A stretch of 64,000 nt of DNA from Polynucleobacter sp. AP-Kaivos-20-H2. Its GTDB lineage: Bacteria; Pseudomonadota; Gammaproteobacteria; Burkholderiales; Burkholderiaceae. The notes below the pieces were generated by a model, which saw only the letters and a list, made by a program, of their open reading frames with translations, was not told the origin of the DNA and ran no database searches. Made by a program: the position numbers and the translations under genes. Below are positions 1 through 64,000 of the stretch, in pieces. The stretch's first letter is position 1. Every line of letters starts with the position of its first letter. The stretch lies in the NCBI RefSeq assembly GCF_018882215.1, contig NZ_JACVOX010000001.1, positions 791,902-855,901 on the forward strand, given 5' to 3'.

Positions 1-750
1 GCCCATGTAGAAAATGAGAATGCGCCAAGCCAATGAATCAATGGCCATCGGAATAGTTTTTTGTGGATTCTCAGCCTCGCCTGCAGAAAGACCAATCATT
101 TCTATACCAACATAAGCAAACAAGACCATTTGCAATGACAACAACATTCCGCTAATGCCATTTGGAAAGAAGCCGCCGTGTTGCCATAAATTACTCAGGC
201 CAATGGGCTGCCAATCATTGGTAAAGCCAAACAAGATGACTGAACCTCCAAGCGCAATCATGGCGACAATCGCTACCACTTTGATCAGAGCAAACCAAAA
301 CTCAAATTCTCCAAATACCTTTACTGCAATTAGGTTGATTAAGCCCATCATCACGATAGAAGAAAGTGCCCAAATCCACTGCGGGGTCTCGGGAAACCAA
401 ATGCCCATATAGATGCCAACCGCTGTAACTTCAGCAATTCCAACCACAATCCAATAAGTCCAGTATCCCCAGCCCACCATATACCCCGCCAGTGGACCCA
501 CATAGGTATTGGCGTAGGCCGCGAAAGAACCGGCTACAGGTTCATGCACCGCCATCTCACCAAGTGTCCGCAGAACAATGAAAGCAACAATGCCTGCCAG
601 CAAATAACCTAGAAGAATGGATGGGCCTGCTATTTGAATTGCGCTTGCTGACCCCAGAAATAATCCAACGCCGATCGTTGAGCCTAAGGCCATCAAACGA
701 ATATGCCGTACTTTGAGGTGACGTTTTAAGCCAGAGTGTTCAGTCTGCAA
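1..750 (-). CDS. Amino-acid permease, APC/AAT family (3' end outside window)
   Basis: The first 250 residues of an inner-membrane amino-acid/proton symporter of the AAT (GabP/ProY/CycA-like) group; the rest runs off the left edge. The start is TTG at 750, preceded by a strong AGGAGG six bases upstream; no ATG fits the family N-terminus. The N-terminus carries the family hallmark around residues 24-32 (GSTIGVGLF), the first helix with its unwound glycine-rich segment, followed by GEMAVHEP and at least five further hydrophobic helices. It is clearly a paralogue of the CycA-like protein at 23301-24740 (same AIGG/GSTIG-type start, same WxxGGxFPNG loop), but substrate cannot be told from the sequence. 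It is preceded by a 245-base gene-free region containing a perfect inverted repeat (811-827), so it probably has its own regulated promoter. Confidence 0.85.
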   Translation of the reverse strand, partial: MQTEHSGLKRHLKVRHIRLMALGSTIGVGLFLGSASAIQIAGPSILLGYLLAGIVAFIVLRTLGEMAVHEPVAGSFAAYANTYVGPLAGYMVGWGYWTYWIVVGIAEVTAVGIYMGIWFPETPQWIWALSSIVMMGLINLIAVKVFGEFEFWFALIKVVAIVAMIALGGSVILFGFTNDWQPIGLSNLWQHGGFFPNGISGMLLSLQMVLFAYVGIEMIGLSAGEAENPQKTIPMAIDSLAWRILIFYMG

Positions 751-810
751 GGGAGACCTCCTTTCGATTTGTCATTGGCAACTTACCAACGGAGCAAAGT
801 CTAGGGAGGA

Positions 811-827
811 CTAGTGATCAGCACTAG
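811..827. promoter_or_regulatory. Inverted repeat, candidate operator upstream of permease
   Basis: CTAGTG and CACTAG flank a five-base spacer, 61 bases upstream of the permease TTG start. The repeat is flanked by further CTAGGG-like runs (801-806, 824-829). The position fits an operator or promoter-overlapping site for the minus-strand permease gene. No flanking T-tract makes it a terminator. The rest of the 751-995 gap is AT-rich, with small hairpins at 924-942 and 958-973, and shows no gene. Confidence 0.35.
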
Positions 828-995
828 GGGAGAAAAATTACTAAAGTGACTAATTAAATAAATCTATTTAGGAAAATATTGAAATGTCTTTGAAATCAAC
901 GCAGGGATTGAAATAAATTATTTCTGATTGCAAAAGAATCAGTAATTTCCTACAGGGAATCCCCTTAAGGATTTACAGTAATTTTTGAGAAAAAC

Positions 996-1745
996 TTACT
1001 GTGCAGAGATGAGATTCAGAATTTCTGCGGCAGCTGCAAGCCCACAAGCAGCTGTTACCATCACGGTGGAGCCATAGCCTGAACAGGCCAGACCTCCGCT
1101 GGAAGCTCCCGTTCGTGGTTCGTGCGAGTAGATTGCACGAATGCCAATTTTTTTCTTCAGATTTCTGGAGAACCCATGATCTTGTCTGAGTCCTTGGCGA
1201 ACCTTAGCCAATAAAGCATCTTGTTCGGTACGAGAAAGATCTTCGCAGCGCACTGATGTGGGATCTGACTTACCACCAGCGGCGCCACACATGACTAATG
1301 CACGATTATTTTTCACGGCCCACACTGATAAGGCAATTTTGGTTTGTACTGAATCGGTCGCGTCTAATACCAATGCATTTGCTGGAATAAGTCGATCTAA
1401 GTTTTCCGGCTCTAAGAATTCATCACAAGCAGTCAAATTGATCTCTGGATTAATTTGCAGAATGCGCTCCTTCATCGCCTCAACTTTTGCTTTGCCGAAC
1501 TGCCCTTCTATGGCGTGCAGCTGTCGATTGGTATTGCTTTCGGAGATATGATCAAAATCAATAATGACAAGGTGCCCAATACCCGTGCGAGCTAAGGCCT
1601 CTGCCGCCCAGGACCCAACACCCCCCAGACCAGCCACCACTACCGTTGCATTCAGAAAGCGCTCGCGCAGTTCTGGCCCATAGAGTCGTGAGACCCCACC
1701 AAAACGACGATTTTCTAAGCTACCTTCTGCCTTGTCTTCTGCCAT
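996..1745 (-). CDS. tcdA: tRNA threonylcarbamoyladenosine dehydratase TcdA
   Basis: An E1-like (ThiF/MoeB/HesA superfamily) ATP-dependent enzyme that cyclises t6A37 of ANN-decoding tRNAs to ct6A. It has RFGGVSRLYG at residues 14-23, the nucleotide-binding GLGGVGSWAAEALARTG from residue 39, an acidic strand IIDFD, and SNTNRQLHA, all as in Escherichia coli TcdA (CsdL). Its 249 residues are close to the usual 268. It lacks the paired CxxC zinc motifs of MoeB, which argues against a sulphur-carrier adenylyltransferase. The ATG at 1745 is 22 bases from the divergent pdxH start at 1768, so the two genes share a very short divergent promoter region. The sulphur-transfer partners CsdA/CsdE are not adjacent. 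Confidence 0.92.
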   Translation of the reverse strand: MAEDKAEGSLENRRFGGVSRLYGPELRERFLNATVVVAGLGGVGSWAAEALARTGIGHLVIIDFDHISESNTNRQLHAIEGQFGKAKVEAMKERILQINPEINLTACDEFLEPENLDRLIPANALVLDATDSVQTKIALSVWAVKNNRALVMCGAAGGKSDPTSVRCEDLSRTEQDALLAKVRQGLRQDHGFSRNLKKKIGIRAIYSHEPRTGASSGGLACSGYGSTVMVTAACGLAAAAEILNLISAQ

Positions 1746-1767
1746 AGCTTCTCTTTATACTGAATAA

Positions 1768-2403
1768 ATGGACTCCATTGCACAACTTCGTAAAAACTAT
1801 ACCTTTGGTCAGCTCTCAGAGACCGAGGTTCCCCAAGACCCACTCCAGCTTTTCAAGCTTTGGTTTGATCAAGCGGTGAAAGCAGAATGTCCTGAACCCA
1901 ACTCCATGACCTTGGCAACAGCTAACCAAGCTGGCAATCCATCAGCCCGTATTGTCTTACTAAAAGGCGCAGACCAGAATGGCTTCACTTTTTTTACTAA
2001 CTACGAGAGTCAAAAAGGCAAAGACTTAGCTATCCGTCCTCAAGCAGCCCTCCTCTTCCATTGGCATGAATTAGAGCGCCAGGTACGCATTCAGGGTGTT
2101 GTTGAACGAGTTAGCGCAGCTGAAAGCGATGAGTACTTCCATTCTCGCCCAGCCGCCTCCAGAATTGGTGCCTGGGCCTCGCCTCAGAGCACTGCCATCC
2201 CAAACCGTGAATTCTTAGAAGAAGCGGAAAAACGTTTTAAGACAGAGTTTGGTGATACACCTCCACGCCCAGAGCATTGGGGTGGTTACCGCTTGCGCCC
2301 CACTGAAATTGAATTCTGGCAAGGTCGCCCTTCTAGATTGCATGACCGCATGCACTACAAACTAGAAGGTGCCAACTGGCGAGTGAATCGCCTAGCACCC
2401 TAG
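1768..2403 (+). CDS. pdxH: Pyridoxine/pyridoxamine 5'-phosphate oxidase
   Basis: The FMN enzyme that makes pyridoxal 5'-phosphate from PNP or PMP in the cytoplasm, the last step of vitamin B6 synthesis and salvage. Typical family features: SARIVLLKG (about residue 57, FMN phosphate contact), [27 protein letters not shown], then [11 protein letters not shown], and the C-terminal signature [15 protein letters not shown] with the substrate-binding RLHDR and the final RLAP. Its 211 residues are normal for the family. It is transcribed divergently from tcdA and converges with msrA (13 bases between stops). PLP made here is the cofactor of the decarboxylase encoded at 14300-16567. Confidence 0.97.
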
Positions 2404-2416
2404 AGACTGTTAATCC

Positions 2417-2989
2417 TTAGGAATATTGTGGCGCTATGAGCGATTTAAATTTCGCTCTAAATTTAGCCAGCTTAGGTGCGACTACCGCCATGCAATATCC
2501 TTGATTAGGATGCTGCTGAAAGTAATTCTGGTGATAGTCTTCTGCGGGATAAATGGTTGGCGCAGCATCGATCTTCGTCACCACTGGGTTGGCATAGATT
2601 TTTGATTCCTCAAGTTCTTGCACAACCTCGTGAGCAATCTTGGACTGCTCTTCACTATGCGTAAAAATCACCGAGCGATATTGCGTGCCATGATCATTGC
2701 CTTGATAGTTCAAGGTAGTCGGATCATGAATCACGAAAAGGATTTCTAATAAATCCCTAAATGAAACAATTTGCGAATCAAACAAGATGTCGACAATTTC
2801 AGCATGGCCAGATACACCCGTGCAAACAGCCTCATACGTCGGATTAGGTCTAGCGCCACCGGCGTAGCCAGAAACCACTGATCGCACTCCAGAAATTTGC
2901 TGGTAAACCGCCTCCAAACACCAAAAACAGCCCCCACCCAAGGTGGCACGCTCTAAAAGTGGTTCTTTTTTATCTAAATTTGTTTCCAT
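2417..2989 (-). CDS. msrA: Peptide methionine (S)-S-oxide reductase MsrA
   Basis: Repairs methionine-S-sulfoxide in proteins. The catalytic GGGCFWCLEAVYQ (about residues 18-30) holds the nucleophilic Cys. It is followed by GVRSVVSGYAGG, the NPTYEAVCTGVSGHAE block, and the FWxxHDPTT-like region (FVIHDPTTLNYQGND). The length, 190 residues, suits a free cytoplasmic MsrA. No MsrB domain is fused. The start is ATG at 2989, divergent from the aldehyde dehydrogenase at 3039 with 49 bases between them. Confidence 0.97.
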   Translation of the reverse strand: METNLDKKEPLLERATLGGGCFWCLEAVYQQISGVRSVVSGYAGGARPNPTYEAVCTGVSGHAEIVDILFDSQIVSFRDLLEILFVIHDPTTLNYQGNDHGTQYRSVIFTHSEEQSKIAHEVVQELEESKIYANPVVTKIDAAPTIYPAEDYHQNYFQQHPNQGYCMAVVAPKLAKFRAKFKSLIAPQYS

Positions 2990-3038
2990 GGCTTTATCCT
3001 AATGCCTTATTCCAATACCTGCCAACTATTAATAGACT

Positions 3039-4436
3039 ATGAATCGCCTCACTATCCAGCTCGATGAAATGAAAGCAGCCTACGCTGCAGAACCAAACGC
3101 CACTCTCGAAGTGAGACTGGATCGAATTGCTCGCATTGAAAAAATGATTGAAGCAAATGAAGAGAAGATCTGCAAAGCCCTTGAGGCTGACTTCGGGGTG
3201 CGCCACCCAGTAGAAACGAGACTAGCTGAATGCCAGATGATTTATCAGGCCTGCAAGTACACCCGCAAGCATCTCAAAGAATGGATGAAGCCTGAGCAAA
3301 GAGAAGTTCCAACACACATGGGCGCCTCGCAGGCTTGGGTTCAAAGTCAGTCACTAGGCGTAGTTGGCATTCTGAGTCCATGGAACTATCCGGTTCAATT
3401 AGCACTCATTCCAGCAATCGCAGCTCTTGCTGCTGGTAATCGCGTTTGGCTAAAGCCTTCTGAACGAAGCTCACGCACCTCTGGATTTATTGCCAGCTTA
3501 ATTCAAGAGTATTTCCACCCTAGCGAGTTCTGTGTCACTACTGGCGGCCCAGAAGTAGCCGAGCAGTTTTCAGCACTACCTTTTAACCATCTTTTCTTCA
3601 CTGGCTCAGGAGCCATTGGTAAAAAAGTGATGCGTGCTGCCGCAGAAAATCTGACACCAGTCACTCTGGAGCTTGGCGGTACAACACCCGTCATTATTGA
3701 TAAGAGCGCCAATCTCAAAGATGCTGCTGCATCCATTGCTTACGGCAAATTACTGAACGGTGGTCAAACCTGTATTGCCCCTGACTATGTTTTGCTAGAA
3801 CAAGGCATTCAAGAAGAATTTATTCAAGAATTACAAACTGCAGCTCAAACACAATTTAGCAACCCAGAAGAGCTGACAGGCCCGATTGATGAGCGACAGC
3901 TAGAATACTGGCAACATCTAGTCAGCGATGCTCAAGACCGTGGTGCAAAAGTGATTCCTTTGCTCAATAACCCTGGTGCTGGCGCAAGACCATTCGAGCC
4001 CATTGCATTGATCAATGTTCCGCCGGAAGCCCGCATTCTTCATGAAGAAATCTTTGGACCCATTCTGCCGATCGTGACTGTTGCAGATACCTCGGCAGCA
4101 ATTGCTTATGTCAACAACAAACCCAATCCCTTGGCTCTATATTGGTTTGGCAAAGACAAAAAGAATATGAAGCGGGTTTTAAATGAAACGTGTTCTGGTG
4201 GCGTCACCATAAATGACACGCTTCTACATATCACCATTGAAGATCTTCCTTTTGGTGGAGTGGGTGCAAGTGGCATGGGAAGCTATCACGGCAAAGCAGG
4301 CTTTAATACCTTCAGTCATCAAAAGTCGATTCTGGAAGTGCGCGGCTTCTTTGGCTTAAATCTTTTCAAGGGAACCAAAACAGCGCGCCCTCCATATGGA
4401 AAAATGACTGAGTGGCTTTTGCGTTATCTCAAATAA
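3039..4436 (+). CDS. Aldehyde dehydrogenase, coniferyl-aldehyde-dehydrogenase-like
   Basis: NAD(P)-dependent oxidation of an aldehyde to its acid. The compact 465 residues and the local motifs fit the ALDH3/CalB subgroup: SPWNYPVQL (about residue 114), LKPSERS, FTGSGAIGKKV, the glutamate motif LELGGTTP, and the catalytic cysteine in NGGQTCIAPDYVL. The C-terminal PFGGVGASGMGSYHGKAGF is also typical of that group. CalB-type enzymes act on coniferyl aldehyde and some on long-chain aldehydes; the natural substrate here cannot be read from sequence. It stands alone, followed by a 305-base gap that contains an imperfect hairpin just after the stop (4439-4465). Confidence 0.88.
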   Translation: MNRLTIQLDEMKAAYAAEPNATLEVRLDRIARIEKMIEANEEKICKALEADFGVRHPVETRLAECQMIYQACKYTRKHLKEWMKPEQREVPTHMGASQAWVQSQSLGVVGILSPWNYPVQLALIPAIAALAAGNRVWLKPSERSSRTSGFIASLIQEYFHPSEFCVTTGGPEVAEQFSALPFNHLFFTGSGAIGKKVMRAAAENLTPVTLELGGTTPVIIDKSANLKDAAASIAYGKLLNGGQTCIAPDYVLLEQGIQEEFIQELQTAAQTQFSNPEELTGPIDERQLEYWQHLVSDAQDRGAKVIPLLNNPGAGARPFEPIALINVPPEARILHEEIFGPILPIVTVADTSAAIAYVNNKPNPLALYWFGKDKKNMKRVLNETCSGGVTINDTLLHITIEDLPFGGVGASGMGSYHGKAGFNTFSHQKSILEVRGFFGLNLFKGTKTARPPYGKMTEWLLRYLK

Positions 4437-4654
4437 AGAGTCAAACATGCAATGCTTGTATGACTAAGCTGAGAAGATGAAGATTTAAGCGTCTATTTCT
4501 GAATTAAGTCGGGAAAACCCTTGTAATAGAGTGCTGAAAATGCCATAATAGGAGGCTTTTTAAAGCAATTTTATTCATCGCCCCCCAGCTCTATTTCAGC
4601 GTACCGTTTAGAAGTCATAAACACAGAAGTCACAAAACGCGCTGCCGCTTGTCT

Positions 4655-4735
4655 GATGGTCGATGCCTTTGACCATCGCACCCTATAAAAAACAATGGGT
4701 GCAACATACGGAGACATCCCTTAAAGGGGATATGT
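4655..4735 (+). promoter_or_regulatory. Structured 5' leader of the DEAD-box helicase gene
   Basis: The 305-base gap 4437-4741 holds no gene, but three hairpins stand in series just before the helicase ATG at 4742. The first is GATGGTC/GACCATC at 4655-4661 and 4671-4677. The second is GCACCC/GGGTGC at 4678-4683 and 4697-4702. The third is ACAT+CCC paired with GGG+ATGT at 4714-4720 and 4727-4735, with a two-base bulge. The last helix contains the only Shine-Dalgarno-like stretch (AAAGGGG, 4723-4729), which leaves it 12 bases from the ATG. Bacterial cold-shock helicase mRNAs often have long structured leaders; that this leader senses temperature or the helicase itself is my inference. Confidence 0.45.
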
Positions 4736-4741
4736 AATAGC

Positions 4742-6280
4742 ATGACTTTTTCTAAAGAAACTAATCACGAGTCGAAAGACTCAAAGAGCACTGGAACTGA
4801 GTTCCAGAATTTTGCCCTAGCGGCATCACTCCTTAAAAACGTTGCTGAACTGGGTTATACCCAAGCCACTTCCGTGCAAGCTCAGGTTATTCCTGCGGCT
4901 TTAGCTGGTGGCGACTTATTGGTCAGCAGCCAAACCGGTAGCGGTAAAACCGCAGCCTTTTTATTACCTTTGATTAATCAACTCATCGAAGACAACCCGA
5001 ACAACTCACCTGTACCAGGTCGCGCACAACCTAAAGTGTTAGTGCTCTGCCCTACTCGTGAATTGGCTCAGCAGGTTTCTGCTGATGCAGTGAACTTAGT
5101 TCGCGGCATGAAAGGTATTCGTATCGCAACTGTGATGGGCGGCATGCCTTACGGCAAGCAGATCCAGGCATTGAAAGGTGCGTTGTTAGTTGTTGCAACT
5201 CCAGGTCGTTTACTCGACTTGTGCGATAGCAAAGCAATTCGCTTAGATGATGTTAAACAACTCGTTATCGATGAAGCAGACCGCATGCTCGACATGGGAT
5301 TTGCTGACGATCTCGAGGCAATTGATAAGCGTTGCGCAGGCCGTAACCAAACTTTGATGTTCTCTGCAACTTTCGCGCCAAAGATTATGTCTTTAGCAAA
5401 CGAATTGACTACAGATGCCAAGCGTATTGAACTTGCTCACGCAGGTGAGAAGCACGCCAACATCGAACAGAAGTTACATTGGGCTGACAGCATGTCACAC
5501 AAGCACAAGCTTCTTGAGCATATTTTGGCGGACGCCTCTTTAGATCAAGCAGTTGTGTTTGCAAGCACTCAAGTTGAGAGCGAAAAAATTGCTGACACAT
5601 TGCGTGCCAATGGCTATGAAGCAACTGCCCTACATGGTGCAATGCCTCAAGCTGTGCGTATGCGCCGTCTCGAGTCCTTACGTAAAGGTCACACCAAGAT
5701 TTTGGTTGCAACTGACGTAGCGGCTCGTGGTATCGATGTGCCACGTATTAGTCACGTGATTAACTTTGGCTTGCCAATGAAACCAGAAGACTATACGCAC
5801 CGCATCGGTCGTACAGGTCGTGCAGGTCGTAATGGTGTTGCTATCACTTTGGTTGAACATCGTGATCGCGCGAAGATCCGCAATATCGAACGCTTCACAC
5901 AGCAAGATATTGTTGCTTCAGTCATTGCTGGTCTTGAGCCGCAAGCCAAGCCAAGCTTTGGTGGTGGCGGTGGCGGCAATCGCTCTGGTGGCGGTCGCTC
6001 TGGCGGTGGCTTCGGCGGTGGCAATCGCTCTGGCGGTGGCGGCGGTGGTCGTTATGGCTCGGGCGCTCGCTCAGAGTCTCGCTCTGGCGGCGGCTTCGGT
6101 GGTGGTAATGCTGGTGGTGGTCGTTCAGGCGATTCACGTCCAGCGCGCTCTGCTGACTTACGTCCTGCGCGTTCTGCTGACTCACGTCCGGCACGCTCTG
6201 GTGACTCACGTCCAGCAGGCGGACCACGTTTTGCTAAACCAAAGGCCGGCGGTCAACGTCGCAGCTTTAGCGGTAGCTAA
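4742..6280 (+). CDS. DEAD-box ATP-dependent RNA helicase, RhlE-like with Gly/Arg-rich tail
   Basis: Unwinds RNA duplexes during ribosome assembly or mRNA decay, typically needed in the cold. All helicase motifs are visible in order: SSQTGSGKT (residues 62-70), PTRELAQQ (104-111), ATPGRLLDL (152-160), DEAD (177-180), SAT (208-210), TDVAARGIDV (324-333) and HRIGRTGR (353-360). From about residue 397 the protein becomes a low-complexity tail of RSGGG/GGGF repeats, followed by four copies of an SRPARSAD-type octapeptide, probably a disordered RNA-binding region. The length is 512 residues. It has an unusual leader upstream. ubiC begins two bases after the stop and may be cotranscribed. Confidence 0.93.
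   Translation: MTFSKETNHESKDSKSTGTEFQNFALAASLLKNVAELGYTQATSVQAQVIPAALAGGDLLVSSQTGSGKTAAFLLPLINQLIEDNPNNSPVPGRAQPKVLVLCPTRELAQQVSADAVNLVRGMKGIRIATVMGGMPYGKQIQALKGALLVVATPGRLLDLCDSKAIRLDDVKQLVIDEADRMLDMGFADDLEAIDKRCAGRNQTLMFSATFAPKIMSLANELTTDAKRIELAHAGEKHANIEQKLHWADSMSHKHKLLEHILADASLDQAVVFASTQVESEKIADTLRANGYEATALHGAMPQAVRMRRLESLRKGHTKILVATDVAARGIDVPRISHVINFGLPMKPEDYTHRIGRTGRAGRNGVAITLVEHRDRAKIRNIERFTQQDIVASVIAGLEPQAKPSFGGGGGGNRSGGGRSGGGFGGGNRSGGGGGGRYGSGARSESRSGGGFGGGNAGGGRSGDSRPARSADLRPARSADSRPARSGDSRPAGGPRFAKPKAGGQRRSFSGS
6131..6220 (+). repeat. In-frame 24-bp tandem repeat in helicase tail
   Basis: Nearly four tandem copies of a 24-base unit (GAC TCA CGT CCA GCG CGC followed by TCT GCT, with silent variation), encoding DSRPARSA-type octapeptides. 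It lies downstream of a GGC/GGT-rich stretch (5950-6125) encoding glycine runs. Repeat number in such tails can vary between strains through slippage. Confidence 0.7.
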
Positions 6281-6282
6281 AA

Positions 6283-6855
6283 ATGATTCACCGTAATCGT
6301 CTCCGTTCTGCATGGAATCGAGTCGGTTCCGGTGAAATCCATCGGGCGCCACGCGAGTGGCAACCTTGGCTAAGCGATACCGGGTCTCTCACCCAAAAAA
6401 TTGAGAATGCAATTGGGCAAAAGCTAGAAGTTCAGGTTTTGCGCGACTGTCCTCAATCACTTAATAGCGACGAAAGTCGCTATTTTCATTTCAAGCTCAG
6501 ACGCTGCAGAGTACGTGAAGTATTGCTCTGCTCAAATGGCATTCCTTTAGTGATGGCACACAGCGTCATTCCAACACTCAGTTCTAGTGGCAGCAATCAT
6601 CAAGTCTTGCGCTTAGGTACTAAGCCTTTGGGCGCAGTCTTGTTTAGTAAAACTCGAAAACGCTCCAAGGCAAAGCCGCCGCGCGATATTGCACGTCTAG
6701 ATAAAAGCAGTGAATTGTGGAAAAAATACTCTAAGCACTTTGCTGACTTGAGTTCACCCTTATGGGCAAGACGCACCCTCTATCGCTTAAAGGGTCATCC
6801 CATCTTGGTTAATGAGATTTTCTTGCCTGCCTTACTACAGACCGCAAAGCGTTAG
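6283..6855 (+). CDS. ubiC: Chorismate--pyruvate lyase
   Basis: Removes pyruvate from chorismate to give 4-hydroxybenzoate, the first committed step of ubiquinone synthesis. The protein is 190 residues, slightly longer than the E. coli enzyme (165). Family signals are RREVLLC-type strand (RVREVLLCSNGIPLVMAHSVIP, in which the Arg contacts product), LGTKPLGAVLF near the middle, and the closing LWARRTLYRLKGHPILVNE..LP, equivalent to the RRSxFxxxGxPLLVxExFLP end of UbiC. It begins two bases after the helicase stop on the same strand and converges with hemD. ubiA is not adjacent. Confidence 0.88.
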   Translation: MIHRNRLRSAWNRVGSGEIHRAPREWQPWLSDTGSLTQKIENAIGQKLEVQVLRDCPQSLNSDESRYFHFKLRRCRVREVLLCSNGIPLVMAHSVIPTLSSSGSNHQVLRLGTKPLGAVLFSKTRKRSKAKPPRDIARLDKSSELWKKYSKHFADLSSPLWARRTLYRLKGHPILVNEIFLPALLQTAKR

Positions 6856-6871
6856 TCATTCGCTTTTACTT

Positions 6872-7696
6872 TTAGATTGTCAGCCAAGCTAAGGTTGACT
6901 TGATCAAAGCTTCATCACCTGGCTCACTCGTAAAGACTTCACCAAACCCAATTATTTCGGCCGCATCCGCAATATTGTGGTGTGGGCATAGTGCACTGGC
7001 GACATTAAGGTTTTGCGTAGACTGGTCTTTCATGACTTCGCCGAGGTAACGTACCGCCTCAGAGGAAGTGAGCAACCAAAGTGATTTACTCAAATCCATT
7101 TCTCGTACAAGTTGCCAAGCAGGATTATCAATATCCAAAGGCACGCGTGTGTAGGTTGAAATAGCTTCCACAGTTGCCCCTGCCTTTTTCAAAGTATCAG
7201 CCAGCCAATCACGGCCACCCTCACCTTTAAAGATCACTACTTTTTTGCCCTGCCAATTCCATTTCAAGGATTGAAGCTCTTTCCACAAACCTTCAGAGTC
7301 CCAGTGTTCGTTATTTCCCGGAATGATGATGGGAGTGGGATTGTCTTCCGATCCAACACCATGATTTTTTAGGGCAAGATGACTGCTGCCACCCATCACA
7401 CCAATTGGAATAATCTTCTTAGAAAAATCTTGCCAATCTCGCTCCAATAAACGCATCACACTCTCGATGGCATTAGGACTTACAAAGATGGCAAGATCTG
7501 CGTCACTCAGGGTGGTAGCGATGTGGTCAGCTAAATGCCCATCCGACTTTGGAACAATCGTTAGCAAAGGTAAAGAGAGTATTTCTGGAAGACTGCGCTT
7601 TCCGACGCCGCTCGCCTCGATTGCTTTGGTGAGCACTTCAATCAATTGACGAGCCTGACCACTAGGTCTCGTGACAATAATGGTTTTAGTGCTCAT
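6872..7696 (-). CDS. hemD: Uroporphyrinogen-III synthase
   Basis: Cyclises hydroxymethylbilane with inversion of ring D to uroporphyrinogen III, the branch point to haem, sirohaem and cobalamin. The sequence is weakly conserved, as is normal for HemD, but shows the start IIVTRPSGQARQLIEVL, a FVSPNAIESVM block (about 90-100), the hinge KVVIFKGEGGRDWLADTLKKAG, STYTRVP, and WLLTSSEAVRYL, all characteristic of the two-lobed fold. It has 274 residues. It lies 33 bases downstream of hemC on the same strand, so the two successive pathway enzymes probably form an operon. It is not fused to HemX or to a methyltransferase. Confidence 0.92.
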   Translation of the reverse strand: MSTKTIIVTRPSGQARQLIEVLTKAIEASGVGKRSLPEILSLPLLTIVPKSDGHLADHIATTLSDADLAIFVSPNAIESVMRLLERDWQDFSKKIIPIGVMGGSSHLALKNHGVGSEDNPTPIIIPGNNEHWDSEGLWKELQSLKWNWQGKKVVIFKGEGGRDWLADTLKKAGATVEAISTYTRVPLDIDNPAWQLVREMDLSKSLWLLTSSEAVRYLGEVMKDQSTQNLNVASALCPHHNIADAAEIIGFGEVFTSEPGDEALIKSTLAWLTI

Positions 7697-7729
7697 GCTG
7701 AATGGCTACTTTTTCTCTATTTCTATATG

Positions 7730-8707
7730 TTACTTGGAAAGTTTAGGAATCAAATCAGCCGCGCCCTGTGACAGCAAATCCTTAGCTACCGCAAGTCCTA
7801 GCGCCTCCGCGTCTTCAACTGATGTCACCTGAGCACTGCCATTAGCTAAGCAAATAGCCTTGCCATCAACACTTGCTACAAAGGAACGAATCTGCAGGTG
7901 GTTCTGATCCCATATGGCATGCGCGGCTAGCGGTACTTCACAAGAACCCCCTAGCTGACGAGAGACCATACGTTCAGCAGATACCGCTAGTAGTGTTGGT
8001 AAATCATTGAGTGGAGCAAGCCACTGTTTGATATGGGGGTGCACACTTAAGGTCTCAATCCCCAGTGCCCCTTGACCTGCAGCCGGTGTGTAAGGATCGT
8101 ATGGCAAAAATGCACGAATGCGGGACTCCAAACCTAAACGCTTCAGACCAGCAGCGGCCAAAATAATAGCCTGATACTCACCACGGTCTAATTTGCCCAT
8201 GCGGGTGTCTAAGTTGCCGCGCAGGGGTTCAATTTGGAGATGGGGAAACTTGGCCCGTAGGACCGACTCACGGCGCAAGCTTGAAGTACCCACAATTGCC
8301 CCGTGAGGAAGATCTTCTAGGCTGGCGTAATCATTAGAAACAAAGGCATCTCTGGCATCTTCCCTGGCCATAACGCAAGAAAGGTCAAAGCCCTCGGGCA
8401 TCACCATGGGGACATCTTTTAAGGAATGAACCGCTAGATCAGCGCGGCCATCCTCTAATGCGGTTTCGAGCTCTTTGACAAAAAGGCCTTTGCCACCCAC
8501 TTTAGAGAGGGCTTTATCCAAAATCTGGTCCCCCCGGGTGGTCATCCCCAGGATCTGAACATCACAGTCTGGATAGAGCTTTTTAAGGCAATCCCTAAGG
8601 TACTCTGCCTGCCACATGGCTAGGCGACTTTCGCGGGAGGCGATTACTAGGCGCTTGGGGGCTGCTAGGGAAGCCGATTCAGGAGTGGAATTTAAGGTTT
8701 GGGACAT
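7730..8707 (-). CDS. hemC: Hydroxymethylbilane synthase (porphobilinogen deaminase)
   Basis: Polymerises four porphobilinogens on a dipyrromethane cofactor. Motifs visible: [25 protein letters not shown] (active-site Asp), [33 protein letters not shown], and the cofactor-bearing Cys in [15 protein letters not shown]. The open frame extends upstream to 8782, but homology begins at the MSQTL ATG at 8707; the upstream stretch also overlaps the divergent argH start, so 8707 (325 residues) is chosen. Only 43 bases separate it from the argH ATG at 8751, giving a very compact divergent promoter. hemD follows on the same strand. Confidence 0.95.
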
Positions 8708-8750
8708 AACATTTAAAATAATCAAAGACCTACAACAATATACTGTGTTT

Positions 8751-10169
8751 ATGAGCTCATCAAATAATTCCTTAGCCAACAAAGCCCAAGCTTGGTCGGC
8801 CCGTTTTGCAGAACCTGTCGACGAACTCGTTCAGCGTTATACCGCCTCTATTGGTTTTGATCAACGCTTTGCCATGGTCGATATTGCCGGCTCCCTAGCC
8901 CATGCCGAGATGCTAGCTACCCAAAAGATCATTAGCAGCCAGGATTTGGCCGATATTCAAAAGGGTATGACTCAAATTAAGAGTGAAATCGAGTCCGGAC
9001 AATTTAATTGGCAATTAGCACTAGAAGATGTGCACCTGAACATTGAGGCACGCTTAACTGCATTGGTAGGCGATGCTGGCAAGCGTTTACATACTGGCCG
9101 CTCACGTAATGACCAAGTAGCAACAGATTTGCGCCTATGGTTGCGTAGCAGCGTTGATGACATTGCAGTCACCCTCAAATCTTTGCGCGTAGCGCTTTTG
9201 GATTTGGCTGAAAAGCATGCTGCCACCATCATGCCTGGTCACACGCATTTGCAAGTTGCGCAACCGATTACATTTGGTCACCACTTGATGGCCTACTTTG
9301 AAATGTTTAGTCGTGATGCTAGTCGCTTGGTAGATTTACGTGCCCGTTTAAATCGCCTACCTTTAGGCGCTGCAGCATTAGCCGGAACCACCTACCCAAT
9401 CGATCGCGAGCAAGTTGCTAAGGCATTAGGGTTTGATGGCATCTGCAATAACTCATTAGACGCTGTATCGGATCGTGATTTTGCGATTGAGTTTTGCGCC
9501 TTTTCATCCATATTGATGATGCACGTGTCGCGCCTGTCTGAAGAATTGATCTTATGGCTGAGCCCCCGCTTTGGCTTTATTGATCTGCCAGACCGCTTCT
9601 GCACTGGTAGCTCAATCATGCCGCAAAAGAAAAATCCGGACGTTCCAGAATTGGCCCGCGGCAAAACTGGTCGCGTTTATGGTGATCTAATTTCTTTGTT
9701 GACTCTCATGAAGGGTCAGCCATTGGCTTACAACAAAGATAATCAAGAAGATAAAGAGCCTCTTTTTGATGCAGTAGATACCGTTCAAGATACCTTGCGT
9801 ATTTTTGCTGACATGGTTCCGCATATTGAAGTTAAAGCTGAAGTGATGAAGAAGGCAGCTGAAGAAGGTTTTGCGACAGCAACCGACTTGGCTGACTACT
9901 TGGTAAAAAAAGGCTTGGCATTCCGCGATGCCCATGAAGCAGTCGCCCACGCTGTTAAGGCTTGCGTAGGTAGAAACTGTATGCTCACTGATCTCAGTCT
10001 TTCTGAGTTGCGCTTTGCATGCGGTTTGGATAACCGCCCCGAACTGATTAGCGATGATGTGTTTGCATTACTCACTGTTGATGGCTCAGTGCAATCACGC
10101 CAACATGCCGGTGGTACCGCCCCAGACCAGGTTCTTGCCGCTATTAAACGAGGTCGCGCAGACCTCTAA
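8751..10169 (+). CDS. argH: Argininosuccinate lyase
   Basis: Splits argininosuccinate into arginine and fumarate, the last step of arginine synthesis. The fumarase/aspartase superfamily signature [12 protein letters not shown] is present with its catalytic serine, as are [27 protein letters not shown] and RDFAIEF. The ATG at 8751 ([19 protein letters not shown]) gives 472 residues, normal for the family; the longer frame from 8616 runs antisense through hemC and is rejected. The TRAP genes start five bases downstream on the same strand, so they are probably cotranscribed. Confidence 0.96.
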
Positions 10170-10174
10170 AGTGC

Positions 10175-10726
10175 ATGGGGTTTTGGTCCAAACTCTCTGC
10201 AGGGATTGACTACGTAAACCAGCTTCTGGGCAAGGCAGCCAGCATCATGATTTTGTTGTCTTGTATCGTGTCAGCACTCAATGCCCTGCTGCGCTATGGA
10301 TTCGATGTCAGCAATAACTGGCCATTAGAACTTCAATGGTATCTCTTCGCTGCTGCAGTTATGCTCGGCACGTCTTACACACTCAAACGTAATGAACATG
10401 TTCGCGTTGATTTAATTTACTCACAGCTTTCTGATCGCGGGCGCTTGTGGGTTGATCTCTTTGGTTTAATTTTCTTTTTAATGCCAGCCTGCCTCTTATT
10501 TGCTTGGCTCTCTTGGAAAACGCTCTTTTACCCATCATGGTTGGTGATGGAGCATTCTTCAAACTCTGGTGGCTTAGCGCGTTACCCCATTAAGTTTGTA
10601 GTGCCCTTTGGATTTTTTATGCTGAGCCTGCAAGGTGTTTCAGAAATCATTAAGCGTATCGGTGCTTTGCAGGGTAAAACAGCCCTCCCCGCTGAAGACC
10701 TTCATTACGAAAAGCCGATGCAATGA
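10175..10726 (+). CDS. TRAP transporter small permease (DctQ family)
   Basis: Small membrane subunit (183 residues, about four transmembrane helices) of a tripartite ATP-independent periplasmic transporter. Diagnostic features are the ALLRYGFDVSNNWPLELQWYLF segment, which includes the E-x-Q-W motif of larger DctQ proteins, and LKRNEHVRVDLIYSQLSDRGR after the second helix. It starts five bases after argH and its end overlaps the DctM gene by an ATGA junction, so the pair is translationally coupled. The substrate-binding DctP subunit is not encoded next to it on either side, so it must lie elsewhere or be shared. Confidence 0.9.
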   Translation: MGFWSKLSAGIDYVNQLLGKAASIMILLSCIVSALNALLRYGFDVSNNWPLELQWYLFAAAVMLGTSYTLKRNEHVRVDLIYSQLSDRGRLWVDLFGLIFFLMPACLLFAWLSWKTLFYPSWLVMEHSSNSGGLARYPIKFVVPFGFFMLSLQGVSEIIKRIGALQGKTALPAEDLHYEKPMQ

Positions 10727-12255
10727 TTCCATTGGAGTGGATGCCCCCGTTAATGTTTGGTGGACTGATCGTCTTTATGTTGATCGGCTTTCCAGTTGCA
10801 TTCTCTTTAATGGCTGCGGGATTATTTTTCTCAGCTATCGCTATTAGCGAGGGTTTCTTTGGCATCCCATTTTTGCAAGCCATTCCGCAGCGCATCTTTG
10901 GTAGCGTGCTCGCCAATGATCTACTGCTAGCCATTCCCTTCTTTACCTTCATGGGCGCCATCTTAGAGCGTTGTGGTCTTGCAGAAGAAATGCTCGACTC
11001 GATGGGCCAATTGTTTGGGCGCGTCCGTGGCGGCCTTGGTTACTCCGTAATCATCGTTGGATTTATCTTGGGCGCTATCACTGGCACTGTAGCTGCTCAG
11101 GTGATTGCCATGGCGATGATTTCTTTACCGGTGATGATGCGTTACGGCTACAACATGCGCTACGCTACGGGCGTTTTAGCAGCTTCTGGGACTATTACGC
11201 AGTTAGTACCCCCATCGCTGGTATTGATTGTGTTGGCAGACCAACTCAAAACACAAAGCGGCAGTGCAGATGTGGGCAGTATGTATCTCGGCGCATGGGG
11301 TCCATCGCTTTTGCAGATCGCCCTCTTTGCCCTGTATACCTTCTTCCTGAGTCGTGTTCGCCCCGACTATCTACCGCCAGTACCAGAGAGCGCCCTCACA
11401 CTTAAAGGCTGGGCGCTTTGGAAAAAATGTCTCCTGGGGATCATCCCATCAGCGGTCCTGATTTTCCTGGTTCTAGGCACCATCATGACTGGTATTGCCA
11501 CCCCTACTGAATCGGGTGCTATGGGCGCAATGGGAGCCCTACTCTTAGCGTGGCTTCGAAGAGCAAGCATTCTGAATCTCAAAGGACTTATAAAAGAGGC
11601 TTATCAAAACACGATGCGCATTACTGCCATGGTGGTGTTCATCCTCATTGGATCAACTTGCTTCTCTGTCGTCTTTCAGGGGGTGGATGGTGGCTTCTGG
11701 GTTGAGGAACTATTCTCTAATCTTCCTGGTGGTTGGATTGGATTCTTAATCGTTGTGAATTTGTTTGTTTTCTTCTTGGCTTTCTTCTTAGACTTCTTTG
11801 AAATCGCCTTCATCGTTGTGCCGATGTTGGCACCAGTAGCAGTGAAATTACTTTCACCGGTATTGCTCGACTCTATGAATGGCAATCCTCAAGCAGCAGC
11901 TAGCGCAGCTCTAGTGTGGTTTGGAGTCATGCTCTGTGTAAACATGCAAACCTCTTTTATGCATCCGCCTTTTGGCTTTGCCCTCTTCTACCTTAGAGGG
12001 GTTGCGCCCAAAGAGGTGAAGAGTAGTGATATCTACTGGGGCGCACTCCCCTGGGTAGGTCTGCAGTTAGTGATGGTCGTGCTGGTGATGGTATTCCCGG
12101 CCTTAGTAACTACCCTCCTAGATAAGCCTGCTGCCGTGGCTCAAAGCCAAGACTTTAATTTCACCGGTAATGAAGATGGCAAACCAGAAGCGCCCACCAA
12201 TAAAGCAGACGAGGATGCTCCAGTTACGTTTCAGCTGGATAAACCCATTAAGTAA
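10723..12255 (+). CDS. TRAP transporter large permease (DctM family)
   Basis: The ion-coupled transport channel of the TRAP system, 510 residues with about 12-13 hydrophobic helices. Characteristic stretches are IPFFTFMGAILERCGLAEEML, LGAITGTVAAQVIAMAMISLP, GTITQLVPPSLVLIVLADQ and the C-terminal MQTSFMHPPFGFALFYLRG. It is longer than the usual 430-residue DctM and belongs to the 7TMS-long group seen with 2-oxoacid or aromatic-acid transporters. The last 45 residues are a hydrophilic, acidic and proline-rich tail (NFTGNEDGKPEAPTNKADED) with no obvious counterpart in the second DctM (40126-41481). The substrate is unknown. Confidence 0.92.
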   Translation: MIPLEWMPPLMFGGLIVFMLIGFPVAFSLMAAGLFFSAIAISEGFFGIPFLQAIPQRIFGSVLANDLLLAIPFFTFMGAILERCGLAEEMLDSMGQLFGRVRGGLGYSVIIVGFILGAITGTVAAQVIAMAMISLPVMMRYGYNMRYATGVLAASGTITQLVPPSLVLIVLADQLKTQSGSADVGSMYLGAWGPSLLQIALFALYTFFLSRVRPDYLPPVPESALTLKGWALWKKCLLGIIPSAVLIFLVLGTIMTGIATPTESGAMGAMGALLLAWLRRASILNLKGLIKEAYQNTMRITAMVVFILIGSTCFSVVFQGVDGGFWVEELFSNLPGGWIGFLIVVNLFVFFLAFFLDFFEIAFIVVPMLAPVAVKLLSPVLLDSMNGNPQAAASAALVWFGVMLCVNMQTSFMHPPFGFALFYLRGVAPKEVKSSDIYWGALPWVGLQLVMVVLVMVFPALVTTLLDKPAAVAQSQDFNFTGNEDGKPEAPTNKADEDAPVTFQLDKPIK

Positions 12256-12259
12256 GAGC

Positions 12260-12285
12260 TTCCTCCGATTGGAGGAAAAGGTTTT
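12260..12285 (+). terminator. Hairpin terminator after argH-dctQM
   Basis: TTCCTCC and GGAGGAA form a perfect seven-bp stem with a GATT loop, two to four bases after the dctM stop. It is followed by AAAGGTTTTCC, a short and imperfect T-tract. It probably ends the argH-dctQ-dctM transcript, though efficiency is uncertain. Confidence 0.5.
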
Positions 12286-12347
12286 CCCCAAATTTGTGCC
12301 AAGAATGGGTCTTTTTCATAAAAATCCATTACGCTAGGGAAAATTTA

Positions 12348-13616
12348 ATGGGTTTAAAAATGAACTTTCTCTTTTTGGTGCGCAGAGCACTTCCTGCTAT
12401 TACCCTATCCGCAGCTCTTAGCGGCTGCGGTTCAACTACAGCACCTGACTTTAGCCAGATGTCAGCAAAGTACGCCAATATTCTGGAGCAATACCAGATC
12501 AATATGATCTTCCAGAATATCCTACGTTCTTCCGAAAATCGTCCCGTTAGCTTTTTAGATATGCCAAATATCAATGGCTCGGGATCCATTACAACCACAC
12601 CATATGCGAGCGCATTCTTTACGGGCGGCATCCTTCCATACAATGCATCCTACCTTCCAATTAATGGTGGCTTAAATAGTATTACACCCGGAGTTTCGCT
12701 GTCCGTTGGCAATAGTTTTAACTTCACCCAATCCTCTCTCGATAACGCAGTGTTTTGGAAGGGTTATCTCAATGAGCTTCCGATAGAAAATGTGAAGTAC
12801 TTTGAACACAATCACATTCCAAAAGAGGTTCTCTTGAGCTTGGTGGTTGATGAAATTGAAATCACTAAGCCCAATGGTGAGTCACTCACGCTGATAAATA
12901 ATCCCTTGAGACCTGACCATGAAGAATTCCAGAAACACCTTTACAAGCTTATTGCATATGGTCTTGGAGCTTATTTAATAGATACCTCGCAAAAAATTGG
13001 GCCACCCCTGAGCGTTTCTCATTTGAAGTCTACTTTTGGCGACAACGCTTTCGAAGCGATGAAAGAATCGGGGATCGTATTGAAAAAAGTGGGCAGTTCA
13101 TCCGAACTCAAATTTCAGCCAATACAGGTATCTAAAAAATATAAACTTTGTATCAATACAAATAAATATGAAAATTTTGTTCGTCAAGAGTATGGTGATA
13201 GCATCTTTTGTCAAGAAACCCTTGCACAAGAGATCGGCAAGCCAAGCGTAGAGAAAAAATCGCAGCCTAAGCTCAATATTCGTATTCGCTCAACGAATAA
13301 TATTTTTGAATATTTAGGGCAAGTAGTAAAAGCTCAACTGGCCGAAAAGCCTTACATGGTGACCTTGCCACCAACCGCGACAACATTCAATAGCAATACA
13401 AGCAAATTCAATCAATATGCTCTTTTTGTAGTGAATAAAAATCAATCGACTCCAAGGCCTTTTTCAAATATCGAAGGCTTGGATGGTAATCTCTACAGCA
13501 TCCCAAGTGAAAATAACGGCTACTCACCCCTAGCCATTAAATTGCTCTCGCAATTTATGTCACTACAGAAGATTCCAGGAAGTATTCCGGCATCACCATC
13601 AGTCTTACTGAAATAA
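12348..13616 (+). CDS. Putative lipoprotein of unknown function
   Basis: I do not recognise this family. The open frame begins at 12294, but ATG at 12348 follows an AGGG at a good distance and starts a clear lipoprotein signal: two basic residues, a hydrophobic helix and the lipobox ALSGC with Cys27 as the lipidated residue. The mature part (about 395 residues) has no further helices. It contains asparagine- and serine-rich stretches, two cysteines near the middle that could pair, and a predicted mix of strands and loops. Its AT-rich codon use in the second half differs from argH and dctM. It stands alone, between the dctM terminator and a perfect 34-bp palindrome, which may mean it was acquired separately. 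It may be an outer-membrane or secretion-associated lipoprotein, but nothing shows its role. Confidence 0.6.
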   Translation: MGLKMNFLFLVRRALPAITLSAALSGCGSTTAPDFSQMSAKYANILEQYQINMIFQNILRSSENRPVSFLDMPNINGSGSITTTPYASAFFTGGILPYNASYLPINGGLNSITPGVSLSVGNSFNFTQSSLDNAVFWKGYLNELPIENVKYFEHNHIPKEVLLSLVVDEIEITKPNGESLTLINNPLRPDHEEFQKHLYKLIAYGLGAYLIDTSQKIGPPLSVSHLKSTFGDNAFEAMKESGIVLKKVGSSSELKFQPIQVSKKYKLCINTNKYENFVRQEYGDSIFCQETLAQEIGKPSVEKKSQPKLNIRIRSTNNIFEYLGQVVKAQLAEKPYMVTLPPTATTFNSNTSKFNQYALFVVNKNQSTPRPFSNIEGLDGNLYSIPSENNGYSPLAIKLLSQFMSLQKIPGSIPASPSVLLK

Positions 13617-13631
13617 AAAACCATGCAGCAG

Positions 13632-13665
13632 CAATCAATCTGGCCCCTAGGGGCCAGATTGATTG
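13632..13665. terminator. Perfect 34-bp palindrome between convergent genes
   Basis: A perfect dyad of two 17-base arms (left arm CAATCAATCTGGCCCCT) centred between 13648 and 13649. It can fold into a stem of about 15 bp with a four-base loop in RNA from either strand. It lies between the stop of the lipoprotein gene (13616) and the stop of yoeB (13678), which converge, so a bidirectional transcription stop is the simplest reading. There is no immediate T-tract on either side, only a run of six A starting 16 bases left, so a protein-binding site cannot be excluded. Confidence 0.5.
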
Positions 13666-13677
13666 AAGAGTCATGCA

Positions 13678-13941
13678 TTACTCGTAGTGGTAACGGCAGG
13701 CAATAATAACCAGCTGATCTTTTTCGATGGCATACACCAGACGATGAACATCATCAATTCTTCTGGACCAAAATCCTGACAGACTCTCTCTAAGCTCTTC
13801 CGGCTTTCCGATCCCCTCTTTGGGATTTCTCAAGGATTCTTTGATTAAAGAGTTAATACGCTTCAAGGTTTTCTTATCCTGCCCCTGCCAATAAACGTAG
13901 TCAACCCATGCTGCATTTGTCCACACCAGCCTACTGAGCAT
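13678..13941 (-). CDS. yoeB: YoeB-type toxin (mRNA interferase, Txe/YoeB family)
   Basis: Ribosome-dependent endoribonuclease of a type II toxin-antitoxin module. The 87 residues align along their length with E. coli YoeB: WxxAWxDYxYWQGQDKKTLKRIN, IKE..RNPKEGIGKPE, then LSGFWSRRIDDVHRLVYAI and the terminal IIACRYHYE. The catalytic residues expected from YoeB (Glu46, Arg65, His83, Tyr84) all have counterparts (GKPEEL, FWSRR, CRYHYE), so the toxin appears intact. Its start overlaps the antitoxin gene by 11 bases. Confidence 0.95.
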   Translation of the reverse strand: MLSRLVWTNAAWVDYVYWQGQDKKTLKRINSLIKESLRNPKEGIGKPEELRESLSGFWSRRIDDVHRLVYAIEKDQLVIIACRYHYE

Positions 13942-14188
13942 CCACCAGAGCCTTTGCTTTGGTCTGTCCTTTGCGATATTGCGCCAACGATTTCTCCAAA
14001 TGCTTTACGTTAGCCGGAGATTTTAATAAATGGAATGTTTCCATCATGCTGTTATAGGTATTCAAAGACATGACTACAGCATCCTCCGCATCTCTGCGTG
14101 AGATCACAGCAACATCACAATCAGCCACTACCTGATCAATGACTTGTTTAAATTGATTTCTAGCATCGGAAAAATTAATAACTCTCAT
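13931..14188 (-). CDS. yefM: YefM-type antitoxin (Phd/YefM family)
   Basis: Neutralises YoeB and, with it, represses its own promoter. The Phd/YefM N-terminal DNA-binding fold is plain: MRVINFSDARNQFKQVIDQV, followed by AVISRRDAEDAVVMSLNTYNSMMET, and a charged C-terminal toxin-wrapping tail. ATG at 14188 gives 85 residues; the longer frame from a TTG at 14221 would run through the operator and is rejected. The gene is preceded by paired TGTACA-like hexamers, the known YefM-YoeB operator, and is insulated from the upstream decarboxylase by a terminator. Confidence 0.94.
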   Translation of the reverse strand: MRVINFSDARNQFKQVIDQVVADCDVAVISRRDAEDAVVMSLNTYNSMMETFHLLKSPANVKHLEKSLAQYRKGQTKAKALVDAQ

Positions 14189-14202
14189 GGCAGCCTTTGA
14201 CT

Positions 14203-14221
14203 TGTTCAATTTATTGTACAA
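14203..14221 (-). promoter_or_regulatory. YefM-YoeB operator (paired TGTACA-type hexamers)
   Basis: TTGTACAA at 14214-14221 contains a perfect TGTACA core. A second hexamer, TGTTCA at 14203-14208, differs by one base. Their centres are exactly 12 bases apart, and they end 15 bases before the antitoxin ATG. Paired TGTACA motifs at this spacing are the established operator of E. coli YefM-YoeB, so autoregulation is expected here. Confidence 0.75.
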
Positions 14222-14251
14222 GTATAAAGACTAACCAAATATAGCGCAAGT

Positions 14252-14273
14252 AAAAAACCCCGCTTTAGCGGGG
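14252..14273 (-). terminator. Intrinsic terminator of the decarboxylase gene
   Basis: CCCCGC and GCGGGG pair with a four-base loop at 14258-14273. On the minus strand the stem is followed by six T (14257-14252). It lies 27 bases after the decarboxylase stop codon and separates that transcript from yefM-yoeB on the same strand. Confidence 0.9.
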
Positions 14274-14299
14274 CTTTAGGGTACAAAAAGTGAGGTGGA

Positions 14300-16567
14300 T
14301 CAAAGCGTTATGTCGCGCTCTTGCCTGACACAGTCAACGTAATACTCGCTCTTGCCATCGATGCTGGCTTTAACGAGTCCATGGATATCCGTCTCAAATC
14401 CAGGGAACCTCTCATTAAAGTCTCGAGCAAAGTAGAGGTAGTCAATAATGCGTTTGTTAAAGCGCTCGCCCGGAATTAGCAATGGAATACCTGGAGGATA
14501 GGGAGTAACTAACATGGCTGTTACGCGACCCTCTAATTGATCCAGTGGTACACGATCTACTTCTTTATGAGCCATCTTAGCCCAAGCTTCTGAAGGCATC
14601 ATGGCCGGAACCATATCTGAGGTGTACATCTCAGTGGTCATACGAGCGACATCACGACCCTTATAGAACTCATGAATTTGCTGGCAAATATCTTTCAAGC
14701 CAACACGCTCGTAGCGTGGGTGCTTAGCCACAAACTCGGGCAATACTTTCCACAAAGGTGCATTTTTATCAAAGTGATCCTTGAACTGCTGTAACTCTGT
14801 TACGAGCGTGTTCCAACGCCCCTTGGTAATACCGATCGTGAACATGATGAAGAATGAGTAGAGACCGCACTTCTCCACGATCACGCCATGCTCAGCAAGA
14901 TACTTGGTCACGATGCTCGCCGGAATACCCATAGAGCCAAAGTTGCCCTCAATATCTAAACCAGGCGTAACTACTGTCGCCTTAATAGGGTCGAGCATAT
15001 TGAAGTCTTTAGCCAATTTACCAAAGTCATGCCAAGCAGCAGAGGGTTCTAGAATCCAATCTGAGCGCTCGCCAATACCCTCTTCCGCTAAATGATCTGG
15101 GCCCCAGACCTTGAACCACCAGTCAGCCCCAAACTTATCATCCACCTCACGCATGGCGCGGCGGAAGTCCATTGCTTCAGCAATCGATTCTTCAACCAAA
15201 GTTGTGCCGCCAGGAGACTCCATCATGGCCGCAGAAACGTCGCATGAAGCAATGATGGCGTACTGCGGGCTAGTAGAGGTATGCATCAAATAGGCTTCAT
15301 TGAAGCAATCACGATCCAGCTTAGTATCTTCAGCATCCTGCACTAATACCTGTGATGCTTGAGATAAGCCAGCTAGCAACTTGTGAGTTGATTGAGTTGC
15401 AAACATCAAACTCTTCTTGGTGCGCTTACGATCTGAACCAATGGCATGCATGTCTTTATAGAAGGGATGGAATGCTGCGTGTGGCAACCAAGCTTCATCA
15501 AAATGCAATGAATCTACTTTGCCATCTAGCATCTCTTTAATCATTTCAACGTTGTAGACAATACCGTCATAAGTACTTTGGGTCAGCGTCATGACGCGAG
15601 GCACTACATTCTTATCCTTGATGAACGGATTGGCATCAATTTTCTTCTGGATGTTTTTCCATTCGAACTCTTCCTTCGGAATTGGGCCAATAATGCCCAA
15701 GTGATTACGAGTAGGCATCAAGAAGATGGGAATCGCGCCCATCATGGTGATCGAATGAATCACGGACTTATGGCAATTGCGGTCAACCAAGACAACGTCA
15801 CCAGGCGCAACCGTAGAGTGCCAAACAATCTTGTTGGAAGTCGATGTGCCATTGGTAACGAAGAACAAATGGTCGGCATTGAAGATGCGTGCGGCATTAC
15901 GCTCGCTCTGCAGCACTGGGCCTGTATGGTCCAGAAGCTGACCCAATTCTTCCACGGCGTTACAGACGTCAGCACGGAGCATATTCTCACCAAAGAATTG
16001 GTGGAACATTCTACCTACTGGGCTCTTTAAGAAAGCAACGCCGCCAGAGTGGCCTGGGCAATGCCAAGAATAGGAACCTTCAGAAGCGTAGTTAGTTAAC
16101 GCACGGAAGAATGGGGGCGCTAATGAATCTAAATACACCTTGGCTTCTCGAATGATATGACGTGCCACGAATTCTGGGGTGTCTTCATTCATATGAATGA
16201 AACCGTGCAACTCGCGCAAGATGTCATTGGGCATATGACGAGAGGTGCGTGTCTCACCGTACAAGAAGATGGGAATATCTTCGTTACGTTTACGCACTTC
16301 AGTGATGAAAGCACGCAAGTTATTTAAGGCTGGAAGATCATTATCTTCTGAGTCAGAGTCAAACTCCTCATCATCAATCGAGACGATGAATGAGGATGCA
16401 CGAGAAGCTTGCTGAGCAAACGAAGTCAGGTCACCATAGCTAGTTAAACCAATAACTTCCATGCCCTCATTCTCGATCGCCTCGGCGAGGTCACGAATTC
16501 CCGAACCCGAAATATTTTCGGAGCGGAAGTCTTCATCAATAATGATGATTGGAAAACGAAATTTCAT
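14300..16567 (-). CDS. Orn/Lys/Arg decarboxylase, biodegradative arginine decarboxylase-like
   Basis: A PLP-dependent fold-I decarboxylase of the large inducible class: an N-terminal response-regulator-like wing domain (residues 1-140), then the catalytic core with WHCPGHSGG (168-176), VDRNCHKSVIHS, HFDEAW (355-360) and the PLP-binding lysine 396 in ATQSTHKLLAGLSQAS. The C-terminal domain ends near GKSEYYVDCV. Its 755 residues equal E. coli AdiA, and VDRNCHKS, PTRN..GIIGPI and the segment after the lysine resemble AdiA more than CadA or SpeC, so arginine to agmatine plus CO2 is the best guess. The substrate remains uncertain because betaproteobacterial members are annotated broadly. It overlaps the upstream potassium-channel gene by ATGA. 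Confidence 0.88.
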   Translation of the reverse strand: MKFRFPIIIIDEDFRSENISGSGIRDLAEAIENEGMEVIGLTSYGDLTSFAQQASRASSFIVSIDDEEFDSDSEDNDLPALNNLRAFITEVRKRNEDIPIFLYGETRTSRHMPNDILRELHGFIHMNEDTPEFVARHIIREAKVYLDSLAPPFFRALTNYASEGSYSWHCPGHSGGVAFLKSPVGRMFHQFFGENMLRADVCNAVEELGQLLDHTGPVLQSERNAARIFNADHLFFVTNGTSTSNKIVWHSTVAPGDVVLVDRNCHKSVIHSITMMGAIPIFLMPTRNHLGIIGPIPKEEFEWKNIQKKIDANPFIKDKNVVPRVMTLTQSTYDGIVYNVEMIKEMLDGKVDSLHFDEAWLPHAAFHPFYKDMHAIGSDRKRTKKSLMFATQSTHKLLAGLSQASQVLVQDAEDTKLDRDCFNEAYLMHTSTSPQYAIIASCDVSAAMMESPGGTTLVEESIAEAMDFRRAMREVDDKFGADWWFKVWGPDHLAEEGIGERSDWILEPSAAWHDFGKLAKDFNMLDPIKATVVTPGLDIEGNFGSMGIPASIVTKYLAEHGVIVEKCGLYSFFIMFTIGITKGRWNTLVTELQQFKDHFDKNAPLWKVLPEFVAKHPRYERVGLKDICQQIHEFYKGRDVARMTTEMYTSDMVPAMMPSEAWAKMAHKEVDRVPLDQLEGRVTAMLVTPYPPGIPLLIPGERFNKRIIDYLYFARDFNERFPGFETDIHGLVKASIDGKSEYYVDCVRQERDITL

Positions 16568-17478
16568 AAAAACTCCCCTACTAATTTATCCGAGACATTC
16601 GGAACCCACTTCTCAAAGTTGGCTAGATCTATTATCCGACTGCCATCTGACGAAACCGTGACTATATCGACAAAAGTCGCATTTTGCTGCACATCTCTTG
16701 GTAAGTAAACATGGCGAGCATAGACTTGATTGGCCAAGCTCTCGTGATACCCCGTAAAGGTAATTAAAAGGTGCCAATGGCCATTCAGTTCGGCTTTACC
16801 CAAAAAATCTTTTAGTGGGCTTGAATCATCCACACTATGCATCGCCGTCCAGGTCAAGGAAAAGACCGGGCTCTCGGAGCGATGAAGCTGCAACTCAACG
16901 GATCGACGATAGCGCTCACCCTCGCTTGTCATGCTTTCTGCAATGAGCCATAACCGTAACTGCGCCTCCACAATATGGGAGCTGCGATCATTGGCTACGC
17001 GGAACTTCAATGTCTTGATACCGTCATGATTGCCAACTACAGCTACTTTAGAGAAACGTATGCCTGCGGTAGGCCTAGTAAAACGCGCAAAGGCCAGACC
17101 CGTAGTTAATGCGGAGTACACAATTCCAAAGAACGCCTCAAAAGTCACAATCGCATTAGGCCAACTACCGGTAGGCGTCATTCGACCATAACCAATGGTT
17201 GCCATCGTTTGCACACTAAAGAAAAAGACATCCAACAATGAGCCTGGTCGGGCATTAGTTATGGCGCCGTCTCCACATGCGATATACGCAAAAGCAAATA
17301 AAAGGTTTGTGCCAAGATATACAAAGACAACTAGCAACATAAAGCTAGTCCAGGTGGTACCTAGCAGCCAATGGTAGAAATTATTCTCTGGGCGCGCCAT
17401 TTCTGAGCGCGAGAGTGTGGCGCGATATTCTTCTAGATTAATCCGCGATGGACGGCGATTAAATAGAAATTTACGCAC
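16564..17478 (-). CDS. Inward-rectifier type potassium channel (KirBac family)
   Basis: An inner-membrane tetrameric K+ channel. Two transmembrane helices (about 45-68 and 108-133) flank a pore loop with the selectivity filter TIGYG (residues 94-98). The second helix is followed by ARFTRPTAGIRFSKVAVV, the hallmark of prokaryotic Kir channels, and a C-terminal beta-rich cytoplasmic domain of about 165 residues. The residue after the filter is Arg (GYGRM), where KirBac1.1 and many K+ channels have Asp. The start is GTG at 17478 with no clear Shine-Dalgarno; an ATG 27 residues in would remove part of the slide-helix region. It is translationally coupled to the decarboxylase and starts 12 bases after dcd on the same strand. 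Confidence 0.93.
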   Translation of the reverse strand: MRKFLFNRRPSRINLEEYRATLSRSEMARPENNFYHWLLGTTWTSFMLLVVFVYLGTNLLFAFAYIACGDGAITNARPGSLLDVFFFSVQTMATIGYGRMTPTGSWPNAIVTFEAFFGIVYSALTTGLAFARFTRPTAGIRFSKVAVVGNHDGIKTLKFRVANDRSSHIVEAQLRLWLIAESMTSEGERYRRSVELQLHRSESPVFSLTWTAMHSVDDSSPLKDFLGKAELNGHWHLLITFTGYHESLANQVYARHVYLPRDVQQNATFVDIVTVSSDGSRIIDLANFEKWVPNVSDKLVGEFL

Positions 17479-17490
17479 TGCCGTAATGGC

Positions 17491-18057
17491 TTAGGTCTTA
17501 GGCAGGGTAACGCCCCGCTGACCCTGATACTTACCACCGCGATCTTTATATGATGTTCCACACACTTCATCACTCTCAAAGAAGAGTACTTGCGCACAAC
17601 CTTCACCCGCATAAATCTTTGCAGGCAATGGTGTGGTGTTTGAAAACTCTAAAGTGACATAACCTTCCCACTCAGGCTCAAATGGCGTGACGTTCACAAT
17701 AATGCCGCAGCGAGCATACGTACTCTTACCTACGCAGACGGTTAATACGCTGCGTGGAATCTTGAAATACTCCACTGTTCTTGCCAATGCAAAAGAGTTT
17801 GGTGGAATGATGCAAACATCACCCTTGAAGTCGACGAATGATTGTTCATCGAAATTCTTCGGATCAACGATGGTGCTATTGATATTCGTAAAGATTTTGA
17901 ATTCGTCTGCGCAACGAATGTCATAGCCATAGCTTGAAGTGCCATAACTTACGATTTTGTTACCGGCGGCGTCTTGGCGAACTTGCCCAGGTTCGAATGG
18001 GCTGATCATGCCTTGCTCGCCCATGCGGCGGATCCAGTGGTCTGATTTAATAGTCAT
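17491..18057 (-). CDS. dcd: dCTP deaminase
   Basis: Deaminates dCTP to dUTP, the main source of dUMP for thymidylate synthesis in proteobacteria. Its 188 residues match the E. coli type, with [36 protein letters not shown] (the catalytic region, Ser-Arg-Cys), [23 protein letters not shown] with the catalytic Glu, and the end [18 protein letters not shown]. It heads the same-strand series dcd-kir-decarboxylase (12 and -4 bases), and fdhD lies 40 bases upstream. Confidence 0.97.
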
Positions 18058-18097
18058 GACCGAATTGTAAAACCTTCGCCCTCACCTGCCGACGAAT

Positions 18098-18940
18098 TTA
18101 TTGGGGATTTTGGCTAAAAACGACCCTCTCCGGGGCGTTATAGATCTCAAAGTGTTTGCCAGAGCAGCGAGAGAGGATGGTCAGATTCGTCTTGCGCGCC
18201 AATTCTAGACCCATCAAGGTCACGCCCGAGCGGGTCAGAAGAAAAGGAATCCCCATCTGAGCCCCCTTGATCACCATCTCTGAGGTCAGGCGCCCAGTAG
18301 TAAAGAAAATCAAATCCTTGCCCGGCTTATTGACTAGCCACATCAAGCCAGAAATGGAATCTACCGCATTATGGCGGCCAACATCTTCAATAAAGTGCAA
18401 CAGTCGCACACCATCCTGACCGTCTCGCTCAAAGACCGCACAGGCATGGACCGAGCCAGACTTCTTGTAGATGGTGTCGTGGATTCGAATGGAGTCAATC
18501 AAGGCAACTATTGCCTCTTGAGAGAGTAGCGGCCCCTCGGGCAACTGAATTGCATCCATCTCCTCAATCAAGCCACCAAACATCGTTCCCTGACCGCAAC
18601 CAGTCGTTACTACCCGCTTGCTGGTTAAGGCATCAATATCGACTGTGCTGCGGCGGGTCTTAACTGCAGCTGAGTCGGTCTCCCAGTCTACTTGGATGCT
18701 TTCAATGTCATCAGGCGACTCTACAAGGCGCTGATTACGCAAATAGCCCAAGACCAGCGCTTCTGGGGCGCTCCCCAAGGTCATGAGCGTTACGACTTCA
18801 CGCTTATCCAAATAAATGGTTAAAGGGCGCTCCCCAGGAATATGAGTCTTTTTTAAGCGGCCCAGCTCATCCATGACCTCGACCTCATGCACCAAGGGCA
18901 CTGAGGCAGAAGACATCTGAATGGTTGGTTTTGCTGCCAT
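18098..18940 (-). CDS. fdhD: Formate dehydrogenase accessory sulfurtransferase FdhD
   Basis: FdhD passes sulphur from IscS to the bis-MGD molybdenum cofactor so that formate dehydrogenase becomes active. Identifying stretches are SAPEALVLGYLRNQ, the cysteine loop VVTTGCGQGTMFGG (Cys115), HACAVFERDG, EDVGRHNAVDSISG, and FFTTGRLTSEMVIKGAQMGIPFLLTRSG. E. coli FdhD has a CxxC pair in that loop; here the second position is Gly (C-G-Q-G), a single-cysteine variant. No formate dehydrogenase gene is in the window, but formate is the expected product of the oxalate genes at 27.8-33.7 kb. Its 280 residues are normal. Confidence 0.94.
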   Translation of the reverse strand: MAAKPTIQMSSASVPLVHEVEVMDELGRLKKTHIPGERPLTIYLDKREVVTLMTLGSAPEALVLGYLRNQRLVESPDDIESIQVDWETDSAAVKTRRSTVDIDALTSKRVVTTGCGQGTMFGGLIEEMDAIQLPEGPLLSQEAIVALIDSIRIHDTIYKKSGSVHACAVFERDGQDGVRLLHFIEDVGRHNAVDSISGLMWLVNKPGKDLIFFTTGRLTSEMVIKGAQMGIPFLLTRSGVTLMGLELARKTNLTILSRCSGKHFEIYNAPERVVFSQNPQ

Positions 18941-19101
18941 AAAATACTCTCTAAGGTCGGGCTGAACTCAATTTTATCGGGGTTTAGGAACACTCCGCGG
19001 AGCTTTACTTTAACCGCAGACTAAAATCACTGCATTAGCCAGCATAATTGAGTGCTGCACCCTATTTAACCTTCTTACTTTCTTATTTAAGTCCGTATTA
19101 C

Positions 19102-20772
19102 ATGAGCAGTTCTCAACGCCGCCTTCTTGTTACCTCCGCACTGCCGTATGCCAATGGTCAGATTCATATTGGCCATTTGGTGGAATACGTACAGACCGAT
19201 ATTTGGGCTCGCTTTCAAAGAATGCGTGGTCACGAGGTGCATTACGTTGGCGCTGATGACACACATGGCACCCCTATCATGTTGCGCGCTGAAAAAGAAG
19301 GCATCACCCCTAAAGAACTCATTGCTAATGTTTGGAAAGAACATAAGCGCGACTTTGATAACTTCCTCATCTCATTTGATAACTACTACACCACAGATAG
19401 TCCCGAGAATGAGAAGTTAGCGCAAAGTATTTATCTCAAGCTGCGTGATGCTGGCTTGATTGAAAAGCGTGCGATTGAGCAAGCTTACGATCCTGTTAAA
19501 GAAATGTTCTTACCGGATCGCTTCATCAAAGGTGAGTGCCCTAAGTGCGGCGCTAAAGATCAGTATGGTGACAACTGCGAAAAGTGTGGCGCAACGTATT
19601 CACCTACTGATTTAAAGAATCCTTTCTCAGTAGTGAGTGGTGCAACACCCATTAAAAAGATTTCGGATCACTACTTCTTTAAGTTGTCTGATCCACGTTG
19701 CGAAGAGTTTTTACGCGACTGGACCCAAGTTAAAACACCGTTGCAACCAGAAGCTCGCAATAAGATGAAGGAATGGGTTGGCCAGCCTGGCGAAAGCAAG
19801 CTGGGCGACTGGGATATCTCCCGCGACGCCCCGTATTTCGGGTTTGAGATCCCTGACGCGCCAGGCAAGTATTTCTATGTGTGGCTTGATGCCCCAATCG
19901 GCTACTATGCCAGCTTCCTCAATTACTGCCAGACTAAAGGCCTTAATTTTGATGAATGGGTAAAGCCAGATACCACTACCGAGCAATACCACTTCATCGG
20001 CAAAGATATTCTGTATTTCCATACCCTCTTCTGGCCAGCTACTTTGAAGTTTGCCGGCTATCGCACGCCAACCAACGTATTTGCTCATGGCTTCTTAACC
20101 GTAGATGGCGAGAAGATGAGTAAGTCACGCGGCACTTTAATTTCTGCAAACAGCGTGATTGAGTGCGGCTTTAATCCTGAGTGGTTCCGCTATTACTTTG
20201 CGACTAAGCTAAATGACAGCATGGAAGATTTAGATTTAAATCTTCAAGACTTTGTTGCACGCGTGAATAGCGATCTACTCGGTAAGTACATCAATATTGC
20301 CAGCCGTAGCGCAGGCTTCTTAGTAAAGCGATTTGGTGGTGTAGTTTCTGATGAAGCAATGAGTAATCCATTGCTCAAAGAGATTACTGCTGCTAGCGAA
20401 AAAATAGCTGAACTCTATGAGGGGCGCGAATATGCAAAAGCACTGCGTACCGTGATGGAGTTGGCTGACAAAGTTAACGGCTTTGTAGATGAGAACAAGC
20501 CATGGGAAATCGCTAAAGATCTAGAACGTGAAGCGGATTTGCAGCGGATTTGCAGCATTACGCTGGAAGCATTCCGGATGATGAGTCTGTACCTCAAGCC
20601 AGTGATTCCTCAAGTTGCAGCTGGAGTTGAAGAATTCTTCTCCTTGCCACCCCTTTCCTGGTCAGACATTAATACTCCGCTCTCCAGCAAGAACCCTATC
20701 AAGCCCTATAAGCACCTCATGACCCGAGTAGAAGCCCCTCAAATTGAGGCTTTGCTGGCTGCAAACTTGTAA
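19102..20772 (+). CDS. metG: Methionyl-tRNA synthetase (short form)
   Basis: Charges tRNA-Met. It has [12 protein letters not shown] with the HIGH motif (residues 22-25), a four-cysteine zinc knuckle (CPKCG...CEKCG, about 147-168), the methionine pocket, and KMSKSRG. ATG at 19102 ([17 protein letters not shown]) is chosen over the frame start at 19048. The protein ends at 556 residues with [18 protein letters not shown], exactly where longer MetG proteins continue into the C-terminal Trbp111-like tRNA-binding and dimerisation domain; no such domain follows in any frame. It is therefore a short, probably monomeric, MetG. Its promoter lies in the 161-base gap shared with divergent fdhD. Confidence 0.96.
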
Positions 20773-20875
20773 AAATAGCCCTAAAAAGCACCTATAATGG
20801 CGGTTGTAGTCCCTAGATAACTTTACGAATTAATTTCATAAGTTATTGAATTTATTTAGTATTTTAGGAAATGCC

Positions 20876-21056
20876 ATGGCAAGATATCAATCTGAAATCA
20901 CCCAGTTCTTAACTGAACTCAAAACCGAGCATCCAAACCTCGAGGCTGAACAACAAGCCGGTCGCGCCCTCCTGTGGGATAAAGAACCATTGAGCGTTGA
21001 GGATCAGCGCCGCGCCAAAGAGGCAAAACTCAAGCAACGCGCCTACGTGTACTCGA

Positions 21057-21064
<8 letters not shown>
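20876..21064 (+). CDS. Small DUF3460 family protein
   Basis: A 62-residue protein of unknown function, MARYQSEITQFLTELK followed by a charged helix, QAGRALLWDKEPLSVEDQRRA. This matches the DUF3460 family, which is confined to Burkholderiales and usually sits just before scpA. ATG at 20876 follows AGGA at six bases. A TATAAT (20803-20808) lies in the gap after metG and may be its -10 box, though I see no good -35. Its last eight bases overlap the start of scpA, so the two are probably translationally coupled. Confidence 0.85.
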
Positions 21065-22792
<1,728 letters not shown>

Positions 22793-22805
22793 GTCAAAAT
22801 ATTGA

Positions 22806-23294
22806 TCAAGCCCTTGTAAGGGTCTCAATAGCCTTGATGTTGTCTGCAGAGTGGCCAAATTCTCTTAACAAGATCTCCCGCTGACCAATTTCAAAATCTG
22901 CAAACTCGAAACCGGGTGCTACAGCACAGCTCACTAAGCAAAACGAGTCTTGATGCATGGGTTTAGCAGCAAACCAAGTATTGGCAGGAATAGTAGCCTG
23001 CAAGCATTTCGAATCCAGCCCCAATTGAATGGTTTGAATCTCTTTGTTTTCATCAAAAAAGTAGATGATGACATCGCAGCCGCCATGAAAGTACCAAGTC
23101 TCATCTGATTTAATGCGATGCCATGATGAAAAGTCTTCACCCGCTAAAAGATAGTAAATACTGGTGTAGGCACTCTTTTGTCCTGCGCCTTCAGCACTAA
23201 CAATAGTTTGCGATCGATACATTTCTCGATAAAAGCCACCCTCAGGATGTGGGAGAAGCTTGAGATCATCAACGAGAGAATTTACTGTTTGCAT
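22806..23294 (-). CDS. Cupin superfamily protein, DUF985 (YML079-like)
   Basis: A small single-domain cupin of 162 residues. The family signature is the N-terminal LLPHPEGGFYREMYRS, followed by TSIYYLLAGEDFSSWHRIKSDETWYFHGG (the first cupin motif) and the C-terminal FCLVSCAVAPGFEFADFEIG. Members of DUF985 have cupin folds without firmly known chemistry; an isomerase or sugar-related role has been suggested for some. It is the last gene of the minus-strand amino-acid transport series, six bases after the CycA-like permease, and converges with panC. Confidence 0.85.
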   Translation of the reverse strand: MQTVNSLVDDLKLLPHPEGGFYREMYRSQTIVSAEGAGQKSAYTSIYYLLAGEDFSSWHRIKSDETWYFHGGCDVIIYFFDENKEIQTIQLGLDSKCLQATIPANTWFAAKPMHQDSFCLVSCAVAPGFEFADFEIGQREILLREFGHSADNIKAIETLTRA

Positions 23295-23300
23295 ATATGC

Positions 23301-24740
23301 CTATCGAGCTCTATATATTTCTGCAGCAGCATTTTGCTCGATGACTTTTTTCTTAAAGGCTGCGATCAATGCTTTCTGATTCAGGCTTCTACGAGTCTTA
23401 AACCAGTAGAAGAATCCAAGCACCACAAACCATAATGGCAAGAAGTACAGCGCAATGCGTGTGTTCTCATTTAGGCCTAGAGCGTAGATGACAATAGCAA
23501 AAAATATAAATGCAACATAAATCATCGTTTTACCCAGAGGGGTCTTAAACTTCGACTCATCATGAACCTGGGGTAAACGCTTGCGATATGCGAGATAGGC
23601 CAACAAAATCATTGACCAAATATAAATAAAGAGAATGGCTGTTACGCTGCCAACCAATTCAAATGCACTCATCATGGACTGTGTAGTTGTCAGTATGAGG
23701 GATGCCGATAGCACAAGCCCTGTTCCAAAAAAGATGCCGCCAGTCGGAATCTTATGGGAAGACAACTTTCCAAAGATAGATGGCGCATGATGATTCTTTG
23801 CTAGACCATACACCATGCGTGATGTAGCGTAGATGCCGCTATTGCTCGAAGACGTTGCTGAACTAATCACCACGCCGTTAATCAAGGATGTAGCACTCAC
23901 CATACCCACCAGCGAAAACATGCCAACAAAAGGACTTTCGTCAGGAGAGATATCCACCCAAGGAGTCACCATCATTAAAACCATGACAGTGCCAATATAG
24001 AAAATCATGATGCGGAATGGAATTTTATGAATCGCATCAGGCAGCATCCGCTCTGGATCCTTTGTTTCTGCCATCATGGTGCCAATGATTTCCATCCCAG
24101 CAAATGCGAAGATGGCGGTCTGTAGACCCCCCAGCAAGCCCGAGACCCCATTAGGAAACAGTCCCCCGTAGGACCATAGGTTGCTAATATGAGCAGTAAC
24201 CCCACTCGGAGAAACAAAGCCAGTAATGCATAAGTAAATCCCGAGAGCAATCAGACTAATAATGGCAATCACTTTGATGATGGCTAACCAAAACTCTAGC
24301 TCCCCAAATGCTTTAACGCTAAGAATATTTAATGCGAGCAATAAAAGCACAATAGAAAGAGCGGATATCCAAGGGGGTAAGTTAGGCCACCAGAAAGCAA
24401 TATAGCCAGTAATCGCAATAATCTCAGCAATCGCAGCCACGATCCATGCAAACCAATACGTCCAGCCCATAAAAAATCCTGCTGAGGGCCCCAACAAGTC
24501 CTCACAAAAATCAACAAAGGATTTGTAATTGAGATTCGATAGGAGCAACTCTCCCATAGCCCGCATCACAAAATATAAGATGCAGCCAATGACGGCATAA
24601 ATCAAAATGATGCTGGGGCCAGCAATGGATATGGTCTTTCCAGAGCCCATGAATAAGCCGGTGCCAATACAACCGCCGATAGCGATCATTTCGATTTGTC
24701 GCTGACCTAAACCGCGCTCTAATTTATGATTACTTTCCAT
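23301..24740 (-). CDS. CycA-like D-serine/D-alanine/glycine permease
   Basis: A 12-helix proton-coupled amino-acid permease of 479 residues. The start region IEMIAIGGCIGTGLFMGSGKTISIAGPSI, FVMRAMGELLLSNLNYKSFVDF, FAGMEIIGTMMAETKDPERMLP and SSNSGIYATSRMVYGLA follow E. coli CycA closely along its whole length, so transport of glycine, D-alanine, D-serine or small neutral amino acids is likely. It starts 37 bases downstream of an ABC permease gene on the same strand and may be cotranscribed, which would give the cell high- and low-affinity uptake under one control. Confidence 0.9.
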   Translation of the reverse strand: MESNHKLERGLGQRQIEMIAIGGCIGTGLFMGSGKTISIAGPSIILIYAVIGCILYFVMRAMGELLLSNLNYKSFVDFCEDLLGPSAGFFMGWTYWFAWIVAAIAEIIAITGYIAFWWPNLPPWISALSIVLLLLALNILSVKAFGELEFWLAIIKVIAIISLIALGIYLCITGFVSPSGVTAHISNLWSYGGLFPNGVSGLLGGLQTAIFAFAGMEIIGTMMAETKDPERMLPDAIHKIPFRIMIFYIGTVMVLMMVTPWVDISPDESPFVGMFSLVGMVSATSLINGVVISSATSSSNSGIYATSRMVYGLAKNHHAPSIFGKLSSHKIPTGGIFFGTGLVLSASLILTTTQSMMSAFELVGSVTAILFIYIWSMILLAYLAYRKRLPQVHDESKFKTPLGKTMIYVAFIFFAIVIYALGLNENTRIALYFLPLWFVVLGFFYWFKTRRSLNQKALIAAFKKKVIEQNAAAEIYRAR

Positions 24741-24777
24741 ACAAATCCAATTTCTGGTGAAACAAATTTAGCTGAAT

Positions 24778-25449
24778 TTAGCTAATCGGTATTAGCACCC
24801 GCCGCTCAATCCTTCTAGCAACTAAGACAATCACGGAAACCAAGAGTAAATATACTAAAGCGGTGAGTAAGTAGGCTTTGAAAAACTGAAAATTAGTGGA
24901 GGCCAACTCTTGCATGCGGGCAAAGAACTCGGTGTACTGAATCAAAAACGTAATCGAGCTGTCTTTAAGGTTGCCTATTACTTGGTTGGTTAGTGCTGGC
25001 ACTGAAGTACGCAATACTTGCGGCAGAGTAATTAAACGAAATACCTGTGACGGCTTAAAGCCTTGTGCTCTAGCAGCCTCTAACTGAGTCTTATCCAGGC
25101 CATTAAATGCCGTCTTTAGATATGCAGCATTGTAAGCAGCCACATTTAAGGTAAATCCGATGACCGCCACTGTAAATGGATTGAGTCGGACCCCCCATTG
25201 AGGGAGTCCGTAATACATTAAGAACAAAAGCACGATCAAAGGCATGCCAATAAAAAAGGAAATATAGCCATTAATGGCATTGCGGATCAAGACATTCTTA
25301 CTGAGCGTCAGATAGAAGACAAAAACACCTAATAAAAATCCTGTAATGCTAATTACAACTGCTAATTGGAGAGTATTGGAAAGTCCAGCCAATATGAGCG
25401 GCATCTGCTCAAGAAGGTCACGCTCAAAACCGCTCCAAGATCCTGCCAT
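24778..25449 (-). CDS. Polar amino-acid ABC transporter permease (HisMQ family), second subunit
   Basis: Inner-membrane subunit of 223 residues with about five helices. The EAA loop is visible as EAARAQGFKPSQVFRLITLPQVLR (about 139-162), the contact site for the ATPase. It resembles GlnP/HisM/ArtM permeases; the motif GLSNTLQLAVVISITGFLLGV at the N-terminus is typical. It begins two bases after the ATPase gene. It pairs with the other permease at 26177-26836 to form a heterodimeric channel. Confidence 0.92.
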   Translation of the reverse strand: MAGSWSGFERDLLEQMPLILAGLSNTLQLAVVISITGFLLGVFVFYLTLSKNVLIRNAINGYISFFIGMPLIVLLFLMYYGLPQWGVRLNPFTVAVIGFTLNVAAYNAAYLKTAFNGLDKTQLEAARAQGFKPSQVFRLITLPQVLRTSVPALTNQVIGNLKDSSITFLIQYTEFFARMQELASTNFQFFKAYLLTALVYLLLVSVIVLVARRIERRVLIPIS

Positions 25450-25451
25450 GA

Positions 25452-26180
25452 CTACTCTCTCTTACCAAAAAAAGCTTGCAGCTCTGGATCAGAATGATTG
25501 TTGGCAAGAACATCAATGCGCTCGTCTGCACGAATGACACCCTTATCCAAAAATAGCACCCGATCTGAAATGGCACTTGCTAAACCCAAGTCATGAGTTA
25601 CACAAATCATGGTGATTCCATTGTGGTGCAGGCGATTTATGAGATCTCCCACATCACGAGACATGATGGGATCCAGTGCTGAGGTTGGCTCGTCCAGCAG
25701 TAGTACTGCTGGATCCATGGCTAGAGCCCGCGCAATAGCAACACGCTGCTTCTGTCCGCCGGATAACTGAGAAGGATATTTACTTTGATGAGGCGTCATC
25801 TCAAATCGAGACAGCTCATGTAAGGCCTTTTCATTGGCCTCTTTAAGTCCCATACCCTCTAATTTACGTAATGCTAATGTGACGTTTTTTAAGACAGTGA
25901 GATGGCTATACAAAGCAAATTGCTGAAATACAAAGCCAATCTGCTTGCGCAATTGCTGCACATCTACATTGGGGCCCAGGATCTCATTGCCCTTAAAACG
26001 AATTGATCCGGAGGTAGGCTCTACTAAGCGATTCAAGCATCTTAAGAGAGTAGATTTACCACTCCCCGAAGAACCCATCAGGACTTTCACTTCGCCCTGC
26101 TGTAAATCCAGATTAATCCCGGAGAGTACTAACTGACCCTCAAATTCCTTAGTGAGGTCTCGGATGGTGATGACGGTCAT
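25452..26180 (-). CDS. Amino-acid ABC transporter ATP-binding protein
   Basis: The 242-residue ATPase of the polar amino-acid importer. Walker A GSSGSGKST (about 36-44), Q-loop VFQQFALYSHLT, ABC signature LSGGQKQRVAIARAL, Walker B AVLLLDEPTSALDP and switch His in CVTHDLG are all intact. Its closest relatives are GlnQ/HisP. Its start overlaps the upstream permease gene by ATGA, and the downstream permease follows within two bases. Confidence 0.95.
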   Translation of the reverse strand: MTVITIRDLTKEFEGQLVLSGINLDLQQGEVKVLMGSSGSGKSTLLRCLNRLVEPTSGSIRFKGNEILGPNVDVQQLRKQIGFVFQQFALYSHLTVLKNVTLALRKLEGMGLKEANEKALHELSRFEMTPHQSKYPSQLSGGQKQRVAIARALAMDPAVLLLDEPTSALDPIMSRDVGDLINRLHHNGITMICVTHDLGLASAISDRVLFLDKGVIRADERIDVLANNHSDPELQAFFGKRE

Positions 26181-26836
26181 ACTGCTGCTTCTTTCATACC
26201 TGGAATCTCATAATGTTTTTGAATCAACTGAACACCCAATAACAAGATCCGATAAATAACAAAATAAAGGACTCCAACCATCAGATAAACATCAATTCCC
26301 TTTAGGGTATTGGCTGTCAATGTCATGGCCTCCTTGGTGATCTCTGGAATACCAACGGTGTAGGCAAAAGGAGAATATTTCAGAACGGAGGTAAATTCAT
26401 TTACCATGCCAGGAATGGAAAAGCGGAGCATCTGCGGAATCTCAATATAACGAAGCACCTGGATGCGACTCATGCCCATTGCCTGTGCGGCAACTATCTC
26501 GGCTGGGTCGACAGAATTAAATGCTCCACGAAAGACCTCTGTAAGATAAGCACCAGCCACTAAACCTAGGCTAAGCGCCATTGCCATTAAAGGCGGTGGT
26601 TTAAGGCCAATTCCGGGAAGGCCAAAGTACACCATAAACAGGAGAACAAGTACCGGCACTCCCCTAAAGACGTAGGTGTAGATATCAATCAGAAATGAAA
26701 CACTTCTGATGGAGAGTCGATGAAGACTAGAAAGCAGTAGACCGACAACAAGGCCGGTCACACTGCAAACCAGTGTCACGATAACTGTGTAGACAACACC
26801 CTTACAGAGCTCCAGCAGAATATCTAAAAGACTCAT
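26177..26836 (-). CDS. Polar amino-acid ABC transporter permease (HisMQ family), first subunit
   Basis: A 219-residue, roughly five-helix permease with the EAA loop as EIVAAQAMGMSRIQVLRYIEIPQMLR. The N-terminal ELCKGVVYTVIVTLVCSVTGLVVGLLL and the loop YVFRGVPVLVLLFMVYFGLPG (family RGxPxLVxLF motif) are diagnostic. It lies 20 bases downstream of the binding-protein gene and overlaps the ATPase gene, so all four transporter genes are one transcription unit. Confidence 0.92.
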   Translation of the reverse strand: MSLLDILLELCKGVVYTVIVTLVCSVTGLVVGLLLSSLHRLSIRSVSFLIDIYTYVFRGVPVLVLLFMVYFGLPGIGLKPPPLMAMALSLGLVAGAYLTEVFRGAFNSVDPAEIVAAQAMGMSRIQVLRYIEIPQMLRFSIPGMVNEFTSVLKYSPFAYTVGIPEITKEAMTLTANTLKGIDVYLMVGVLYFVIYRILLLGVQLIQKHYEIPGMKEAAV

Positions 26837-26856
26837 GACGAACTTTTGCTAGAGGA

Positions 26857-27679
<823 letters not shown>

Positions 27680-27795
27680 CTTAAAAGCATTCCATCAAAA
27701 GATAGCAGCGGAATGGCTATTTGTAAATGATGATTCTAAGGCAAGGGCTGGTGAGCATCACGATTGATAACCTATTTGGTTATTTGCCAAACGAT

Positions 27796-28728
27796 CTAAA
27801 GAGCGAAGAACTGCCCTATTTCTAGATTCAATTCTTTGGCCAGCTCAGCACCAGTTACCTTGCCCGCAGCGCCTTTAGCCTTCAGGACCTCAATCTGTCC
27901 ACCATGGCAGGTGATGAAGAATGAATCAAGCGTAATCTGCGTTACTTCCCCAGGCTTGCCTTTGACGGCGCCAAAGGTTGCAGCAACGTGCTTATGGCAA
28001 TCGTAGATCTGTACTTTTTGTTCGCCAAACTTAGTCCATGCACCAGGCGCAGGATTGCTTGCGCGAATCAGGTTATAGATTTGACTGATGTGTGTTGCCC
28101 AATGAATCTGTGCTGCATCAACACCAAACCAACCTTCATAGTTCGCTTGTGATTCATCTTGAACAATTTCTTGATGCTTACCAGCAACTACCAGATCAGC
28201 AGTCTCTAGGAGAGCTTGCACACCGATCGGGAATAAATGATCAAAGTAGATCTTGCCTAATGTGTCATTAGGCCCTATAGCTACTTCTTTTTGCACAATC
28301 ACTTCGCCTTCATCCAAACCATCGGATGGGCGGAAGATAGTTAAGCCTGTTTTCTCTTCACCTAATGCAATTGCCCAATTGATAGCGCTCGGACCGCGAT
28401 ACTTGGGCAGCAAGGATGGATGATATTGAATCGTGCCGTGCTTTGGAATCTTACAAAGCTCTTGCGGTACAAACTGAAGCACATAAGCCATTACACAGAT
28501 GTCTGCATTGGCGTCAATCATGGCTTGGGCAGCCTCTGGGCCCTTCAGTGAAGCGAACTGCAAGGGGGTTAAACCCCTTGCTAACGCCGCTTCTTTTAAG
28601 ACTTCGGGTTTGCTTGATTTAGGATTGTCGGGTGGGCAGAAAACAGCAACGACTTCATCGCCGCGATCTAAAAAGGCTTCTAATGACGCTTTGCCAAAAT
28701 CCGCACTCCCAATTAAAGCAACCCGCAT
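27796..28728 (-). CDS. Formyltransferase resembling the 10-formyl-THF dehydrogenase hydrolase domain
   Basis: A two-domain protein of 310 residues: a formyltransferase domain (about 1-200) and an Fmt-C-like domain (about 205-300). The active-site stretches are HGTIQYHPSLLPKYRGPSAIN and SDGLDEGEVIVQKE, with the catalytic His and Asp of the family in place. The HPSLLPxxRGxSAINW pattern, YEG after the linker, IHWATHISQIYNLIRASNPAPGAWT and the fold ending are closer to the N-terminal domain of animal ALDH1L1 (10-formyl-THF dehydrogenase) than to Fmt, where Asn106-x-His is normal; here Asn is Gln. It starts one base after the formyl-CoA transferase frc2, so it may move formyl between formyl-CoA, folate and water. 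Its reaction is unproven. Confidence 0.75.
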   Translation of the reverse strand: MRVALIGSADFGKASLEAFLDRGDEVVAVFCPPDNPKSSKPEVLKEAALARGLTPLQFASLKGPEAAQAMIDANADICVMAYVLQFVPQELCKIPKHGTIQYHPSLLPKYRGPSAINWAIALGEEKTGLTIFRPSDGLDEGEVIVQKEVAIGPNDTLGKIYFDHLFPIGVQALLETADLVVAGKHQEIVQDESQANYEGWFGVDAAQIHWATHISQIYNLIRASNPAPGAWTKFGEQKVQIYDCHKHVAATFGAVKGKPGEVTQITLDSFFITCHGGQIEVLKAKGAAGKVTGAELAKELNLEIGQFFAL

Positions 28729-28729
28729 C

Positions 28730-29977
28730 TTAGATCACCTTATCATGACGAAGAGAAATCAATTCATCGGTTGAGTAACCTAACTCACTGAGAATCTCAT
28801 CAGTATGCTCACCGAGTAATGGTGAACGAGTCACATCAGTTGGGCTATCAGACATCTTGATTGGGTTACCAACAGTGAGGTACTTGCCACGAATTGGATG
28901 ATCTACTTCAACTACAGTACCAGTGGCACGTAATGCAGGCTCCTCAGCAATTTCTTTCATAGACAGAATTGGGCCACATGGAACATCATACTTATTCAAT
29001 ATATCCATCACCTCAAATTTACTCAGGGTCATAGTCCATTTTTCGATCTCACCAAAAATTTCCATGAGATGTGGCAAGCGCGCCATTGGGGATGCAAAAC
29101 GTACATCCGTAATCCAGCTTTCATGGCCGATTACTTTGCAAATCGCTTCCCATACCGGGGCTTGTACCACTACATATATGTACGCATTTGGATCTGTTTC
29201 CCAACCTTTGCACTTCACAATCCAGCCCGGCTGACCACCGCCAGAAGCATTGCCAGCACGAGGTACAGCATCACCAAACTCGCCATTTGGGTACTGTGGA
29301 TACTCTTGCATCGTACCGTTACGCTCTAGACGCTGTTGATCACGCAATTTGACGCGGCACAAGTTCAATACTGCATCTTGCATAGCTGCCAATACTTTCT
29401 GACCACGGCCAGAGTGAGTACGTTGGTATAGAGCTGTAACAATACCAAGCGCTAAATGCAAACCGGTTCCGCTATCGCCAATTTGTGCGCCTGTGACCAT
29501 TGGAGGGCCATCATCAAAACCTGTAGTTGATGCAGAACCGCCTGCGCATTGCGCTACGTTCTCATACACTTTGCAATCTTCGTAGGGACCAGGGCCAAAA
29601 CCTTTTACTGAAGCCATGATCATCATTGGGTTGAGCTCTTGAATACGCTCCCAAGAAAATCCCATGCGATCGAGTGCGCCTGGTGCAAAGTTCTCCACCA
29701 ATACGTCGCACTCCTTAATCAGGCGCTCCAGAATTTCTTTACCCTTTTGGGTTTTAGTATTCACAGTAATGGAACGCTTGTTATGGTTCAACATCGTGAA
29801 ATACAAACTGTCTGCATCAGGAATGTCGCGCAATTGACCGCGCGTTGCATCACCTTCGCCTGATTTTTCTACCTTGATCACATCCGCACCAAACCAAGCC
29901 AGTAACTGAGTACAGGTTGGGCCTGATTGAACGTGCGTAAAGTCGAGGACTTTGATCCCCTCTAGTGCTTTTGCCAT
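28730..29977 (-). CDS. frc: Formyl-CoA transferase paralogue 2 (CaiB/BaiF class III)
   Basis: Class III CoA-transferase of 415 residues, close to E. coli YfdW and Oxalobacter Frc: [55 protein letters not shown], the catalytic Asp in [13 protein letters not shown], and a glycine loop [10 protein letters not shown]. Position 48 is Gln as in YfdW, not the Trp of Oxalobacter Frc. The first Gly of the usual GGGG loop is replaced by Ser, and the region before the loop is shorter than in Oxalobacter. It differs enough from the paralogue at 30629-31879 to have another acceptor or donor acid. It has a good AGGACT ribosome site and is coupled to the formyltransferase gene. Confidence 0.88.
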
Positions 29978-30049
29978 GATTTAAGTCCTAATAAGAATGA
30001 AAATTTTGAATTAAGGAATTTTACCAGTGGGATAAAGAGAAAGATTGGG

Positions 30050-30070
30050 TGTGCCCTATTTTTGGGCACA
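30050..30070. repeat. Perfect hairpin between PAS gene and frc2
   Basis: TGTGCCC and GGGCACA pair with a seven-base T-rich loop. It lies 25 bases after the PAS stop codon and 73 bases before the frc2 start. No T-tract follows on the minus strand, so it may be a weak terminator, an mRNA-stabilising stem or a binding site for the frc2 promoter. Confidence 0.4.
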
Positions 30071-30094
30071 GACGCCGTCTAAGACTGTATATAG

Positions 30095-30523
30095 CTAGAT
30101 TTGGGCATCTTCAAGATCGGCAATCCTTTTTTTAAGCGTCCTTTCTTGAGCAAAACGCTCGGTTTCATCCCGAATGGTTGCCACAATCCCATTGACCTTC
30201 TGATGTTCATCAAAAAGCATGCCAACTGTAAAAGCGATTGAGAGCATGCCACCGCTCTTGTGGAGAGCTGGCACTTTTAACAACGATGAGCCATAACGCG
30301 TGATACCAGTTTCCATGGACTTACGGCAGCCCTCGTTATGGCGATGGCGTTGACGCTCCGGAACAATTAAATCCAAAGTATTACCTAAAGCCTCCGACTC
30401 GGAGTAACCAAAGATACGAGTAGCTGCGGGATTCCACAGCACAATTTTTTCATGTGCATCGACAACGATGATCGCATCTCCAACACACTCTACTAATTGA
30501 ACTAAATCAATATTGGTATTCAT
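30095..30523 (-). CDS. Stand-alone PAS domain protein
   Basis: A 142-residue protein consisting of one PAS domain (about 8-125) and a short charged coiled-coil tail. It reads VECVGDAIIVVDAHEKIVLWNPAATRIFGYSESEALG, with the PAC motif near GIVATIRDETERFAQER. There is no kinase, GGDEF, EAL or helix-turn-helix part, so it must act through a partner. PAS domains of this FixL/NifL-like type bind haem, flavin or small acids; the sequence does not show which. It lies between the two formyl-CoA transferase genes, after a strong terminator for frc1, so it probably has its own promoter. Its role in oxalate sensing is only suggested by position. Confidence 0.8.
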   Translation of the reverse strand: MNTNIDLVQLVECVGDAIIVVDAHEKIVLWNPAATRIFGYSESEALGNTLDLIVPERQRHRHNEGCRKSMETGITRYGSSLLKVPALHKSGGMLSIAFTVGMLFDEHQKVNGIVATIRDETERFAQERTLKKRIADLEDAQI

Positions 30524-30573
30524 AGGATCAGTCTACAGACTTTTTCATTAAGTGATTTACTATTTATTCTGAC

Positions 30574-30603
30574 AATAAAAAAGGCGCCCACCAGGAGCGC
30601 CTT
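30574..30603 (-). terminator. Intrinsic terminator of oxc-frc
   Basis: AAGGCGC (30581-30587) pairs with GCGCCTT (30597-30603). Read on the minus strand the stem is followed by TTTTTTATTG, the form of an efficient Rho-independent terminator. It lies 26 bases after the frc1 stop and separates oxc-frc1 from the PAS gene. Confidence 0.88.
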
Positions 30604-30628
30604 CAATTCATAGCGATAATTATCGTTA

Positions 30629-31879
30629 TTAGACTGCTTTAGCTGTATGTAACTTAGCGATGTCATCAGCGCTATAGCCAAGGTCAGCCAATACTTCGTC
30701 AGTGTGCTCACCCAATACTGGTGATGGACCAACTTCGATTTCCAAATCAGAGAACTTGATTGGGCTACCGATAGTCAAATACTTACCACGTACTTTGTGG
30801 TCCACTTCAACAATAGAACCGCTCTTACGCAAGTCAGGTGAATTAGCCAACTCTTTCATAGAGAGAACTGGAGCACATGGAATATCGAACTTGCGGAGAA
30901 TGTCCACAGCTTCGTATTTAGTCTTGTCTTTGAGCCAGTCTTCAATCGTTGCGAAGATGTCAAAAATCTTGTCTTGACGAGCTTCAGCAGTCATGTACGC
31001 TGGATCAGTTGCCCACTCTGGCTTACCAATCGCACGAGTAATTGGCTCCCAAGCATGACCTTGAATTGTGAAGTAGATGTATGCGTTTGGATCTGTTTCC
31101 CAGCCCTTACACTTCAACACCCAACCTGGCTGACCGCCACCACCAGCGTTACCGCCACGTGGAACTACGTCAGTGAATGAACCGTGTGGGTATTGTGGGT
31201 ACTCTTCCAAGTAACCAATCTTGTCCAAACGTTGTTGGTCGCGCAACTTCACGCGGCACAAGTTCAATACAGCGTCTTGCATTGAGCAAGAAACTTTTTG
31301 ACCTTTGCCAGTTTTTTGACGTTGCATCAAAGCTGTCAAGATACCGATTGCCAAGTGCATACCAGTATTTGAGTCACCTAAAGCAGCAGCAGAAACAGTA
31401 GGAGGACCATCCCAGAAACCAGTTGTGGAAGCAGCACCACCAGCGCACTGAGCAACGTTCTCATACACTTTTAAGTCTTCGTATGAGTGGCCATCGCTAA
31501 AGCCTTTAACAGAAGCCATGATCATTTTTGGGTTCAATTCTTGGATACGCTTCCAAGAGAATCCCATACGATCCAAAGCGCCTGGGCCAAAGTTCTCAAC
31601 CATGACGTCAGAAGTTTTGATCATCTTCTCTAAAACTTCTTTACCTTCTTGAGTCTTAGTATCCAAAGTCAAAGAGCGCTTGTTACCGTTCAACATTGTG
31701 AAGTACAAAGCATCTGCACCCGGAATATCGCGCAATTGGCTACGAGTTACGTCGCCAGAACCTGGACGCTCTACTTTGATAACGTCAGCGCCGTACCAAG
31801 CCAACAACTGAGTACATGCAGGGCCTGCTTGTACGTGTGTGAAGTCAATAATGCGAATACCTTCTAATGGTTTAGTCAT
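30629..31879 (-). CDS. frc: Formyl-CoA:oxalate CoA-transferase
   Basis: Moves CoA from formyl-CoA to oxalate, giving oxalyl-CoA for the decarboxylase and releasing formate. Its 416 residues match YfdW almost position for position: [55 protein letters not shown], catalytic Asp in [15 protein letters not shown], and the complete glycine loop [12 protein letters not shown] that covers the aspartyl intermediate. Gln at position 48 is the YfdW type. It follows oxc by 78 bases on the same strand with a strong AAGGAG site, and is ended by an intrinsic terminator. It is the canonical partner of oxc. Confidence 0.95.
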
Positions 31880-31957
31880 GTGTGTTTCTCCTTAAGTCTT
31901 TCTTGTTTACTTCTGAATGTAGTCTAAAAATATTAACGTTTTATTACTCAGTATTTC

Positions 31958-33667
31958 TTACTTTTTGGCAGCTGCTGTGGATGGGTTTAAGTTTGTTAAA
32001 CGTCCACTCTCAGTACCTGCAGTTTCATCAATAACAGCATTGATGAGGGCTGGTTTACCGGCAGCAATCGCTTCTGTTAACGCTGCTTCTAATTCTGCTG
32101 GGGTTGTTACGTAGTAACCAACACCACCAAATGCTTCAATCATCTTGTCGTAACGAGCATCTTTAACGAACACAGTTGGCGCAACATCAGCACCACCAGT
32201 TGGGTTAACGTCAGTGCCGCGGTATACGCCGTTGTTATTAAATACAACCGTCGTAATTGGTAGGTTGTAACGGCAAACTGTTTCCAATTCCATACCGCTA
32301 AAGCCAAATGCACTGTCGCCTTCAACTGCAACTGTTGGCAAGCCGCTAGTAACGGCGGCGCCAATTGCATAACCCATACCGATACCCATAATGCCCCAAG
32401 TACCAGAGTCAAAACGCTTACGTGGCTTGTACATATCAACGATGGCACGGCAATAGTCGAGTGTATTTGCGCCTTCGTTTACCAAGTTCACATCTGGGTT
32501 CTTCTTAATCACATCACGAATCACGCGTAACGCGCCATGGAAGTTCATTGGGTTTGCTTCTTTAGCCAATGTCTCGGCCATCTTGGCTAGATTCTTATCT
32601 TTCTTCTCAGTGATCGCGGCAATCCACTCAGCGCTTGGCTTAGGAACAGCGGAGATACCCTTCAAGAGTTCGCCAACGCATGAACCGATGTCACCAATCA
32701 ATGGAGCAGCGATTTGTACGTTGCTATCCACTTCGTTTGCTTGAATATCGATTTGGATAAATTTCTTAGGCTCTTTGCCCCAAGTCTTACCTTTACCGTG
32801 TGCCAGCAACCAGTTTAAACGTGCACCAACCAATAACACTGCATCAGCTTCAGCCAATACAAATGAACGCGCTGCAGAAGCAGATTGTGGGTGATTGTCT
32901 GGCAATAAACCTTTAGCCATAGACATCGGCAAGTAAGGAATACCTGATTTTTCAACCAGATCACGAATCTCTTTATCAGCTTGAGCATAAGCAGCGCCCT
33001 TACCCAAGAGGATCAATGGACGCTTAGCGCCCTTCAACACATCTAATGCACGAGCAACTGCATCAGCCGCTGGGATTTGACGAGGAACTGGATCGATTAC
33101 CTTGAAAATGGATTTCTTAGCTTCATCAGCAGGCATTGTTTGAGCAAGCAACTGGGCTGGCAAATCTAAATACACGCCACCTGGACGACCAGAAACGGCA
33201 GCGCGGATTGCACGAGCAAAACCAATGCCGATATCTTCAATGTGGTTAATACGATAGGCAGCTTTGCAATATGGCTTCGCTGCGTTGAGCTGATCCATCT
33301 CTTCGTAGTCACCCTGTTGCAAGTCAACGATTTCACGTTCGCTTGAACCAGAGATCAAAATCATTGGGAAGCAGTTCACAGTTGCATTAGCAAGTGCTGT
33401 CAAACCGTTCAAGAAACCAGGAGCAGAAACAGTCATACAGATACCTGGCTTTTGCGTCATGTAACCAGAAATAGCGGCAGCATTACCTGCGTGTTGTTCG
33501 TGACGGAAGCCGATAAAACGCAGACCTTCTGCTTGCGCTAAACGGCATAAGTCAGTAATTGGAATACCAACGAGGCCGAAAATAGTATCGAGATCGTTTG
33601 CTTTCAGGGCGTCAATGACGAGGTGAAAGCCATCGGTTAATTGTGTGTTTTGATTATCAGTTGTCAT
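31958..33667 (-). CDS. oxc: Oxalyl-CoA decarboxylase
   Basis: A thiamine-diphosphate enzyme that splits oxalyl-CoA to formyl-CoA and CO2. Its 569 residues have the three-domain ThDP layout: the N-terminal domain with the catalytic Glu in [56 protein letters not shown], a central domain [17 protein letters not shown], and the cofactor motif [16 protein letters not shown]...[23 protein letters not shown] and the GDY/EEMDQ segment separate it from acetolactate synthase. The leader is about 117 bases from a candidate start site; no clear Shine-Dalgarno precedes the ATG. It heads oxc-frc and is probably controlled by the Crp/Fnr protein encoded upstream. Confidence 0.96.
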
Positions 33668-33790
33668 AGAAATTTATATAGAAATTGCGGGCTTGCTCTT
33701 GTAGAGCCAATGCAATTTAGCTTTCGCTAACGTCTCCAATGTAGTTATAAATCGCATAACGGGTTTTGTGTCCCGCTTAGGCTGAGATGA

Positions 33791-33833
33791 ATATTAGGCT
33801 TGGAGGAGAGGTTCATCATTGACTTCGGTCAAT
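33791..33833 (-). promoter_or_regulatory. Candidate oxc promoter with FNR-like operator at -41.5
   Basis: A perfect 16-base palindrome, ATTGAC-TTCG-GTCAAT (33818-33833), has the TTGAC-N4-GTCAA form bound by FNR-type members of the Crp/Fnr family. A TAATAT -10 box lies at 33796-33791 on the minus strand, predicting a start near 33784. This puts the palindrome centre at -41.5, the exact class II activation position. There is no -35 hexamer, as expected for an activator-dependent promoter. The element lies between the regulator gene and oxc. I infer that the neighbour binds here. Confidence 0.65.
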
Positions 33834-33871
33834 TTCCCCCTAAATCCTGTAATTACGGGCGGTTTTACCCC

Positions 33872-34489
33872 TTAAACAAAGAGCTCTTTATGCTTCGTTT
33901 TAAGGCGACTTAGGGTCTCAGGAGAGAGATTGAGGTAGGCCGCCAGCTCCTTCTTTGGGAGAAGCTCGAACAAATCCTCATATTTACGCAAGAAACGCTC
34001 TACCCGGCCTGGAGCATCGAGCATATGCAAGGTAATGGTGTGGGCCATGATTTCACTCATCAGGCGCATGACTTCGAACTCAAAGCTCTCTTTGAGGGGT
34101 TTGTGCTCCTCAAGGAATTCAGCCCACTTCTTCATAGGCATCCTAGCAACACGGGCCTTAGTGACGCACGCAATACTGTAAGGGGCAGCCGTTTTTAAAC
34201 GCCATGCGGCATAGCTTGTTTCAATATCTTTTTCGATGGCAAAACGCAAAATCATCTCTTTGGCATCCGCGCTCGAAACAATCCGCTTCAGAATGCCATC
34301 CAAAACGAAGTACTGCTCCATCTGGTGATCACCCTGGTGTAGCAAGATTTCTGATTTTTTGAGGTCCGAAATTTCTAAATGGCGCTCTAAATCAGCCATT
34401 GCTGAGGGATCCAAGCTTTTTAAGACCGAGTTTTGACTCAACTGCAGACGAATCAGGTTTTTTTCGGGATGCTTATCTAATACGGTCAT
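33872..34489 (-). CDS. Crp/Fnr family transcriptional regulator
   Basis: A cyclic-nucleotide-binding-like sensor domain (about 20-130), a dimerisation helix (about 130-155) and a C-terminal winged helix-turn-helix with the recognition helix SPETLSRLKTK. The E-T-L-S-R there corresponds to the E-x-x-S-R of FNR, which reads TTGAT/TTGAC half-sites. Only one cysteine is present (SIACVTK), so the FNR iron-sulphur cluster is absent and the inducer must differ. The cAMP-binding phosphate cassette is also not recognisable. ATG at 34489 (205 residues) is preferred over TTG at 34504 because AAGGA precedes it. It is upstream of oxc on the same strand, with a matching palindrome in the gap. Confidence 0.9.
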   Translation of the reverse strand: MTVLDKHPEKNLIRLQLSQNSVLKSLDPSAMADLERHLEISDLKKSEILLHQGDHQMEQYFVLDGILKRIVSSADAKEMILRFAIEKDIETSYAAWRLKTAAPYSIACVTKARVARMPMKKWAEFLEEHKPLKESFEFEVMRLMSEIMAHTITLHMLDAPGRVERFLRKYEDLFELLPKKELAAYLNLSPETLSRLKTKHKELFV

Positions 34490-34584
34490 GAATCCTTGCT
34501 CCAAGACCCTCTATTGTAGGCTTTTTTAACCCTCAAAGCCTTGGATTCCCGCTTAGCGAACTTCAAATCCGCTAGAATAATGAG

Positions 34585-34772
34585 GTCGTGGTGCTTTATT
34601 GCAGTGCAATAAAGTTAAACGGGAAACACTAAACGTGTGCTGCCCCCGCAACGGTAGGTAAATGCGCCCTTTTTGGTTTATTTGGGGCGTCAGGAATCTG
34701 ACAAAGCCACTGTGCGCGTCAATCGCATGGGAAGGCCAGATTCTGATATTTACTAGCCCGGATACCGGCCAA
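34585..34772 (+). ncRNA. Cobalamin (B12) riboswitch aptamer
   Basis: Conserved elements appear in the right order: GTGGTGC start, ACGGGAA (34619-34625), the GCTGCCCCCGCAACGGT core (34638-34654), GGAAGGCC, and the B12 box AGCCCGGATACCGGCC (34755-34770). This is the adenosylcobalamin-type aptamer. It precedes a TonB-dependent receptor gene, as btuB riboswitches do, and should lower receptor production when B12 is plentiful. A TAGAAT at 34573-34578 may be the -10 box. The 440-base gap 34490-34930 holds only this element and the hairpin described next. Confidence 0.95.
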
Positions 34773-34871
34773 GATAGGTGGAATTTTGCGGACGGGGATC
34801 TTCGCGCGCCAAGAAAGCGCTAAGTCTCTCGATACTGCGCCCAATTGACGCCTGAACTCCTGCACGGGAAA

Positions 34872-34922
34872 TTCTGTTCGACCCAGCTAACGGGGAGGTT
34901 AGCTAGGCAATCGATAACAGAA
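34872..34922 (+). promoter_or_regulatory. Two-tier hairpin before btuB start, likely expression platform
   Basis: An outer stem TTCTGTT/AACAGAA (34872-34878 and 34916-34922) encloses an inner perfect stem AGCTAAC/GTTAGCT (34885-34891 and 34898-34904) whose loop is GGGGAG. The structure ends eight bases before the ATG at 34931, and its 3' arm includes the only nearby purine-rich stretch. No T-tract follows, so control of translation rather than termination is the likely output of the riboswitch. Confidence 0.5.
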
Positions 34923-34930
34923 AGTGAAAC

Positions 34931-36934
34931 ATGAAACAGCAGTTCAGCAGTAAATTAAGCGCCCTAATCTGTGGCGCCTCATTCTTTTTTAGCGCAACAG
35001 CAAACTCACAAAACTCTGCGAATGTTTCTGTGGTCAACACCATGGATCCAGTTTTGGTAACCGCAAATCGTGCACCAACCTTAGCAAACAATGTTTTGGC
35101 TGACTATGACTACATCGGGCCAGAAGAAATCGCTCAAGCAGGTCAAACTAGCTTGGTAGATTTACTGCAGAGACAACGCGGCATTGAAATTACTAATGGA
35201 CTCGGTGCCGGGGGCGCAGGCGCAAGCATCTTTTTACGTGGCACCTCTAATGCGCAAAGTTTGGTGCTAGTGGATGGCGTTCGCTCTGATTCTGGTTTTA
35301 ATGGGGGGCCTACCTGGGAAACTATCCCGCTCCCGCTAATTGACCATATTGAAGTCATTTTTGGACCTCAAAGCAGTCTGTATGGAGCAGATGCAATCGG
35401 CGGCGTTATTCAAATCTTTACCAAAGCAGGTGATGGACCCGCCAAAGTAAGCGTATCAACTGGTTACGGCACCTACGGAACCAGTGTGAGCGATGCAAGT
35501 ATTTATGGATCCACTGACGGCGAACAAAAAATTCGTTACTCACTAGGCGTGAGCGAAACCCTCTCCACTGGCTTTAATACCGTGGCTTCCAACAATCCAT
35601 TCGGTCTAGCAGCAATGAAAACAGGCTACGTACAAAATGGGGTTACAGGCAAACTCTCACAAGAGTGGGCCATAGGGCAGGTATTGGGCTTTCAAATGTT
35701 GCAGAGCCGTATGAATACACAGATGCCTGGTTTTAATACATTTGATTACTTTAACGGTCCTTATCCATTACCCGCTTCTGCTCAGCAAACTCAAAATGCA
35801 GTTTCACAAATGGGTATCTACACCGTATATTCAAAAAATCAAATTACTGAAATTTGGAAGAGTTCTTTACAAGCATCCATTTCAACTAACTATGGGCAGT
35901 CAATCCAGCCTGCAAGCGTATATAGCCCAACGTATAACCCCTACACTCAGACCAAGCAAAATATTTACACTTGGCAAAATGACATTACCCTTGGGTCAGA
36001 CCTATTGCAATTAGTGGGAGAGCGCAGAGTACAAAAGGTGGATACCTATCAATACAACTATGGCACAGACTATAACTACAACCTCTTACCAAGCGCATTT
36101 AGCCAAACCCGCGATACCAATTCTGTAGCAGGCTCATATCAGCTAAAACGTGGTGACCACTTGGGTAATGTGTCGCTACGCAATGACAACATCAGTGGCT
36201 ATAGCCCACAAACCACAGGCGCAATTTCCTACGGTTATTTCTTAACAAAAGAATGGCGAGCCAATCTTAACTACGGAACTGGATTTAGGGCGCCCACTTT
36301 TAATGATCTGTACTACCCTGGCTATGGAAATCCAAATCTTTTGCCAGAAAAAAGTAAAAACACTGAAGCTGGGTTGCACTATGATGCGCGTACTTATGAG
36401 GCTCACGTAGTTGCCTATACCAATACCGTTTCAAACTTAATTCAATTTGGCTCCAACGGCTGTAACTCCAGTCAAATCAGTCAAAGCGGTGGATGTGCTT
36501 CGAATGTAGGTGTAGCCAGAATTACCGGCATATCGTTTGGTGGTGCGTCTCAAATTGGTCGCTTTATGCTCAAAGGCTCGTTAGATCAGCAAAACCCAGA
36601 GAATGTGACCGAAGATAAGCAACTAACCAAAAGGGCGCGTACTTTTGGAAACGCCTCCGTGGAATACAACTACAACAAGTTAGTTGCAGGACTTGGCGGC
36701 ACTTTTTCCGGGCAAAGGCAGGACATATCTGGAACTGACACCTCCGGAAGTGCTTATAACGGCTCAATGGGCGGGTACTCAATCTTCAATCTTTATTCTA
36801 GCTACGAGCTTGAAAAGAATTGGACGCTTTTTGCACGCTGGAATAACATCACCAATAAGCAATATCAGCTCACTTATGGCTATAACACCATGGGATCTAA
36901 CGTATTTGTAGGCCTACGTTACGCTATGAAATAA
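34931..36934 (+). CDS. btuB: TonB-dependent outer-membrane receptor, BtuB-like (cobalamin)
   Basis: A 667-residue outer-membrane receptor. It has a signal peptide (about 1-26, ending ATANS-Q), a TonB-box-like segment DPVLVTANR near residues 38-46, a plug domain with DLLQRQRGIEI, FLRGTSNAQSLVLVDGVR and YGADAIGGVIQIFTK, and a beta-barrel rich in alternating aromatic residues ending with FVGLRYAMK, whose last residues are less aromatic than usual. VTANR and the IGGVIQI plug resemble BtuB, and the upstream cobalamin riboswitch makes a corrinoid the expected ligand. It is somewhat longer than E. coli BtuB (614). No BtuCDF genes are next to it. An in-frame TGA just upstream fixes the ATG at 34931. 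Confidence 0.9.
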   Translation: MKQQFSSKLSALICGASFFFSATANSQNSANVSVVNTMDPVLVTANRAPTLANNVLADYDYIGPEEIAQAGQTSLVDLLQRQRGIEITNGLGAGGAGASIFLRGTSNAQSLVLVDGVRSDSGFNGGPTWETIPLPLIDHIEVIFGPQSSLYGADAIGGVIQIFTKAGDGPAKVSVSTGYGTYGTSVSDASIYGSTDGEQKIRYSLGVSETLSTGFNTVASNNPFGLAAMKTGYVQNGVTGKLSQEWAIGQVLGFQMLQSRMNTQMPGFNTFDYFNGPYPLPASAQQTQNAVSQMGIYTVYSKNQITEIWKSSLQASISTNYGQSIQPASVYSPTYNPYTQTKQNIYTWQNDITLGSDLLQLVGERRVQKVDTYQYNYGTDYNYNLLPSAFSQTRDTNSVAGSYQLKRGDHLGNVSLRNDNISGYSPQTTGAISYGYFLTKEWRANLNYGTGFRAPTFNDLYYPGYGNPNLLPEKSKNTEAGLHYDARTYEAHVVAYTNTVSNLIQFGSNGCNSSQISQSGGCASNVGVARITGISFGGASQIGRFMLKGSLDQQNPENVTEDKQLTKRARTFGNASVEYNYNKLVAGLGGTFSGQRQDISGTDTSGSAYNGSMGGYSIFNLYSSYELEKNWTLFARWNNITNKQYQLTYGYNTMGSNVFVGLRYAMK

Positions 36935-36961
36935 GCCCTTTTTTCAGACTACAATGCCAGT

Positions 36962-37249
36962 ATGAGCGAGACTCCCCCTCTTTCCACTGGCAACCAAGCT
37001 TCAGACATGGATGCGCTATGCGCATCCATCCATCGAATAGCTGGAAAAATCCAAGCCATTGCACAAGCCGTGCAAAACTCAAATCAAAATCGAGTACAGC
37101 TCGAAAATAAGATTGAAGATGCGCAAAAGCGTATTCAACATATCCTAAGTCGTCTGCCAGAACAAAGTGATGGTCGCCAGCTCAATCTACTAGGCGAAGC
37201 TATCCCACCAAATAACCCCGAGGATGATAATGAGCCAACAACGCATTGA
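36962..37249 (+). CDS. Small coiled-coil protein upstream of zapA
   Basis: A 95-residue protein with a helical central part, SIHRIAGKIQAIAQAVQ to ENKIEDAQKRIQHILSRLP, likely to form a coiled coil, between polar ends. I do not recognise a named family with certainty. By position it matches the small gene (TIGR02449/ZapB-like) that precedes zapA in beta- and gammaproteobacteria. Its last 20 bases overlap the start of zapA, so translation is probably coupled, and a role with ZapA at the division ring is a reasonable guess. Confidence 0.7.
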   Translation: MSETPPLSTGNQASDMDALCASIHRIAGKIQAIAQAVQNSNQNRVQLENKIEDAQKRIQHILSRLPEQSDGRQLNLLGEAIPPNNPEDDNEPTTH

Positions 37250-37583
37250 GGTAAGTCTTGCCGGTCAGAAAATTACTCTGGCAACCAGTGCCGAGCATGA
37301 GCCATTACTCCGGGCAGCGTGTGTCTTGGTTGACGAACAAATTCAACTGGCTATTAATGGTGGTAACCGCAGCATCGAGAGAGCGAGCATGATGGCTGCA
37401 CTCAAAATTGCTGGCGATCTTATTACCTTACAAAAAAATCCATCGCAGCAAAGCAGCTCTTCCAATGTCAGCACGGATGAAGTTACTCGCCTTCAGGATG
37501 AGATTCATGCACTTGAAGATCAAGTAGATGCTTTGATGCAAACCCTTTCCCTGCCTGGTTCGCCAAGGCCAATAGTTCCTTGA
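37230..37583 (+). CDS. zapA: Cell division protein ZapA
   Basis: Promotes FtsZ filament bundling at the Z ring. The protein is 117 residues from the ATG at 37230 (MSQQRIEVSLAGQKITLAT); an ATG two codons earlier (37224) is possible. The ZapA pattern is an N-terminal beta strand with I-x-V-x-L-x-G-x, LLRAACVLVDEQI, then the long dimerisation helix SIERASMMAALKIAGDLI. The tail continues as a coiled coil to the final SPRPIVP. The last 37 bases coincide with the 5' strand of the 6S RNA closing stem, so the C-terminal codons (LSLPGSPRPIVP) are constrained by RNA structure as well. Confidence 0.92.
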   Translation: MSQQRIEVSLAGQKITLATSAEHEPLLRAACVLVDEQIQLAINGGNRSIERASMMAALKIAGDLITLQKNPSQQSSSSNVSTDEVTRLQDEIHALEDQVDALMQTLSLPGSPRPIVP

Positions 37584-37760
37584 ACCGATGCGCAAGCATC
37601 AGGAACGATCTTTACCTTGTGGGCGTGAGCGTTTTGCAAGTTCACAGTGCCAACTTAGACTTGGTTACTCCCTGAACCTCTTAATGCACCCGAAGCAGAG
37701 TAGCCGTTCCACCTTGAACCTTAGGGTTCAGGATGACGGCCTAGCGGCCAAGGCGGGGAA
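37547..37760 (+). ncRNA. ssrS: 6S RNA
   Basis: A regulator that binds sigma70-RNA polymerase holoenzyme. The sequence CCACCTTGAACCTTAGGGTT near 37711-37730, followed by CAGGATGACGGCC, corresponds to the conserved 3' half of 6S RNA. AGTTCCTTGAACCGAT near 37573 matches the 5' half (AGTCCCCTGAGCCGAT in E. coli). The ends pair: TTCCCTGCCTGG (37547-37558) with CCAAGGCGGGGAA (37748-37760), one bulge. The place just after zapA is where ssrS lies in many proteobacteria. Ends are estimated from the closing stem. About 214 bases is longer than the E. coli RNA (184). Confidence 0.88.
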
Positions 37761-37763
37761 TTC

Positions 37764-38582
37764 ATGTCACTGAACGATATCTTGATGCTGATGTTGTGCG
37801 GCGCCATCTCCGGCTACTTGGCTGGACTGCTGGGTATTGGTGGCGGCATGATTCTGGTGCCCTTCATGATCCTGGTATTTAATCACCTAGGATTTAGTCA
37901 AGAAGCTATCGTGCATATGGCTATTGCAACAGGCATGGCGACCATTCTGTTTACTACCACTTCCGCAATTTGGGCACATCACAAACATGGCTCCATTGAT
38001 TGGAGGCTAGTTGCCTCTTTAAGTCCTGGAATGATTTTTGGTGGATTGATTGGTGGCAGTGAATTATTTGAGGCACTCAAAACCTCGTGGCTCTCGCTCT
38101 TCTTTGCAGTCTTTATTGTTTACACCTCAATTCAGATGTTACTCAATAAGAAACCTAAGGCAGGTAGAGACTTGCCTGGCACGCTTGGATTATTTTCTTT
38201 TGGCACATTTGCTGGCGCACTTGCAAGTCTAGTGGGCGCTGGTGGAGCATTTATTACGGTGCCCTTCATGCTCTGGTGCAACGTCAAGCCGCATACAGCA
38301 ATGGCCACTTCATCTGGCTTGGGTTTTCCAATTGCCGCCGCTGCAACCATTGGCTACATGTATGGAAGCTGGGGCAACCCCAATCTTCCAGCGGGCGCTC
38401 TGGGCTTTGTCTATTTACCAGCAGTAGCGTGCATTGTGACGGTCAGTATTTTTACTGCGCCTTTAGGTGCAAAGATGGCCAGAAAACTCGATATTGCTCA
38501 ACTCAAACGCGTTTTTGGCATCATGCTTTTTTTCCTTGCAGCCTTCATGTTTAATGAAAGCCGCAAGGCATTCGGCTTCTAA
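37764..38582 (+). CDS. TauE/SafE family sulfite/organosulfur exporter-like permease
   Basis: An eight-helix inner-membrane permease of 272 residues. The duplicated family motif is clear: GLLGIGGGMILVPFMIL near residue 21 and SLVGAGGAFITVPFML near residue 155, which give two homologous four-helix halves. Members export sulfite, sulfoacetate or other small anions; substrate is unknown here. ATG at 37764 uses GGCGGGG five bases upstream, and that stretch is also the 3' strand of the 6S RNA closing stem, an unusual overlap. Its stop codon abuts the stop of convergent matB with no bases between. Confidence 0.9.
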   Translation: MSLNDILMLMLCGAISGYLAGLLGIGGGMILVPFMILVFNHLGFSQEAIVHMAIATGMATILFTTTSAIWAHHKHGSIDWRLVASLSPGMIFGGLIGGSELFEALKTSWLSLFFAVFIVYTSIQMLLNKKPKAGRDLPGTLGLFSFGTFAGALASLVGAGGAFITVPFMLWCNVKPHTAMATSSGLGFPIAAAATIGYMYGSWGNPNLPAGALGFVYLPAVACIVTVSIFTAPLGAKMARKLDIAQLKRVFGIMLFFLAAFMFNESRKAFGF

Positions 38583-40106
38583 TTAAGCTGTGTACTGCTG
38601 ACGCAAAATATTCTTCTGCACCTTGCCCATAGCGTTACGAGGTAAATCAGCAACAATCTCTACGCGCTTAGGTATCTTAAAGTTTGCAATTTGGGTTTTC
38701 AAAGTAGCAATCATTGCTTCTGCATTGAGCTTTGCTCCAGCCTTAGGCACCACTACTGCCATCACTGCCTCGCCAAAATCAGGGTGCGGAATACCAATCA
38801 CAGCACTTTCATCAACGCCAACCATGTCATCGATAAAGCTTTCGATCTCTTTTGGGTAAACGTTGTAGCCACCAGAAATAATCAAATCTTTGCTACGGCC
38901 AACAATGCACAAGTAATCATTTGGAGCTTTGCCGCCATTGGCATCGCCACCCCAACGACCGACGTCGCCTGTTTTAAACCAGCCATCTTTGGTAAATTCT
39001 TCGGCAGTCTTCTCAGGCATACGCCAGTAGCCCTTAAATATATTCGGACCTTTAACCTGAATGCTGCCAATTTCGTTTACTTTGCAGGGCTTGTTATCTT
39101 CAGTCACTACGCGCACCTTAACGCCAGGCAATGGCAAACCAACTGAACCGCCTACGCGCTTGCCTTTGTAAGGATTAGAAACCAACATCACCGTCTCGCT
39201 CATGCCATAACGCTCAAGAATCGGCTGGCCAATCACCTCTTTGAAAGTATTAAATGTTTCTGTCAGCAAAGGGGCTGAGCCCGAAACAAACAGACGCATA
39301 TTGCTTGCTACTTTTTTAGTAAATCCTTTGTCAGCCAATAGGCGTACATAGAATGTAGGTACACCCATCATCACGGTGGACTGTGTCATGTGCTTAATCA
39401 GTTGCGCCGTATCTAAACGTGGCAACCAAATCATCTTGCTGCCATTAATCAATGCGCCATGCGCCGCCACAAACAATCCATGAACGTGGAAGATGGGCAA
39501 AGCGTGGAGCAATACATCACCTTTTTTCCAACCCCAGAACTTTTGCAATACCTTTGCATTGCTGCCCAAGTTTTTATGGGTCAACATGGCACCCTTACTG
39601 CGTCCTGTAGTACCGGAGGTATACAGAATCGCTGCAAGATCATCATCTTTTGCTGGAACAGTTTTGAATTTGTCGCTAAGGTTTCCTGCACGGTCCAATA
39701 AAGTACCCGTACGATTATCGTCCAGTGTGAATACATGCTTAGTGCCAGCCTTAGAAGCCACCTTAGATACCCAAGAGAGATTCTTGCTACTGCAGACAAC
39801 CACTGCTGGCTCAGCATTCTCTAGGAAGTACTGGATTTCAGCTGATTGATAGGCCGTATTGAGTGGCAAATACACATAGCCCGCACGAATGGTTGCTAGA
39901 TAAAGAAAGAGTGCTTCAGGAGACTTCTCAACCTGCACTGCAACCCTCGCTCCTTTTGGAAGCTTCAGGCTAGCAAGTAAATTGGCAAGCTTGGCGGTTG
40001 CCGACTCAAGGTCACCCCAAGAGTAATAAAGACCGTCGTGGGTCTCGAGAGCGCACGCTTTTTTATCTTTTGGAAAACCTGTTTCCAATACTGAATACAA
40101 ATTCAT
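38583..40106 (-). CDS. matB: Malonyl-CoA synthetase
   Basis: An acyl-adenylate-forming enzyme (507 residues) making malonyl-CoA from malonate, CoA and ATP. AMP-binding motifs: LYTSGTTGRSKGAMLTHKNL (about 161-180), YGMSETVM, and WFKTGDVG; the C-terminal lysine motif is PRNAMGKVQKN. The segments KSPEALFLYLATIRAGYVYLPLNTAYQ and GVPTFYVRLLAD are typical of MatB, and the other malonate genes lie upstream on the same strand: matA, then TRAP transporter, then matB, with 19 bases before it. This supports malonate as substrate rather than methylmalonate or another acid. Confidence 0.93.
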   Translation of the reverse strand: MNLYSVLETGFPKDKKACALETHDGLYYSWGDLESATAKLANLLASLKLPKGARVAVQVEKSPEALFLYLATIRAGYVYLPLNTAYQSAEIQYFLENAEPAVVVCSSKNLSWVSKVASKAGTKHVFTLDDNRTGTLLDRAGNLSDKFKTVPAKDDDLAAILYTSGTTGRSKGAMLTHKNLGSNAKVLQKFWGWKKGDVLLHALPIFHVHGLFVAAHGALINGSKMIWLPRLDTAQLIKHMTQSTVMMGVPTFYVRLLADKGFTKKVASNMRLFVSGSAPLLTETFNTFKEVIGQPILERYGMSETVMLVSNPYKGKRVGGSVGLPLPGVKVRVVTEDNKPCKVNEIGSIQVKGPNIFKGYWRMPEKTAEEFTKDGWFKTGDVGRWGGDANGGKAPNDYLCIVGRSKDLIISGGYNVYPKEIESFIDDMVGVDESAVIGIPHPDFGEAVMAVVVPKAGAKLNAEAMIATLKTQIANFKIPKRVEIVADLPRNAMGKVQKNILRQQYTA

Positions 40107-40125
40107 GAAAATATTCCTTGATTTC

Positions 40126-41481
40126 TTAAACTAGAGGCGCACCCATTACCCAATTAGATAATTCAGTGGCGATTTCTGGGAATACGCAAAGCAATACAAC
40201 AGAAAAAAGCATGATGAATACAAATGGCATCACGCCGTAGATGATTTCACGCAAGGTGATATCGGGGGCAATATTCTTAATAACGAAAATATTCAGACCA
40301 ACTGGTGGATGAATTAAGCCCGTTTCCATCACAATAGTCATCACCACGCCAAACCAGATTAAATCAAAGCCAGCGGCACGCAGAGGTGGCAAGAAAATTG
40401 GCGAAGTCATCAAAATAATCGAGACAGGTGGCAAGAAGAATCCTAGGACGATCACCATCAGTAGAATGGCCCCCAATAACACCCATCTGGAAGTATTTAG
40501 ATCAACAATTGCCTGTGCAGCAGACTGACTTAAATGCAAGTAACTCATCACATTTGCAAATAAGAGGGACATGCCAATAATGAACATCAACATCGCGGAT
40601 TCGCGGATCGTGACATCTAATAATGGGTATAGGTCCTTGAAACGCCACATCTTATAAATCACTGCAATCAATAGAAAAGCAAAAACTGCGCCCAAGCCCG
40701 CCGTTTCAGCAGGCGTTGCATATCCTCCGTACAAGGCAACCATTACACCGATCAATAAAACCAAGAAAGGCAGCACTCTAGGCAATGAGCTCATTTTTTG
40801 CTGAATGGTGTAGGTTTGACGCTCCAATATGGGCGTAGAAACCTTAGTCACGGCGTAAGCTTCGTAAGCGCTGGTGTACTCTTTACGGAAGCGATAGACG
40901 GTGTAGACGGAAAAGAATATGACCAGCATGACGCCAGGGCCAATAGCCGCCAAGAATAAGCGCCCCAATGATTGCTCTGCTGCCACAGAATACAAAATCA
41001 TGGTGATTGAGGGTGGCAATAAAATCCCCAAAGTGCCACCAGCAGCAATAATACCTGCTGCAAAACCTGGAGAGTAGCCACGCTTACGCATCTCAGGAAT
41101 CCCTGCGCTACCAATTGCAGAACAGGTTGCAGGGCTAGATCCGGCCATAGCAGCAAACAGCGCACAAGCAAATACGTTCGCAACTCCTAGGCCGCCAGGT
41201 ATCTTACCCATCCATACATGAAGAGCATCATACAAATCCTTGCCCGCACGTGAACGGCCAATAGCGGCGCCTTTCAAGATAAACAATGGTATGGACATCA
41301 AAGTAATACTGGACATTTCCTCATACACGTTCTGCGCAACCGTATCCAATGATGAAGCGGGCATGAAGAAATACATAAAAATAATTGCAACAATACCTAA
41401 AGCAAAAGCAATTGAAATCCCTGAAAACATAATCACCAGGGTTACAAAAGCAAATAAAAGACCAATAGTAAGAATAGACAT
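40126..41481 (-). CDS. TRAP transporter large permease, malonate cluster (DctM family)
   Basis: The 451-residue channel subunit with about 12 helices. Characteristic segments are SITLMSIPLFILKGAAIGRS, FAAMAGSSPATCSAIGSAGIPEM, GGTLGILLPPSITMILYSVAAEQ and the C-terminal MTIVMETGLIHPPVGLNIFVIKN. ATG at 41481 is preferred to GTG at 41496 because GGGGGT sits seven bases upstream. It lies one base after the DctQ gene and before matB. The expected substrate is malonate, inferred from the cluster; it is not an orthologue of the 510-residue DctM at 10723. Confidence 0.92.
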   Translation of the reverse strand: MSILTIGLLFAFVTLVIMFSGISIAFALGIVAIIFMYFFMPASSLDTVAQNVYEEMSSITLMSIPLFILKGAAIGRSRAGKDLYDALHVWMGKIPGGLGVANVFACALFAAMAGSSPATCSAIGSAGIPEMRKRGYSPGFAAGIIAAGGTLGILLPPSITMILYSVAAEQSLGRLFLAAIGPGVMLVIFFSVYTVYRFRKEYTSAYEAYAVTKVSTPILERQTYTIQQKMSSLPRVLPFLVLLIGVMVALYGGYATPAETAGLGAVFAFLLIAVIYKMWRFKDLYPLLDVTIRESAMLMFIIGMSLLFANVMSYLHLSQSAAQAIVDLNTSRWVLLGAILLMVIVLGFFLPPVSIILMTSPIFLPPLRAAGFDLIWFGVVMTIVMETGLIHPPVGLNIFVIKNIAPDITLREIIYGVMPFVFIMLFSVVLLCVFPEIATELSNWVMGAPLV

Positions 41482-41482
41482 A

Positions 41483-42001
41483 TTAGTGACCCCCACTCAC
41501 AACATCAGTAGCGATCGTTTTTCTGATGAAAATTTGTAGAAATAGTTGAAATGTGAGTAATGCCATGCCAGCAAACATCATTGAATAGGGAATCCACAAA
41601 GGAGGAGCCCACGTGGAGTTAGTTACTTGACCGTCTACCCATGCTTCCTGAAGCAAATCCCAAGTTTTCGTAGAAAAAAAGGCAAAAAATAGGCAGGAAA
41701 TCACATCAATAACAATTCCGCGCACTTTATTAACTGGGTGAGGTAACAGGCCCTCAATTGCGGAAATTCCTATATGGCCACGCCTCTCTTGCACATACGA
41801 ACTGCAGAGAAAAGTTACGCCCACCAAGCAAAATAGAGCGGCTTCATCTTGCCAGTCGTTCGCCGCATGAAATAAACCACGGGACATAACGCTGTAACTC
41901 AGAATGAGAGCTGCGGCCATCAGGGCGAGTGAGCCCAGTAACACCAAGAATTTATTCACTGCCGACATCACTCTATCGGCAGCCTCCAGAATCAAAATCA
42001 T
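41483..42001 (-). CDS. TRAP transporter small permease, malonate cluster (DctQ family)
   Basis: A 172-residue, four-helix membrane subunit. It shows the DctQ pattern SYSVMSRGLFHAANDWQDEAALFCLVGVTFLCSSYVQERRGHIGISAIEGLL, in which R-x-x-x..W-x-DE precedes helix three and GHI/V follows. It begins one base after the stop of the binding-protein gene and is followed closely by the large permease, giving the order dctP-dctQ-dctM in one unit. Confidence 0.92.
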   Translation of the reverse strand: MILILEAADRVMSAVNKFLVLLGSLALMAAALILSYSVMSRGLFHAANDWQDEAALFCLVGVTFLCSSYVQERRGHIGISAIEGLLPHPVNKVRGIVIDVISCLFFAFFSTKTWDLLQEAWVDGQVTNSTWAPPLWIPYSMMFAGMALLTFQLFLQIFIRKTIATDVVSGGH

Positions 42002-42002
42002 T

Positions 42003-43037
42003 TTATGAAATCTTCTCTGCCGAGCGCATCATTGCAGCACAAGTTTCATTACGTTCCGAGAATTCTTTCCAAGCAGAATTTTTAGCTACTGCCTTCCATT
42101 TATCAACTACCGACGTATCCATTTCAAAAACCTTGTTGCCGGCTTTAGCAAATGCAATAGCTGCATCAATATCATCCAATTTGGCCTGTTCGGTACCAAA
42201 TTTTTCCATATCCGCCCCGACCGCCATAATGACATCGCGTTGTTTTGGTGTTAAAGAATCAAACACCGTTTTTGACATCATGAGTGGCTCTAACATATAC
42301 CAATAGGATTTATTTTTGGCGGAAGTAAAGTTTTTGGTTAACTCCGCAAGCTTGAATGACATTAAGCTTGCCGATGAAGTGTAGGCTGCCTCTAGTGAGC
42401 CGGTTTGCACAGCCTGATAAATCTCATTTGAAGGAATCGAGGTCATTACGGATGCACCGGCTGCCTTAAGCATGGCATCAAATTCACGACTGCCACCCCT
42501 CACCTTAACGCCTTTAACGTCGTCCGGAACCACGATAGGACCAGAACGTGTAGCAACGCCACCAGCCTGCCACACCCAACTAACAATCACAATGCCCTTG
42601 GACTCCATGACCTTATTCAAGATCTTGCCAACTTCAGCATTTTTCCATTTGGCGCCTTGTTCATAGCTGGTAACTAGCGCTGGCATTAGACCAATGTTAG
42701 CCTCAACAACTTCTCCACCCGCATAAGGCATTGGGTAGAAACTAAAGTCAAGGGCGCCTTTACGGAGAGCGCTAAATTGAGCATTTGTTTTCATTAATGA
42801 GGATTGCGGATAAACGTCGAACTTCAATTCGCCGTTTGTTTTTTTAGTGACCTCTTCACCGAACTTCTTGCATAAACGATCACGGAAGTCTGTGCCACTT
42901 GGAAATTGGTGAGAAATCTTTAAACTTTTGGCGCCTGATTGAGCAAACGCGCTCAGATCGTAACCAGCAACGGATGCTCCAGCCGCACCCAGCAACAATG
43001 TGCGACGCAATTGAGAAATTTCTTTTGAATCTGTCAT
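42003..43037 (-). CDS. TRAP transporter substrate-binding protein, malonate cluster (DctP family)
   Basis: The periplasmic receptor of the TRAP system. The N-terminus LRRTLLLGAAGASVAGYDLSA is a twin-arginine-like signal ending at AFAQ. The mature chain follows DctP: KISHQFPSGTDFRDRLCKKFGEEV, VYPQSSLMKTNAQFSALRKGALDF, then VKGVKVRGGSREFDAMLKAAGASV with the ligand carboxylate-binding Arg, and VQTGSLEAAYTS. ATG at 43037 (344 residues) is chosen because AGGAG is six bases upstream; the ATG at 43043 abuts the AGGAG. It is the first transport gene after malonyl-CoA decarboxylase, 142 bases downstream. Confidence 0.92.
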   Translation of the reverse strand: MTDSKEISQLRRTLLLGAAGASVAGYDLSAFAQSGAKSLKISHQFPSGTDFRDRLCKKFGEEVTKKTNGELKFDVYPQSSLMKTNAQFSALRKGALDFSFYPMPYAGGEVVEANIGLMPALVTSYEQGAKWKNAEVGKILNKVMESKGIVIVSWVWQAGGVATRSGPIVVPDDVKGVKVRGGSREFDAMLKAAGASVMTSIPSNEIYQAVQTGSLEAAYTSSASLMSFKLAELTKNFTSAKNKSYWYMLEPLMMSKTVFDSLTPKQRDVIMAVGADMEKFGTEQAKLDDIDAAIAFAKAGNKVFEMDTSVVDKWKAVAKNSAWKEFSERNETCAAMMRSAEKIS

Positions 43038-43179
43038 GTTCATCTCCTAAATGACTATTATTTTTCTACTTACAAATGTGGGTACTGCCAGTTTTGTGAC
43101 CGCTGGCTTCTACATGCTCGATTCTAAAGCGAATACTCTGTGAATTCCGCTTGAGAGTCTCCCCTACTAAATTTCTTAC

Positions 43180-44484
43180 TTAGGGCTGCATTAAACGACC
43201 TACAGCACGGGAATAATCAATTTCTCCCTGCGTAAAGCGCTCATGATTCTCCTCAACAGCAGACAGATCATACAAATAGTTAACCATCAGGGAGGCTGAC
43301 TGTCTTAAGCCCTTGCGAGAGAGATCCCCTGCCCAGTTAATCTGATGAAGCTTGGCACCATTACCTAAGTGGAACTTGGCAACTGGGTTACCGTTACGAC
43401 CAGCAGAGCCTAAACCCAAGTAAATACTAGCGAGGCACAGTAAAGCGGCTTTTTCTTTTTCAGTCGCATTATCTGGATGCCAGCCAGCACTTAAACGCTC
43501 AGACCAAGAGCGATTAGTAAGTCCAAGCGCTTCCAAGGATTGCTCGCGTGCTGTACGAATTGCCGGCTTAAGTTGGGTTCCTGTCTTTTCACCGCCAATG
43601 TCTGCACCAGCAGCGATCCAGTCAATAAAACCTGGGATTGGTGAAAGAGTTACAAATGTTTTAAGACTTGGGAACTCTGCATGCAATTGTTCTGCAACGC
43701 GCTTAATCAGGAAGTTACCCATCGAAACGCCACGCAAGCCTGGCTCACAGTTACTAATAGAGTAAAAAGCGGCCACTTTATATTGTGAAGTTTGATGAAC
43801 TGTCTCTGCCTTCTTATCTACCAAAGGCGTAATCACGGCAGGGATTTCTGGCAAAAGTGCCACCTCAACGAAAATCAAAGGCTCATTTGGAAGTTGCGGA
43901 TGAAAAAACGCAAAGCATCTACGATCAGGCTGCAAGCGGCGGCGCAGGTCATCCCAGCCATCAATTGCATGCACAGCTTCATGCTGAATCAGCTTCTCCA
44001 ACACCTCCGCAGGTGACTTCCAATCTACCCGATGCATCTTCAAAAATCCTGGATTAAACCAAGAAGACAAGAGGTGACGTAAGTCAAAATCAACTGCAGT
44101 TAACTCAGGTTGCTTTTCGAGTAATTGCAACAGATCGCGACGCATACCTACCAGAGCAGCAGTTCCATTCGTTGCGCGATTGAGTCGACGAAACAATTCT
44201 TGTCTCGGTGGCTCAGTCACGCGTTGCAATTTAATGTAGTTGCGAGCACTTGCTTCTGCTGAAAAATTTTGCGCGGCAGCCATAACTGCAGCAGCATCGG
44301 GATTGAGCTTTTCAAATAAAAAATTGAAAAATTTAGAATGCTGATCTTTAGAAAGCTTGCGATAGTTGTGAATCACATCGTCAGCCATGCTGACGGCATT
44401 CGATTCACCGCGCTCGGAAATAAGTCGATTGACCGCACCTGTAACGCGGGAAAAGTACCGGGCTTTTGCTAGCTTTTCAAGCAT
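43180..44484 (-). CDS. matA: Malonyl-CoA decarboxylase
   Basis: Converts malonyl-CoA to acetyl-CoA and CO2, the second step of malonate use. Its 434 residues have the N-terminal helical domain and then the GNAT-like catalytic domain: HEAVHAIDGWDDLRRRL, RRCFAFFHPQLPNEPLIFVEVALL, AFYSISNCEPGLRGVSMGNFLIKRV, and TFVTLSPIPGFIDWI. The C-terminal AKFHLGNGAKLHQINWAGDLSRKGLRQSASLMVNYLYDL contains the expected catalytic His-x-x-Asn region. It heads the malonate genes. A 135-base gap with a hairpin-like repeat (near 43134-43163) separates it from dctP, so expression may be uneven along the operon. Confidence 0.95.
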   Translation of the reverse strand: MLEKLAKARYFSRVTGAVNRLISERGESNAVSMADDVIHNYRKLSKDQHSKFFNFLFEKLNPDAAAVMAAAQNFSAEASARNYIKLQRVTEPPRQELFRRLNRATNGTAALVGMRRDLLQLLEKQPELTAVDFDLRHLLSSWFNPGFLKMHRVDWKSPAEVLEKLIQHEAVHAIDGWDDLRRRLQPDRRCFAFFHPQLPNEPLIFVEVALLPEIPAVITPLVDKKAETVHQTSQYKVAAFYSISNCEPGLRGVSMGNFLIKRVAEQLHAEFPSLKTFVTLSPIPGFIDWIAAGADIGGEKTGTQLKPAIRTAREQSLEALGLTNRSWSERLSAGWHPDNATEKEKAALLCLASIYLGLGSAGRNGNPVAKFHLGNGAKLHQINWAGDLSRKGLRQSASLMVNYLYDLSAVEENHERFTQGEIDYSRAVGRLMQP

Positions 44485-44560
44485 GTGTATCTCTCAAAGA
44501 ATTCAACCCAAAATTTGAGGGCTCGATTACTAATGTATAGCTGAGCCATACCTGAATCAA

Positions 44561-44600
44561 TTAATGAAAGTATATATTCATTAACTTTAAGTTAATGAAT
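44561..44600. promoter_or_regulatory. AT-rich inverted repeats, candidate operator of the malonate genes
   Basis: ATTCATTAACTT and AAGTTAATGAAT flank one base at 44576-44600, a perfect 25-base dyad. Its half-site TTAATGAA occurs a third time at 44561-44568, so three copies alternate in orientation at 15-16 base spacing. On the minus strand a TATACT (44574-44569) could be the -10 box of matA. The element is 77-116 bases upstream of matA and just downstream of the LysR gene, fitting a binding array for that regulator. Binding is inferred only. Confidence 0.5.
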
Positions 44601-44622
44601 TAGCAAACATATTTCGATGGGT

Positions 44623-45531
44623 TTAGGGATTATTGCGATGCAACATACGGGCTTCAGCCGCTAGAGCGAGGATATTGGGGTTTGATTCATTAGCCTGGAG
44701 GTACATTAAGCCAATACGCTGTGTCACCTGATATTTTGGCAATAACGGGGTAAATTCAATCGCATCACCCATTAATGCCTTCACTCTGCCGGGCAACAAA
44801 GATCTTCCTAGGTCCCCCGAGACCATATTCATGAGAGAAAAGATATCCCCCACCTTCATCACCACATTAGGCGCAAAGCCCGCCAACAGGAATGCTTCAT
44901 AGAACCCTGAGGTAGTGGCAAAACCATCCTGAAGGGTCAGAAACTTCTCATTCTGGTACTCGGATAAATCAATACTGACTTCGGTTGGCTTGTTGTTTTT
45001 TGAGGAGGCTAAAAACAACTGGTCCTCAAAAAGAGGAACTACCTGGACACCCTCCGGAAGATCTCTTGTAGGAACCGCCATGACTACTGCATCTACATTA
45101 CCCTCGCTGAGCCGCTTCATCAAATCCTCATTAGATCCTAGATATAAATCAATATCCAAATCAGGTCTTCGAATTTTGGTGCCCATGATGACTCTAGGAA
45201 TGATGTTGGCCGTCAAAGAGTACATTGACCCTAGGCGGATTTGACCGCTTTCGACGCCTGCTTTTGCTAGCGTCTTTTTCAGGATACGGTCTACATCAGC
45301 CAATAAATCTGCACTTGCTTCAGCCAAATAAATAGCTGCTGGCAAAGCCTTTAACTGACGTCCATCTTTTACAAATAATGCGCACCCTATTCCGGATTCT
45401 AGGGAATGTAATGCCTTGTGAATGCTGACTGAACTTAAGCGCAACTCTTCTGCTGTTTTAGAAAGGCTACCAGTCCGAACAAACGAGCACAGTACCTCTA
45501 ATTTTCGAAGTGTCAGCTCTTCATTCAGCAT
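44623..45531 (-). CDS. LysR family transcriptional regulator, probable malonate regulator
   Basis: A 302-residue LysR-type protein with an N-terminal winged helix-turn-helix (LRKLEVLCSFVRTGSLSKTAEELRLSSVSIHKALHSLE) and a C-terminal two-lobed effector domain (LGSMYSLTANIIPRVI..., GNVDAVVMAVPTRDLP). It lies upstream of matA on the same strand, with repeats in the gap. LysR regulators of malonate genes are known in proteobacteria (MdcR), but this protein could also serve other genes. It begins seven bases after the lgt stop, so part of its transcription may come from the lgt operon. Confidence 0.88.
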   Translation of the reverse strand: MLNEELTLRKLEVLCSFVRTGSLSKTAEELRLSSVSIHKALHSLESGIGCALFVKDGRQLKALPAAIYLAEASADLLADVDRILKKTLAKAGVESGQIRLGSMYSLTANIIPRVIMGTKIRRPDLDIDLYLGSNEDLMKRLSEGNVDAVVMAVPTRDLPEGVQVVPLFEDQLFLASSKNNKPTEVSIDLSEYQNEKFLTLQDGFATTSGFYEAFLLAGFAPNVVMKVGDIFSLMNMVSGDLGRSLLPGRVKALMGDAIEFTPLLPKYQVTQRIGLMYLQANESNPNILALAAEARMLHRNNP

Positions 45532-45538
45532 GCGCTAT

Positions 45539-46327
45539 TTAATTACTCTTCGATTTAAGTGCAGTCATGAGATAGAGCCCAAACAAAATCATTGGTACAC
45601 ATAACCACTGACCCATAGATAATCCTAAGCCCAGAAGGCCTAAGAAGGAATCTGGCTCACGCGCATATTCGGCCAAGAAACGGCAAATACCGTAACCCAA
45701 CAAGAAAAATCCAGATACCTGGCCAACACGTCTTGGCTTGCCTGCATAAATCCAGAGCGTAATACCCAGAAGTACGCCTTCACCAAGCAGTTGATAAATC
45801 TGCGATGGATGACGTGGGACAGAATCCACTAAAGGAAAAATCATCGCCCATGGAAGATCGGTAGGTCTACCCCATAACTCACCATTAATAAAGTTCCCCA
45901 GTCGACCAAAAGCCAATCCAAAGGGAACTAGTGGAGCAACCAAATCACTCACCACAAAAAAAGTGGTATTGCGTTTTTTAGCAAACCAGTAAAGCGCAAC
46001 AAGTACTCCTAACAAGCCGCCATGAAAAGACATGCCGCCTTCCCATATCTTAAAAATACTCAAGGGATGGGATAGATAGAAGCCTGGCATATAAAAGAAG
46101 GTGTAGCCTAAGCGACCACCCAACACCACACCAAGGACGCCTGCAAACAGAAGATCCTCAAGATCTTTATAGGTCCAACCCAAGGCTTGATAGCGTGACG
46201 ACTTAATGCGCAAACGACCTAAAAGCAAGAATTGAGCAAAGGCCATCAGATACATCAAGCCATACCAATGAATTGCAAATGATCCAATACGAATTGCTGC
46301 AGGGTCAAACTGTGGATGAATCAACAT
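45539..46327 (-). CDS. lgt: Phosphatidylglycerol--prolipoprotein diacylglyceryl transferase
   Basis: Attaches diacylglycerol to the lipobox cysteine of prolipoproteins in the inner membrane, so it is required for the lipoproteins encoded at 12348 and 26857. Seven hydrophobic helices are visible in 262 residues. Family motifs: [37 protein letters not shown] with the conserved His, and the Lgt signature [26 protein letters not shown], followed by RHPSQIYQ. holC lies six bases upstream on the same strand. Confidence 0.97.
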
Positions 46328-46332
46328 GGTTC

Positions 46333-46797
46333 TTAGCTTTTGGATTGGTCGAAGTTATGCAACTCGTGACCTAACTCTCGATAGGCTTTAAAGCGCTCGC
46401 GCCCTGCCAAACGTTCCGCTTCATTCACCGTGACCACCTCAACGATTCTGGGAAAGCGCGCAACCAAGGCTGGCACATCAGCAGGCATACGCATTCCCAA
46501 ATGAATCATGACATCAGCATGGGGAATACCATTCAGGGCTGGGGAAGCAAAGCCATCCGTTAGAACTATTGGGGTTTCTGCTGCGGCCTCGTCCTCAATA
46601 AAACAATGCGGTAAGAAATCGGTGCTGCTAAATGCCCAAAGAAGTTCATTCAACTTTTTCAGATCTGCCTTCTCACCTACTATCACAATATTGCGGACTG
46701 GTTCACCTTCAGGTGTAGCGCTCCAAATCTTGCGCGTGAGGAGACATGCGTATTCCAGCTTGTCACTGACATTACTATGAAAATCAATTCGAGTCAT
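46333..46797 (-). CDS. holC: DNA polymerase III subunit chi
   Basis: Links the clamp loader to SSB at the replication fork. The 154-residue protein starts [25 protein letters not shown], like HolC, with [15 protein letters not shown] and PIVLTDG in the middle and [35 protein letters not shown] at the end, which is the typical C-terminal block. It is followed by lgt and preceded by pepA, the usual pepA-holC order in betaproteobacteria. Confidence 0.93.
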
Positions 46798-46824
46798 TCA
46801 ATATTTATCCGAGACCTAAAGCGC

Positions 46825-48435
46825 TCACTTGCGCTCGAGCAAGAAGTTCACTAAAAGGGGCACAGGACGACCGGTAGAGCCTTTGGCAGCGCCACTCTTC
46901 CATGCGGTACCAGCAATGTCTAAGTGAGCCCATTTGTATTTCTCGGTGAAGCGAGATAAGAAGCAGGCTGCTGTCACGCTACCAGCTGGACGACCGCCAA
47001 TATTGGCAACATCTGCAAAATTAGATTTGAGTTGCTCATGGTAGGCCGCATCCAAAGGCAAACGCCATACCGTGTCCAAAGAAGCATGGCCTGCCTTAGT
47101 CAACTCGCTCACCAAGCTCTCGTCGTCAGAAAACAAACCGCTATGTACATGACCCAAAGCAATCACGCAAGCGCCAGTTAAGGTGGCGACGTCAATCACT
47201 GCCGCCGGCTTAAAGCGCTCTACATAAGTCAGTGCATCACACAGAATCAAGCGACCTTCTGCATCGGTGTTGAGAATCTCAATGGTCTGTCCTGACATGC
47301 TCTTCACAATATCGCCAGGACGAGTTGCTTGGCCTGATGGCATATTTTCACAAGTAGGAACAACGCCAATCACGTTCTTCTTTAACTTCATTAAAGCAAT
47401 GGAATACATGGTGCCGATGACTGAAGCTGCGCCACACATGTCGTACTTCATTTCATCCATGGCTTCGCCTGGCTTTAATGAAATTCCGCCAGTATCAAAA
47501 GTAATTCCTTTGCCAACCAAAATAATCGGAGCCTCTCCTGCTTTGCCGCCTTGATGCTTCATCACAATAAATTGTGGTGGAGTATCAGAGCCCTTAGCAA
47601 CAGATAAGAATGAACCCATTCCCAAGGCCTCAATTTGTTTGAGCCCAAGAACATCCACTTTCAAAGCAGTCTTTTTACTCAAGCCCTGGGCTGCCTTACC
47701 AAGGTAGGTTGGCGTACAGATATTTGGGGGAAGGTTACCCAAATCCTTCGCTAGGTTCATACCCTCTACCATCGCGACACCCTGCTCTACTGCAGGCTTT
47801 AGCTCTTTAGCGCAGGCATCGTTACCCGCAAAGATGAGATGCTTAAATGTGTCTGCTTTATCTTTTGCTTTAAATTTCATGGCGGGCTGACGCACACCAA
47901 AACGATAAGCTTGGTCACCAGCGTATTGAACAGTAAGGCGAACCTCTTCGGCAATGAAGTCAGCTTTGTGTGCAAGCGCAAAACTTGGTGTAAACCAAAG
48001 CGCACTTTCAATTGATCCGCCACTTAACACCTTCAAAGCTGCGCGAGCAACTTTGGAATAAGTAGTCAAACTCCGTTCGCTAGCAAGATGTACATCACCC
48101 AAAGCAACGAGTAATACTCGTTTTACTTTAACCCCATTAGTTGACCAAGATTTTTCTGCACGCAACATGCATACGGAAGCTTGCTTGGAATCTAAATCCC
48201 CAACAAGATTGGCGTGATTGACTGAGCCTCCGAGCAAAAGATCTAGCTCTGGCAAAAATCCTACTTTTGCCTTGGCGCCCTTAGCACTTGAGAAACTATC
48301 AAAATCCGCCTTGGAATATGCCAAAACCAAGCAGTCGGTATTGTGGCTAAGCAAGGATTTGAGGCTAGATTTCTGGAGTTTTAGGCTCTGAAGGTCTGCT
48401 TGAGGGAAAATCTTGGTGCTGAATTTAATTGTCAT
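46825..48435 (-). CDS. pepA: Leucyl aminopeptidase (M17)
   Basis: A two-metal cytosolic aminopeptidase; in E. coli it also binds DNA as a transcription and recombination factor. The catalytic domain has VGKGITFDTGGISLKPGEAMDEMKYDMCGAA (metal Lys and Asp residues), and the M17 signature NTDAEGRLILCDAL. The C-terminal end has ADVANIGGRPAGSVTAACFLSRF and WAHLDIAGTAW. Its 536 residues are about 30 more than average, mainly in the N-terminal domain. It is divergent from lptF with a 157-base gap, as in many proteobacteria (pepA/lptFG). Confidence 0.96.
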   Translation of the reverse strand: MTIKFSTKIFPQADLQSLKLQKSSLKSLLSHNTDCLVLAYSKADFDSFSSAKGAKAKVGFLPELDLLLGGSVNHANLVGDLDSKQASVCMLRAEKSWSTNGVKVKRVLLVALGDVHLASERSLTTYSKVARAALKVLSGGSIESALWFTPSFALAHKADFIAEEVRLTVQYAGDQAYRFGVRQPAMKFKAKDKADTFKHLIFAGNDACAKELKPAVEQGVAMVEGMNLAKDLGNLPPNICTPTYLGKAAQGLSKKTALKVDVLGLKQIEALGMGSFLSVAKGSDTPPQFIVMKHQGGKAGEAPIILVGKGITFDTGGISLKPGEAMDEMKYDMCGAASVIGTMYSIALMKLKKNVIGVVPTCENMPSGQATRPGDIVKSMSGQTIEILNTDAEGRLILCDALTYVERFKPAAVIDVATLTGACVIALGHVHSGLFSDDESLVSELTKAGHASLDTVWRLPLDAAYHEQLKSNFADVANIGGRPAGSVTAACFLSRFTEKYKWAHLDIAGTAWKSGAAKGSTGRPVPLLVNFLLERK

Positions 48436-48592
48436 AATCTATTACGGTGTTTTGGTCGCTTCAAAAGGGGTAATCTGCTAATTTGGGACGTTTATCCATT
48501 ATCCTCCGACATGAGAATAACTTCCCTTACCTGCAGCAATATAAGCCATTTACAAGCCCAATAACCCATCAAGTCCAGACCTATAAATTCTC

Positions 48593-49708
48593 ATGATTTT
48601 TAACCAGGCCCTTCGCCGCGAACTCAGTTTTACGACTGGCGGGGTCTTTTTGGTCTTAGTCACCATAATGGTGACTACCCTGGTGATCCGAATTTTGGGT
48701 TATGCCGCTAACGGGGCGGTCAATCCAGAAGATGCGCTGGTGTTAATTGCCTTGGCCACCCTAGGTTATCTTGCGGTTCTTTTGACGGTCTCCCTATTTG
48801 TCGCAACCCTCATCGTTCTGGTGCGCTGGTACAAAGATTCAGAAATGATTGTGTGGTTTGCTAGTGGCTTAAGCGTTACCAATCTCATTCGCCCCATCAT
48901 GCAATTTGCCACGCCGCTCATCATTGTGATCGCGCTCCTGGCTCTTTTTGTCTGGCCTTGGGCAAACCGAGAATCCACTTTAATTAGTCAACGCTTTCAA
49001 CAACGTGATGACGTATCCATGGTGAGCGCTGGACAATTCAAAGAGTCTGCAAAAGCAGAGCGCGTATTTTTCATTGAAGAGCTCGATGTTGATAAAAGTG
49101 AAGTCAAGAATATCTTCGTAGCCGACTCTAAGAATGGTCGACTGAGTATTGCAGTTTCCCAAACTGGCTATATTCAAAATTCTGCAGGTGGCGAGAAATC
49201 CATCGTGATGCATAACGGTAGACGCTATGAGGGGCAACCCACGCAGCCCGATTTCAGAATTCTAGAATTTAATGAATACAGCACCAAGATACGGAGTAAA
49301 GATTCATTGGCGCCCGCACCACGTGATCGCGAGAAGACGGTCACTGAGCTGTTAAATGACCCTAATCCAGCCTCTATCAACCCCAATCGTGCTGAGTTAC
49401 TCTGGCGCATTGGCTTGCCATTAATGGCATTAGGTTTAGTGCTGATTGCAATTCCGCTTGCTTATGTGAACCCTCGCTTGGGTAATTACACTGCAATGTT
49501 TTATGCAGTCTTAATTTATTTAATCTATAGCAACTTACTTAACCTGACGCAAAATTTTGTCTCACAAGGCAAGGTCAGTGTATTTGTTGCCATCTGGCCT
49601 ATTCATTTGCTTGCCCTCTTAATTGCGACAGCCTTAATTCGCAATCGTATTAATCCTTCTCTAAAGTGGTGGCGCCGTCAATTGCCCGCCTCTATGGCCA
49701 CCAAATGA
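48593..49708 (+). CDS. lptF: LPS export permease LptF
   Basis: One of the two membrane subunits of the LptB2FG transporter, which extracts LPS from the inner membrane. Six transmembrane helices flank a periplasmic beta-jellyroll domain (about residues 125-265). The N-terminus MIFNQALRRELSFTTGGVFLVLVTI, the helix pair with VLVRWYKDSEMIVWFASGLS (coupling helix), and RIGLPLMALGLVLIAIPLAYVNPRLGNY are typical. It has 371 residues. Its stop overlaps the lptG start by four bases. lptB is not in the window. Confidence 0.95.
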   Translation: MIFNQALRRELSFTTGGVFLVLVTIMVTTLVIRILGYAANGAVNPEDALVLIALATLGYLAVLLTVSLFVATLIVLVRWYKDSEMIVWFASGLSVTNLIRPIMQFATPLIIVIALLALFVWPWANRESTLISQRFQQRDDVSMVSAGQFKESAKAERVFFIEELDVDKSEVKNIFVADSKNGRLSIAVSQTGYIQNSAGGEKSIVMHNGRRYEGQPTQPDFRILEFNEYSTKIRSKDSLAPAPRDREKTVTELLNDPNPASINPNRAELLWRIGLPLMALGLVLIAIPLAYVNPRLGNYTAMFYAVLIYLIYSNLLNLTQNFVSQGKVSVFVAIWPIHLLALLIATALIRNRINPSLKWWRRQLPASMATK

Positions 49709-50859
49709 AATTGCTCTTTCCTTTCATTTACGAGCGCTATCTAGCCAAGCAGATTTATGCTGCTTTTGGCTTTATCTTGTTTGCCTTGGTAGCTTTGTTT
49801 TTGTTTTTCGATATCTTGAGCGAGTTAGGGTCTGTGCAAGGAGCCTACACACTTCCTCTGGCCCTACTTCATGTTCTTCTAAAGGCGCCAAGCCGAATCT
49901 CTGAAATCATCCCCATTGCAGGTTTGATTGGCAGTATCTATGTATTTGCAATGCTGGCTAGCCAGTCTGAGTTCACCATTTTGCGCATCGCTGGATTAGA
50001 CGTGAAACGCGGGCTCATTACTCTCACAAAAATTTCACTTCCATTAATAGCGCTCACACTCATCATGAGTGAATGGGTTGGCCCTTATTCCGAAGCAAAG
50101 TCTGACCAGATTCGCATGAGGGCTATGGGCTCAGCCTATACGTCACAATTTAAAACGGGTGTTTGGGTGAAGGATCGCTTACGCGATGAAGATGGTAGTG
50201 GCCCCGTGCGCCCAGGCGTGCGCTATGTCAATGTGGGTAAAGTTGATAAAGATAATGAAATTCAAAATATCCGCATGTATGAGTTTGATGACACCTATCA
50301 TCTTCTCTCTATTCGTAGTGCAGTCTCCGGACAGTTTGATGAGACTGGCATTTGGGTTTTAAATGACGTCACTGAAACCCGCTTTAAAGAAACAAAGCAA
50401 TCTGACCCGCTAAACCCAGTCTTTTCTGCACAAACTTTTACGCACCCGATTGTCACCCTGGAGTCAGAAGTCACACCCCAAATTTTGAATGTGCTCTTAA
50501 TCAGCCCTGAAAAAATGTCGATCATGAGCTTAGGTCGCTTCATCTCCCACCTACGTGAAAACAAACAAGATGCGCAAAGACATTCCATTGCTTTTTGGAA
50601 GAAGGTGGTTTATCCCTTCACGATTTTTGTGATGCTCACACTAGCCCTTCCGTTTGCATACCTTAAGGTTCGAGCAGGTAGTGTTGGTATCAAGGTGTTT
50701 GGTGGAATCATGCTGGGCATGAGTTTCCAGCTATTTAATTCCCTCTTCTCTAACGTAGGGCTTTTGGGTTCTTGGCCAGCACTACTAACTGCGCTTACCC
50801 CGCCTTTGCTTTACTTTCTTTTGGCGCTATTCGGGTTGCGCTGGGTTTCTAAGGCTTAA
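49705..50859 (+). CDS. lptG: LPS export permease LptG
   Basis: The partner of LptF. ATG at 49705 (MKLLFPFIYERYLAKQIYAAFGF) overlaps the lptF stop; the longer frame from 49666 lies inside lptF and is rejected. 384 residues: three N-terminal helices with SRISEIIPIAGLIGSIYVFAMLASQSEFTILRIAGLDV (coupling helix), a periplasmic jellyroll, and three C-terminal helices with PFTIFVMLTLALPFAYLKVRAGSVGIKVFGGIMLG. Cotranscribed with lptF. Confidence 0.95.
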   Translation: MKLLFPFIYERYLAKQIYAAFGFILFALVALFLFFDILSELGSVQGAYTLPLALLHVLLKAPSRISEIIPIAGLIGSIYVFAMLASQSEFTILRIAGLDVKRGLITLTKISLPLIALTLIMSEWVGPYSEAKSDQIRMRAMGSAYTSQFKTGVWVKDRLRDEDGSGPVRPGVRYVNVGKVDKDNEIQNIRMYEFDDTYHLLSIRSAVSGQFDETGIWVLNDVTETRFKETKQSDPLNPVFSAQTFTHPIVTLESEVTPQILNVLLISPEKMSIMSLGRFISHLRENKQDAQRHSIAFWKKVVYPFTIFVMLTLALPFAYLKVRAGSVGIKVFGGIMLGMSFQLFNSLFSNVGLLGSWPALLTALTPPLLYFLLALFGLRWVSKA

Positions 50860-50888
50860 TACCCAAAAATCATTTAGAATTTGATTCC

Positions 50889-50906
50889 TATATCATTGCT
50901 GATATA
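50889..50906. promoter_or_regulatory. Inverted repeat upstream of cysB
   Basis: TATATCA and TGATATA flank a four-base spacer, 16 bases before the cysB ATG. It also contains TATATA-like -10 material. An autoregulatory site or part of the promoter is plausible, but the AT-rich content makes chance occurrence possible. Confidence 0.3.
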
Positions 50907-50921
50907 TAGACAGGAATCCTT

Positions 50922-51863
50922 ATGAATCTCCACCAATTCCGCTTCGTGCGTGAAGCCGTTAGGCAAAACTTCAATTTAACGACCGCAGCTAAAGCCTTAT
51001 TCACCTCTCAACCAGGAGTTTCTAAGGCCATTATTGAATTGGAAGATGAGTTAGGCGTAGAGATCTTTCGTCGTCATGGCAAGCGCATTCGCTCCTTGAC
51101 AGAACCAGGTAAACGTATTTTGAGTTCGATTGAGCGCATCCTCGATGAAGTGGAAACACTGAAGAGAGTGGGTAAAGATTTTGCTAGCCAAGATCAAGGT
51201 AGTCTCGTTATTGCCACTACCCATACACAAGCACGCTACGCACTTCCTAAAGTGCTGACTGAATTTACTAAACGTTTTCCGAAGGTAAAGGTGAGCATTC
51301 AGCAAGGTAACCCAGGTCAAATTGCAGAGTTGCTCACGCATGATCGTGCAGATATTGCGATTGCCACAGAAGGTATTGCCAATACTCCGGGCGTACTGGC
51401 TTTGCCGGGCTACCAATGGCAGCACGTACTCATGGTGCCACTAAGCCACCCCCTTCTCAACCAGGCAACGCTTACCCTGGAAGAGATTGCCAAGTACCCC
51501 ATCATCACTTATGACAAAGCATTTGCTGGTCGTAGCAAAATTGATGCGGCCTTTGCGCAAAGAAATATTACGCCCGATATTATTTTGGAGGCGATTGATG
51601 CGGACGTGATTAAGACTTATGTAGAGACAGGCATGGGCATTGGTATTGTTGCGGGTCATGCTTATGACCCCGATCGCGATCGCAATCTCAAGGTAATTCC
51701 TGCGGGACATTTATTTGGTAATAACGTGACTCACCTAGGCGTCAAACAAGGTGCTTACTTGCGCTCATTTGTCTATACCTTCATTGAACTCTTCTCACCA
51801 ACGCTCACCAAGAAGATTGTTGAGCAGGCAATGAATAATGAATCCGAGACTTACGAAATTTAG
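50922..51863 (+). CDS. cysB: CysB-like LysR regulator of sulphur assimilation
   Basis: A 313-residue LysR-type protein. The N-terminus MNLHQFRFVREAVRQNFNLTTAAKALFTSQPGVSKAIIELEDELGVEIFRRHGKR is the CysB/Cbl form of the helix-turn-helix. The effector domain has ATTHTQARYALP, the CysB sulfate/acetylserine-binding TTHTQARY, and YDKAFAGRSKID, as in CysB. Activation of cys genes in response to O-acetylserine or N-acetylserine is the established role of the family. It stands alone between lptG and tRNA-Leu. Confidence 0.92.
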   Translation: MNLHQFRFVREAVRQNFNLTTAAKALFTSQPGVSKAIIELEDELGVEIFRRHGKRIRSLTEPGKRILSSIERILDEVETLKRVGKDFASQDQGSLVIATTHTQARYALPKVLTEFTKRFPKVKVSIQQGNPGQIAELLTHDRADIAIATEGIANTPGVLALPGYQWQHVLMVPLSHPLLNQATLTLEEIAKYPIITYDKAFAGRSKIDAAFAQRNITPDIILEAIDADVIKTYVETGMGIGIVAGHAYDPDRDRNLKVIPAGHLFGNNVTHLGVKQGAYLRSFVYTFIELFSPTLTKKIVEQAMNNESETYEI

Positions 51864-51901
51864 ATAATCTAAGGATGCACAAGGACTGAACAGTCTTTGA
51901 G

Positions 51902-51986
51902 TGGTGCCTCGGGGCGGACTCGAACCGCCACGCCTTGCGGCACCGGATTTTGAGTCCGGCACGTCTACCAATTCCATCACCGAGGC
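51902..51986 (-). tRNA. tRNA-Leu (anticodon CAA)
   Basis: The minus strand reads GCCTCGG at the 5' end and CCGAGGC-A-CCA at the 3' end, so the CCA is encoded. The anticodon stem CCGGA/TCCGG encloses the loop CTCAAAA with anticodon CAA, reading UUG. A long variable arm (GTGCCGCAAGGCGT) marks a class II tRNA, and GGTTCGAGTCC is the T loop. The length is 85 bases. The gap 51864-52138 contains nothing else that I can identify except the yebC leader. Confidence 0.98.
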
Positions 51987-52138
51987 AGGTGTTTGCAGTG
52001 GAAATTCTGCTTAATTTGCTACTTTGTTACTGCTAAGACATGAGAGTGTAACAAAAAATGGTTAGTAACCCCCTGCCTTGGGTCTAGAACCCCTTAAAAT
52101 GAGGTCTTCTAGCCAAATTATTAAAAGGACTTACCCGT

Positions 52139-52858
52139 ATGGCCGGCCATTCGAAATGGGCCAATATTCAGCACCGCAAAGGTCGTCAGGACGAAAAACG
52201 CGGCAAGATTTGGACCAAACTCATTAAAGAAATTACCGTTGCCGCCAAATTAGGCGGTGGTGATATTGCTACCAACCCACGTTTACGTCTGGCTATTGAT
52301 AAGGCCAAAGACTCCAATATGCCGAACGATAATGTGCAAAGAGCGATTCAACGTGGCACTGGATCTCTTGAAGGCGTTAACTACGAAGAAATTCGTTATG
52401 AGGGTTATGGCATGAATGGCGCAGCCATCATTGTCGATTGCTTAACTGATAATCGTACTCGCACTGTTGCTGAGGTTCGCCATGCTTTTAATAAGAATGG
52501 CGGCAATATGGGTGCCGAAGGTTCTGTTGCTTTTTTATTCAAACACTGCGGTCAAATGTTATTTGCTCCAGGCATCAGTGAAGATCAACTCATGGAAGTA
52601 GCTTTAGATGCTGGCGCTGAAGATGTGATTACTCACGATGACGGTTCTTTAGAGGTACTGTCTCCTGTTCCTGATTTTTCAAATGTACAAGATGCTATTA
52701 GTAAAGCAGGCCTCAAGCCTGAGCTAGCAACGGTTGCCATGCGCCCTGAGACTGAGATTGTTTTGGAAGGTGATCAGGCTGAGAGTATGCAGAAATTATT
52801 AGATGCACTCGAGAACTTAGATGACGTTCAAGAAGTTTTTACGAATGCTGCTCTTTAA
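52139..52858 (+). CDS. yebC: YebC/PmpR family regulator
   Basis: A 239-residue member of the YebC/TACO1 family. The N-terminal [33 protein letters not shown] and [30 protein letters not shown] are nearly invariant in the family. DNA-binding regulators and translation factors for proline-rich stretches have both been described in it, so the cellular role here is open. SD AAGGAC precedes the ATG. It is 53 bases before purD on the same strand. Confidence 0.95.
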
Positions 52859-52911
52859 TTTTTTAAATTCATTTCTTTTAATTACCTCATTTAAATACTA
52901 GATAGCTTGTT

Positions 52912-54189
52912 ATGAAAATTCTCCTAATCGGATCTGGCGGACGCGAACATGCTTTAGCCTGGAAACTGGCTCAATCACCACAAGTCCAAACGGTTTATGT
53001 TGCTCCTGGCAATGGTGGAACAGCAACTGCCAAACAAACTGCTGCGGGCATTGAGAACTTACCGATCACTGGATTACAGGAGCTGGCTGATTTTGCTAAG
53101 CGCGAGAAGATTCATCTCACGGTTGTGGGTCCAGAAGCGCCACTTGCTGCTGGCATTGTGGATGTCTTCCGTAATAATGGCTTGCGTATTTTTGGCCCAA
53201 CTCAATTGGCAGCTCAACTGGAATCTTCTAAAGACTTTTCTAAAGCTTTTATGAAACGTCATGGCATTCCAACTGCCGATTACCAAACGTTTTCTAGCGC
53301 GCTTGAAGCGCATGCTTATATTGATGCCAAGGGTGCGCCAATTGTGATTAAGGCTGATGGCCTTGCGGCAGGTAAAGGTGTTGTAGTGGCAATGAGTCTT
53401 GAAGAGGCGCATGCCGCAGTTGACATGATGTTGGCTGATAACAAATTAGGCAATGCAGGTGCCCGCGTTGTGATTGAAGAATTCCTAACAGGTGAAGAAG
53501 CTAGCTTCATTGTTCTCGTGGATGGCAAGAATATTCTTGCATTGGCGACCAGCCAAGATCACAAGCGCTTACTTGATGCTGACCAAGGACCGAATACGGG
53601 CGGTATGGGTGCCTACTCCCCTGCGCCAGTTGTTACACCAGAAATTCATGCGCGTGCATTGCGTGAGGTGATCATGCCAACAGTCAAGGGCATGCAAGCA
53701 GATGGCATTCCGTATACAGGCTTCTTGTATGCGGGCTTAATGATCTCTCCTGATGGTATGATCAAGACTTTGGAATTTAACTGCCGCATGGGCGACCCAG
53801 AAACACAACCGATCATGGCTCGCCTGCGCAGTGATTTCGTCAATGCTCTGGATCATGCAGTAGATGGAACGCTCAATGAAGTTGAGCTGAAATGGGATCG
53901 TCGCACTGCCTTAGGCGTTGTGCTTGCAGCCACCAATTACCCCGATACCCCGCGTGCTGGTGATGTGATTACCGGCATTCCGGCTGATACTGAAGATCAA
54001 ATTACATTCCATGCCGGTACGAAATTACAAGATGGCAAAGTAGTGACCTCCGGTGGACGGGTGATGTGCGTTGTTGGACTTGCTGATACCGTGCGTGGCG
54101 CACAACAAAAAGCATATGAAGCCATCAGCCATATCCAGTTTGACGGCATGCAATATCGCAAAGATATTGGCTACCGCGCAATTAAGTAA
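52912..54189 (+). CDS. purD: Phosphoribosylamine--glycine ligase
   Basis: An ATP-grasp enzyme making glycinamide ribonucleotide in purine synthesis. Its 425 residues begin MKILLIGSGGREHALAWKLAQSP and include VGPEAPLAAGIVD, the ATP-grasp core VIKADGLAAGKGVVVA, EEFLTGEEASFIVLVDG, DQGPNTGGMGAYSPAP, and the PurD signature EFNCRMGDPETQ. It is the second gene in the plus-strand run that begins with yebC; hemF starts 21 bases after it. Confidence 0.97.
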   Translation: MKILLIGSGGREHALAWKLAQSPQVQTVYVAPGNGGTATAKQTAAGIENLPITGLQELADFAKREKIHLTVVGPEAPLAAGIVDVFRNNGLRIFGPTQLAAQLESSKDFSKAFMKRHGIPTADYQTFSSALEAHAYIDAKGAPIVIKADGLAAGKGVVVAMSLEEAHAAVDMMLADNKLGNAGARVVIEEFLTGEEASFIVLVDGKNILALATSQDHKRLLDADQGPNTGGMGAYSPAPVVTPEIHARALREVIMPTVKGMQADGIPYTGFLYAGLMISPDGMIKTLEFNCRMGDPETQPIMARLRSDFVNALDHAVDGTLNEVELKWDRRTALGVVLAATNYPDTPRAGDVITGIPADTEDQITFHAGTKLQDGKVVTSGGRVMCVVGLADTVRGAQQKAYEAISHIQFDGMQYRKDIGYRAIK

Positions 54190-54210
54190 ATCCATCAAGT
54201 TAGAACGCCC

Positions 54211-55143
54211 TTGTCAGATCAACAAACCCAAATCGATATCGCCACCCTAAAAGACTATTTTTTAGGTCTGCAAGATCGCATCACAAACGCCATGAGCGCT
54301 TTGGATGGCAAGGTCTTTGTTGCTGATGAGTGGCACAAACCTGAAGATAGCAAACTCAAAGGCTATGGTCGCACCTGCATTTTGGATGGCGGCAATATTC
54401 TAGAAAAAGGTGGGGTAGGCTTTTCCCATGTCCGCGGTGATCAAATGCCTCCATCGGCATCGCATCATCGCCCAGAGGTGGCAGGCCGTAGCTTTGAGGC
54501 GATGGGCGTGTCTTTGGTATTTCACCCAAATAATCCTAAAGTACCCACCACGCATATGAACGTGCGTTGCTTTATTGCGCAGGCCCCTGACAAAGAGCCA
54601 GTATGGTGGTTTGGGGGAGGCTTTGACCTCACACCCTATTACGGCGTTGATGAAGACTGCAAACACTTTCACCAAACTGCCAAGGATGCATTAGATCCTT
54701 TTGGCCAAGAGCTTTACCCTCGCTTTAAAAAATGGTGCGATGAATATTTCTACCTCAAGCATCGCGAAGAACCCCGCGGCATTGGCGGCGTTTTCTTTGA
54801 TGACTTTAATGAGCTTGGGTTTGAAAAAAGCTTTGCCATGATGCGCGCTGTGGGCGATGCCTTTATCAATGCATATCTACCTATAGTAGAACGTCGCTAT
54901 CAAGATAGCTTCACCCCCGAAGAAAAGTCCTTCCAAGAATATCGCCGCGGTCGCTATGTGGAATATAACCTGATCTTTGATCGTGGGACTATCTTTGGTT
55001 TGCACTCCGGTGGTCGCACTGAATCTATTTTGATGTCAATGCCGCCAGTAGTGCAGTGGTGGTACAACTGGCAACCCAAGCCTGGCACTCCTGAGGCTAA
55101 GTTGTATGACTATTACCTGAAGCCACGAGATTGGCTAGCTTGA
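54211..55143 (+). CDS. hemF: Coproporphyrinogen-III oxidase, aerobic
   Basis: The oxygen-dependent oxidative decarboxylation of coproporphyrinogen III in haem synthesis. It has 310 residues, with [101 protein letters not shown] and [12 protein letters not shown], all as in E. coli HemF. The start is TTG at 54211, since an in-frame ATG occurs only 26 codons later, past conserved sequence; there is no strong ribosome site. It requires oxygen, which supports an aerobic life style. nadD overlaps its end. Confidence 0.95.
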
Positions 55144-55829
55144 GCGCTATAAAGAAAATTGGCATTCTTGGGGGTACATTTGATCCTCCTCATATAGGTC
55201 ATTTGAAATTGGCTACGCATTTTGCAAAGCTACTCCACTTAGATGCACTGCTGCTTATTCCAAGTGGTGAGCCATGGCAAAAGGGAACCGGCATTACTCC
55301 CGCAGAAATGCGCCTGAAGTTGACTGAAGCTGCCGGCATTGATCTGGCGAGAGCATTTTTATATCTCAAGATTTCCACTCAAGTAGGTATTGATCGCATG
55401 GAGATTGATCGCGCTGGACCTAGTTATGCAATTGATACCGTTAAAGCCTTGCGTGAGCGCTTTGGAACAAATGCTAGCCTGACTTGGCTGATGGGAGCAG
55501 ACTCTCTAGTTGCCCTCCCTAGTTGGAACTCCTGGGAAAAATTGAGCCAGTATGTGAATTTTGCGGTGGCGACTAGGCCACACCATGATTTAAAGCTGGA
55601 AATTAGCTCTGAAGTGGGTCAATTTTTGGAGACCCATCAAACATCAGACGCCGACGCCCTTGAAAATAGCGCCGCAGGCCTCATATACATCGATGAAAGC
55701 TTGAATATTGATCTATCCTCAACCGCATTACGAGAACGTCTCAAATCCAGCTCACGGAGCTCTATTGCATCCGAGCAAATTCCAACCCACACCCTAGAAA
55801 TCATTACAAATCTGGGCTTGTACCAGTAA
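55140..55829 (+). CDS. nadD: Nicotinate-nucleotide adenylyltransferase
   Basis: Adenylates nicotinate mononucleotide in NAD synthesis. [20 protein letters not shown] contains the HxGH nucleotidyltransferase site, followed by [51 protein letters not shown] and a C-terminal STALRERL (ISSTxIR-like). The start is unusual: no ATG exists, and TTG at 55140 overlaps the hemF stop (TTGA); TTG at 55131 is an alternative. The protein is about 229 residues. It is part of the nadD-rsfS-rlmH group conserved in proteobacteria. Confidence 0.93.
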
Positions 55830-55874
55830 TCAAGCTAAGATCACCCTAAATAGAAAAATTATTGCCGAGAAAAT

Positions 55875-56264
55875 ATGGACTTACGTAAATTACAACGCGT
55901 CGTGATTGATGCCCTAGAAGATGTTAAAGCGCAAGATATCCGCGTGTATGACACCACTAAATTAAGCGAGTTATTTGATCGAGTGGTCATTGCCACTGGT
56001 TCTAGTAACCGTCAAACCCGCTCTTTAGCCATGTCGGTTAAAGAAGAGGTAAATGCTAAAGGTGGAGAAGTCATTTCTATCGAAGGCTTAGAAACTGGCG
56101 AATGGGTATTGGTAGATTGCGGTGACATCGTCGTGCATATTTTGCAACCAATGTTGCGCTCCTACTATCAGCTTGAAGGTATGTGGGGTGCTAAACCTGT
56201 ACGCGTGAAATTAGCTGGTGATAAAGGTCTTGTTAAGGCCAGCGAATCCGAAGACGACGAGTAA
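55875..56264 (+). CDS. rsfS: Ribosomal silencing factor RsfS
   Basis: Binds ribosomal protein L14 (uL14) and blocks subunit joining under starvation. 129 residues with the Iojap pattern: LQRVVIDALEDVKAQDIRVYDTTKLSELFDRVVIATGSSNRQTRSLA, followed by GLETGEWVLVDCGDIVVHILQPMLRSYYQLEGMWG. It lies between nadD (45 bases) and rlmH (20 bases), the normal order. Confidence 0.96.
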   Translation: MDLRKLQRVVIDALEDVKAQDIRVYDTTKLSELFDRVVIATGSSNRQTRSLAMSVKEEVNAKGGEVISIEGLETGEWVLVDCGDIVVHILQPMLRSYYQLEGMWGAKPVRVKLAGDKGLVKASESEDDE

Positions 56265-56284
56265 TCTCGTCGTCACTTGCGGCA

Positions 56285-56728
56285 ATGCGGCTCACCATCG
56301 TTTCTGTTGGTCATAAGATGCCTGATTGGGTTGCCACGGCAACTCATGACTACATCAAACGAATGCCTGCGGATTGCAGCATTGAAATCAAAGAGATCAA
56401 ACCTGATCTCACACCCGCAAAAGAAGCCGTAAAAATTGCAGCATCCATCCCCAAGGGATCCAGAGTGATCGCTTTGGATGAGCGAGGCAAAGACCAAACC
56501 ACTCAGAATCTTGCCACTCAACTGGCTAGCTGGCGCCAAGAAGGTTTTGACATTACCTTTTTAATTGGTGGTGCGGATGGCTTGGACCCCAGTCTAAAAG
56601 CAGGTGCGCAAGCCATGTGGCGACTCTCCAGCCTTACCTTGCCGCATGCCATGGCCAGAGTAATGCTAGTGGAGCAACTCTATAGAGCTTGGACTATTCT
56701 GCAAGGCCATCCCTATCATCGTGAGTAA
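56285..56728 (+). CDS. rlmH: 23S rRNA (pseudouridine1915-N3)-methyltransferase RlmH
   Basis: A SPOUT-family enzyme acting on helix 69 of assembled 70S ribosomes. The 147 residues contain the knotted AdoMet site ITFLIGGADGLDPSLKAGA and the C-terminal LSSLTLPHAMARVMLVEQLYRAWTILQGHPYHR, which ends in the highly conserved PYH. The adjacent rsfS gene also acts on the ribosome. It overlaps maf by eight bases. Confidence 0.97.
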   Translation: MRLTIVSVGHKMPDWVATATHDYIKRMPADCSIEIKEIKPDLTPAKEAVKIAASIPKGSRVIALDERGKDQTTQNLATQLASWRQEGFDITFLIGGADGLDPSLKAGAQAMWRLSSLTLPHAMARVMLVEQLYRAWTILQGHPYHRE

Positions 56729-57356
56729 TCCGTTGAACTCTTTTATTTATCTTGCCTCACAAAGCCCTCGCCGCCAAGAGATCTTAAGGCAAATGGGTGT
56801 TCGCTTTGAAATGCTGTTACCAAGTCCTGATGAAGATAGTGAGAGTATCGAAATCCCTCTCCCACAAGAAAAAGCACGCCCCTATGTGGAGCGCGTTACC
56901 TTGGCAAAAAGTGCTGCAGCACTCAGCCGATGGAAAAAGGGTGGCTTACCTTGGGCTCCGATTCTCTGTGCCGATACCACTGTATGCTTACCCAACCATC
57001 CCGATGGTGAAATTTTGGGTAAACCGGTCGATGCAGCGGATGCTGCCCGAATTCTAGCTATGCTCAGCGGCAAAGTACATGAAGTACTCAGCTCGGTAGC
57101 GATCACTGTGAATCCCGATGAAAAACCCATACAGCTTGTACAGGTTTCTAAAGTTCAGTTTGCTGATTTGTCGATAGAGCAGATTGACACCTACATCGCC
57201 AGCGGCGAACCCTTTGGTAAGGCTGGCGCCTATGGCATACAGGGCTTGGGTGGGACTTTTATTCCCTCAATTCAGGGCAGCTATAGCGGTATCATGGGTC
57301 TACCTATTTATGAAACGAAGCTTTTACTAGATCGCGCCCAAGTTAGCAGCATATGA
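56721..57356 (+). CDS. maf: Maf-family nucleoside triphosphate pyrophosphatase (YhdE-like)
   Basis: Hydrolyses non-canonical and some canonical nucleoside triphosphates. It begins at GTG 56721, inside the rlmH end, as SNPLNSFIYLASQSPRRQEILRQMGV, with SxSPRR, then CADTTVCL (catalytic Asp), LSGKVHEVLSSVAI, and GEPFGKAGAYGIQGLGG. The last block identifies the YhdE (dTTP/UTP) subgroup rather than the YceF m7GTP group. A 25-residue insertion with a YVERVTLAKS stretch makes it 211 residues. Coupling to rng, as in E. coli (yhdE-rng), is kept by an ATGA overlap. Confidence 0.93.
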   Translation: MSNPLNSFIYLASQSPRRQEILRQMGVRFEMLLPSPDEDSESIEIPLPQEKARPYVERVTLAKSAAALSRWKKGGLPWAPILCADTTVCLPNHPDGEILGKPVDAADAARILAMLSGKVHEVLSSVAITVNPDEKPIQLVQVSKVQFADLSIEQIDTYIASGEPFGKAGAYGIQGLGGTFIPSIQGSYSGIMGLPIYETKLLLDRAQVSSI

Positions 57357-58816
57357 ACGAAGAAATACTAATTAATATCACCCCGCAAGAAACGCGCGTT
57401 GCTTTAATTCAGCAAGGAGCGGTTCAAGAGTTACAAATTGAGCGCACTCGCCAACGCGGTATTGTGGGAAATATCTACTTAGCCAAGGTAGTTCGTGTAC
57501 TGCCTGGCATGCAATCGGCATTTATCGAAATTGGTCTTGAGCGCACGGCATTTATGCACGTCGCTGATATCACACAAAATAATCCTCAAGCACAAATTGA
57601 AAAATTATTGTTTGAAGGTCAAACACTGTTAGTACAGGTATTAAAAGATCCTTTAGGAACTAAAGGTGCACGCTTAACAACCCAATTGAGTATTGCTGGA
57701 CGCAATTTAGTCTACCTACCCCCAGCAGGTAGCGATACCGCTACTGAAAAATATATTGGCGTTTCTCAGCGGATTGATCAACCTGAAGAACGCGAGGCCA
57801 TTAAGGCCCGTCTTGCAGGCCTGATGGCTGAAGATGAAAAAGGCGGCATCATCGTCCGTACTAGCGCTCAAGATGCATCCGACACAGAACTGCAGCATGA
57901 CATGCTTTACCTGCGAACTACCTGGGAAAACATTCATGCGACCATGAAACACAACCCGGCGCCTACCCTGCTCTATCAGGATCTTAGCCTAGCGGAGCGT
58001 GTATTACGAGATGTTGCAGGTGAAGACACCACTCAAATCCGTGTGGATTCTGCTGAGAATTTTGAGAAGCTCAAAGCATTTACGAATGCTTACATGCCCA
58101 ATCTTTTGGGCAAGCTGACTCTACATCGTGGCGAGCGCGCCCTCTTTGACTTATTTGATGTCGATGCAGAAATAAATAAAGCGCTGGGTCGCCGAGTCGA
58201 TCTCAAGTCTGGTGGCTATCTCATGATCGATCAAACAGAGTCGATGACTACGATTGATGTGAATACAGGGAGTTATGTAGGCGCTCGCAATCTCGATGAC
58301 ACTGTCTTTAAAACCAATCTAGAGGCAGCCCAAGCGATTGCACGTCAACTCCGCTTGCGCAATCTAGGTGGAATCATCATCATTGATTTCATAGACATGC
58401 TTGGCAAAGACCATCAAGAGTCTGTATTGCATGAACTCAAACGCAATCTTGAACGCGACCATGCTCGCACCTCAGTGAGTGACTTTTCCGCGTTGGGCTT
58501 AGTAGAAATGACCCGCAAACGGACGCGTGAGTCCTTAGCCCATATCACTTGTGAGCCATGTGCCACTTGCCTTGGCAAAGGTGAGATTAAAACGGCCCAA
58601 ACGATTTGTTATGAGATTTTGCGAGAAATTGTGCGAGAGCATCGCCAATTTAATCCCCGAGAATTTAGGATTGTGGCTGCACCTGATGTAATTGATTTAT
58701 TCCTAGAGGAAGAGAATCAATTCTTGGCGCAGTTGGGGGATTTCATTGGCAAGCCAATTACCCTGCAAGCGGAAGGTAGCTTCCGCCAAGAGCAATACGA
58801 TATTGTTCTGAGTTAA
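57353..58816 (+). CDS. rng: Ribonuclease G
   Basis: Endoribonuclease that matures the 5' end of 16S rRNA and decays some mRNAs. The start MNEEILINITPQETRVALIQQGAVQELQIERT is typical; an S1 RNA-binding domain follows (GNIYLAKVVRVLPGMQSAFIEIGLERTAFMHV, about 38-70). The DNase I-like catalytic part has TIDVNTGSYVG and IIIIDFIDM with the Mg-binding aspartates, then the zinc-link CEPCATCLGKG. At 487 residues it lacks the long C-terminal scaffold of RNase E. It closes the yebC-rng run and converges with msbA. Confidence 0.95.
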   Translation: MNEEILINITPQETRVALIQQGAVQELQIERTRQRGIVGNIYLAKVVRVLPGMQSAFIEIGLERTAFMHVADITQNNPQAQIEKLLFEGQTLLVQVLKDPLGTKGARLTTQLSIAGRNLVYLPPAGSDTATEKYIGVSQRIDQPEEREAIKARLAGLMAEDEKGGIIVRTSAQDASDTELQHDMLYLRTTWENIHATMKHNPAPTLLYQDLSLAERVLRDVAGEDTTQIRVDSAENFEKLKAFTNAYMPNLLGKLTLHRGERALFDLFDVDAEINKALGRRVDLKSGGYLMIDQTESMTTIDVNTGSYVGARNLDDTVFKTNLEAAQAIARQLRLRNLGGIIIIDFIDMLGKDHQESVLHELKRNLERDHARTSVSDFSALGLVEMTRKRTRESLAHITCEPCATCLGKGEIKTAQTICYEILREIVREHRQFNPREFRIVAAPDVIDLFLEEENQFLAQLGDFIGKPITLQAEGSFRQEQYDIVLS

Positions 58817-58826
58817 GTTTTCTGAA

Positions 58827-60590
58827 TTAAGCGTTAGAGAATTGGATGCGATGTAAGTTCGCATACAAGCCATCGTGCTTAATTAAATCCTCGTGAGAGC
58901 CATTCTCGACAATTTTGCCGTGCTCTAGAACCACAATTCTGTCGGCATGTTCAATAGTCGATAAACGGTGTGCAATTACTAAAGTCGTTCTATTAGCCAT
59001 TAAGGTATCTAGCGCTTCCTGAACCTGACGCTCGGATTCAGAATCTAAAGCTGATGTGGCTTCATCCAAAATCAGAATTGGTGCATCTTTATAAATAGCA
59101 CGCGCAATTGCCAAGCGCTGGCGTTGCCCACCAGACAGGCGATTACCGTTATCTCCCACCATGGAATCGATGCCATCCGGCAGTTCTTTGATCATAGCGC
59201 TGAGATTGGCAGCTTCTAATGCCTGCATCACGCGACCACGATCAATTCCCGCTGAGCCATTTGCGCCATATGCCACATTAGCAGCGATAGTGTCATTAAA
59301 GAGAATGACATCTTGACTCACAAATGCGATTTGTCGACGTACATCTGCGAGCACAATATCTTCCAGCGGAATGTCATCCAAGTAAATATGGCCACTAGTA
59401 GGTTTGAAGAATCGAGGTAACAAATTCACAAGCGTCGACTTACCGCCACCAGAAGGCCCCACAAAGGCAACCACTTCTCCAGGTTTAATAGTGAGATTGA
59501 TATTGCTTAAGGCATATTTACGTCCCGCCTCTTGCTGATAAGAGAACCCTACATCATCAAAACGAATAGCGCCTTTTGCCTTGTCAAGCGACTTCATGTT
59601 TTGATTGCGCTCTTGATCTTCCTCAAAAGGCTGATCCATCAATGCAAAAATCATCTCTGCTGCAGTGAGGCCACGCTGCAAAGGTTGATTGATATCCGCT
59701 AAATGCTTTAAGGGAGAAATCACCAACATCATTGCAGTAATGAAGGCGGCAAATCCACCAACAGTAGTACCTTCGGTAGCAGATTGCATCAAGGCAATCA
59801 CCAACACCACCGACAAAGCCATGGAGGCAATGAGTTGTGTAATTGGCTGATTTAGACCGCCAGCCACAGCAGACTTCAAGGCAAACTGGCGCAAGCGTTC
59901 TGCCTTTTGCATGAAGCGGGACATTTCATACTCTTCCGCACCATGTACTTTGACAATCTTATATCCCGCTGCAGCCTCTTCAACAATATAAGCAAGATCG
60001 CTTGTGAGCGTTTGCTGCTCCCTGTTAAGAGACCTTAAGCGACGATTAATTTTGCTCATGATGAATGCAATCACGGGAAAAATAATTAAAACGACTAAAG
60101 TCAACTGCCAATTTAAATAAATTAAATAACCAATTAAGCCAACGACCGTCAATGAATCTCGCACTAAGCTAATTAACATTGTTCCCATGACGGAGAGAAC
60201 GTTATTCACCTCAAAGACAACACCATTTATTAAAGTCGATGCCGAGTTCTTTTGAAAAAAAGTAGTGCTAGCGTTCAAAAGGGTTTGAAACATTTGCGCA
60301 CGTAACTTTAAAAGTACGGAGTTAATTACCCTAGTAAGTAAATAGTTCGACAAAAATTGGGCCAAACTTCGCACCAAAGCCAAACCTACCAAGAAAACAG
60401 GAACCTGCCAGAGCTTGCTATTGAGCTGCCCCGTAAAGCCTCTATCCAACAAAGGCTTCATTAAGGCGGGGATTGAGGTCTCGGCAGCAGCAACTAAAGC
60501 CATGGCCAAAAGTGATCCAATAATCAAGCCGTAATGGGGCTTGAGATACGTAATTAAGCGATTTAGGGCGGTACGGTCTTGAGCATTCAT
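58827..60590 (-). CDS. msbA: Lipid A export ABC transporter MsbA
   Basis: Flips core-lipid A across the inner membrane. Six N-terminal helices are followed by an ATPase domain with GPSGGGKST (Walker A), [15 protein letters not shown], and [20 protein letters not shown], and the switch His in [11 protein letters not shown] at 60590 ([21 protein letters not shown]) gives 587 residues, the normal length; the frame extends to 60896 only antisense to the glycosyltransferase gene. The start lies 10 bases from the divergent glycosyltransferase ATG at 60601. lpxK is not adjacent, unlike in many proteobacteria. Confidence 0.94.
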
Positions 60591-60600
60591 ATAATGAATT

Positions 60601-61362
60601 ATGCCCACCTTATCAGTCATACTCATCACCCGCAATGAAGAGGCCAATTTGGACGATTGTCTGGCCTCCCTAGAGGGGATCGCCCAGCAGATCGTGGTTG
60701 TAGATACCAACAGCTCTGACCGCACCCTTGAGATAGCCAAAAACCACGGGGCAACGATAGCCCAGCCGTCAGATTGGCCCGGTTTTGGGCCCCAAAAGAA
60801 CCGCGCCCTGGATTTAGCTACCAGCGAGTGGGTTCTCTCGCTGGATGCCGATGAAAGACTCACCCCTGCCCTAAGGTCAGAAATTTTGACGGCCATTCAC
60901 CATAGCGCCCATGTGGATTGCTTTGCCATCCCCAGGCTTTCTTGGTATTGCGGACGCTTCATCCGCCATTCTGGCTGGAGCCCGGATTATGTCGATCGTT
61001 TATTTAAACGCGGTACCGCTCGTTTCTCAGATGATTTGGTTCATGAACGCCTAGTTCCCAATGGCCAAGTCGCAAAATTAGAAAATCCCATGATGCATTA
61101 CAGCTTCATGAACTACTCTCAAGTGCTCCAAAAACTAGATCGCTACTCCACCGCCTCAGCAGAGCAAGCATTTGCCAGAGGTAAAACTAGCAGCCCTCTC
61201 AAGGCAGTTCTGCATGGTGCATGGGCATTTTTCCGGACCTATGTTTTGCGTGCGGGATTCTTAGATGGTCCTCAGGGATTTGCATTGGCGGTATCCAATG
61301 GTCAAGGAACCTATTACCGCTATATCAAGTTGTGGCACCTGAATCAGGAAGCCAGCAAATGA
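60601..61362 (+). CDS. Family 2 glycosyltransferase, WaaE/KdtX-like (LPS core)
   Basis: Probably adds a sugar to heptose I of the LPS inner core. The 253 residues start [23 protein letters not shown], followed by [51 protein letters not shown] with the DxD motif, and [36 protein letters not shown], which is the WaaE/KdtX pattern. The sugar cannot be stated. It opens a three-gene glycosyltransferase run, overlaps the next gene by ATGA, and is divergent from msbA. Confidence 0.9.
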
Positions 61363-62138
61363 TTTCGATTTTGTTGGCTACCTATAACTGGCCACAAGCG
61401 CTCAAGCTTTGCCTAGAATCTCTTGCTACGCAAACCGACAAGAACTTTGAAATCATCATCGCCGACGATGGCTCTACTGAGAGCACAAAACACCTCATTG
61501 ACTCCATTCAAGGCTCGCACCCCGCATCCATTACCCATCTTTGGCAAGAAGATCAAGGCTTTCAGAAAACCAAGATCCTCAATAAAGCAATTGCCGCAGC
61601 TCATAGTGATTACTTGGTTTTTCTGGATGGCGATTGCATTGTCCAGCCCGATTTTGTAGCGCGGCATCGTGCGTTGGCGCAAAAGGGATACTTAGTTACT
61701 GGCAGCAGAGTCCTACTCAATAAAAACCTGACCACCGAATTACTCACTTGGCCTCAGTGGAGTTTTGAGCGCTTTTGTTCAAACCTCATCAGCAAGCGCT
61801 TAAGTGGGGGCATCAATAAATATTGGCCCCTTAAAGTAAAGTTGGGCAATGGCTCTTGGCGTGACTACAAAAAATTTGTTTGGCGTCGCATCAAGGGTTG
61901 CAATATGGCTTGCTGGAAAGCCGATGCTGAAGCTGTCAATGGCTTTGATGAAACCATGACCGGCTGGGGTCATGAAGATGCCGACTTTATCTTCCGCCTG
62001 CAACACCATCGCATTCGCCGCAAGTCAGGCTCATGGTCTACTGAAGTACTGCATCTCTTTCATCAAATCCATGATCAAAGTAATGCCACCGAGAATGCTC
62101 GACGGGTTCGGGAGAAGATCTTGGCTAAGGCCCTTTAA
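61359..62138 (+). CDS. Family 2 glycosyltransferase with GT27-type C-terminal domain
   Basis: A 259-residue GT-A enzyme. ATG at 61359 ([25 protein letters not shown]) overlaps the preceding stop; the frame start at 61221 lies within the upstream gene. Motifs: EIIIADDGSTE, LVFLDGDCIVQPDF (DxD), and a C-terminal block GCNMACWKADAEAVNGFDETMTGWGHEDADFIFRL, characteristic of the galactosyltransferase C-terminal (Glyco_transf_7C) domain. It probably extends the LPS core; donor and acceptor are unknown. Confidence 0.9.
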   Translation: MISILLATYNWPQALKLCLESLATQTDKNFEIIIADDGSTESTKHLIDSIQGSHPASITHLWQEDQGFQKTKILNKAIAAAHSDYLVFLDGDCIVQPDFVARHRALAQKGYLVTGSRVLLNKNLTTELLTWPQWSFERFCSNLISKRLSGGINKYWPLKVKLGNGSWRDYKKFVWRRIKGCNMACWKADAEAVNGFDETMTGWGHEDADFIFRLQHHRIRRKSGSWSTEVLHLFHQIHDQSNATENARRVREKILAKAL

Positions 62139-62152
62139 GCATTCGCACTGCC

Positions 62153-63310
62153 ATGACTACATACTCCACACTCAAACCTAAAAAGGTTTTATTTATTGCC
62201 ACGAGGCAAATTGGAGACGTATTAGTAACAACACCCCTCATTAGTAAGGCTAGAGAGCTTTGGCCTCATGCGGAGTTTCATTTTTTAGGTTATCGCGGCA
62301 AGCTAGAGATGCTTCATGGCAATCCTGATATTGCTGAAGTGATAGAAACTTCGGATCGACCAGGTTTTGGTGAATATCTATCACTTTTTAATCGCCTGTT
62401 TCAGCGTTATGACTTAGCAGTAGTGACGCAGCCAAGCGATCGCGCCTACTTGTATGGTCTAGTAGCCGCCTTTAGAAGAGTTGGCGTTCTTGGTGGCCAC
62501 CCGCAAGGCAAAGATGCACAAGATCAACAAAATCGCAGCAAGAGTGAGAAGCAAAATGCCTGGAAGAAATTTATCTGCATGCACACAGTGGATGTTGACT
62601 ACTTTCAGCAGCATGTCATCACTGAAAAACTGCGCCTACTAGAGGTCTTTTTTAAAAACCGAGCTGAATTATTTTCCAAACCAATTTCAGTTACCCCGCC
62701 TGCTGGAGAACCCTTAACGCCGGCCATTACCAACGAACTTAAGCAACCTTATGTCGTTGTACACCCAGGACCCCTAACTGCCTATAAACGTTGGCCTCTA
62801 GGGTATTGGCAAGAGCTCATCACCTGGCTCGTAAGGCAGAACTTCCAGGTAATCCTTAGCGCCTCACCTGCTAAGCAAGATATACAACTCAATCACGACA
62901 TCATTTCCTTGTTGGATGAAGAGGTTAAGAAAAAAGTTATCAATGCTGCTGGTAAATTATCTATCCCCCAAGCAGGCACTTTGATTCGTGGTGCTGCTTT
63001 GTATATCGGAGTTGATACCTCAATCACCCACTTAGCAGCAGCATGCAATACGCCTACCATCGCCCTCTTTGGCGCCACTCCGCCAACGAACTTTGGCCCA
63101 TGGCCCAATGGTTTTATTGGTGAACAGCCATATCAATTGCGTGCTCGCACTCAAACTGTAGGCAATGTCACCATTCTGCAAGGCCCTGGTGAATGCGTAC
63201 CTTGTCGTAAAGCCGGATGCCTAGATAAGGCCGATAGTTATAGTGAGTGCTTGGACCTGCTAGAACCCGAGCAAGTCATTGAGGCCGTTCGGAAAGCATT
63301 ACCGAACTAG
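62153..63310 (+). CDS. Family 9 glycosyltransferase (heptosyltransferase-like)
   Basis: A GT-B enzyme of 385 residues resembling LPS heptosyltransferases (WaaQ/WaaF/WaaC). It starts KKVLFIATRQIGDVLVTTPLISKARELWPHAEFHFLGYRGK, with the KxLxIxxxxIGD pattern, and has VVHPGPLTAYKRWPLGYWQELI, then GAALYIGVDTSITHLAAACNTPTIALFGATPP, which is the ADP-heptose binding region (D-T-x-x-x-H-L-A-A). Near the end there is a cysteine cluster (CVPCRKAGCL...SYSECLDLL) that may bind a metal or form disulfides, as seen in some WaaQ proteins. It follows the GT2 gene by 14 bases. Confidence 0.92.
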   Translation: MTTYSTLKPKKVLFIATRQIGDVLVTTPLISKARELWPHAEFHFLGYRGKLEMLHGNPDIAEVIETSDRPGFGEYLSLFNRLFQRYDLAVVTQPSDRAYLYGLVAAFRRVGVLGGHPQGKDAQDQQNRSKSEKQNAWKKFICMHTVDVDYFQQHVITEKLRLLEVFFKNRAELFSKPISVTPPAGEPLTPAITNELKQPYVVVHPGPLTAYKRWPLGYWQELITWLVRQNFQVILSASPAKQDIQLNHDIISLLDEEVKKKVINAAGKLSIPQAGTLIRGAALYIGVDTSITHLAAACNTPTIALFGATPPTNFGPWPNGFIGEQPYQLRARTQTVGNVTILQGPGECVPCRKAGCLDKADSYSECLDLLEPEQVIEAVRKALPN

Positions 63311-63324
63311 ATCAACCAATACGA

Positions 63325-64000
63325 TCAGTGATACTGAATCTGTACAGGATCTTTTTGCTTAGAAGCTAGGATTTGATTTAAGCCATGCAAGCAGGCATCG
63401 TCAGGATAGATGCGCAACTCTTCTGGGAACTGCATCAAGCAAGCGCCGCCACTAGTAGTCACAGCAGCCGTCAGCATTAAACCCTTCATACCATCGTTCG
63501 ATCCCGGCGCAGCAGGAGCAGATGCGCCAAGCTTAGGATCACGTACACGATTGGCCATAAGATAGGGATTAATTTGGCTACGGAGCATCTTGATATCAAT
63601 TGCGTTATCAATGCAGACATGCACATTACGGGCAAAGCGCATACGCGCACCTGTGATATCCATTACCGCCTCAGACACAATGCGCATGCCGCCTGAGAAC
63701 TTGTCAGGCGTCACATTGACCTTGGCAACCAAGAGCTCATCTTCTTTTAACCAAGAACGATTGGGCTCGTAGACTTCGCTATACAAGGTCACTTCGAGGG
63801 CAGCAGAGCCATCATCGATAGTTGCAATCATCATACGACCGCGTTGACCAGTGAGCATTCGTGCTGAAGTGATAATGCCGGCAATGAGTTGATCTTTACC
63901 CTCCGCTACCTTAGCCAAAGGCTGACGAATAAAGTGAGAAGTTTCATCACGATAGGCATCAAACATATGACCTGTTAGGCAAAGACCCAAGGCGGTCTTC
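63325..64000 (-). CDS. dnaE: DNA polymerase III alpha subunit, C-terminal part (5' end outside window)
   Basis: The last 224 or so residues of the replicative polymerase. The visible frame continues past the right edge, reading KTALGLCLTGHMFDAYR at the border, the conserved EKExLGxYLTGHP segment. Then comes an OB-fold with IAGIITSARMLTGQRGRMMIATIDDGSAALEVTLYSEVY, and a C-terminal tau-binding region GLMLTAAVTTSGGACLMQFPEELRIYPDD. The match to DnaE is confident, but the active site lies outside. It converges with the GT9 gene, 14 bases between stops. Confidence 0.9.
   Translation of the reverse strand, partial: KTALGLCLTGHMFDAYRDETSHFIRQPLAKVAEGKDQLIAGIITSARMLTGQRGRMMIATIDDGSAALEVTLYSEVYEPNRSWLKEDELLVAKVNVTPDKFSGGMRIVSEAVMDITGARMRFARNVHVCIDNAIDIKMLRSQINPYLMANRVRDPKLGASAPAAPGSNDGMKGLMLTAAVTTSGGACLMQFPEELRIYPDDACLHGLNQILASKQKDPVQIQYH

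Follow-up and report, generated by a model that had tools for sequence, protein, structure and literature searches.

Which protein reads the perfect inverted repeat lying between a gene for a Crp/Fnr-type protein and oxc, the gene for oxalyl-CoA decarboxylase, and to what effect, is the question raised by the window analysed here, that is, the whole 64-kb stretch of DNA. Comparison with relatives, some 200 of which keep the dyad, indicates that it is very probably the switch through which the neighbouring regulator would control oxalate breakdown. Oxalate serves as a pool of carbon in plants and fungi, and many kidney stones consist mainly of it. The finding supplies a candidate regulator, operator, promoter geometry and regulon for direct testing, and it sets a Crp/Fnr subfamily apart from both the FNR and the CRP sensing types. 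No dedicated Crp/Fnr regulator of the oxc/frc route was found in the open literature, a search with little coverage of subscription journals. The word “regulator” is absent from the passages available of two papers that discuss oxc/frc operons (PMC9476978, PMC12927642), while in the available part of a third oxc appears in a table of changed genes, within text devoted to YbdO, a LysR-type regulator of E. coli (PMC9068703).

The dyad and its gene cluster

Direct reading of the sequence confirms the perfect dyad that the initial annotation had placed between the two genes: ATTGAC-TTCG-GTCAAT occupies 33818–33833, with perfect 6-bp arms and its centre at 33825.5. The regulator gene and oxc stand in tandem, and their order on the minus strand is Crp/Fnr-type gene (34489–33872), dyad ATTGACCGAAGTCAAT (33833–33818), TAATAT (33796–33791) and oxc (33667–31958). 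Spacing from the TAATAT predicts a start near 33784 and thereby a dyad centre at -41.5, as had been proposed. The features are as follows.

33872–34489, minus strand: Crp/Fnr-type regulator gene, 205 aa, ATG at 34489; CNB domain and HTH without C-terminal wing
33818–33833, no strand: putative operator dyad ATTGAC-N4-GTCAAT, centre 33825.5 = -41.5; arms exact in 146 of 155 genus genomes
33791–33796, minus strand: predicted -10 hexamer TAATAT for oxc; of the 146 genus genomes with an exact dyad, 143 have TA...T at this spacing
33784, minus strand: predicted transcription start (+1), from the -10 spacing only
33668–33784, minus strand: predicted oxc 5' leader, 117 nt, with one weak long-range pairing
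31958–33667, minus strand: oxc, oxalyl-CoA decarboxylase (PRK09259 and TIGR03254 equivalogs above cut-off)
30629–31879, minus strand: frc, formyl-CoA transferase (TIGR03253 above cut-off)
30095–30523, minus strand: small PAS protein, nearest to DosP/FixL haem-PAS domains
28730–29977, minus strand: second frc-type CoA transferase (TIGR03253 above cut-off)
27796–28728, minus strand: Fmt-type formyltransferase, below equivalog cut-offs; a relative in 36 of 40 regulator loci

The window contains a single copy of the exact 16-mer pattern, whereas the looser TTGA-N6-TCAA is found four times against 2.3 expected; in the 2.27-Mb genome, TTGAC-N4-GTCAA occurs twice and TTGAY-N4-RTCAA in 32 places. The dyad by itself is thus weak evidence, because the relaxed pattern is near chance in the window and the exact arms are met twice in the genome. 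The description of the palindrome as FNR-like stands, but the site differs from the canonical FNR box, TTGAT-N4-ATCAA, in having C/G as fifth base of the arms.

The predicted oxc leader is long and has no clear ribosome-binding site just 5' of the ATG; GGAGA lies about 70 nt upstream of the ATG, accompanied by small hairpins and one weak conserved long-range pairing. A structured leader, suspected from apparent compensatory changes, was rejected after RNAalifold on 69 leaders kept a single weak-energy long-range pairing of 5 bp. An Rfam scan of 28000–36000 returned only a cobalamin riboswitch (RF00174, 73.1 bits, 34572–34787, plus strand), which precedes a TonB-dependent-receptor-like gene divergent from the regulator.

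Conservation in the genus and the order

The genus set comprised 186 Polynucleobacter genomes, with the regulator matched in 150 (E ≤ 1e-3) and oxc in 153 (E ≤ 1e-150); the DNA before oxc, or beyond the end of the regulator gene, was read in 155, namely all 153 with oxc plus G180 and G311. The initial annotation had named absence of the palindrome from oxc-containing relatives as grounds for dropping its proposal; TTGAC-N4-GTCAA is exact in 146 of the 155, a conservation far beyond chance. Each of the ten arm columns is invariant across 141 distinct sequences, and the four spacer columns reach 86, 75, 98 and 99%, the spacer occurring in eleven versions. Some positions outside the arms are conserved as well, which counts against the operator reading: two spacer columns stand at 98–99%, and the flanking columns -3, -2, +14 and +15 of the 14-mer are 100% conserved (consensus GGGGAAA before it, TGATGA after). 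The TA...T located 22 bp downstream of the exact dyad in 143 of 146 genomes is mostly TAATAT or TAAGAT.

The nine exceptions comprise seven genomes without a regulator match, all carrying a more distant oxc (73–77% identical), G183, in which a decayed dyad lies beside a partial oxc (match over residues 1–361 only), and G277, with one arm base changed. Three genomes (G179, G182, G185) retain the dyad with in-frame stops in the regulator, and a fourth (G180) retains it with a stop in the regulator and no match to oxc; from the sequences, this pattern looks like recent decay of the whole unit.

A family-level search (15 of 150 genomes; 13 of the genus, two weak) first suggested that the regulator is confined to the genus, a view overturned by an order-level profile search, which found it at E ≤ 1e-10 in 54 of 300 genomes, in 22 of 134 genera and 12 families, with orthologues 54–69% identical. 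oxc was matched at E ≤ 1e-200 in 51 of these 300 genomes; 46 carry both genes, eight only the regulator and five only oxc (Fisher p 5e-40, kinship ignored). In each of the 50 regulator-bearing genomes outside the genus, one or more TTGAY-N4-RTCAA dyads precede oxc, frc, an fmt-like gene or the gene for a replacement ThDP enzyme.

Across differing gene arrangements, the dyad goes with the target gene and not with the gene for the regulator. Three genomes (G322, G328, G376) have no dyad between the regulator and its neighbour, and their dyads stand at oxc on another contig (L315, L307, L306); two of them (G328, G376) also carry one about 500–800 bp before a frc-type gene 4–5 kb from the regulator, with TA...T at 22 (L250, L248). 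When the regulator is convergent with oxc (L257, L261, L262), dyads still precede oxc and fmt, and when frc and oxc flank the regulator, they can precede both, as in L221, L233, L254, L260 and L278. TA...T was scored at an offset of 22 or 23 in 42 order-level sites, hand-chosen and oriented towards their target, and in 20 more left out of those; it is present in 37 of the former and 15 of the latter, against 1.1% of random positions. Ten of the 62 sites do not have it: in L245 the first of its two, in L257, L261 and L262 the two oxc sites each, and those of L306, L307 and L315.

Twelve regulator-free oxc loci (five of the order, seven of the genus) contain no TTGAY-N4-RTCAA within 250 bp. Farther out, at about 370 bp before oxc, one regulator-free genome, G281 (L096), carries TTGAT-N4-ATCAA. 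In G496, where oxc and the regulator lie on separate contigs, a pair of imperfect copies, TTGAT-N4-GTTAA, is found at oxc (L309). At the level of sequence, then, regulator, site, -10 and spacing are conserved together, and they are absent together. The comparison supports the earlier suggestion that the dyad belongs to the neighbouring regulator and that this regulator is dedicated to genes of oxalate, and also C1, metabolism.

The regulator and the reading of the dyad

The regulator of the window has, as had been noted, an ETLSR recognition helix and a single cysteine (in IACVTK). The helix reads ET[LM]SR in 47 of 47 orthologues, while the cysteine is not kept: no column holds one in more than 6 of the 47, and 25 proteins have none, so the four-cysteine iron-sulphur feature of FNR is missing, as the initial annotation had held for the window protein. 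A cNMP-binding-type beta-barrel (PF00027) is matched in all 47 at E ≤ 0.001, and the full winged HTH (PF13545) in 14 at the same threshold; all 47 end 5–23 residues after the E-x-x-S-R motif. The regulator has no C-terminal wing, which is unusual for a DNA-binding Crp/Fnr protein. The cAMP-contact feature of CRP is missing too: the contacts Glu72, Arg82 and Ser83 align in an ungapped sequence alignment with Ser/Ala91, variable residue 101 and invariant Pro102. With no conserved cysteine and altered cAMP contacts, the protein shows the sensing signature of neither FNR nor CRP. The lack of cysteines speaks against an Fe-S cluster as oxygen sensor and names no ligand. Invariant residues include His6, Arg81, Thr90, Trp95, Pro102, Met147, His149 and His154.

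A structure model from the 47-sequence alignment (pLDDT 92.3, pTM 0.87) places the C helix at 129–155, followed by the HTH helices; an earlier candidate built from 18 close sequences was poor (pLDDT 58.7) and was set aside. The best matches of the 47-sequence model are tied between GlxR 3r6s (Z 20.6, 2.4 Å, 193 residues) and the FNR variant 9qmc (Z 20.4, 2.3 Å, 194 residues). FNR (E. coli / Aliivibrio fischeri) shares with the regulator the CRP/FNR fold, seen in holo-FNR variant 9qmc, the E-x-x-S-R helix, a near-identical half-site and, presumably, class II geometry, whereas the regulator lacks the N-terminal cysteine cluster and the wing, appears to serve a dedicated regulon and has TTGAC in place of the TTGAT consensus of FNR. 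CRP and GlxR share the fold and the Pfam cNMP_binding domain, but the cAMP-contact residues are replaced in the regulator, and the DNA half-site of CRP/GlxR is presumably different from that of the dyad. The best sequence match among solved structures is 3dn7, a cyclic nucleotide-binding regulatory protein of Cytophaga hutchinsonii (profile E 8e-15), whose 194-residue chain stops just past the aligned recognition helix and so looks wingless too, although its similarity to the regulator is remote only; we know of no regulon or operator for it. FixK2 and DNR, which recognise FNR-like dyads, are members of the Crp/Fnr group that lack an Fe-S cluster, and FixK2 4i2o matches the model at Z 17.6; they control micro-oxic and denitrification genes, whereas the targets here are genes for oxalate, formyl-CoA and formate. 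The regulator is a wingless Crp/Fnr one-component protein that bears neither known sensing signature and appears dedicated to oxalate/formate metabolism.

We put at roughly 85% the probability that the neighbouring regulator has the dyad as its operator and acts as a class II Crp/Fnr activator of the oxc-frc cluster, dedicated to oxalate/formyl-CoA metabolism. A one-component Crp/Fnr-type dimer would bind TTGAC-N4-GTCAA at -41.5, overlap the -35 region and recruit sigma-70 RNA polymerase, giving class II activation of the oxc-frc cluster. Activator dyads centred on -41.5 are the class II geometry of Crp/Fnr proteins, and the predicted -10 places the dyad centre near this position in 143 of 146 genus genomes and, at 22/23 bp, in 52 of 62 order-level sites. 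The same sites before oxc, frc, fmt-like, formate-tetrahydrofolate ligase and TctC genes in relatives would reflect the dedicated role, and the regulator would respond to a small molecule of the pathway. We infer physical binding, activation rather than repression, the extent of the operon and the small-molecule response.

An unlikely alternative is that the regulator, when bound to the dyad, acts as a repressor or both activates and represses, for example with release by a pathway metabolite. The sign of regulation is not readable from sequence, a repressor could also sit at -41.5, the site lies between two genes in divergent loci, and two sites precede one gene in L245, L257 and L262; on the other hand, the position favours activation, and the fixed 22/23 bp to the -10 across differing gene arrangements corresponds to class II activator geometry.

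Less probable still is that the dyad serves the oxygen sensor FNR of the genome itself, the neighbouring regulator doing something else. The genome does encode an FNR-type protein, which combines a cluster of cysteines at its N terminus with an E-x-x-S-R helix, and a single base in each arm separates the dyad from the FNR box. However, G012, a single-contig genome rated 100% complete, keeps regulator, dyad, -10 and oxc with the regulator as its sole cNMP-domain protein (E ≤ 0.001), the C/G of the arms is kept in 146 of 155 genus genomes with TTGAT-N4-ATCAA in none of the 155 at this place, and presence of the dyad tracks the neighbouring regulator, not oxc. Because of G012 and this pattern of presence and absence, the neighbouring regulator is the most likely reader of the dyad.

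An RNA hairpin in place of an operator, such as a terminator behind the regulator gene whose plus-strand loop would be UUCG, is scarcely credible: there is a 6-bp stem with a TTCG loop between two tandem genes, but the arms do not covary in the genus (exact in 146, uncompensated change in G277, variable loop), no T run follows on the minus strand, and the same sequence precedes targets in divergent and distant loci, mostly at a fixed distance to the -10.

The reading of the dyad as an operator of a class II activator can be carried further, although the broader proposal falls somewhat short of even odds. It holds that this previously undescribed wingless Crp/Fnr subfamily is the master one-component oxalate sensor of the order, binding one of the metabolites of the pathway (oxalate, formate, oxalyl-CoA or formyl-CoA) in a remodelled cNMP pocket and switching on TctC, oxc or the replacement ThDP enzyme, frc, the fmt-like gene and formate-tetrahydrofolate ligase, and hence uptake, decarboxylation and one-carbon entry, through TTGAC-N4-GTCAA. 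The idea that an oxalate-derived metabolite is what the regulator responds to, already ventured in the initial annotation, is a guess.

Further candidate targets and metabolic setting

Additional sites were picked from dyads seen around the regulator or oxc; they document places at which sites stand and say nothing about the frequency of such genes without one. A dyad precedes formate-tetrahydrofolate ligase in eight loci (L251, L255, L259, L266, L271, L272, L273, L316), the protein of L271 being identified by NCBIfam and Pfam and the other seven by similar N termini, and TA...T is found at 22/23 in seven of them, the exception being L259. At nine loci the dyad stands in front of the gene for a TctC-type transporter receptor (L241, L247, L249, L253, L254, L256, L263, L264, L278), identified by Pfam in L253 and by similar N termini in the other eight; none of the nine has TA...T at 22/23 in the direction of the gene, and AT-rich hexamers such as AAGAAT or TAGAAT were seen by eye at 23–24. 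No TctC start was recognised in L240, L267 and L268, listed together with these sites.

The finding also points to a replacement ThDP enzyme in place of oxalyl-CoA decarboxylase at the same regulated locus. Seven of the eight regulator-bearing order genomes without oxc at the cut-off encode, beside the regulator and frc, a ThDP enzyme 26–28% identical to Oxc. The replacement loci are L239, L240, L241, L245, L246, L247 and L249, with the enzyme between regulator and frc. Four of these enzymes were scanned, and the best of the 25 top families listed were acetolactate synthase and 2-hydroxyacyl-CoA lyase models, below cut-offs; the enzyme is possibly a different oxalyl-CoA decarboxylase or a 2-hydroxyacyl-CoA lyase.

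The Fmt-type formyltransferase, which travels with frc and the regulator, could hand the formyl group on from formyl-CoA to one-carbon metabolism. The small stand-alone PAS protein, encoded in the window between the two frc genes, has His62, with which the haem-ligand position of DosP presumably aligns, and this residue is kept in a 59% identical copy in L239 (9316–9729). An oxygen or gas input to the cluster is therefore possible, as a haem-PAS-like protein is encoded there. Growth on oxalate is not assured, because Polynucleobacter bacteria of the F10 lineage did not assimilate it, according to the part of the report available (PMC3308952), and the role of the oxalate genes may be to yield energy or to detoxify oxalate instead of supporting growth.

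Elsewhere in the genus, exact TTGAC-N4-GTCAA counts per genome are close to those of a reversed control pattern (0–8 against 0–6, 61 genomes). Fourteen stretches with other exact sites were taken from the matches listed, and no second recurrent target comparable to oxc was seen among them: five sites lie at the same place inside a CoA-transferase gene (L321–L325), three in other coding frames (L328, L329, L334), one is intergenic (L330) and three stand beside a hairpin with a T run (L331–L333). In the remaining two, from two genomes of the genus (L326:1456 and L327:1536), TTGACTGCAGTCAA lies upstream of a gene with TATGAT at 22 bp, and this site looks like another Crp/Fnr class II promoter.
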